Virus record (IMG/VR): IMGVR_UViG_3300044995_000278
Span: 1 to 29,500 of that record
Strand: one strand, 5' to 3'
DNA from: a virus
DNA length: 29,500 bases
The notes under the pieces are model-generated. The model made no database searches and was not told the DNA's origin. It saw only the letters and a program-made list of their open reading frames with translations. Positions 1 through 29,500 of the stretch are shown here, piece by piece; positions within the stretch are counted from its first letter, which is position 1, and each line of letters starts with the position of its first letter. The position numbers and the translations under genes are program-made.

Positions 1-202
1 AGAAAATCCAGAGATCGTTATAGAAGACTTTGACGTATATAACAAATCTCCATATTTTAGAGATTATCCAAATTTAGGATTTTTATTAAACATAATGATA
101 TTATTAGAAACAAATTTTGAAAGTATCGATTTTAAAGGAGATTCTGATTATATAGAAAATATTAAAAAATTGTTTCCTAAATTTTATCTTAGCAAAAATT
201 GA
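1..202 (+). CDS. 3' end of an unknown gene, cut by the left edge
   Basis: Frame 2 is open from the left edge to a TGA at 200-202, giving about 66 C-terminal residues that end in FPKFYLSKN. The composition (many I, N, D, F, Y) matches the other genes here, so it is probably real coding sequence whose start lies outside the window. The last codons overlap the TTG start of the helicase (TTGA overlap), which suggests translational coupling and one operon. I recognise no family from this fragment. Confidence 0.6.
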   Translation, partial: ENPEIVIEDFDVYNKSPYFRDYPNLGFLLNIMILLETNFESIDFKGDSDYIENIKKLFPKFYLSKN

Positions 203-1773
203 CGGTAAAATTTACAGATGATGGAAAATTTTTAAAGTTAAATTTTGATAATTTAACTGAAAAAGAGCAAATAGAATATTCTTTCATAAAAAATGAAAGG
301 AATTTCTATATAAAACAAAAAATAAACAAGTATTCTAAAACAAAAGTTAATTACCTTTTAAACGGTAATTTAGTGCCGATAGGGATGTGGCAATATTTGC
401 TAGAAGTCTGTTCTAACTTTAAATTTAAATTATATTTTCCAGAGTATGATAAACTTTTTATTAATATTTCTAAAAGTAAAGTAGAAGAATTTTGTCATAA
501 ACTACTTGAAAATAATAATAAGTACACACCAAGACCTTATCAAGTAGAAGCAGTATATAGAGCCGTTAAATACAGGAATGCTACTTTATATTTAAGTGTT
601 AGTGCGGGCAAGACATTTATCATGTACATGGTAACACAGCTATTATTATTTTTTGGTATAGCAAAAAAGATATTAATTATAACAATAAAGCCATCTCTAT
701 CCTCACAGCACTATATAGAATTTAAAGAAGAATATCATTGTATACCCAAAAAACTTAATATTTTCTTATTTAATGGATCTTCTTTAAAAAATGATAAAGA
801 AGAAAATAATATTTATATAGGAAATTATCAATCTTTAAGAGAATTACCAGAAACTTTTTTCCATAGATTTGATGCTGTATTATTTGATGAGGCACACCAT
901 GTCTCAGCTCCCAGTATACAAAAAATATTGTCTTACTGTAAAAATGCTAAACATGTTAGCGGTTATACTGGAAGTATAAGAGAAGGCAATCATTCTGGTT
1001 ATTATGACGTATTGGCACATATTGGACCAATTGTTTACAAAATGACTAAGAGAGACTTGATAGAAATGGGTTCTGCTACTGATGGTTCTATAGAAGTATT
1101 TTATTTAGATTCATTTAAGAAAGAAGATAAAATTAAATTATATGAATTAAAAGAATCTGAATCTATTTCAGGCGAAAAACTTTTGCGTATAGAGCAGCAA
1201 ATGATTAGAGATAATCAAACTAGATTAATATGGCTGTGCACTTTAATAAGCAAATTTAATAACAAAAATGTTTTGGTATATTTTGAGAGTGTTAAAGACA
1301 AATACGGAGAAAAAATAGTTAATATGTTAAAATCAATTAGCCAAGACAAAAATATTTTTTATATAGATGAAAGTGTACCAACATCATCTAGGGAGCATTT
1401 TAAACAAGTAATGGAAACCAGTGTTAATAACATATTGGTAGCAACTTATAAAACATGGAGTACTGGAGAAAGTGTAAAAAATTTACATGTAGTAGTATGT
1501 GCAGAAGCAATAAAAGATGAATTAACAGTATCTCAAATTGTTGGTAGACCAATGAGAAGTCATTCTAGTAAAGAAAAATTTTTGTGGATAGATATTGTAG
1601 ATGATCTTAGCGTAGATATTGGCAATTCTTTCACAAATAATCCTATTAGGCATATTAACTATATGCTTAGATGGTCTAAAGAAAGAATTAAACAGTTTAA
1701 TAAAGATAAATTTGTTATAAACACACACAGAGTTTCTTTAGTCAAATCAGTTTCGGGTAGCAATTCAGTATAA
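199..1773 (+). CDS. uvsW: UvsW-type superfamily 2 DNA helicase
   Basis: Predicted ATP-dependent DNA helicase of the T4 UvsW (RecG-like) type. In T4, UvsW remodels recombination and fork intermediates and unwinds R-loops at origins. Motifs seen: RPYQ at residues 112-115, Walker A SAGKT at 135-139, DEAHH at 230-234, motif III GYTGS near 255, and motif VI QIVGRPMR at 446-453. The N-terminal ~100 residues precede the helicase core, as in UvsW. Length is 524 aa, slightly shorter than T4 UvsW. The start is TTG, directly after an in-frame TAG at 190-192 and overlapping the upstream stop. No ATG lies near the N-terminus in this frame, so TTG is the best choice. The 3' end overlaps the convergent gene on the other strand by 32 bases. 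Helicase assignment is firm; the UvsW subtype rests on motif style and the T4 context. Confidence 0.85.
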   Translation: MTVKFTDDGKFLKLNFDNLTEKEQIEYSFIKNERNFYIKQKINKYSKTKVNYLLNGNLVPIGMWQYLLEVCSNFKFKLYFPEYDKLFINISKSKVEEFCHKLLENNNKYTPRPYQVEAVYRAVKYRNATLYLSVSAGKTFIMYMVTQLLLFFGIAKKILIITIKPSLSSQHYIEFKEEYHCIPKKLNIFLFNGSSLKNDKEENNIYIGNYQSLRELPETFFHRFDAVLFDEAHHVSAPSIQKILSYCKNAKHVSGYTGSIREGNHSGYYDVLAHIGPIVYKMTKRDLIEMGSATDGSIEVFYLDSFKKEDKIKLYELKESESISGEKLLRIEQQMIRDNQTRLIWLCTLISKFNNKNVLVYFESVKDKYGEKIVNMLKSISQDKNIFYIDESVPTSSREHFKQVMETSVNNILVATYKTWSTGESVKNLHVVVCAEAIKDELTVSQIVGRPMRSHSSKEKFLWIDIVDDLSVDIGNSFTNNPIRHINYMLRWSKERIKQFNKDKFVINTHRVSLVKSVSGSNSV

Positions 1774-2440
1774 ATTGCTCATACTCTTTGTTACTTTCTT
1801 TAAAAATATAATCAAAACTTTTATTTTCGTTTATTATAAAAAATTGTGGTAAGCTTTCAAAGAAAAAAGGCAATACTGGATATAAAGAATTTCTATGTTC
1901 TATTTTAGCATTTAATATCTTTTTAAATTTATCTTTATTTAGCAAATTGTATACTTTTAGCAGATATTTTTCTACGTATTCTATAAATATTTCTTGTTTA
2001 TATAAAACATAATTGCAGAAGCTAACACATTTTTTATCGTTAAAACCATCGAGTTTAACGCTAAATATATTTTCTTCATCAATTAATTTGCATATGTCTT
2101 GAGAAGAAAGAAAACCATTTTTTGAAAATGGGTGACTATAATTCATTAAATTTTTTGGCGTTAACAAAATTACATCTTTATCACATTTATCTATAAATCT
2201 ATAAACTTCTTCTGATCTTAATCTAGTTTTTTCAAAAAATCTCCATGACAATACTCCAACGTAATTATATTTTTTATTAGAATTTGTTATATTGTAATAT
2301 AATTCTATTATTACTTGATTTTCATATAAGTCAGTTAACTTTTGAGAATTATCATATGGGATGAAACCTCTATCTAAATGTTTTTTTGAATTATCATCAT
2401 AATATATTTGTAATATAAGATTATCTTGAACATTCTGCAT
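1742..2440 (-). CDS. Unknown protein, weakly glycosyltransferase-like
   Basis: Complete 232-aa ORF with an ATG start. It reads IYYDD, then YDNS near residue 30, then KYNYVGVLSWRFFEKT around residues 57-72, and a VILLTPKN strand near 90. The order 'IPYDNS ... VGVLSWRFFEKT ... D-x-x-x-L' reminds me of an uncharacterised family (WGFxSWKFxxKTG) found near phage and bacterial glycosyltransferases. This is recall of a pattern, not proof. There is no signal peptide or membrane segment. It overlaps the 3' end of the upstream gene on the same strand by 20 bases, so the two are probably co-transcribed, and it converges on the helicase. The function should be treated as unknown. Confidence 0.7.
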   Translation of the reverse strand: MQNVQDNLILQIYYDDNSKKHLDRGFIPYDNSQKLTDLYENQVIIELYYNITNSNKKYNYVGVLSWRFFEKTRLRSEEVYRFIDKCDKDVILLTPKNLMNYSHPFSKNGFLSSQDICKLIDEENIFSVKLDGFNDKKCVSFCNYVLYKQEIFIEYVEKYLLKVYNLLNKDKFKKILNAKIEHRNSLYPVLPFFFESLPQFFIINENKSFDYIFKESNKEYEQFILNCYPKLI

Positions 2441-2933
2441 ATAATCTTATTAAGCCTGCAGTAAAATCTTTATTATTTCCATTATAAAAATTAAAATTTA
2501 ATTCTAATGAAGACTGTATTTTTGAGGAATATTGAAAATTAAGCCTTACATCATTGTTTATAGATAATGGAGATAATTGTAAAGCACCCCTTGTTACTGA
2601 AAGGTTATCTATTTGCAGTATACTGTTTATTCTTGGTATAGAATTTGAAGGTGAAACAAATTGATTCTCAACTTTTATGAATAAAGAAATTGGCATTTCA
2701 TTTGCATTAAAGCAATTTTGTATTAATACAGAATTATTAAATGCTGGATCATTTATTACGTTATAATTTATTGTGCCTATCTCTTTTAAAAAATTGGTTT
2801 TTACTGTATACAGCAATCCGTTTTCATCTTTTAGTTTTATATTAGAGTTAGAGTCTACTCCAAATATTACTTTACCATTTTGCGGATTTGGCTCATTAAT
2901 AAAATTTAATGGTGCTAATATTAATTTTGACAT
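2421..2933 (-). CDS. Putative virion/tail-fibre-associated protein
   Basis: The 170-aa protein starts MSKLILAPLNFINEP. An N-terminal stretch NGKVIFGVDSNSNIKLKD (residues ~20-37) resembles the 'GKV-GVD-x-x-G-L-x-L-K' opening seen in many phage tail-fibre and appendage proteins. The rest is predicted beta-rich, with N/S-rich loops and few charged residues, which fits a structural role. An in-frame ATG at 2981 would add 16 residues (MTNCHVNLIIDKYDKN). I prefer 2933 because the added residues look unlike the protein and the upstream ATG sits inside a palindrome at 2967-2981. TAGATAAATA, resembling a T4 late promoter, lies just upstream of 2933. Virion role is inferred from composition only. Confidence 0.6.
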   Translation of the reverse strand: MSKLILAPLNFINEPNPQNGKVIFGVDSNSNIKLKDENGLLYTVKTNFLKEIGTINYNVINDPAFNNSVLIQNCFNANEMPISLFIKVENQFVSPSNSIPRINSILQIDNLSVTRGALQLSPLSINNDVRLNFQYSSKIQSSLELNFNFYNGNNKDFTAGLIRLYAECSR

Positions 2934-2966
2934 ATTTTTGTCATATTTATCTATGATCAAATTAAC

Positions 2967-2981
2967 ATGACAATTTGTCAT
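2967..2981. promoter_or_regulatory. Palindrome ATGACAATTTGTCAT
   Basis: Inverted repeat with 7-base arms (ATGACAA/TTGTCAT) around a single central base. It lies in the divergent intergenic region between the minus-strand gene at 2421 and the plus-strand gene at 3143. It shares the TGACA/TGTCA core with a second palindrome at 3011-3037 and with half-sites near 2939 and 3051, so it could be an operator. No regulator is assigned. Confidence 0.4.
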
Positions 2982-3010
2982 ATTAATTTATTATTAAGTC
3001 ATACTATTGA

Positions 3011-3037
3011 AATTATATGACAAATCGTCATATAATT
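3011..3037. promoter_or_regulatory. Inverted repeat, 11-bp arms, candidate operator
   Basis: Perfect inverted repeat AATTATATGAC / GTCATATAATT separated by AAATC. A T-rich stretch (TTTTTTG) follows on the plus strand, so the RNA could fold as a hairpin. However, no plus-strand gene ends upstream, so a terminator makes little sense. A binding site for a dimeric regulator of the divergent genes is more likely. The intergenic region 2982-3142 otherwise holds only AT-rich sequence with no recognisable promoter consensus. Confidence 0.45.
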
Positions 3038-3142
3038 AAAATTTTTTGAATGACAATAATTTTGTAAAAAATCAATAATTTGGACCAATATTTGAATGAA
3101 ACTTTTTATAATAAAGAATAATATTAATTAAAACAGTAAATT

Positions 3143-3628
3143 ATGAAAAGTCAAACTTTAGTTCAAAGAAAAAAGCCTCTCAATTTAAAGCAAAATGAAA
3201 CAGTAATTATTTCTATTAACGGAGTAAATCATTTAGCAAACATTAAAGAAAGTAGAGGTAATACTTATGTAGCTGTTTTTGAAAAAAGAACAGAAATTGG
3301 TAGCATATGTCACATTTCGAAAACTGTTGAAAGGATTTTAGATGAAAATTTCAAACATTCTTACATAGCAAGTTATGTAGGCGTGTCTAATTTAAAAAAA
3401 GACATAGATCTTAGTATATCTAAAGAAAAGAAAGAAAAGAAAGAAAAGAAAGATTTCTGTGAGATAATAACAGAATCTGACATCATTAAGAAAAAAGAAA
3501 CAGGAATAGTATTTTCAGTTGGTGAAACCATTTATTATAAAAGTGTTAATATGGCTAATAATGGTATAATTAAAATGGCAAAGCTTGCTATTATGAAAAA
3601 ATTTGGAGACAACGTTGTATTTTTATAA
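3143..3628 (+). CDS. Hypothetical lysine-rich protein
   Basis: A 161-aa ORF with an ATG start and a leader lacking a Shine-Dalgarno motif. The N-terminal half (residues ~18-50, NETVIISINGVNHLANIKE then NTYVAVFEKR) looks like a small beta-barrel. A lysine-rich linker, KEKKEKKEKK, at about residues 95-104 is encoded by a 9-bp tandem repeat, and a second beta-rich segment follows (TGIVFSVGETIYYKSVN). It is the first gene of the plus-strand block after the palindrome-bearing region. I do not recognise the family. The two-domain, basic-linker design would suit nucleic-acid contact, but that is speculation. Confidence 0.65.
   Translation: MKSQTLVQRKKPLNLKQNETVIISINGVNHLANIKESRGNTYVAVFEKRTEIGSICHISKTVERILDENFKHSYIASYVGVSNLKKDIDLSISKEKKEKKEKKDFCEIITESDIIKKKETGIVFSVGETIYYKSVNMANNGIIKMAKLAIMKKFGDNVVFL
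3422..3452 (+). repeat. 9-bp tandem repeat AAAGAAAAG
   Basis: Three full copies plus four bases, in frame, encoding the KEKKEKKEKK linker. A purine-only slippage-prone tract; copy number may vary between related genomes. Confidence 0.85.
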
Positions 3629-3694
3629 AAGTTATTTTCAATTATTAATTGCACTAATAAAGTTACTAATTGCAGTATATAATTATATAAGTAT

Positions 3695-3988
3695 ATGGCA
3701 AAGCATTCTATAATAATAAATGATTGTCATCATTATCTAATAAAAGATAGTAGTGATAAAAAAATTGATTTATCAGATTCTTCTGTATTATCGACAATAG
3801 ATCATAGTATAGATCATCCATTGGGAGTTGTCTACAAAGCAAAAACTGTTATTGATTCAAATTTTAGGATAGTAAAGCAGAGAGATAATTCTCTACTAGC
3901 TTTCAATAAAGTAGAGTGGGATCTCAATCAAAAAAAGAAACGCAAAAATACTTCTCTTCTAAATTTAATAAAAAGTTTATTTACGTAA
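3695..3988 (+). CDS. Hypothetical protein, 97 aa
   Basis: Starts at ATG 3695 (MAKHSIIINDCHHYLIKDSS) and ends in a basic tail (QKKKRKNTSLLNLIKSLFT). The motif NDCHHYL near residues 9-15 contains a Cys and two His residues but no full zinc site. The stop overlaps the next start as TAATG, the same junction used repeatedly in this block, which supports both being real and co-translated. No family recognised. Confidence 0.6.
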   Translation: MAKHSIIINDCHHYLIKDSSDKKIDLSDSSVLSTIDHSIDHPLGVVYKAKTVIDSNFRIVKQRDNSLLAFNKVEWDLNQKKKRKNTSLLNLIKSLFT

Positions 3989-4443
3989 TGTTAAAGAAAA
4001 TCATAAAAAATATTGCTGATAAAATAACAGCAATATTAAAACTTATATGTAATAATGATGTATCATACCAACTTTTTTATTATAATACATCTTTAGGTTT
4101 TTTTAATGTCGATGGAGAAAAAACACATGAAATACAAAATATTTACGTTTTAGTTTTATTATTAGATAGAGTTGGTAATAATGAATCATTAGTAGAAGTT
4201 GTAAAAATAGCATCTTTATCAGAGGTTGACTCTGAAAAGAAGAATTTAGAAAAAGTTTCTAGTTATTTTTGGGTTGGCAGAACTCTTGTAGTTAATAATA
4301 AAAATCTATATAAGTCTAAATTACAAACAATTCCAAAAACTCTATCAGAGTGTAAAATAGACGCTATATTGGAGAAAATCAATGAAACTGGAATTAAATC
4401 TCTAAATAAGGTTGAAAAACTTTATTTAGAAATTAACAAATGA
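3988..4443 (+). CDS. Hypothetical protein with Bacteroidota-style C-terminal motif
   Basis: I place the start at ATG 3988, which overlaps the preceding stop (TAATG), rather than at 3916, where a longer frame would overlap the upstream gene by 73 bases. The 151-aa protein has a hydrophobic, basic N-terminus (MLKKIIKNIADKITAILKLI), a beta-rich middle, and ends IDAILEKINETGIKSLNKVEKLYLEI. That tail closely follows the pattern 'ILdKIsekGxxSLtkeEKexL' that I recall from the C-termini of Bacteroidota rhomboid-type and related proteins (DUF6576-like). No enzyme motif is seen. The stop overlaps the RNase H start (ATGA). Confidence 0.6.
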   Translation: MLKKIIKNIADKITAILKLICNNDVSYQLFYYNTSLGFFNVDGEKTHEIQNIYVLVLLLDRVGNNESLVEVVKIASLSEVDSEKKNLEKVSSYFWVGRTLVVNNKNLYKSKLQTIPKTLSECKIDAILEKINETGIKSLNKVEKLYLEINK

Positions 4444-5516
4444 TATTACTAGTAGATTCTAACAATTTAATTATAAGATTAGCTAACAGATTAGCTAATA
4501 CAGGTAATACTCTCTCAACAGCAAAAGAGCAAGAAGATTTAGAAAAAGAATTTCTATATGAGATTTCTTCTTTTCAAAACAAACATTCTTTTACTCTTTC
4601 TGATAGAGTAATTTTCTTTTTTGATGAAGGAAAAAGTTGGAGATATAACTTATATGATTCTTATAAGGCCAATAGAAAAAATCAAGACAGATATTCCAGA
4701 GATGGCTTAAATAATGCTATTAATAATTTAAAGCTATACTTTAAAGAAAGCAACATACCTTTTTTGTCAATGGTCGGGATGGAAGCTGATGACTTAATAA
4801 GTATAACTATAGACATATTGTGGAATTCTTCTGCTTTTAAAAAAGATAATAAGTTAGTAATATTCTCTAATGATGGTGATTTAAAACAATTAATTAGATC
4901 TAAAGATGATGAGCTATCTTTTGTTATATGTTATGATGGAATGAAAGAAAAATTTTTTCTAGACGGATATTTAGATATTTCTACTGATAGAGATGATTTT
5001 TTTGGAGTAAGTAACGTATCAGAGTTTATTTCAAAAGTTAACAATAATTGCGAAATAGTTAATCCAAAATCTATACTATTAGAAAAGTTGTTAGTTGGAG
5101 ATAGCTCTGATAACATAAAAAGTTCATTTTCTTATGATATTATAACAAAAAAAGGAGACAGAAAAACTTTTGGATTTACAGAGCTTAGATATAGAGAATT
5201 ATTAAAAAATACTGTATCTTTTAAAAAAGAATTTGGAGAAAATCTTGATAATAATTTAATTTTTGATAAAGTCAAAAAATTCATTATAGATAATGTGAAT
5301 GCAGTAGATCAAAATTCTATTACTTTAGATAAATTTAATGAGCAAATGTTATTGAATCGAAAATTACTTGAATTAAATTTTAAGCATATACCAGACAGTA
5401 TGAAACAAGAATCTTTGTCATATGTTTTATCTGTTCTTAAAGATTATAAAAAATATAACAATATATCTCTTTCATTAGAAAAGCCTTCTGATGTTAGAGA
5501 TTACAGATCTATTTAA
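4440..5516 (+). CDS. rnh: 5'-3' exonuclease, T4 RNase H type (FEN-1/PIN fold)
   Basis: Flap/5'-3' exonuclease that removes RNA primers during lagging-strand synthesis. The metal-binding acidic set is complete: D6 (LLVDSNN), D62 (FFFDEGKSWR), E115/D117/D118 (MEADD), D145/D147 (SNDGD) and D221/D224 (VGDSSDN). The helical-arch residues YDSYKANRK at 72-80 follow R68. The 358-aa length is somewhat above T4 RNase H (305 aa), partly from an insertion around residues 170-205. The GDSSDN element belongs to the helix-hairpin-helix region that contacts DNA. The ATG overlaps the upstream stop (ATGA) and the stop overlaps the next ATG (TAATG). The family call is firm from the motifs. Confidence 0.88.
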   Translation: MILLVDSNNLIIRLANRLANTGNTLSTAKEQEDLEKEFLYEISSFQNKHSFTLSDRVIFFFDEGKSWRYNLYDSYKANRKNQDRYSRDGLNNAINNLKLYFKESNIPFLSMVGMEADDLISITIDILWNSSAFKKDNKLVIFSNDGDLKQLIRSKDDELSFVICYDGMKEKFFLDGYLDISTDRDDFFGVSNVSEFISKVNNNCEIVNPKSILLEKLLVGDSSDNIKSSFSYDIITKKGDRKTFGFTELRYRELLKNTVSFKKEFGENLDNNLIFDKVKKFIIDNVNAVDQNSITLDKFNEQMLLNRKLLELNFKHIPDSMKQESLSYVLSVLKDYKKYNNISLSLEKPSDVRDYRSI

Positions 5517-5911
5517 TGGAATTGTTTGATTACATAAAATCTCTTTTTGACAAAGATTCTTATTCTAAAGTAAGAAATAATACTAAAAAGAAATTTTCTT
5601 TTATGTTATTGAGGTACATTTCTATTAAGTACCCATTAGAAGCTAACAATATGAACATCATTAACATTAATGAAGTTCATTTATCTGATTTCCTACATAG
5701 ATTTTTAGTATCTAGATACACTAGAGTACCAAATTGGATTTTTACAAAGACAAAAAAAGAAGAATTAAAAAAAGACACAGATATTTCTACTTTTATAAAT
5801 TTTTATGATTTAGATAAGATAGAGGTAGATCAATTAAAAAAACTTTTTCCAAAAGAATTTGAAGAATGTATTAAAGAATTTGTTACTTATCAAAAAAATC
5901 AAGATAAATAA
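5516..5911 (+). CDS. Possible clamp-loader small subunit (gp62-like)
   Basis: A 131-aa protein. The central stretch FSFMLLRYISIKYPLEANNMNII (about residues 28-50) followed by HLSDFLHRFLVS and PNWIFTKTKK resembles the pattern in T4-like gp62 clamp-loader small subunits: a 'NRFLSM-P' helix, then 'ANxxN', then a helix and a basic 'P-x-W-x-K-K' segment. T4 gp62 is 187 aa, so this is short. The position directly after RNase H, joined by TAATG, fits a replication role. There are no catalytic motifs. The call rests on a loose pattern and could be wrong; a profile comparison with gp62 would decide. Confidence 0.4.
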   Translation: MELFDYIKSLFDKDSYSKVRNNTKKKFSFMLLRYISIKYPLEANNMNIININEVHLSDFLHRFLVSRYTRVPNWIFTKTKKEELKKDTDISTFINFYDLDKIEVDQLKKLFPKEFEECIKEFVTYQKNQDK

Positions 5912-5931
5912 GAGTAATTAGCTCTTACTTG

Positions 5932-8904
5932 ATGCAAGACAATAAACAAACAATTAATCTTTTAGTAAGCATAAGAGGTTATCTTGAAGCAATATCTAAA
6001 GATCAAAATGATCTTAATACATCTATTAAAGATTTTATAAAAAATACTGAAAAATCTGATTCTAAAAGTAATAAAACGCAATCCTCTTCTTTAAATGTTA
6101 AAGAAATAGTAGAAGCTGTATCTAAATTTGATAAAAAAGCACAAAAAAATGGTGTAAAATTAATAGAATTCTTAGAAAGTTTTAATAAAGATGTAATATC
6201 TCAAATAAAAGATGATGGAATAACAAAATTTGAGAATTTCACAAAAGTTATTAATAAAACAATATTACCATTAAGTACCAAATTAGCATTAAGTACACCT
6301 TTATTAGCCATTGGTAAATATGGAGCAGAAATGTTTTCTCAATCTGCTAAATCTCTATTAACGTTAACAAAAGGAATATCAATAAAACAAATAGAGAATG
6401 CAGAAAAAGGAATAGTAGTACTAGATAAAATGTCGTCTAAAATATTAGCCATATCTGGTAAGATGGCAATATTAACTCCATTAGCTTTATTAGCGTTACC
6501 TGGAGTTGCAATGTCTTATTTGGTTATAGCAGGTTTAGTATCAGTAGCTAAACTATTATCAAAAATAGATTCTAAGTCTGTTGATAGTGGTATTACATCT
6601 ATTAAAAAAATGTCTGGTGCTTTAATAATATTTAGTGGTGCTTTAGCTTTATCTACAGTAATAGGATTAGTTGCTTTATCTAAACCTTCTATACCATTTG
6701 GTTTATTAACAATAATGGGAGTTACTGCTATTACTTTTTGGGGAATATCAAAATTAGACAAAAATAATGAAATAGCAAAAGCATCTTTAGGAATACTAGC
6801 AATGTCTGGCTCATTAGCAATATTTTCATTAGCATTAGCATTTTCTGCTGAAACAGTAAGTAGTGTAGATCCAAAATCAATTATGTTACTTGGAGCTTCT
6901 TTAGCTGGAATTGGTCTTGTTTATGGATTAGCAGGAATGTTGTGGAAGCATATAGCTCTTGGTGCATTAGCATTTGCAGCAGTTGGCGTATCTTTATATT
7001 TACTAGTAGATCCTTTAGGTGTAATGCTAGACCATATTAATAATAATCAAGAGACTTTATGGCAATTACCATTATTTTTAACTGGGTTAGGGGTTGTATA
7101 TGGATTAGCAGGAGCAGCAATTGAATTTATAGCCTTAGGAGCTGTATCTTTTGGCTTAATAGGTGGCTCTTTATGGGTAGTTGGTAAAGGATTATCTGAA
7201 ATATTAAAAATAGGTACTATTACAGAAGAGCAAGGTAAAGGAATAGAAATTGGAATTAAAAGTATAATCACAGGATTTGGAAAAGGTTTTTCAGAATTAA
7301 GTTTAAAAGAAGCTTTAACTTTACCATTAAAAATCCCAGTAGTTGCAGCAGCTGCTGGTGCTTTATGGTCTGTCGCTAAAGGTATTGGCTCTTGGAAAGA
7401 AATGGTGGGCAATTGGAATGAAGATGATTCAGACAGATTAAAATATACAATAACATCTTTAACTGCAGCCTTTTCTACTGCAGGTAGTACTGAAGGGATG
7501 TCAAAATTTTTAGGTTTCAATGTTGGCGATAATAATGTTGAAAGAGGTATTGAGAGTACCATGAAAATGGGAAAAAATTTAAAAAATTTGGCTGATGGAA
7601 TAATGGCATGGAAAAATATGAACATGACTGATGATGATATTCAATTAGTATCAAACAACATAGGCAAAATTCTAAATTTGATACCAGCAATATTTGAAGA
7701 TATCGGTAGAAGAGATAAAGAAGGTACTTCTGGTGGAAAAAGTCTTTTTGGAATAATCACTGGTGCTGATTTAGAGCAAGGTTATATTGAAAGAGGTATT
7801 TCTAGTACCAAAGACATGGGTGAAAATCTCAAAAATTTAGCTGAAGGAATAATGGCTTGGAAAGATATGAAAATATCAGACGATGATCTTCAGCTAATAG
7901 TAAATAATGTTTCTAAAGTGTTGAATGTCATTCCTTTTATTTTCGAGGACATTGGTAGAAGAGATAAAGAAGGTACTTCTGGTGGAAAAAGTCTTTTTGG
8001 AATAATCACTGGTGCTGATTTAGAGCAAGGTTATATTGAAAGAGGTATTTCTAGTACTAAAGAATTAGGCACAACTTTAAAGGATTTATCAGAAGGTATT
8101 TTATCTTGGAAAGATTTAGACCCAGAACAAATTAAAACAGCACAAAGAAACATAATAGGAGTTTTAAAAGTTTTACCAATGGCTTATTATGCTGTTGGTA
8201 AATTAGAAGACTCTACTTCTGGAACTTTTTCAGATGGTTATATCTCTAAAGGTGTTAATATTATTAATGAATTAACTCCTTCTTTAAAAACTCTATCTGA
8301 TATTTTAAAGAATATAATGTCTATCCCAGATGTTGGTCAGATGGGTCAAAATATTGGTCAAGCATTAGGTGGCACAATAAGAGGAGTATTTGTAGAAGTC
8401 ACTAAAATTAAAGATAAAGACGTAGAAAAATTAGAAAGAATGGTTAAGCCATTAGACAAGATTTCTAAAATATTTTCTACTATTAATAAAGAAATGAAGA
8501 ATCATTTCTCCTATATAGCTAGCTTAGATAAAAAATATTTAGATAATTTTGCTATATGGGCTGATTCTTTATATAAAATTAGTGAAAGTGGTAAAACTGA
8601 AATAGAAAAAGGAATATCAAAATCTATAAACTTTGGTAATAAAACTTCAACACAAACATCAGAGCAAACAATTGTTAGTACGCCAATTTCGCCAGTTGTT
8701 GAAAGTAAAGATGTTGTTAAGCAACCTGCAGCTTCTAAACCAGCAAAAGTAAGTAATCAACAAACTTCTAATTTAGAGTCATTAATTTCACAAATGATAT
8801 CACAGATGGATATATTAATCAGATTAACTTCTGATCAAAAGTCTGAATTAGCTCTAATTAAAGCTCAATTAGCTGGCGTAATTAAAACTAAAGAGGTATT
8901 ATAA
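5932..8904 (+). CDS. Large hydrophobic repeat protein, probable tail tape measure
   Basis: A 990-aa protein; I use ATG 5932 rather than the TTG one codon upstream. Residues ~1-110 are polar and helical. Residues ~115-470 hold several Gly/Ala/Leu-rich hydrophobic stretches long enough to span a membrane, including two related units (GLVYGLAGMLWKHIALGALAF and GVVYGLAGAAIEFIALGAVSF). Residues ~530-790 carry three related ~83-residue repeats containing NLKNLAxGIMAWK and VLNxIPxIFEDIGRR. The C-terminus (after ~895) is Q/S-rich and ends in a coiled coil (ISQMDILIRLTSDQKSELALIKAQL). A long helical protein with central hydrophobic segments and repeats is typical of tape measures, and it is followed by a virion gene (gp4). 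No lytic domain is seen. Another large membrane-active virion protein remains possible. Confidence 0.5.
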   Translation: MQDNKQTINLLVSIRGYLEAISKDQNDLNTSIKDFIKNTEKSDSKSNKTQSSSLNVKEIVEAVSKFDKKAQKNGVKLIEFLESFNKDVISQIKDDGITKFENFTKVINKTILPLSTKLALSTPLLAIGKYGAEMFSQSAKSLLTLTKGISIKQIENAEKGIVVLDKMSSKILAISGKMAILTPLALLALPGVAMSYLVIAGLVSVAKLLSKIDSKSVDSGITSIKKMSGALIIFSGALALSTVIGLVALSKPSIPFGLLTIMGVTAITFWGISKLDKNNEIAKASLGILAMSGSLAIFSLALAFSAETVSSVDPKSIMLLGASLAGIGLVYGLAGMLWKHIALGALAFAAVGVSLYLLVDPLGVMLDHINNNQETLWQLPLFLTGLGVVYGLAGAAIEFIALGAVSFGLIGGSLWVVGKGLSEILKIGTITEEQGKGIEIGIKSIITGFGKGFSELSLKEALTLPLKIPVVAAAAGALWSVAKGIGSWKEMVGNWNEDDSDRLKYTITSLTAAFSTAGSTEGMSKFLGFNVGDNNVERGIESTMKMGKNLKNLADGIMAWKNMNMTDDDIQLVSNNIGKILNLIPAIFEDIGRRDKEGTSGGKSLFGIITGADLEQGYIERGISSTKDMGENLKNLAEGIMAWKDMKISDDDLQLIVNNVSKVLNVIPFIFEDIGRRDKEGTSGGKSLFGIITGADLEQGYIERGISSTKELGTTLKDLSEGILSWKDLDPEQIKTAQRNIIGVLKVLPMAYYAVGKLEDSTSGTFSDGYISKGVNIINELTPSLKTLSDILKNIMSIPDVGQMGQNIGQALGGTIRGVFVEVTKIKDKDVEKLERMVKPLDKISKIFSTINKEMKNHFSYIASLDKKYLDNFAIWADSLYKISESGKTEIEKGISKSINFGNKTSTQTSEQTIVSTPISPVVESKDVVKQPAASKPAKVSNQQTSNLESLISQMISQMDILIRLTSDQKSELALIKAQLAGVIKTKEVL
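7705..7808 (+). repeat. 104-bp perfect direct repeat, copy 1
   Basis: Identical base for base to 7954-8057, offset 249 bp (83 codons), in frame. It encodes GRRDKEGTSGGKSLFGIITG and the following GADLEQGYIERGISST region of the tape-measure-like protein. Sequence on both sides of the identical block is clearly diverged between the two repeats. Confidence 0.95.
7954..8057 (+). repeat. 104-bp perfect direct repeat, copy 2
   Basis: Second copy of the block at 7705-7808. Identity stops abruptly at both ends: GATATC versus GACATT upstream, ACCAAAGAC versus ACTAAAGAA downstream. Confidence 0.95.
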
Positions 8905-9458
8905 TGGAAATAAAAGGTTTAAAACCTAAAAAAAATAGTAAATTTGAACAAGGTTATTATAAGCCAATTTATGTAGAAAAATATATTGGTAATCCTAATT
9001 CAATAATTTATAGAAGTTCTTTTGAAAAGAAAATGTTTATGATGCTAGATATGGATAAAGATGTAATTAAGTGGAATAGTGAATGTATTAAGATAAAATA
9101 TTTTTATCCAGTAGATAAAAAATTTCATTATTATTATCCAGACGTATTATTTGTAAAGAATATAAATGGAAAAGAAGTAACTATAATAGCAGAAATAAAA
9201 GCTAAAACATTTTTTACATGTCCTAAAAAACCACCACAAAATGCTACAAAAAAACAAAAAATAAGATATCTTAAACAAAAATCAATTTATATAAAAAACG
9301 TATTCAAAAAAAAGTATTTGGATGAATATTGTCAAAAGATGGGATACTATTCCAAAGTGTATACAGATGATTTTTTTAAAAAAATAGATGAAGAAAGTTT
9401 AATGAAGCAATATTCTTCACTTATGAATTTAAAAAATTCTCAAGGTATCTCATTATGA
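8904..9458 (+). CDS. 4: Head-completion nuclease, T4 gp4 family
   Basis: 184-aa protein of the T4 gp4 (head completion) family, which has a TnsA/PD-(D/E)XK-type endonuclease fold and acts on the packaged head before tail joining. Diagnostic sequence: GNPNSIIYRSSFEKK (residues 29-43), WNSECIKIKYFYPVDKK (57-73), HYYYPDVLF (75-83) and IAEIKAK (95-101). The candidate active site is E41, D80, E97 and K99. The basic C-terminal region (KKPPQNATKKQKIR onward) is also usual. Length is a little above T4 gp4 (150 aa). The start overlaps the upstream stop (TAATG), and AAAGAGG lies 7 bases upstream, one of the few Shine-Dalgarno-like sequences here. The end overlaps a convergent gene by 38 bases. Confidence 0.85.
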   Translation: MEIKGLKPKKNSKFEQGYYKPIYVEKYIGNPNSIIYRSSFEKKMFMMLDMDKDVIKWNSECIKIKYFYPVDKKFHYYYPDVLFVKNINGKEVTIIAEIKAKTFFTCPKKPPQNATKKQKIRYLKQKSIYIKNVFKKKYLDEYCQKMGYYSKVYTDDFFKKIDEESLMKQYSSLMNLKNSQGISL

Positions 9459-10182
9459 AGTATGAATCTATTATATCGTCTATTGGTTTCAATGGTTCTA
9501 ATTTATTTTTTAAATGTTTAATTAGATTTTTTTCATTATCCATTACATATTTTTTAAAAGAATATTCAAATGTATCTTTTTTAATAAAATAATTAAACAT
9601 GTCTATTTTTAATGCATTCCCATTACCAGTCATCATTTTTACTGATGAAATCGGTACTGGATAAAAATTTTCTAATGGGCATATCTGATTTATTATAAAA
9701 TTTTTTATGGGGTAAGATAATTCCACTATTTGTATTAAATTATCTGATTTACTACTTGGTGAATAGTGTTCTATACACACAAATGTATCTTCTTTTTTAA
9801 TATTAGGGTAATTAGCATCTATGAATTCTTTCAAAGATAGACAAAAATATTTTGATAAATCACTTGTCATTAAATAATGATCTCTTTGCCATCTAGAGAA
9901 TTCTTTGAATTTAAGTTTTTTGTCTTTTATCTTTTTATCAACAGATTTGACAGGATATCTAGTGTGAAATTTTATCTTTAAACATTTTATTTTTAAAAGA
10001 TCACTAATATGTGGATTAAGGTTTAGTATAGATTCCATTACTTTGTCATTAGATTTCTTAGAAACAGAAAATAACATTCTGTTAACTAAACTAAGATGCT
10101 TAATTTCTCCATCATAGTTAAATGTAAATCCAGGAGAGTCTAATGATAAATCAATACCTATTAATAGTCTTTTTACTTCCAT
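9421..10182 (-). CDS. RuvC-like RNase H-fold nuclease
   Basis: 253-aa protein with the layout of phage RuvC-like resolvases. The first strand carries the catalytic Asp (LLIGIDLSLDSPGFT, D11), a second acidic site is in FVCIEHYSP (E138), then PVPISSVKMMTGNGNALKIDM (residues ~175-195) matches the 'VKk-tGkGnA-K' element of RuvC-type enzymes, and the C-terminal helix has PIDDIIDSYFI (D235, D236, D239). All four acidic positions are present. Expected role: cleavage of branched DNA before packaging, which T4 does with the unrelated gp49. A basic insert (VDKKIKDKKLKFKEF, ~80-95) may contact DNA. The start overlaps the upstream small ORF by 10 bases and the end overlaps the gp4 gene. Confidence 0.72.
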   Translation of the reverse strand: MEVKRLLIGIDLSLDSPGFTFNYDGEIKHLSLVNRMLFSVSKKSNDKVMESILNLNPHISDLLKIKCLKIKFHTRYPVKSVDKKIKDKKLKFKEFSRWQRDHYLMTSDLSKYFCLSLKEFIDANYPNIKKEDTFVCIEHYSPSSKSDNLIQIVELSYPIKNFIINQICPLENFYPVPISSVKMMTGNGNALKIDMFNYFIKKDTFEYSFKKYVMDNEKNLIKHLKNKLEPLKPIDDIIDSYFIMRYLENFLNS

Positions 10183-10421
10183 TTTGGCATTTGTGGTGGT
10201 TTATATTGTGGTGGTTTATATTTTTGTTGATACTGCTTTTCTTCTTTCTCTTTTTTTACAATTTCTTTCTTTTTCTTTTCATTATATTTAATCCAATCAT
10301 CGATAAGCATTTGAAAGTCTCTGTAAGACATATTATCAAACACTTTTGGATCCAAATTTTTTTCTAAAAAAGCAGTATGTCTAATCTGATAATAATTCGT
10401 CAGATTTACTTGAAAAATCAA
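10173..10421 (-). CDS. Short ORF overlapping the hub-chaperone gene, possible frameshift extension
   Basis: Open frame reading IFQVNLTNYYQIRHTAFLEK, then NMSYRDFQMLIDDWIKYNEKKKK, ending in a K/P/Q-rich tail (KYKPPQYKPPQMPKWK). It is in the +1 (equivalently -2) frame relative to the upstream gene and overlaps its last 41 bases. There is no ATG before residue 31; the only near-N-terminal start is a TTG at 10421, inside a T-run (CTCTTTTTGATTTTTC). Either it starts at TTG, or it is the C-terminal part of a frameshifted product, like the gpG-gpGT tail chaperones. The short helical body and lysine-rich linker fit the latter. The sequence is otherwise unrecognised. Confidence 0.55.
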   Translation of the reverse strand: MIFQVNLTNYYQIRHTAFLEKNLDPKVFDNMSYRDFQMLIDDWIKYNEKKKKEIVKKEKEEKQYQQKYKPPQYKPPQMPKWK

Positions 10422-11415
10422 AAAGAGATTTATAGCTGGGAAAGCTAAGCGTTTGTTCTACTGAGCCTCCCCTCTCAAAATTTACAGTAATTGTAGGTTT
10501 TACTCCAAATTCTAGTTTAGATATTGCTTTCACCATAGTCATATGCTTATCTTCACTCCAAGATTTATAATCTGCATATGTCTCTTCAACAAAAACGTCA
10601 AAATCATGTTCTACCTCTCTCCAATCTTTTATCATGTATTGTAAAAACTCATAGAATTGTTCATCAATGTAAATAGATTCACCAGATTTTCTTCTTTCAG
10701 CTAGTTTTTTTACATGATTTCTAACTAGTTCAGTAGCACCTATTGTTGGTATGTATATCTTTAATGGTTTTTTGCCAAAACTTTCATCCCTTATAATAAA
10801 GCATCTTTCATTAGAATCATACCATTTAGCTATACCATTTGGTATTTTATAGTAATTAAATACGTCTTTGTTAATTTCTATTTTCTTTTCTTCACCAGTA
10901 GTTGGATGAACTGCTCTGTGCACTAGTTTATTGACTTGATTACGTTTTATTAGAGTAAGGTCTCTTATAGCAAATATAAAAAATATTTTATCAGTTAAGG
11001 ATATATCTTTATAATTACCAATTCTACCATCACCTAATGTTATTCTGACACAGCTATCTATAATACCATTAACTTTTTCATCAACATCTAATATATCTTC
11101 TTCCTTTAAAGAAGAATAATATTTTATTTCTGATGTTGTACAAGCTCTTATTTCATGTTTTCTATTTTTTTCATAAAATTCTGATTTGCTAGGTAATGCA
11201 TCAGGAAATATGTCTCTATACTCTTTAGCTACCGTCTCTTGTATTCTATTGACAGCTTCTATTGCTTTTTCTTGTTTAATCTGTTCTTCTGTTTTTATCT
11301 TTCCAAGATTAGAGATAATTGAACTGTCATTTTTTTCTTGTTCAAATGACTCTTCTTCTAATTTGAGCAGTTCTTCTTTTATTTCTTCTGCTGTTTTTTT
11401 GCTGTTTTCCATCAT
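10381..11415 (-). CDS. Baseplate-hub assembly protein, gp26-like
   Basis: 344-aa protein. The N-terminus is an acidic coiled coil (KKTAEEIKEELLKLEEESFE, residues 4-23). The middle contains VRITLGDG and SLTDKIFFIFAIRDLTL (about residues 130-150), a pattern typical of the T4 gp26-type baseplate-hub assembly family ('D+xxxxxxIR'). The C-terminal half is helical and charged (IKDWREVEHDFDVFVEETYADYKSW) and ends FPSYKSLFDFSSKSDELLSD, similar to the family's closing 'SLF-IS' element. Such proteins act as chaperones for hub and tape-measure assembly and are not usually in the virion. The gene is divergent from gp32. Two adjacent ATGs exist; the first is used. Family placement is by pattern only. Confidence 0.5.
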   Translation of the reverse strand: MMENSKKTAEEIKEELLKLEEESFEQEKNDSSIISNLGKIKTEEQIKQEKAIEAVNRIQETVAKEYRDIFPDALPSKSEFYEKNRKHEIRACTTSEIKYYSSLKEEDILDVDEKVNGIIDSCVRITLGDGRIGNYKDISLTDKIFFIFAIRDLTLIKRNQVNKLVHRAVHPTTGEEKKIEINKDVFNYYKIPNGIAKWYDSNERCFIIRDESFGKKPLKIYIPTIGATELVRNHVKKLAERRKSGESIYIDEQFYEFLQYMIKDWREVEHDFDVFVEETYADYKSWSEDKHMTMVKAISKLEFGVKPTITVNFERGGSVEQTLSFPSYKSLFDFSSKSDELLSD

Positions 11416-11434
11416 AATTACATTTTTAAGATAG

Positions 11435-11445
11435 CATATATATTG
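11435..11445 (-). promoter_or_regulatory. Candidate late promoter (TATATAT element)
   Basis: CAATATATATG on the minus strand, about 20 bases upstream of the hub-protein ATG. Similar TATATA elements precede the divergent pairs at 14749 and 22911. With a gp55-like sigma factor encoded here, a short T4-late-type promoter is plausible, but AT-richness makes chance matches likely. The rest of the intergenic region 11416-11561 shows no clear Bacteroidota-type -33/-7 promoter and no hairpin that I can support. Confidence 0.25.
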
Positions 11446-11561
11446 AAACCAAACTGTAATGTTATTATACTTTTTCTAAAATTTAGATAAATATGTTTTA
11501 AAAATTTGAAACAAATTGATCCAAATTTTTTATTAACTTAGTAACCAAAAACAAATATAAT

Positions 11562-12653
11562 ATGAACCAAACATCATTAAACAATGAAGATTTATACGGT
11601 GGAATCTTCAACATTTCAGCTGACGAAGTAAAGGCTGAAGAAATAGAAGTAAAATCAGAATCTGATCCAGATTTTTATCGCCCATCTGTTGATCATAAAA
11701 AAGCAAAAGAAAGAACTTACGAAGCTTTAATAAGATTCGTTCCAAACGTCCATCAAAGAGGATTAAATGAAATTAAAAAATATCAGTATTATCTGATTGA
11801 TCCAGATAATCCTCAAATTAAATTTTATGTTGATTGTACTTCTAATGAAGGAAAAATGTATAATATTGTAAGTAATGCATTTTTCATGTTAAAAGATCAT
11901 GATTCAGCAGTCATATCTCAAATGGCTAAAAGAAACTTTAAGAGACTTGAGTATTTTTGGAGACTTGTTCTTATCATGAACGATGAACAAGAAAAAGAAC
12001 TTGAAGGTAAAATAAAAATAATGAGATATGCTAAGAAAGTACATGAAAAAATGGAGCAAGAATTAACAGAAGATTTAGCAAAGGGAAAAAGAAAATGTAT
12101 TTTTATTGATCCTATAGAAGGTAAAAATTTCAATCTTATAATAAAAGAAGTTAATGATGATAAATCTAATAATAAGATTTCATCATATGACGGATCTTAT
12201 TTCATAGGCGATAGAACTCCTATTGTAATTAATGGTAGACCAATATCAAAAACAGAAGAAGATATGATGATGGTCTACAATTATTTTAAAGAAAATTCTC
12301 CAAATCTTGCAAAAGTTGCTTATGAATCATGGAGTGAAGAAGAACATGATAAAATAATTAGAAGTGTAAGAGCTACCATAGACAATGATACTTTGTTTAA
12401 TAAAGTTTACAGAAAAACTTACAACAAAGATTTTATTGTTGTTAATACTGATTTTCCAACTGCTGCCACAGTAACACCAGAAGCAGCAATTAATAATTTA
12501 GCAGAAAAAGTTGGTGCAACTAGTTCACCTATTCAGCAATCTGCTCCAGTAAATATGGCTGAAACTCCTACTAAACCATCTGTTCCAATTAAAGATGATG
12601 GAACAATTGATTACGATAATATTAAAATCAATTTTGACGACATAGAGGATTAA
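11562..12653 (+). CDS. 32: Single-stranded DNA-binding protein, T4 gp32 type
   Basis: 363-aa gp32-like SSB. The OB-fold core is recognisable from YEALIRFVPNVHQRGLNEIK (about residues 53-72) through KFYVDCTSNEG, the helical segment HDSAVISQMAKRNFKRLEYFWRLVLI, and SYDGSYFIGDRTPIVING (~212-230). The C-terminus after ~305 is a P/T/A-rich linker ending in an acidic tip (DYDNIKINFDDIED), the usual interaction tail for replication partners. The T4 gp32 zinc site (one His, three Cys) is absent: only single Cys residues occur in the core, so this is a zinc-less variant. Length exceeds T4 gp32 (301 aa). Its own terminator follows, as expected for a highly expressed SSB. It heads the block containing primase. 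Confidence 0.82.
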   Translation: MNQTSLNNEDLYGGIFNISADEVKAEEIEVKSESDPDFYRPSVDHKKAKERTYEALIRFVPNVHQRGLNEIKKYQYYLIDPDNPQIKFYVDCTSNEGKMYNIVSNAFFMLKDHDSAVISQMAKRNFKRLEYFWRLVLIMNDEQEKELEGKIKIMRYAKKVHEKMEQELTEDLAKGKRKCIFIDPIEGKNFNLIIKEVNDDKSNNKISSYDGSYFIGDRTPIVINGRPISKTEEDMMMVYNYFKENSPNLAKVAYESWSEEEHDKIIRSVRATIDNDTLFNKVYRKTYNKDFIVVNTDFPTAATVTPEAAINNLAEKVGATSSPIQQSAPVNMAETPTKPSVPIKDDGTIDYDNIKINFDDIED

Positions 12654-12672
12654 ATTTCAACCTAATTAAAAT

Positions 12673-12705
12673 AAAAGGCTGGTGTTTAATACCAGCCTTT
12701 TTATT
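12673..12705 (+). terminator. Rho-independent terminator after gp32
   Basis: Perfect 11-bp stem AAAAGGCTGGT / ACCAGCCTTTT (12673-12683 with 12691-12701), a 7-base loop GTTTAAT, and a T-rich tail. It is the GC-richest hairpin I see in the window. The stem ends only 7 bases before the primase ATG, so it may also limit primase expression. Confidence 0.9.
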
Positions 12706-12708
12706 ATT

Positions 12709-13836
12709 ATGGATATATTCAAAATAGAAGATTTAGATGTGCCTCAAGATATCAATTTTGATGATATCTTATCTAAATTAATAAAAAATATTACTTATAA
12801 TCAAAAAAAAGTTTTCCCAAATAGTAAATTTAAGCAAGAAATAGTTGTTTTAAACAACAATCATAAGCCGAAGATTAAAATAGCCTGTCCTTTTTGTGGA
12901 GATAGTAAGCACAATGAGAAAGAAAAAAGAGGAAATATACACTTGGATACAATGACTTACAAGTGCTGGAATGGTGGCTGTCCTAGCTCATGGATGACTA
13001 TGGATAAATTTTTAGAAAAAATAGGTTGTAAAGATGATTTTTCCTCTTATGAGCTAGACTTTATTAAAAATAATTCTAAAAGATTTAATTATAGCGTTGT
13101 TGGTAGCTCTAAGAAAGAATTTAATCCAGTAATAAAGAAAAGGCAAATAGAAGAGTATGGTATACCCGTTGACATAATAAAAGAATATTTAAGATTAAAA
13201 GATATTCATTATAATGAGTATGTTTATAACTATCTTAAATCAAGAAATCAAATAAAGCAAGATAATAGACATTTTCTTTGCAATACTAGTAATAACGATG
13301 TATATGTTTTAAATTTAACTTCCTGCAGAACAAAAGTTATTGGTATACAAATAAGACATAGTAATATTAAAGTTACTGGAAGGAGATTTACAACATACAA
13401 TTATTCAGACATTTGGTTAAAAATACTAAATAAAAACATTTCTGACGAAGTTAAAGAAAAAATGGATAAATTGTCCATGATATACAACATATTGCAAGTA
13501 GATTTTTCTCTACCAATATTTGTTTTAGAAGGGTCTATGGATGCTAATCATTTGAAAAATTCCATAGCAACTTGGAGTGCTTCTAACAGAATATACTTAC
13601 CAAATGGCTATTATATTTTTGATAATACTCTGATCGATAATGCTGGATATAAAGCTACAGTAGAAATGTTAAACAAAAACCATTATGTTTTTTTGTGGAA
13701 AAAATTTTTTGAAGAAGAAGATTTGAATTATAAAGATTTTAAAGACATTGATGATATATTTAAAAAAAGACATTACAGATCAGAAGATCTATTAAAATAT
13801 TTTAGTAATAATCAATTAGATATTTTTTATGTATAA
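12709..13836 (+). CDS. 61: DNA primase, DnaG type (T4 gp61-like)
   Basis: RNA-primer synthesis for the lagging strand. I start at ATG 12709 (MDIFKIEDLD), giving 375 aa. An ATG nine codons upstream would read through the terminator hairpin. The N-terminal zinc-binding domain has C60-x2-C63 (ACPFCGDSKHN) and C86-x4-C91 (KCWNGGC). The TOPRIM motif FVLEGSMDA places E274 and D278, followed by YYIFDN near 304 in place of a classic DxD, and KDFKDIDDIF (~342-351), as in gp61-type enzymes. Length matches T4 gp61 (342 aa). No helicase domain is fused, so a separate gp41-type helicase is expected elsewhere. The 3' end overlaps the next gene by 8 bases. Confidence 0.85.
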   Translation: MDIFKIEDLDVPQDINFDDILSKLIKNITYNQKKVFPNSKFKQEIVVLNNNHKPKIKIACPFCGDSKHNEKEKRGNIHLDTMTYKCWNGGCPSSWMTMDKFLEKIGCKDDFSSYELDFIKNNSKRFNYSVVGSSKKEFNPVIKKRQIEEYGIPVDIIKEYLRLKDIHYNEYVYNYLKSRNQIKQDNRHFLCNTSNNDVYVLNLTSCRTKVIGIQIRHSNIKVTGRRFTTYNYSDIWLKILNKNISDEVKEKMDKLSMIYNILQVDFSLPIFVLEGSMDANHLKNSIATWSASNRIYLPNGYYIFDNTLIDNAGYKATVEMLNKNHYVFLWKKFFEEEDLNYKDFKDIDDIFKKRHYRSEDLLKYFSNNQLDIFYV

Positions 13837-14377
13837 AGGATTAATTAAAAATTTAGTATATCCATTTACTTTAAAAGGTTTTTTAAAAGGAGATATTATT
13901 GAAAATGTTGTTAAATTTAGCTATAAATCAAAAATAGATTTAAATAATTACAAAGACATTTTAGAAAAATTTTATAAGGGTTCTGATATTTTTTTTAACA
14001 TAGCCTTTGCTCAATCAGATTTAGAAGCCGTTAAAAACGGTGATAAAGCTTTAGTAAAATATTATACTTTTGTTAGTAATAATATTAATAAAATACCAAT
14101 AGCTGACAAAAGCAATAGCTTTGTAGTGTTTTCAAAGAATATCACTAATGAGTTTAAAAAAGCAAAAGAAATAAAAGGCAAACATTATAGTAAAGAAAAT
14201 TTACTACTTTACACTAGAAGAAAAAAGTTGTTTGTTTTAGAAGGTGTTAATAAAAGTAAAATATTTTTAAAAAGGCATCACCCAATATTAGAATATAATT
14301 ATGCTAAAATAGAACAATATGTTAATGACATTGGTATAAGTGGTTCTGCTAGATTTATAAAGTTAAAAAAATATTAA
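13829..14377 (+). CDS. Hypothetical protein downstream of primase
   Basis: 182-aa ORF with ATG inside the last codons of the primase gene, so probably translationally coupled. The sequence is basic overall (pI clearly high from the many Lys), with YTRRKKLFVLEGVNKSKIFLKRHHP around residues 127-152 and a C-terminus ARFIKLKKY. No signal peptide, membrane segment or catalytic motif. A nucleic-acid-associated role would fit the basic charge and the neighbours, but I do not recognise a family. The stop codon shares TTAA with the convergent co-chaperonin gene. Confidence 0.65.
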   Translation: MYKGLIKNLVYPFTLKGFLKGDIIENVVKFSYKSKIDLNNYKDILEKFYKGSDIFFNIAFAQSDLEAVKNGDKALVKYYTFVSNNINKIPIADKSNSFVVFSKNITNEFKKAKEIKGKHYSKENLLLYTRRKKLFVLEGVNKSKIFLKRHHPILEYNYAKIEQYVNDIGISGSARFIKLKKY

Positions 14378-14748
14378 ACTTTTTGTATAGATTTATCAAA
14401 TTTGCTGTTAATTTGATTTTCTATTTTGTTTATTAATCCGTCAATAACATTTGTATTTGTTATTTCAATGTTGTCAATATTATCAGAAAAGCTACCAAAA
14501 ATTTCTTTTATACTTAAAAGAATAAATTTTTCTTTGTTAAAAGAGACATTAATACCAGCAGTTTGATTAAAAAATACTTTATCACCTATATTAACTTTAC
14601 CTTTTAATGAATCTGGAATAGCTACCACTATTCCATTATCATACATTTTTTTATTAAAATTAGAATGTATCAGCAATCCATTCCTTTCTAATTCTTCTTG
14701 TCTTAGTTGTCTAACAAGGACGTTATTAAAAAATGTTCTTTTTATCAT
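14374..14748 (-). CDS. GroES-like co-chaperonin (gp31 analogue)
   Basis: 124-aa protein with the GroES order of elements: NNVLVRQLRQEELERNGLLI (residues 8-27), where GLLI corresponds to the hydrophobic mobile-loop tripeptide that binds the chaperonin, then GIVVAIPDSLKGKVNIGDKVFFNQTAGINVSF (about 39-70), matching 'G-VVAVG ... vkvGDkVlf-kyaG', then KFILLSIKEIFG, matching the final 'ylilrE-DI'. A C-terminal extension (~88-124) is extra. In T4, gp31 replaces GroES to fold the major capsid protein; that role is inferred here. Divergent from gp6 with only 27 bases between start codons; convergent with the upstream plus-strand gene. Confidence 0.8.
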   Translation of the reverse strand: MIKRTFFNNVLVRQLRQEELERNGLLIHSNFNKKMYDNGIVVAIPDSLKGKVNIGDKVFFNQTAGINVSFNKEKFILLSIKEIFGSFSDNIDNIEITNTNVIDGLINKIENQINSKFDKSIQKV

Positions 14749-14775
14749 AGTGATATATATCTAAAATTTAAATAA
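14749..14775. promoter_or_regulatory. 27-bp divergent intergenic region with palindromic TATA element
   Basis: GATATATATC at 14752-14761 is self-complementary and so presents TATATATC to both strands between the co-chaperonin and gp6. The spacer is too short for two ordinary -35/-10 promoters, but could hold compact phage late promoters of the T4 TATAAATA kind. No Shine-Dalgarno is present on either side. Confidence 0.35.
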
Positions 14776-16383
14776 ATGGATTATTTAAAAAAAGACGAAG
14801 TTATTGGTAGTAATTTGTTAGAATCAACCATATTATTTTTATCAAAAAAATATAAACAAGCTAGAAAATTATTTTCTTTTTCTTCTGCCTACGGTCAATT
14901 AATAATAGTTATTAAAAATATAAGCCAATATCTTTATTATTATATGAATGATGTTGCTGTACAAAACAACTTTCATACAGCAGATAGAAAACATTCTGTT
15001 TTTGGTTTAGCAGAATTAAATGGACATAGTGCTTTAAGAGGTAAAAGTGCAATTGGTGAGGTTTCTATTAAATTTAAAGAAAATTTTCCATTAGAAACTA
15101 TTTCTGGAAATTTAGTTTACATTCCTAATTTTAGTAGGTTAAGATGTTTAGCTAATAATTTAGAATATATTTTAGACATTAATCAAGATTTTTTAATAAT
15201 AAATTCTAATACAAAAAATTCTATAAAAGCTAAGATAATTCAAGGTAAATTAGATTTCCAAAGTTTTAGAGGAGATGGTGAAGATTTACAATCTTATCAA
15301 GTTCAATTACAACCTTCTGACATTACTGACCATGATTTTATCATAGTAATGGTCAATGGTAAGAAATATCCAATCTATGAATCATTAATGGATATCCCTT
15401 TAAATCAGCCTGGATGCTTAATAAAAAATACTGTAGATAACGGATTTGCTGTAGTATTTGGGAAAAGTAGTGTTCATGAAATACCACAAAAGGGTAGTGA
15501 AATAATTGTAAATTACTTATTGAGTGATGGAGCTAATGGCAATATAATAAAAGTTAATTACATCAATTATATTTTTTTAGATTCTGGGATCGATGCTTCT
15601 GGTAATGATGTTAATTTAAATGATTTTCTGTATGTAACTAATTCAATGCCTCCAGATTTTGGTGCTAACCCAGAAAGCATAGAATTAACTAAACTAATTG
15701 GACCAAAAGTACAAAAAAATGCAATTATACATGATAAAAATTCTATAGAATATTACTTTTATAGAATGAATTATTTTAGAGTTGTTAGAGCTAAAAGAAG
15801 AGAGAATAATGATAACATGAATCATTATGATACTATGGTCATTCCAGACTTAAGGCTAAGAATTGCTGCTAATGAAGACTATTTTAATGTTCCCATAGAT
15901 AAATTTTTATTATCTAAACTTGAAAAAGATAGATTATTAACTTCTCTAATAGAAAGCTATAGATTAAGTTCTAATATTAACTTAAATATAATAAGTCCTA
16001 AACTTAAAAGATTTGCATTAACATTATTCATAAAAGCTTATAAAATAAAAAATGGAGTAATAACAAATGAACAAATATTATTAAGTAAGATAAGATCAAT
16101 GCTTAGTGAATATATGATAAACAACTCTAGAATTAACATAATTCCACATAGCGATATAGTAAGAGTAATAGATGAAATAGATGAAGTTGATTCTGTTAAA
16201 GTAGTGTTTTTCCCTCAATACAAAGAAGATGTTGACCAATTTGGAGATATTGTCGTAAAAGAAAATGAATTAGCTATTCTTAGAGGAAACTTCATTACAG
16301 AGGATGGAATAGAATTTATAGACACTTTTAATAATTCAGAAGAAAATTCTGTAGTAACAATAAATATTGAGTATATTTCTTAA
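14776..16383 (+). CDS. 6: Baseplate wedge protein, T4 gp6 / baseplate-J type
   Basis: 535-aa protein with the features of the gp6 wedge family. N-terminal residues ~55-80 read YMNDVAVQNNFHTADRKHSVFGLAELNGHSALRG, the 'A-R-K-S-V-x-x-x-A-x-x-x-G-Y' module of contractile-tail baseplate proteins. The middle is beta-rich. Residues ~295-315 have FGANPESIELTKLIGPK, the turn that precedes the tail region. The C-terminus has IIPHSDIVRVIDEIDEVDSVKVVFFP, GDIVVKENELAIL and a closing G-rich strand. T4 gp6 is 660 aa, so this is a shorter version. gp6 dimers tie the wedges into a ring around the hub. No frame problem. The next gene starts after a single base. Confidence 0.72.
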   Translation: MDYLKKDEVIGSNLLESTILFLSKKYKQARKLFSFSSAYGQLIIVIKNISQYLYYYMNDVAVQNNFHTADRKHSVFGLAELNGHSALRGKSAIGEVSIKFKENFPLETISGNLVYIPNFSRLRCLANNLEYILDINQDFLIINSNTKNSIKAKIIQGKLDFQSFRGDGEDLQSYQVQLQPSDITDHDFIIVMVNGKKYPIYESLMDIPLNQPGCLIKNTVDNGFAVVFGKSSVHEIPQKGSEIIVNYLLSDGANGNIIKVNYINYIFLDSGIDASGNDVNLNDFLYVTNSMPPDFGANPESIELTKLIGPKVQKNAIIHDKNSIEYYFYRMNYFRVVRAKRRENNDNMNHYDTMVIPDLRLRIAANEDYFNVPIDKFLLSKLEKDRLLTSLIESYRLSSNINLNIISPKLKRFALTLFIKAYKIKNGVITNEQILLSKIRSMLSEYMINNSRINIIPHSDIVRVIDEIDEVDSVKVVFFPQYKEDVDQFGDIVVKENELAILRGNFITEDGIEFIDTFNNSEENSVVTINIEYIS

Positions 16384-16384
16384 T

Positions 16385-17668
16385 ATGGAAAATTTTTTAA
16401 AATCATTAAGATCTTATCTTGAACAATTTGCTGATTTAGATATCAGCACTGAAGAAGGTAAACAAGAATTATTTCTTTATGTAATAGATTTCATTAGGGA
16501 CAATATAGACGATGTTGAAGAAGCTTCTAATTTAATAGAATTAGTTCAGCATATAGCAAGAGAATTTCCTGAAGATGGAGACATTGAATATTTTATTGAA
16601 CAATTTAAAGAACAATCTGGATTAAGTGAATCATTAACAAACATAAATAATATGGAAAATTATAAAATTTTAGTGTATCATTTAACAAAAGAAGTTACTG
16701 AACACAACCATGAAGATGGGTCTATTGGAAATCCTAAAGTTACTTTAGATGAAAAAGTTGGTATTAAAACAAATCTAAATGATTTACTAGAAAAAATTTC
16801 TGAAGAATATAATTTACCTTTAATAAAAACTAATTGGTATATTAAAAGTAGTAAAGAGCCATTTGAATTTTATTTAGTATATGAGAGATTAGAAAATTCT
16901 AATGGTCGAGAGCCATCAAATAAAGAAATGGAAGATTTTAAAAATGGAGACATTAACTTATTTGATGTAGAATACACCTTCTTTATAGAACCAATTAGAG
17001 AAGAATTAACATTAGAAGAAATTTCTTCAGCACTTGGTATTGGCGTAAATGAATCAATTAATGAAAGCGATAATAAATCATCACAACCAGTATGGGTCAT
17101 TTCAGAGGAAATGCAGGCTGCTGCAATTTTTACATTAAATAGTGGTGAAGATTTGTCAAAATTAGATGGACAAAAACTAGTAGATCTAGTAAGCAATTCT
17201 GTAGATGAAGAGCCAGGCACTTTTAAATATATTAATAAATTTAATAAAGATGGGCTAACTATAATTAAAGCACAAAATAAAGAAACATCAAATTGTGATT
17301 ATATTATCTTTGGTGACAATCTTTTTTATAATAAAAAAGATGCTGATAAAATTATAAAAGTTGCTAAAAATTTTATAGGACTTGAGTTAGATGAAAAAGA
17401 TATAACATCGTTTTCTAAAATTAATGAAGACTTTAATATGGACGATTATTCTGATTATAAAGAAAATTATGACAATTGGAAAGTGATCAAAGAAAAAAAC
17501 AAAAAATTAACGGATAAAGATAGAGAAGAGCTTACTAAAAGAATAGATTATTTAGAAGAATTAGCTATGGATGAAGATGCTAATTCTGAAAAAATGGATG
17601 ATTATTACAAAGAGGCATTATATCTTTACAGAATATTAACGTTAACTGATCCAGCATGGGTTCAGTAA
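16385..17668 (+). CDS. Acidic protein of unknown function, possible head-internal protein
   Basis: I place the start at ATG 16385 (MENFLKSLRSYLEQFADLD), right after the gp6 stop, rather than 18 bases upstream inside gp6. The 427-aa protein is strongly acidic. Residues 1-80 are helical (DNIDDVEEASNLIELVQHIAREF). A repeated motif VNESINES lies at 221-228, LSES at 80-83 and KINED near 340. The C-terminus is charged and helical (DREELTKRIDYLEELAMDEDANSEKMDDYYKEA). The (I/L/V)-x-E-S motifs resemble prohead-protease sites and recur in the 924-aa protein at 20136-22910, so both could be processed core or internal head proteins. Position after gp6 suggests late expression. Family not recognised. Confidence 0.65.
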   Translation: MENFLKSLRSYLEQFADLDISTEEGKQELFLYVIDFIRDNIDDVEEASNLIELVQHIAREFPEDGDIEYFIEQFKEQSGLSESLTNINNMENYKILVYHLTKEVTEHNHEDGSIGNPKVTLDEKVGIKTNLNDLLEKISEEYNLPLIKTNWYIKSSKEPFEFYLVYERLENSNGREPSNKEMEDFKNGDINLFDVEYTFFIEPIREELTLEEISSALGIGVNESINESDNKSSQPVWVISEEMQAAAIFTLNSGEDLSKLDGQKLVDLVSNSVDEEPGTFKYINKFNKDGLTIIKAQNKETSNCDYIIFGDNLFYNKKDADKIIKVAKNFIGLELDEKDITSFSKINEDFNMDDYSDYKENYDNWKVIKEKNKKLTDKDREELTKRIDYLEELAMDEDANSEKMDDYYKEALYLYRILTLTDPAWVQ

Positions 17669-17695
17669 ATTTTTACTATTACTAAGAAAACTGAC

Positions 17696-17729
17696 TTTTT
17701 AGTCCATGTAGAAACGCATGGGCTAAAAA
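17696..17729. terminator. Hairpin, possible terminator
   Basis: Arms TTTTTAGTCCATG and CATGGGCTAAAAA (13 positions with one G-T wobble) around the loop TAGAAACG. The T-run is in the 5' arm and A-run in the 3' arm, so it lacks a proper U-tract after the stem; a weak terminator or RNA-processing structure is possible. It lies between the acidic protein gene and the homing endonuclease, flanked by TCAGTAAATTT at 17662-17672 and 17743-17753. Confidence 0.45.
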
Positions 17730-17782
17730 ATACTATATTAAATCAGTAAATTTAAAATTTTTTAGCGTTAAAAAAAGTCATT

Positions 17783-19345
17783 ATGCAAGATTTAATTGCA
17801 TTAATTAACAATGATTGGAAAAATGCTTATGCTATATTAAACAAAAATAAGTTACTAACAGAATTAATTAATATTACTAAATTTCTACCAGACAATTGTA
17901 CTTGGAGTCAAAGAATATGGCATTTAAAAAATAATTTACTAGCAATACCCAAATGCCCTCAATGTAATATTAATGATGCGGTATATTCTAGATCAAAAAG
18001 TAAATATACATTTTGTTCTACTAAGTGTAATAGAGATTACAGTTTATCTAAACAATTAAATACAGTATACAAAAAATACGGAGCTAATTATTTTCAATCT
18101 AATGAATTTAAGAATAAAATAAAAGAGTCATTAAAAAGTAATTATGGTCTTGATTATTCTAAAAAAATATCAGAAAAAGCTAAAAAGACTATTATAGGAA
18201 AATATGGTGTTGATAATATTAATAAAATAAAGGGATCTGTTGAAAAAGGATTATCTACAAAAAAGAAAAAATTTGGAGAAAATTTTGGTAAAATTTTATC
18301 AGTAAAGGCTAAAGAATCTATTATAAAAAATCATGGAGAAAATTTTTATATAGATGGTTTGTTGGCTACTAAAAGAAAAGAATTTTTTAATCGTAGAATA
18401 AGAGAAATTATTGATGATGAATATGAAATTGTAAAATATGGCAGCATTTGTGAAATAATTCATAAAAAATGTGGCCAGAAAACTTCTATAGTTAGAAGCA
18501 CTTTAATCAATAGAAACCTCAATGATAGAGAGCTATGTTTTTATTGTAATCCTAAAAATAGTTCTCAATTACAAAAAGAATTTAAAGAATGGCTTAAAAG
18601 TGTATATAATGGAGAAATAGTAACTGGCTGTAGAAATGTTATTTCTAAAGAATTAGATTTTTATCTACCAGAATTAAAGTTAGCTATAGAATTTAATGGT
18701 TTGTATTGGCATTCTGAATTATTCAAAAAGAAAAATTATCATAAATTAAAGTCTGATGAATGCGATAATAAAAATATTAAATTGATACACTTGTGGGAAA
18801 ATGATTGGTTATATAAAAAAGATATAGTAAAGAGTATTATAAAGAATTATTTTAATGTTGGTAAAGCAAAGGTGTACGCTAGAAAGTGTATTATTAAAAA
18901 AGTTGGAGTAGCAGAAGCTAGAGAATTTACTAATAAGAATCATTTACAAGGATTTGTTAATCATACTGTTTGTTACGGTTTGTATCACAATGGAGAATTA
19001 GTACAATTAATGAGTTTTATTAAAAAGAAAGATCATTGGGAAATTCAAAGATTGTGTACTAAATTAGAAATTAACGTAATTGGTGGAGCAGAAAGATTAT
19101 GGAACTATTTTTGCGAAAGCAATAAACCGAATTTTGTAATCACTTATTCTAATAGAGATTATTTTATTGGTAAAGTTTATGAAAAATTAGGAATGAACTT
19201 TGAAAAAATTACAGAGCCAAGTCTATTTTACTATAACCGTATTAATAAAACAGTTATTAGTAGGCAACAATTTAGAAAAATGAAATCTAATGATTTTTTA
19301 AAAATTTTTAACTCTGGTAATTACAAATTTTATAAAAAATTTTAA
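17783..19345 (+). CDS. Free-standing homing endonuclease, Vsr/EDxHD type
   Basis: 520-aa selfish-gene endonuclease. Order: N-terminal helical part; zinc ribbon with C-x2-C and C-x3-C (CPQCN at ~58, FCSTKC at ~76-81); five short DNA-binding repeats of the form 'KYG-x-x-N/Y' (YKKYGANYF, KSNYGLDYS, IGKYGVDNI, KKKFGENFG, IKNHGENFY; ~92-195); a second Cys set (KKCG ~227, CFYC ~251); the Vsr-like nuclease core ELDFYLPELKLAIEFNGLYWHSE (~287-310) followed by KLIHLWENDW; and a C-terminal acyltransferase-like module (GGAERLWNYF, NRDYFIGKVYEKLGMNF) common in phage homing enzymes. Inserted between virion genes. A hairpin and direct repeat lie upstream. The 3' end shares TTAA with the convergent gene. Open and apparently intact. 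Confidence 0.82.
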   Translation: MQDLIALINNDWKNAYAILNKNKLLTELINITKFLPDNCTWSQRIWHLKNNLLAIPKCPQCNINDAVYSRSKSKYTFCSTKCNRDYSLSKQLNTVYKKYGANYFQSNEFKNKIKESLKSNYGLDYSKKISEKAKKTIIGKYGVDNINKIKGSVEKGLSTKKKKFGENFGKILSVKAKESIIKNHGENFYIDGLLATKRKEFFNRRIREIIDDEYEIVKYGSICEIIHKKCGQKTSIVRSTLINRNLNDRELCFYCNPKNSSQLQKEFKEWLKSVYNGEIVTGCRNVISKELDFYLPELKLAIEFNGLYWHSELFKKKNYHKLKSDECDNKNIKLIHLWENDWLYKKDIVKSIIKNYFNVGKAKVYARKCIIKKVGVAEAREFTNKNHLQGFVNHTVCYGLYHNGELVQLMSFIKKKDHWEIQRLCTKLEINVIGGAERLWNYFCESNKPNFVITYSNRDYFIGKVYEKLGMNFEKITEPSLFYYNRINKTVISRQQFRKMKSNDFLKIFNSGNYKFYKKF

Positions 19346-20082
19346 ATATTATAAAACCCAGAATCTTCATCCGAATTAATAGAACCAAATCTGATTAATT
19401 TTCCATTACGAATTTCTTCTGGTTTATTATCGTTAATATATTTAATAATACCGTTCCTTGCTAGTGAAGTGTAGAATTTGAATGAGTCTGGAGGTGTTTC
19501 AAATTTATAAGTACTTTTTTCTTTTACATCTTTCTCACCTCTTAATAGAGGTACTTTACTTTTAAGGTATATGGTCAATGTACTTGCTGCTTCAGGATCT
19601 GGCTTATTGTAAATGTCTATTATATTAATTTTATAGGTTACTTTATGTAAAGATGCTACTATCATTCCTTTTAGATTAGTATTTATAGAATCTCTCAAAT
19701 TTTCTAGTGATTTGTTAACAGTACTTCCTATTAAAAAATCAGATTCGCTTTTCAATTCTTTTTCTCTAGCTGTAAATTTAACTTTTTTATCAGTGTTAAA
19801 AACTTCTATTTCAATAATTTCTCCTTCAATAAAATTCCTGTCTTTATTTAATTTTAATTGTATTAAATTATCTTCTTTAAAATTTCTCCAATACAAAATA
19901 AAATCTTTTATACTATTAGCAACAGCATCTTGACTTTCTTCTGGGTCTTCAAAGTAAAATAATTTTACTACTTCGTTAGCAAGTGTTGAAAAATATTCTA
20001 TTGCTTTATTAGACAGGATGTCATTTTTTTTACATAATGACATTTCTCTATGAAAAGCCTTAGGATCAATGTAATTAGCCAT
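19342..20082 (-). CDS. 55: Late sigma factor, T4 gp55-like, with an inserted domain
   Basis: The N-terminal ~70 residues (NYIDPKAFHREM, DILSNKAIEYFSTLANEVVK, QDAVANSIKDFILYWRNF) follow the pattern of T4-like gp55: 'YVxNKEL', 'LANGLSxxxNF', 'DMIxDGIxxxLKxxxNF'. The C-terminal ~49 residues (FKFYTSLARNGIIKYIND onward, ending DEDSGFYNI) match the next gp55 element, 'NPFAYFTQIxxNAFxxxI', in sigma region 2. Between them, residues ~71-197 are unrelated: beta-rich, with VKFTAREKELKSESDFLIGS and SLENLRDSINTNL, resembling a 'FTA ... FLIG-s ... nLxxaIN' module of phage structural proteins. So a sigma factor appears interrupted by a ~125-residue insert without intein end residues. T4 gp55 is 185 aa. Expected role: directing host RNA polymerase to late promoters. 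The alternative is a structural protein with coincidental similarity. Confidence 0.55.
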   Translation of the reverse strand: MANYIDPKAFHREMSLCKKNDILSNKAIEYFSTLANEVVKLFYFEDPEESQDAVANSIKDFILYWRNFKEDNLIQLKLNKDRNFIEGEIIEIEVFNTDKKVKFTAREKELKSESDFLIGSTVNKSLENLRDSINTNLKGMIVASLHKVTYKINIIDIYNKPDPEAASTLTIYLKSKVPLLRGEKDVKEKSTYKFETPPDSFKFYTSLARNGIIKYINDNKPEEIRNGKLIRFGSINSDEDSGFYNI

Positions 20083-20135
20083 ATTTTATAGAATAAAAAT
20101 ATTACTAATTAACAAATTAATTATAGTTTCTGTTC

Positions 20136-22910
20136 TTAGTTGGATTTTGCTTCTCTTACAAATCGAATACAATAATCTTCATTTAATTCAATAACCTCAC
20201 CATCAGAATCTTCAAATACAAATATCTTTTCTAGATTAGCAGCTCTATAGTTGCCATTATATTTTAAATTATTTTTATAAGGAGGTATTTTATATAAACA
20301 ACCTTCATTTAATTTATTTAAATCAAATGGTGTAAATTCCTCAACTTCATCCAATGAAACGTTTTCTACCTCTTCAAAATCTTCTCTTAATAATGAATTA
20401 ATAGATTCATTGAAAATCAATAATGATTCTTTTGGTGTGTATAAATTATTAGACTCATTAATTTTGTCTACTTTCAAGCGATAAACTTGATTATCAACAA
20501 ATTTGGTAATCTTTTTTGACTTTTTACTTTCCAAAAGTTTAATAAAAGCTTTCTTTTTGAATTGTTTAGATTCAGCAATTAAAAATGGTACTTTTGTTTC
20601 TTCATCTAAACCAACTTGAAATTCTATTTTAGCTTCTGTTAATATTTGTGCTATTTTTTCTATATTAGATTCATCAGTTACTATTATTCCTTCATAGCAA
20701 GTGCCAATTCCTTTAATTAAAGAATTTATTTTTTTATCTTTCAGTGATAACAGAGATTTAGATTCTGAAACATTAAATTTTTTTGCAAAATTAAATCCCT
20801 TACCTTTATTGTTATTTTCGTTAATATTACCTAAAACCTTATAATTGGTAATTACAAAATCTAAAGTAGTGTTTTCTCCAGCAGCTATAGCGTCTTTTAT
20901 TTCATCTTCAGATAATCCATAATAAAAGATATTTTCATCATTTTCATCAACATCATCATGTTCTTTCACTATAAGACCACTAAATTCTGATTTATCATCT
21001 TTAAAATATCCATCTATAGAAAAATATTTAGATGTAGTATTGTGTGATGATTCATTAATAATCTTTGCAACACTAGAATCTTTTTGAGTGACCATTAATT
21101 GCTTTTCTGGATCATAGATAAATGTTTTTTTACCATTAACAAATCCTTCAAAGATACCATTTTTCTTTATTATTGAATGGTCATCTTTTTTATTGAAAGT
21201 TTTTACTATTTTAGCCCAACTTTCATTAGTTACTTGTAATTTCATATTTTTAGATTCTTTTGTGAATATTTTATTGAAATTCTCTTGATTATAAGGGTTT
21301 TCAAAAAATTTATTTAGTTTTTCTATTTTATCTTTTTTGACCTTTTCAGAATAGTTAGATTTATTAACAATTTCTAGTATGTTATTTTTAACATCATTTA
21401 TATTCTCTGATTTAACTAATTTAGTAATATATTCACCCAATAATTCTTTTAATTTATTGTCTTCAGAAGGAAAAGTTTGCAATGATTCTTCAAGAATGGT
21501 TTCCTCTTCATCCTCTAAAGCTTTTTCAAGTTCATCATCTAATGACAATTCTTCTTCATCCTCTAAAGCTTTTTCAAGTTCATCATCTAATGACAATTCT
21601 TCATCTTCTTTTGACGTATCTTCAAGTTCATCATCTAATGACAATTCTTCATCTTCTAATGAATTTTCTTCACTAGCGATTTTTTCTAAAGCCTTCTTAC
21701 CATCATTTAATACTTCTTCTTTCTTTTTTATTTGATTTATTTTTTCTTCTATGATTGTTTTTTCTCCTTTCAATTTTACATATAAATCTTGTATGTCTTG
21801 ATCTTTTTTTGTATCCTCATCAAGATCATCAATTTTTCCTAAATTAGTTTCAACTATCTGTAGTTTATTTTCTAGTTCTTCTAATTGTTTTTTTGATTCA
21901 TCTGATAATTCTGTTTCTTCTATGTCGCTAGTACTTTCAAGTTTTAATATTTCATCACTAATAGATTCATTAATCAATTTAACGTTTTCTTTATTAAAAG
22001 GAACTACCGTATTTTCGCCTACTATAGCAATAGAACCATTAGGGACTGGTGTCATTGCAATTGATTCGTTGTCTCCACTAATAACAATCACACCAAGATC
22101 ATTTAACATATTGACATATTGTTTGGCAGAATCTTGTATTTTTTGTGGTAATTTTTCAATTCCTTTCAAATCCATTCCTACGGACAAATCAAAATCTTTA
22201 ATGTAAATCTCTTTTGCTGTTGATATAAATTGGCTAGTTATTGTTAAAAATTCAGCTATTCTATTTTTTTCTTCTTCTGTGAAGTCTCCATTAACATCAA
22301 ATAATTCTAATTGTAGAGATTCATTAATCTTTATTAGTTTACCATCTACCACAGTTAGTTTTTTATTACCTAACTTTAATTCTGGTAAAAGTTTTGTTAC
22401 ATGCATTACTCTACCGTCCTTTGTGGTAAAATAATCTATTGCACTTTGTGAATCAAAAGATATTTTAGATAAGTTATACATTAATTTAACAATATCTTCA
22501 TGTAAATGTCTTTTTCTTCCAAATTTAGAATTTAAATAAGCAAAAATTTTACTACTTGGTAAGCTTAAAGAATTAAACAACGTAACAATTTCATCTGAAT
22601 ATAAATCTTGATCATCTTCTGATAATTTTTCTATGGTACTTTGAACAAGATAGTATGCTTTAAATCTTTGTTTTAATTTTTCTTGCTCTTCTTTAGTTAA
22701 TTTTAAATCTTTACTGGATATATTTTGTAAAATATTAATATAATAATCGTTTAAAACTTTTGGTTGAATAGAGTTATAATTTTCGTTAATAGGTACATAT
22801 TTTCCAGAATCAGTTCTAATAGATAATTTTTCATTACAAATTAATCTTTTCTCAATTAATTCTGGATTATTTAAAACTGATCTAAAATTATCAAAAATTT
22901 CTTTTATCAT
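20136..22910 (-). CDS. Large acidic coiled-coil protein with prohead-protease-like motifs
   Basis: 924-aa protein, no family recognised. Residues 1-330 are mixed alpha/beta (VTKLLPELKLGNKKLTVVDG, IVISGDNESIAMTPVPNGSIAIVG). Residues ~330-415 are a coiled coil (KKQLEELENKLQIVETNL). Residues ~416-475 are a 16-residue acidic repeat (ELSLDDELEKALEDEE). Beyond 480 come charged helices and beta segments, ending in a compact domain (~860-924, YKIPPYKNNLKYNGNYRAANLEKIFVFEDSDGEVI) that looks like an SH3-like barrel. INES occurs at 195-198, 313-316, 618-621 and 817-820, with TNES, FNES, IAES and LLES elsewhere, similar to the T4 gp21 cleavage consensus (I/L)-x-E. A scaffold/core or processed internal head protein is the best guess. 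It lies upstream of the sigma gene on the same strand and is divergent from gp15. Confidence 0.7.
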   Translation of the reverse strand: MIKEIFDNFRSVLNNPELIEKRLICNEKLSIRTDSGKYVPINENYNSIQPKVLNDYYINILQNISSKDLKLTKEEQEKLKQRFKAYYLVQSTIEKLSEDDQDLYSDEIVTLFNSLSLPSSKIFAYLNSKFGRKRHLHEDIVKLMYNLSKISFDSQSAIDYFTTKDGRVMHVTKLLPELKLGNKKLTVVDGKLIKINESLQLELFDVNGDFTEEEKNRIAEFLTITSQFISTAKEIYIKDFDLSVGMDLKGIEKLPQKIQDSAKQYVNMLNDLGVIVISGDNESIAMTPVPNGSIAIVGENTVVPFNKENVKLINESISDEILKLESTSDIEETELSDESKKQLEELENKLQIVETNLGKIDDLDEDTKKDQDIQDLYVKLKGEKTIIEEKINQIKKKEEVLNDGKKALEKIASEENSLEDEELSLDDELEDTSKEDEELSLDDELEKALEDEEELSLDDELEKALEDEEETILEESLQTFPSEDNKLKELLGEYITKLVKSENINDVKNNILEIVNKSNYSEKVKKDKIEKLNKFFENPYNQENFNKIFTKESKNMKLQVTNESWAKIVKTFNKKDDHSIIKKNGIFEGFVNGKKTFIYDPEKQLMVTQKDSSVAKIINESSHNTTSKYFSIDGYFKDDKSEFSGLIVKEHDDVDENDENIFYYGLSEDEIKDAIAAGENTTLDFVITNYKVLGNINENNNKGKGFNFAKKFNVSESKSLLSLKDKKINSLIKGIGTCYEGIIVTDESNIEKIAQILTEAKIEFQVGLDEETKVPFLIAESKQFKKKAFIKLLESKKSKKITKFVDNQVYRLKVDKINESNNLYTPKESLLIFNESINSLLREDFEEVENVSLDEVEEFTPFDLNKLNEGCLYKIPPYKNNLKYNGNYRAANLEKIFVFEDSDGEVIELNEDYCIRFVREAKSN
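21511..21654 (-). repeat. 48-bp tandem repeat encoding an acidic 16-residue unit
   Basis: Three copies (21511-21558, 21559-21606, 21607-21654), in frame on the minus strand, encoding variants of ELSLDDELEKALEDEE. The first two are nearly identical and the third is diverged in its first third, so the array probably grew recently by slippage or unequal recombination. Confidence 0.85.
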
Positions 22911-22948
22911 GATTTATTTTTTGTTATATATTATTTGATAAATACATC
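22911..22948. promoter_or_regulatory. 38-bp divergent intergenic region, candidate late promoters
   Basis: Contains TTATATATTATT about 20-27 bases before the plus-strand ATG; its complement AATATATAAC lies about 14-21 bases before the minus-strand ATG. TGATAAATA, similar to T4 TATAAATA, also lies just before the plus-strand start. Too short for conventional paired promoters; no ribosome-binding site seen. Confidence 0.3.
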
Positions 22949-23674
22949 ATGTATAATCAAAAACGTTTTAGTAACAGAGTACTAGTTGGATTATCATCAT
23001 TCTTATATGACTGTCTAAGTATAGTAGAAGTTAGGCATAATATAGAAGAAGTAGTAAGAATACCATTTTTTATAGCAGAAAGTGGTGAAGAACAATTTAT
23101 GAAAGATTTATTCTTAGATCATGATAAGTATAAAAATGAACTTTCTTGTAAGGTAGATGGCACTGTAAATCAAGTTCCTAGAGGTGTTATCAAAATGCTA
23201 TCTCCATCCGTACTTTCATCTGATATGCCAAATCATTATAACAAAATGGTCTATAACAAAGTAGTTGATGCAGAATTTTCTAAAGAAATAAGAAATTTTG
23301 TGAGCTTAGGTCATTATAGACCTATGTTATACAATTTTGAAATAACTATTAGATGCTCAAATCATGATCAAAGATTAAATATATTTGATAATATAATAGA
23401 TCAATTGACATATTCTAGATACTTTTATTTTTCTTATGATGGTTTTCCAAAGCTCAAAGCTCAGATAAAATTTCCAGATGACTATTCTGTTGACAGAGAA
23501 TATAAAATATCTTTTTCTAATAATCCAAAACCAGAATTATCTTTTAATTTGGAACTACGTTGTTATAAGCCTATAATAGACGAAAGAAGTGAGTATCATT
23601 TAAATAATACGATTAAAAAATCACAAGTGGCTTATGTCGAAAAAAACAGAATTCAATCAGGAGAAGATTCTTGA
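22949..23674 (+). CDS. 15: Tail completion / sheath stabiliser, gp15-like
   Basis: 241-aa protein with the T4 gp15 style. The N-terminus has RFSNRVLVGLSSFLYDCLSIVEV, then IEEVVRIPFFIAESGEEQFMKDL (residues ~30-53), matching 'IxVPIxYxxxExFxxR'. The middle has VPRGVIKMLSP where gp15 has its 'LPRMSFEI' strand. GHYRPMLYNFEITIRCSNHDQRLNIFDNIIDQL (about 120-152) follows 'PVPYxxxFxLxIxxxxxxDxxQIxEQIL', and the C-terminus ends in a strand LSFNLELRCYKPI like the final gp15 strand. T4 gp15 is 272 aa and caps the tail before head joining. The assignment is from ordered resemblance, not a catalytic motif. The next gene starts inside its last 41 bases. Confidence 0.55.
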   Translation: MYNQKRFSNRVLVGLSSFLYDCLSIVEVRHNIEEVVRIPFFIAESGEEQFMKDLFLDHDKYKNELSCKVDGTVNQVPRGVIKMLSPSVLSSDMPNHYNKMVYNKVVDAEFSKEIRNFVSLGHYRPMLYNFEITIRCSNHDQRLNIFDNIIDQLTYSRYFYFSYDGFPKLKAQIKFPDDYSVDREYKISFSNNPKPELSFNLELRCYKPIIDERSEYHLNNTIKKSQVAYVEKNRIQSGEDS

Positions 23675-24425
23675 TCAAAATACTATTTTTAAATTTCCTG
23701 GAACAAAAAGAAGAATTCAATATAAAAATAAATCTTTTATTTTAACTGATAAAGGTTTATCTATAACAGACTTAGATTGTTTGCTTAATTATGAAGATTA
23801 CTTTATTAAATATGAAGTTTTACCTTTAGTAAAACATGTTAATAAAAAATCTTTTGTTACATATAACTGTGAACAAAATATTTTAATATTAGATAATTTA
23901 GTAATAGAGGATAAGCTAAAAAATGTTGCTATATATAACATTAATTCAATGTCTTTAGAAGAAAAAATGAATTATTGTTATTGTTTCATAAAAAATGGTC
24001 AAAAAACTATTGTAAAAGATATCTTTTCTTCTTTTAATAATAGATTAAAGAAAGTAATAAAAGAAATAATTGACAATACTAACATTTCAGACATAGAAAA
24101 TAGTTTTATTATTGTAAACAATATAGATTCTTTTGAAAGAAAAATAATAACCATAGCCAATATTATTCTTAATAACATTAATAAAAAAATAGATGTTACT
24201 GGTGGATTAAAAGCCCCTATAAAAATGGAAAAATCTTTTAATAATAAAGATTTTATATATGATGTTTGTAGCAAAAATTATAAGACAAAATCAGAATTTA
24301 TATTATTTTTATTAATACTAATGATGCTATGTGGTAATAATTTTAAATTCGTGGAATCTCTTGATGAGAAAGACAAAATTAAATTAGATAAGATAAATGA
24401 TGTATTATATACTGTGATATTTTAA
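23634..24425 (+). CDS. Hypothetical protein downstream of the gp15-like gene
   Basis: 263-aa ORF. The first ATG (23634, MSKKTEFNQEKILDQNTIFKFPGTKRR) overlaps the upstream gene by 41 bases. Residues 8-30 read FNQEKILDQNTIFKFPGTKRRIQYKNK, and the rest is mostly helical with many Ile and Asn. A short hydrophobic segment, FILFLLILMMLCG, near residue 230 could be buried or membrane-associated. This length and place suit a small late protein such as a chaperone or head-tail factor, but I recognise no family. The stop shares TTAA with the convergent gene. Confidence 0.65.
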   Translation: MSKKTEFNQEKILDQNTIFKFPGTKRRIQYKNKSFILTDKGLSITDLDCLLNYEDYFIKYEVLPLVKHVNKKSFVTYNCEQNILILDNLVIEDKLKNVAIYNINSMSLEEKMNYCYCFIKNGQKTIVKDIFSSFNNRLKKVIKEIIDNTNISDIENSFIIVNNIDSFERKIITIANIILNNINKKIDVTGGLKAPIKMEKSFNNKDFIYDVCSKNYKTKSEFILFLLILMMLCGNNFKFVESLDEKDKIKLDKINDVLYTVIF

Positions 24426-24700
24426 GACATTCCACCACCACCACCCCCATCTACGATAAGGCTGACAGAAATAACTGTTGATTCTCCATTAAAAGGATTT
24501 CTAAAAGTAATTTCACCAGTAAACGGTGATGTTGCTTCTAATACGGATCTATATAACGATGGATTAAATGTGCCAAAATGTGCTGTTTTACCAAATATCA
24601 CAAATTTATTTAAAGCCATAAAGTATTCCTTACCAGATGGCAATCCAGAATTATTTGTTGGTTCTCCATTTGGATATGTTACTAATATTGGTGTTATCAT
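24422..24700 (-). CDS. Small virion-like protein with polyglycine C-terminus
   Basis: 92-aa ORF starting two bases after the stop of the large fibre gene, so almost certainly co-expressed with it. The N-terminus MITPILVTYPNGEPTNNSGLPSG and the middle FRNPFNGESTVISVSLIVD are beta-rich and low in charge, typical of fibre or appendage proteins; it ends DGGGGGGMS. An alternative start at the internal Met near residue 28 is possible but less likely given the spacing. Could be a fibre-tip or fibre-joint protein, or an assembly factor; inferred from context. Confidence 0.6.
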   Translation of the reverse strand: MITPILVTYPNGEPTNNSGLPSGKEYFMALNKFVIFGKTAHFGTFNPSLYRSVLEATSPFTGEITFRNPFNGESTVISVSLIVDGGGGGGMS

Positions 24701-24702
24701 TT

Positions 24703-27528
24703 TTAATAAGGATTAGTTAATATACAATCTATTTGACCTCTAATACGAGTATCAGTACCTTTATTATTAAGTTCAGTAAATAGAAATCTTAATGCTTTTG
24801 TATTAGCAGCTGCTATTACAGAAACTGCCTGATTTGTACCACTTATTTCAAAAAACGTTGCTGTAGAATATGAATTATTTTGAAAATTAGAAGTTAAAAT
24901 GGGAGTAAGATCAACATGATAAGTTCCAACAGGACTATTACCAAAATTTTGATTTATATCAAAATTAATATGTAAATTTTTACCAAATCTTTTGAGAATA
25001 AAAGTACCAGAACAAGATGATGTAGTATGTGCTGGAGGTAAATTACCATCTAAGTTAAGTGAAGTAGCATATTTTGTTGTTAAATTAATTGAATTATGTA
25101 TGACTATTGGTCTATAAGGCACTCCAGGTATTGAAGGATCAAAACCATTGTCTACTCCAAATATGTGTGAAATAGCACCACCAAAAAAGGTAGAATTAGT
25201 AACAACATGCCATACTATAACTTGACTAAAACCAAGAATAAACTTTCTATTTTTTAATTTAATAACACTTCCAGAATTTAATGTTATATAATGATTAGTA
25301 CCATCATATAGTAATTGTTCATATTCAGAATAAGTTACTATAGGATCACCTGATGATAAAGTTAAATCATTTATTATAATTTTTGTACTTGCTCCAAAAG
25401 TACCACCTATTAAAGTTATTTCAGTACCATCAGATATACTAGCTATTCTTTTTATTACTGGAATTGCACTAGAATTTATATAAAAAGTATTTCCACCATC
25501 CTTTGGTAGCGTTAACAAACCACCAAAAGTAATATGAGAACCATTTAATATGGTAGGATAAGCTGCTTCCTCTTGTAATGCAGTCCATCTTTGATTTTTA
25601 TTTGTGTATGCTTTTCTATACCAAGCACTCCATTGATAACCAAAATTGTTAAGGTTAATATAAAAGAAATTTCTTTTTCTTTCCCAAATGTCTGGTGGTT
25701 CTTGAGTATTATTTAAAGATATTTGTTTTTGAATTACGTTTCCAAGCGATGAATCATGAATAACTTCTGTTATTATATTATTGTGTCCAATAGGTGATCT
25801 ATTGGCACAAGTAACAGATACATCACTCTGTCTCCAAATGCCTGGTTCTATCAAGTTATTAAAATCAGAAGATATGTCTCCTGATTCAAAATATCTTGAT
25901 TGATTATGATTAACAAAATTTTCTTCTATAACATTCCAATATGAATTTGCAAAATCATATTTTAGTTTAATTGATTCTTTCTCAAAAATATACAGTCTAC
26001 CAATAGAAGACGTAATGTTTAAGTTACCCCCAGAATCTAATATTAGACCACCATTAACTGGAGTTATTGTTATTATTTCATCATTTTTTGGATTAGAAAT
26101 ATTTGAAACTACATTAGCCAATGAGCAATCTAAATTAATACTATTACCAGAAATAGTATTCATGTTTAACGTACCACTTGGAGGACATAGTACGTTAATA
26201 CTAGAAACACCCAGTCTAGTATTTACCAATAATATAGAATTGTTGTTGCTGGATATTACTAATTCATTAGTAACGTTTATACTAGATGATGGATTACTAC
26301 CACCAATATTCATTGTTAAGAAATCAACAACAATATTTTCAGATGTTATTTCTATTGGTTCTGAAATAAGATTTGATAAATTTATTATTTTAACGCCTTT
26401 TACAAAGTGAATCTCATTTGTTAATACACCACTAGTAGTACTATCAAATTTAATTATTGGATAATCTACTAAAATTTGTGCAGTAGTGTTACTACTAGTT
26501 GTTACAATTTCTAAGTTGTCTCTAGTATTAGTTATTTTAACGCCATTAGTAACAAATCCTATTTCTATAAAATCTGTGTAACTTAATATTTGACTATTAT
26601 ATGGTGTAATTCTAAATTTTGATGTTTTTATTATAGCTTTATTTCCTAATGGATTAATATAATCATGCTCAAAAAATAAAGCACTTTCATTATTATTTGA
26701 TAAGCCAAATATACTCTTATTTAAAGATTGATATTCTTTATAATTAATATAAGAACTTCTAGCACCAACATTAGAGTTTATAGCTTCTCTATATTTGAAC
26801 GCTAATTGTGCAAAAAAATTACTACCTGTTGGTTCTATATCTCCAGCAGTATTACCATTAAACTCATCAATTACGTTAGTAACTACATTAGAAAAGTTTT
26901 GTACTCCAGGAAATGTGTTAGTTCCTATTAATAATCTGAAAAATTCAGCTTTGTCAGTATTAGTTAATGGAAGGGCTGTTCTTTTTGCTAATACAACACT
27001 GTTGTTATTTTTATTCAATGCTGTACTTAATGGATTCTGATTTGCATCAACATCTGTATTATAAATTACAAATTTGGTAATAGTATTACTACTAAGAGCA
27101 GCAAATGCATCTTGTGAAAATAAGAATAAAGGTAAAGATGAACCTATTATATTAAGTTGAAACTCATAGTATAGATTTCCATTAACTAGATTTTTCTTTA
27201 CGAGAAAAAAATCACTTTGTACGTCTATTAAAACATCATCTTCTAAGTGACCACTTAATGGATTAACTGGATCACCATCGTTAACATCTAAATTAGTAAA
27301 CCAAATCCTACTTCCACGATCTCCTTTATCTCCTTTATCTCCTTTAACTGTAAATCCTGGATCTCCTTTATCTCCTTTATCTCCTTTATCTCCTTTTTTA
27401 CCACCTCCAAAATTAACTATCTCATTAAAATTCTCATTTAATTTTTCTATAAGAATTTCAATTGTATCATCTGGCTTAATTTCTCTTAAAATAAGATTGG
27501 GATAATTAATGTAAGGTATATTACTCAT
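24703..27528 (-). CDS. Tail fibre with collagen-like repeat
   Basis: 941-aa receptor-binding or fibre protein. Residues 1-40 (MSNIPYINYPNLILREIKPDDTIEILIEKLNENFNEIV) look like an attachment segment. Residues ~44-74 are collagen-like Gly-X-Y triplets (GDKGDKGDKGDPG and GDKGDKGDRG) interrupted by FTVK, expected to form a trimeric helix. Residues ~75-900 are N/S/T-rich beta sequence with ladder-like strands. The final ~110 residues, from HTTSSCSGTFILKRFGKNLHINFDI, resemble a globular tip of the 'GTFILxRxG' kind seen at fibre ends. It probably determines host binding. The start follows the upstream stop by one base and a small Gly-rich protein follows. No chaperone or lyase motif seen. Confidence 0.8.
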   Translation of the reverse strand: MSNIPYINYPNLILREIKPDDTIEILIEKLNENFNEIVNFGGGKKGDKGDKGDKGDPGFTVKGDKGDKGDRGSRIWFTNLDVNDGDPVNPLSGHLEDDVLIDVQSDFFLVKKNLVNGNLYYEFQLNIIGSSLPLFLFSQDAFAALSSNTITKFVIYNTDVDANQNPLSTALNKNNNSVVLAKRTALPLTNTDKAEFFRLLIGTNTFPGVQNFSNVVTNVIDEFNGNTAGDIEPTGSNFFAQLAFKYREAINSNVGARSSYINYKEYQSLNKSIFGLSNNNESALFFEHDYINPLGNKAIIKTSKFRITPYNSQILSYTDFIEIGFVTNGVKITNTRDNLEIVTTSSNTTAQILVDYPIIKFDSTTSGVLTNEIHFVKGVKIINLSNLISEPIEITSENIVVDFLTMNIGGSNPSSSINVTNELVISSNNNSILLVNTRLGVSSINVLCPPSGTLNMNTISGNSINLDCSLANVVSNISNPKNDEIITITPVNGGLILDSGGNLNITSSIGRLYIFEKESIKLKYDFANSYWNVIEENFVNHNQSRYFESGDISSDFNNLIEPGIWRQSDVSVTCANRSPIGHNNIITEVIHDSSLGNVIQKQISLNNTQEPPDIWERKRNFFYINLNNFGYQWSAWYRKAYTNKNQRWTALQEEAAYPTILNGSHITFGGLLTLPKDGGNTFYINSSAIPVIKRIASISDGTEITLIGGTFGASTKIIINDLTLSSGDPIVTYSEYEQLLYDGTNHYITLNSGSVIKLKNRKFILGFSQVIVWHVVTNSTFFGGAISHIFGVDNGFDPSIPGVPYRPIVIHNSINLTTKYATSLNLDGNLPPAHTTSSCSGTFILKRFGKNLHINFDINQNFGNSPVGTYHVDLTPILTSNFQNNSYSTATFFEISGTNQAVSVIAAANTKALRFLFTELNNKGTDTRIRGQIDCILTNPY
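27321..27398 (-). repeat. 9-bp tandem repeats encoding Gly-Asp-Lys
   Basis: Two runs of the plus-strand unit CTCCTTTAT (27321-27346 and 27363-27398), complement of GGA-GAT-AAA triplets, coding the collagen-like GDK units. Slippage here would alter fibre shaft length in steps of three residues. Confidence 0.85.
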
Positions 27529-27529
27529 T

Positions 27530-29500
27530 TTATTTGTGACTGAATGTTGTTTTTATATTTAATTCTTTTCCAAATTCTTTTTCTAATTTGTACTTTATTG
27601 TAATAATATCACTAGTTTTACTTGTGCTGAAATTTACATCTCTTTTAAAGTTTTTTCTTATTAACAATAAAGTATTTTCTTCACTATTTATTGTTAGTAG
27701 TCCTTCTTCCTGCTCTTTTGAGAATATCTCTATCTTATCTAGTTTATATAAATTTATTATATTTTTAACATAATCACTTGACACTTTTTCTATGTCTACT
27801 TCTAATTCATTAATGTACTTTTTGAGTTCATTAATTATTGATGGTAGTAATTTTTTACTAATTATTCCATAGATATTAAAGCTTATTGATATCTCATTTC
27901 CATTTTTTTCTAAAATAACTTCATTATCTGTTAATGTACTTGTTATTAAATTAGGTACATTAAATATAGACGTATTTAAGAAAGATTTTTCTTCATTTAG
28001 AATTGTATAACCGTCTACAAAGACAATATCATCTTTAGTAATATTTTTTATATAATATTCTTTATCAAATTGATTTTTTAAAATATTAAAATTCATTACT
28101 CCAATAGGATATTCTTTTACTTGTGGGTAAATGAGTTTTTCTAATTTTAAGACATTTTTTTCAAAATGTTTATGATAGTGTTGAATAATGTTAAGATTAG
28201 TATTATAATGATCTATTTCTGTTTTTGTATCAGAATTATTTAAATATATTTTCTTATCTCTAAAGAAGCTCCAATTATTGCCTTTTAAATAGTTAAATGT
28301 TTTGTTTATTGTTAACCAATTATGTTTAATTTTCATTGGCTTAAATGATATAATTGGGTCTAATTTTATAGTATAATCTCCAGAATATCTATAAATCTTT
28401 ACTTCTTCATCAATAGATTTTATTATTGGTTGTTCTATGCTAGTATTTAACTCCTTTTCTAAGTTAATTATTTCTGTTCCAGAAATTGATCTTTTTTTCA
28501 AAGAAATTAAATCTGGCTCTACAAAACTAAAAGAAATGTTACTGTGTGATATTAGGCCATTTTCAATTACTAAAGCTTTTCTACTGCTAGCTAAATAGTC
28601 TTTAATACCAGCAAAAGATATATTTTTAATTAATTCAGAATAATAATTTTTACCACCACCTATTTGAAACCACCTTAAACGTTTTATTGGATATAACGAA
28701 TTTAGACTGACAGAACCAACATTGCTAAAATAACTAAATCCATTAAATATGCATGCATATAATAAATTGTTTTTTAAAATAACGTTATTTCCAGATACTA
28801 ATTGTATATTTTTACCATTAGGATCTATAATATAATCACCTATAACCATTGATTGATTATCACTACTAAATATCATGGATTCATCACTAATGTTATAACC
28901 CATCAATGTGCCAAAGTCATCATCATCAATTTCTTTTAAAACGTCTTCTATAGAATATTCTTTTTGTAAAAATTCTAGTATATTATTAGATAACGTATAT
29001 TTAAAATCACTTACTAAATTTAATTTTACTCCTCTAAAAGAAGACATAGAACCAGTTGTCAAACCACTAAAAGTTGGTACAGAAAATAATCTACCATAAT
29101 CGTATGGATAGCCTATGTTAAGACTGTTATACCTCTTTAAGCTATTTGCCATGTATAATAGAGAATAGCCACCACTCATTAATAAATCTTCATTTGTATC
29201 AACTTTGTAGTCCTCTATTATTACATTTATTAATAAAAGTATGTTCTTATGATCTTTATTTTTTAAAATTTTTATCTCTATAGGATCTACGTCTACGTCT
29301 TGATCATATTTTCTAAATTGTAACAAACAAGAAAATTTATAACCATCAAGATTTTCGTTATCATTTATTATAAATTTAGCTCCTTTAAAAAAGCATATGT
29401 TTTTATTAGAAACATTTTTTATTAGACTAAACCTTTCTTCATATTTTTTATCAAATCCACGCACATTATCTACAGTAAAATAACTTGTAAAATAATCAAA
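27530..29500 (-). CDS. Large virion-type protein, 5' end beyond the right edge
   Basis: The frame stays open through the right edge: upstream of a GTG at 29464 it continues FDYFTSYFTVDNV without a stop, so the GTG is unlikely to be the start and the gene enters from outside. About 656 residues are visible. The sequence is beta-rich with N/S/Y loops (NIGYPYDYGRLFSVPTFSGL, NGFSYFSNVGSVSLNS, RLRWFQIGGGKNYYSELI). Near residues 410-450 of the visible part there is KGNNWSFFRDKKIYLNN and HYNTNLNIIQHYHKHFEK. The C-terminus is charged. It precedes the collagen-like fibre gene by one base. A baseplate or fibre component is likely from context; no family is recognised. Confidence 0.65.
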   Translation of the reverse strand, partial: FDYFTSYFTVDNVRGFDKKYEERFSLIKNVSNKNICFFKGAKFIINDNENLDGYKFSCLLQFRKYDQDVDVDPIEIKILKNKDHKNILLLINVIIEDYKVDTNEDLLMSGGYSLLYMANSLKRYNSLNIGYPYDYGRLFSVPTFSGLTTGSMSSFRGVKLNLVSDFKYTLSNNILEFLQKEYSIEDVLKEIDDDDFGTLMGYNISDESMIFSSDNQSMVIGDYIIDPNGKNIQLVSGNNVILKNNLLYACIFNGFSYFSNVGSVSLNSLYPIKRLRWFQIGGGKNYYSELIKNISFAGIKDYLASSRKALVIENGLISHSNISFSFVEPDLISLKKRSISGTEIINLEKELNTSIEQPIIKSIDEEVKIYRYSGDYTIKLDPIISFKPMKIKHNWLTINKTFNYLKGNNWSFFRDKKIYLNNSDTKTEIDHYNTNLNIIQHYHKHFEKNVLKLEKLIYPQVKEYPIGVMNFNILKNQFDKEYYIKNITKDDIVFVDGYTILNEEKSFLNTSIFNVPNLITSTLTDNEVILEKNGNEISISFNIYGIISKKLLPSIINELKKYINELEVDIEKVSSDYVKNIINLYKLDKIEIFSKEQEEGLLTINSEENTLLLIRKNFKRDVNFSTSKTSDIITIKYKLEKEFGKELNIKTTFSHK

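Follow-up and report, generated by a model that had tools for sequence, protein, structure and literature searches.

The DNA analysed here is a 29.5-kb viral fragment (the window) with T4-type genes, namely those for a UvsW helicase, a head-closure nuclease, a gp32-like SSB, a primase and a gp6-like baseplate wedge protein, and it comes from a T4-related phage, whose hosts are probably Bacteroidetes bacteria. Most of the larger ORFs of the window have matches in Flavobacterium phage MaF61 (PQ858689), the nearest isolate that we found. The genes at 19342-20082, 20136-22910 and 22949-23674 follow the order of MaF61 ORF75-76-77, and they are listed here with a further acidic ORF of the window:

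16367..17668, plus strand: 433-aa acidic ORF after gp6, with adjoining VNES and INES at 229/233 and with LSES88.
19342..20082, minus strand: conserved neighbour, homologue of MaF61 ORF75 (34% identity, E 6.5e-41).
20136..22910, minus strand: 924-aa acidic multi-module protein, a proposed precursor and head-internal polyprotein (from the ORF, the motif statistics and its place as positional counterpart of MaF61 ORF76).
22949..23674, plus strand: conserved divergent neighbour, homologue of MaF61 ORF77 (E 1.4e-10).

The 924-aa protein has a pI of 4.75 (D+E 186 vs K+R 130). We found neither a Pfam match above cut-off nor an embedded peptidase, LPD or effector domain in it; PHROG and Pfam likewise gave no match to the gp22 family (scaffold families diverge fast), and no whole-length relative turned up in the viral contigs searched. 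MaF61 ORF76 (590 aa) is also acidic and aligns with the 924-aa protein in its coiled coil alone (residues 334-420), a weak match with an E value of 0.001. The corresponding slot of LR756500, an uncultured phage, is situated some 2-7 kb from gp4-like, portal, protease and MCP genes, and the 617-aa positional counterpart there shows no sequence similarity to the 924-aa protein above shuffles. Relatives sought in viral contigs via ORF75 and gp6 alignments were not found.

The tetrapeptide INES occurs four times in the 924-aa protein, ending E197, E315, E620 and E819, exactly as an earlier note on this sequence had reported, and TNES563, FNES835, IAES780, LLES794, LNEG869, INEN43 and INEN698 come in addition. 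By shuffling the protein 5000 times, we obtained expectations of 0.06 for INES (4 seen), 0.18 for [ILMF]NES (5 seen) and 3.1 for [IL]xE[SAG] (10 seen, P 0.0004). The earlier note would have taken an equal motif frequency in non-virion genes as a refutation; in other genes the motif proved to be rare: all the remaining ORFs of the window, 8,686 aa combined, hold a single [ILMF]NES. With a refined motif, [ILMF][NF]E[SAG], the 924-aa ORF is the sole enriched one out of 27 in the window (7 vs 0.49, p 9e-7); this motif was picked after inspection of the 924-aa protein and of the motif-rich proteins of relatives described below, which makes its p-values optimistic. First, the other letter permutations of INES occur 0-1 times each, except NESI (3), which overlaps INES, and together with the shuffles this rules out amino acid composition as the source of the excess. 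Second, the codons vary among the INES copies (GAA/GAG, TCT/TCA/AGT) and the one DNA tandem repeat is confined to the acidic segment, which rules out a DNA repeat. Since the site codons differ between copies, selection acts on the peptide.

We then modelled the full 924-aa protein with AlphaFold2 (AF2). The mean pLDDT is 55, and the domain limits given below rest on that model:

21651..21911, minus strand: long coiled coil, residues 334-420 (AF2 pLDDT 89-94 over most).
21501..21650, minus strand: acidic tandem repeat with a 48-bp unit, residues 421-470 (TRF 3.1 copies, 90% matches).
21264..21467, minus strand: helical module, residues 482-549 (AF2 pLDDT 71-91).
21051..21254, minus strand: TBP-like small alpha/beta module, residues 553-620, ending at INE↓S620 (AF2 pLDDT 84-94 over most).
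20817..21050, minus strand: proposed small cargo module, residues 621-698 (with homologues among phage proteins of ~75 aa that stand alone).
20490..20708, minus strand: tentative ferredoxin-like module, residues 735-807, holding IAES780 and LLES794 (AF2 pLDDT about 48-73).

The coiled-coil and acidic segments that the earlier note had described thus correspond to residues 334-420 and 421-470. Module 553-620 scored a VIA Z of 8.5 to the N-terminal part of RNase H3 (4py5_A) and Z ~7 to RnlA, and module 735-807, for which AF2 predicts the order beta-alpha-beta-beta-alpha-beta, a generic Z of about 6, values that for such modelled modules indicate a shared arrangement, not function.

The candidate cleavage sites, with an arrow for the proposed cut, distribute over the protein as follows:

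22779..22790, minus strand: INE↓N43, possible site, uncertain with N at P1' (in low-pLDDT segment 42-48).
22317..22328, minus strand: INE↓S197, proposed cleavage site (low-pLDDT linker 197-201).
21963..21974, minus strand: INE↓S315, proposed cleavage site (upstream of the coiled coil).
21048..21059, minus strand: INE↓S620, proposed cleavage site (junction of two modules).
20814..20825, minus strand: INE↓N698, possible site, uncertain with N at P1' (module end; low-pLDDT 695-741 next).
20451..20462, minus strand: INE↓S819, proposed cleavage site (in low-pLDDT 796-896).
20403..20414, minus strand: FNE↓S835, proposed cleavage site (in low-pLDDT 796-896).
20301..20312, minus strand: LNE↓G869, proposed cleavage site (in low-pLDDT 796-896).

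None of the eight (I/L/F)NE motifs falls inside a predicted domain core, all of them being outside cores or at their edges, compared to four of the six remaining motif hits (IFEG588, LTEA759, IAES780 and LLES794; Fisher p 0.015). TNES563 is also inside a predicted fold. Because they sit within predicted folds, TNES563, IAES780 and LLES794 are probably not sites. The variants that had been counted as extra sites therefore divide, FNES835 and LNEG869 outside the folds being kept as candidates and these three being dropped.

We next looked at the motif in the phages MaF61 and PAU. MaF61 was chosen through homology of other genes, and the motif patterns in both phages are independent of the initial pick of the 924-aa protein. 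First, among 187 MaF61 ORFs tested with Bonferroni correction, the refined motif was significant in two, ORF140 (13 vs 0.68) and ORF123 (10 vs 0.35). In the 1404-aa product of ORF140 (113692-117906), a gp21-type prohead protease is fused to a scaffold-like part of great length; PAU gp151 and proteases from Lak, pT24 and Rhizobium phages are homologues of the protease part. We also noticed shorter protease-scaffold fusions resembling ORF140 in pT24 (gp140), Lak-A1 and LR756500. ORF123, likewise of 924 aa, has LNE↓S10 near its N-terminus, a NUDIX domain (332-439) between LFE↓S316 and LNE↓G468, and phrog_11458 (a profile of 85 positions) at 844-914, directly after LNE↓S841; free-standing relatives of phrog_11458 are found in PTm1 (80 aa) and pT24 (89 aa). 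Second, PAU (JQ362498) is a related phage, with related capsid protein, protease and gp6, and 18 of its 296 ORFs are tagged at the N-terminus with MK...LYE[AS], in many cases with xLNE[AS] coming next. The tag tends to the form MKT(I/L)xxLYE[AS](xLNE[AS]), and many of the tagged ORFs, most of them unannotated, cluster at 100-113 kb. The tag is present on four of the five PAU proteins with the annotation "internal capsid protein" (Fisher p 5e-5; the record does not give the basis of the annotation), and from their sequences we consider the tagged ORFs to be candidate internal head proteins. Third, candidate sites near the N-terminus of capsid genes, another check put forward earlier, were recovered in the MCPs of both relatives (KIYE↓S at 50 in MaF61 and KLNE↓S at 23 in PAU). 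Finally, the middle residue of [ILMF]xE[SAG] is N or F in 32/53 cases in four precursor-like proteins vs 10/156 elsewhere. As the motif is concentrated in the protease-scaffold protein and in the tags of annotated PAU internal capsid proteins, (I/L)NE↓(S/A) reads as the prohead-protease site of this lineage, as far as sequence patterns tell. The 433-aa ORF of the window is possibly a second precursor; the motif is not significant there by itself.

A gp21 homologue, which the earlier note had suggested looking for, is present in the relatives (MaF61, PAU, Lak, pT24 and LR756500) but not in the window, a fragment of 29.5 kb, where a profile HMM gave noise only (best E 0.27); the same HMM scored 1.2e-76 on MaF61 ORF140, which was in its training set. 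This also rules out the 924-aa protein as the protease itself.

One could argue that the 924-aa protein has no place in the head, being instead associated with tail or baseplate or cytoplasmic, with a motif excess that is coincidental or serves another interaction. The product of 22949..23674 does resemble T4 gp15, the tail sheath stabiliser, though weakly and below cut-off (PF16724, E 0.011), and the refined-motif excess is weak in MaF61 ORF76 (2 vs 0.28, p 0.03). However, the excess in the 924-aa protein is far beyond chance and common to the protease-scaffold proteins of relatives, and the LR756500 slot is close to head genes. Hence we hold a non-head role to be the least probable of the explanations considered.

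Next, we looked at the pieces between the sites. Module 621-698, bounded by INE↓S620 and INE↓N698, is 49% identical over nearly its full length (E 2e-10) to the 75-aa protein Gundel1_15 from Tenacibaculum phage Gundel_1. Its family spans 22 viral loci including Gundel_1, nearly all of them complete small ORFs, and consists of ~70-75-aa phage proteins (MSKYFSINGYWKDDKSEF...) that lack a Pfam match and have at best a marginal PHROG match. Many free-standing members begin MSKYF..; in the fused copy, the corresponding TSKYF.. stands about five residues past the proposed cut at INE↓S620. Modelled alone with its family, the module reached an AF2 pLDDT of 82 with a predicted beta-beta-beta-alpha-beta fold, for which no convincing PDB match was obtained; the best match among viral models was A0A6J5L7P2 (81 aa, E 2.4e-3). 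We detected no family member in the bacterial genomes scanned with the patterns used, and a search, run without a positive control, for the MaF61 MCP in 20 records with free-standing modules gave none. Being free-standing in many phages and absent from the bacterial genomes scanned, the module suggests, by its distribution, a role in phage-host conflict or takeover.

This is the one module of the 924-aa protein with identifiable free-standing relatives. Viral scans gave none for segments 717-780, 870-924 and 551-620, and comparing the other segments with the MaF61 polyproteins (Smith-Waterman against shuffles) gave no Z above 3. In the module layouts of the 924-aa protein and MaF61 ORF123, the motif thus borders units that exist elsewhere as separate proteins.

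These layouts also bear on the possibility that the 924-aa protein is a core or scaffold protein only, whose cutting at multiple sites clears the head interior as for T4 gp22 and gp67 and releases no cargo. It is acidic, rich in coiled coil and full of sites, the strongest motif protein of MaF61 is a protease-scaffold fusion, and the cutting of T4 core proteins yields several fragments that exit the head (PMC9026906). Against this, about 20 other phages have the folded module 621-698 as a protein of its own, and a NUDIX enzyme domain and phrog_11458 are part of the sister protein MaF61 ORF123. Since a discarded scaffold needs neither a NUDIX domain nor a module of free-standing type, we regard a scaffold without cargo as unlikely, albeit the strongest of the competing explanations.

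We rather propose, with a probability of roughly two in three, that the 924-aa protein is a head-internal polyprotein precursor with an acidic coiled-coil core and small cargo modules, cut by the prohead protease. The earlier claim of a multi-site protease substrate made of internal head proteins is partly supported, most computable tests of the sequence being favourable; against it, no T4-style N-terminal targeting tag was found ([LIMF][YFN]E[ASGN] within the first 24 residues). According to this proposal, the precursor would join the prohead core via its acidic coiled-coil part. A gp21-type prohead protease, itself probably fused to a scaffold as in MaF61, would then cut (I/L/F)-N-E on the C-terminal side of the glutamate where S or G comes next, as the rule of the family and the pattern in the lineage suggest. 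The coiled-coil and acidic pieces would serve as core or scaffold and be mostly cleared, and the folded pieces (621-698, and probably 553-620 and 735-807) would be retained as separate internal head proteins and, following T4 practice, probably be ejected into the host with the DNA.

As one piece between sites is a complete small phage protein elsewhere, the 924-aa protein looks like a string of head-packed proteins. Going further, it may be a true head polyprotein, in which cargo cassettes of unrelated origin between protease sites are loaded in fixed ratio, freed at maturation and injected; we put this forward tentatively, at somewhat less than even odds. Searching the open-access literature, we did not find a chain of cargo modules split by prohead-protease sites described; the closest are polyvalent proteins. 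In T4, core proteins cut at multiple sites and tags on single cargo proteins are already known, as are packaged multidomain effectors in the form of polyvalent proteins.

The T4 internal proteins IPI-IPIII and Alt are small head-packed proteins with capsid targeting sequences (PMC9026906). T4 gp21 cuts after L/I-x-E, and fusions to the targeting sequence are packed and delivered (PMC9026906). The 924-aa protein has a similar cut rule, and the MKTxxxLYE↓A tags of PAU look like single-cargo equivalents. However, IPI-IPIII and Alt have one N-terminal propeptide each, whereas the 924-aa protein has joined modules and internal sites whose middle residue, unlike theirs, is mostly N. Given that it has no N-terminal targeting tag, it may work like a T4 internal protein without being filed as one. 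T4 gp22 and gp67 are acidic, helical, multi-site gp21 substrates, much as proposed for the 924-aa protein; unlike them, it bears modules homologous to independent proteins, and it has no detectable similarity to them in PHROGs. Head proteins of the giant phages phiKZ and SPN3US also have several protease sites per protein and long propeptides (PMC5694885, PMC9026906), but their motif is S/A-x-E or A-x-E and the parts removed are propeptides, which are not known to be cargo modules. MaF61 ORF140 and ORF123 have the same multi-site (I/L)NE↓(S/A) layout, and ORF123 shares the free-standing-module pattern; they differ in their modules and are not positional counterparts, and ORF140 contains the protease.

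Polyvalent proteins of phages and conjugative elements, which have been likened to the polyproteins of RNA viruses (Iyer et al. 2017, PMC5512222), also combine disparate domains, some of them free-standing, in one packaged polypeptide. Were the 924-aa protein one of them, it would be a packaged multidomain effector, injected whole or self-cleaving, and INES a mere linker. Its multi-module build with small domains fits, as does the overrepresentation of such proteins in Bacteroidetes among other lineages (PMC5512222). However, release from polyvalent proteins is ascribed to embedded peptidases, mostly zincin-like (PMC5512222), instead of a prohead protease acting in trans at a repeated motif as proposed here, and in the 924-aa protein we found neither such a peptidase nor, in Pfam, an LPD or effector domain. 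As for the at least two effector domains of such proteins, we found one module with free-standing relatives, a TBP-like fold by model only and no Pfam domain. Moreover, the motif agrees with the cleavage rule of prohead proteases and with the tags on proteins annotated as internal to the capsid. We therefore consider a polyvalent protein improbable, though slightly less so than a protein outside the head.

Which phage proteins are packed in the head and injected is usually hard to know without proteomics. If the cassette arrangement is true, one gene would load several host-directed proteins into the head, and the cut sites would list the injected proteins of the lineage from sequence alone. 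If (I/L)NE↓(S/A) is the protease mark of T4-related Bacteroidetes phages (MaF61, PAU, pT24 and perhaps Lak), this injected set could be read from genomes, and would comprise about 18 tagged PAU proteins and the modules of MaF61 ORF123 and the 924-aa protein. In such a system, a DNA phage would also offer a counterpart to the polyproteins of RNA viruses, one in which capsid maturation is linked to both packaging and release.

Three other genes of the window were noticed. First, a GroES-like protein is phage-encoded at 14374-14748 on the minus strand (Pfam Cpn10, E 3.9e-11), and MaF61 has two annotated chaperonin genes side by side. Second, a homing-endonuclease gene at 17783-19345 on the plus strand (phrog_3339, E 9e-91) adjoins the ORF75-like gene. 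Third, the minus-strand gene at 24703-27528 encodes a fibre-like protein in which a short stretch close to the N-terminus, GDKGDKGD, is collagen-like.
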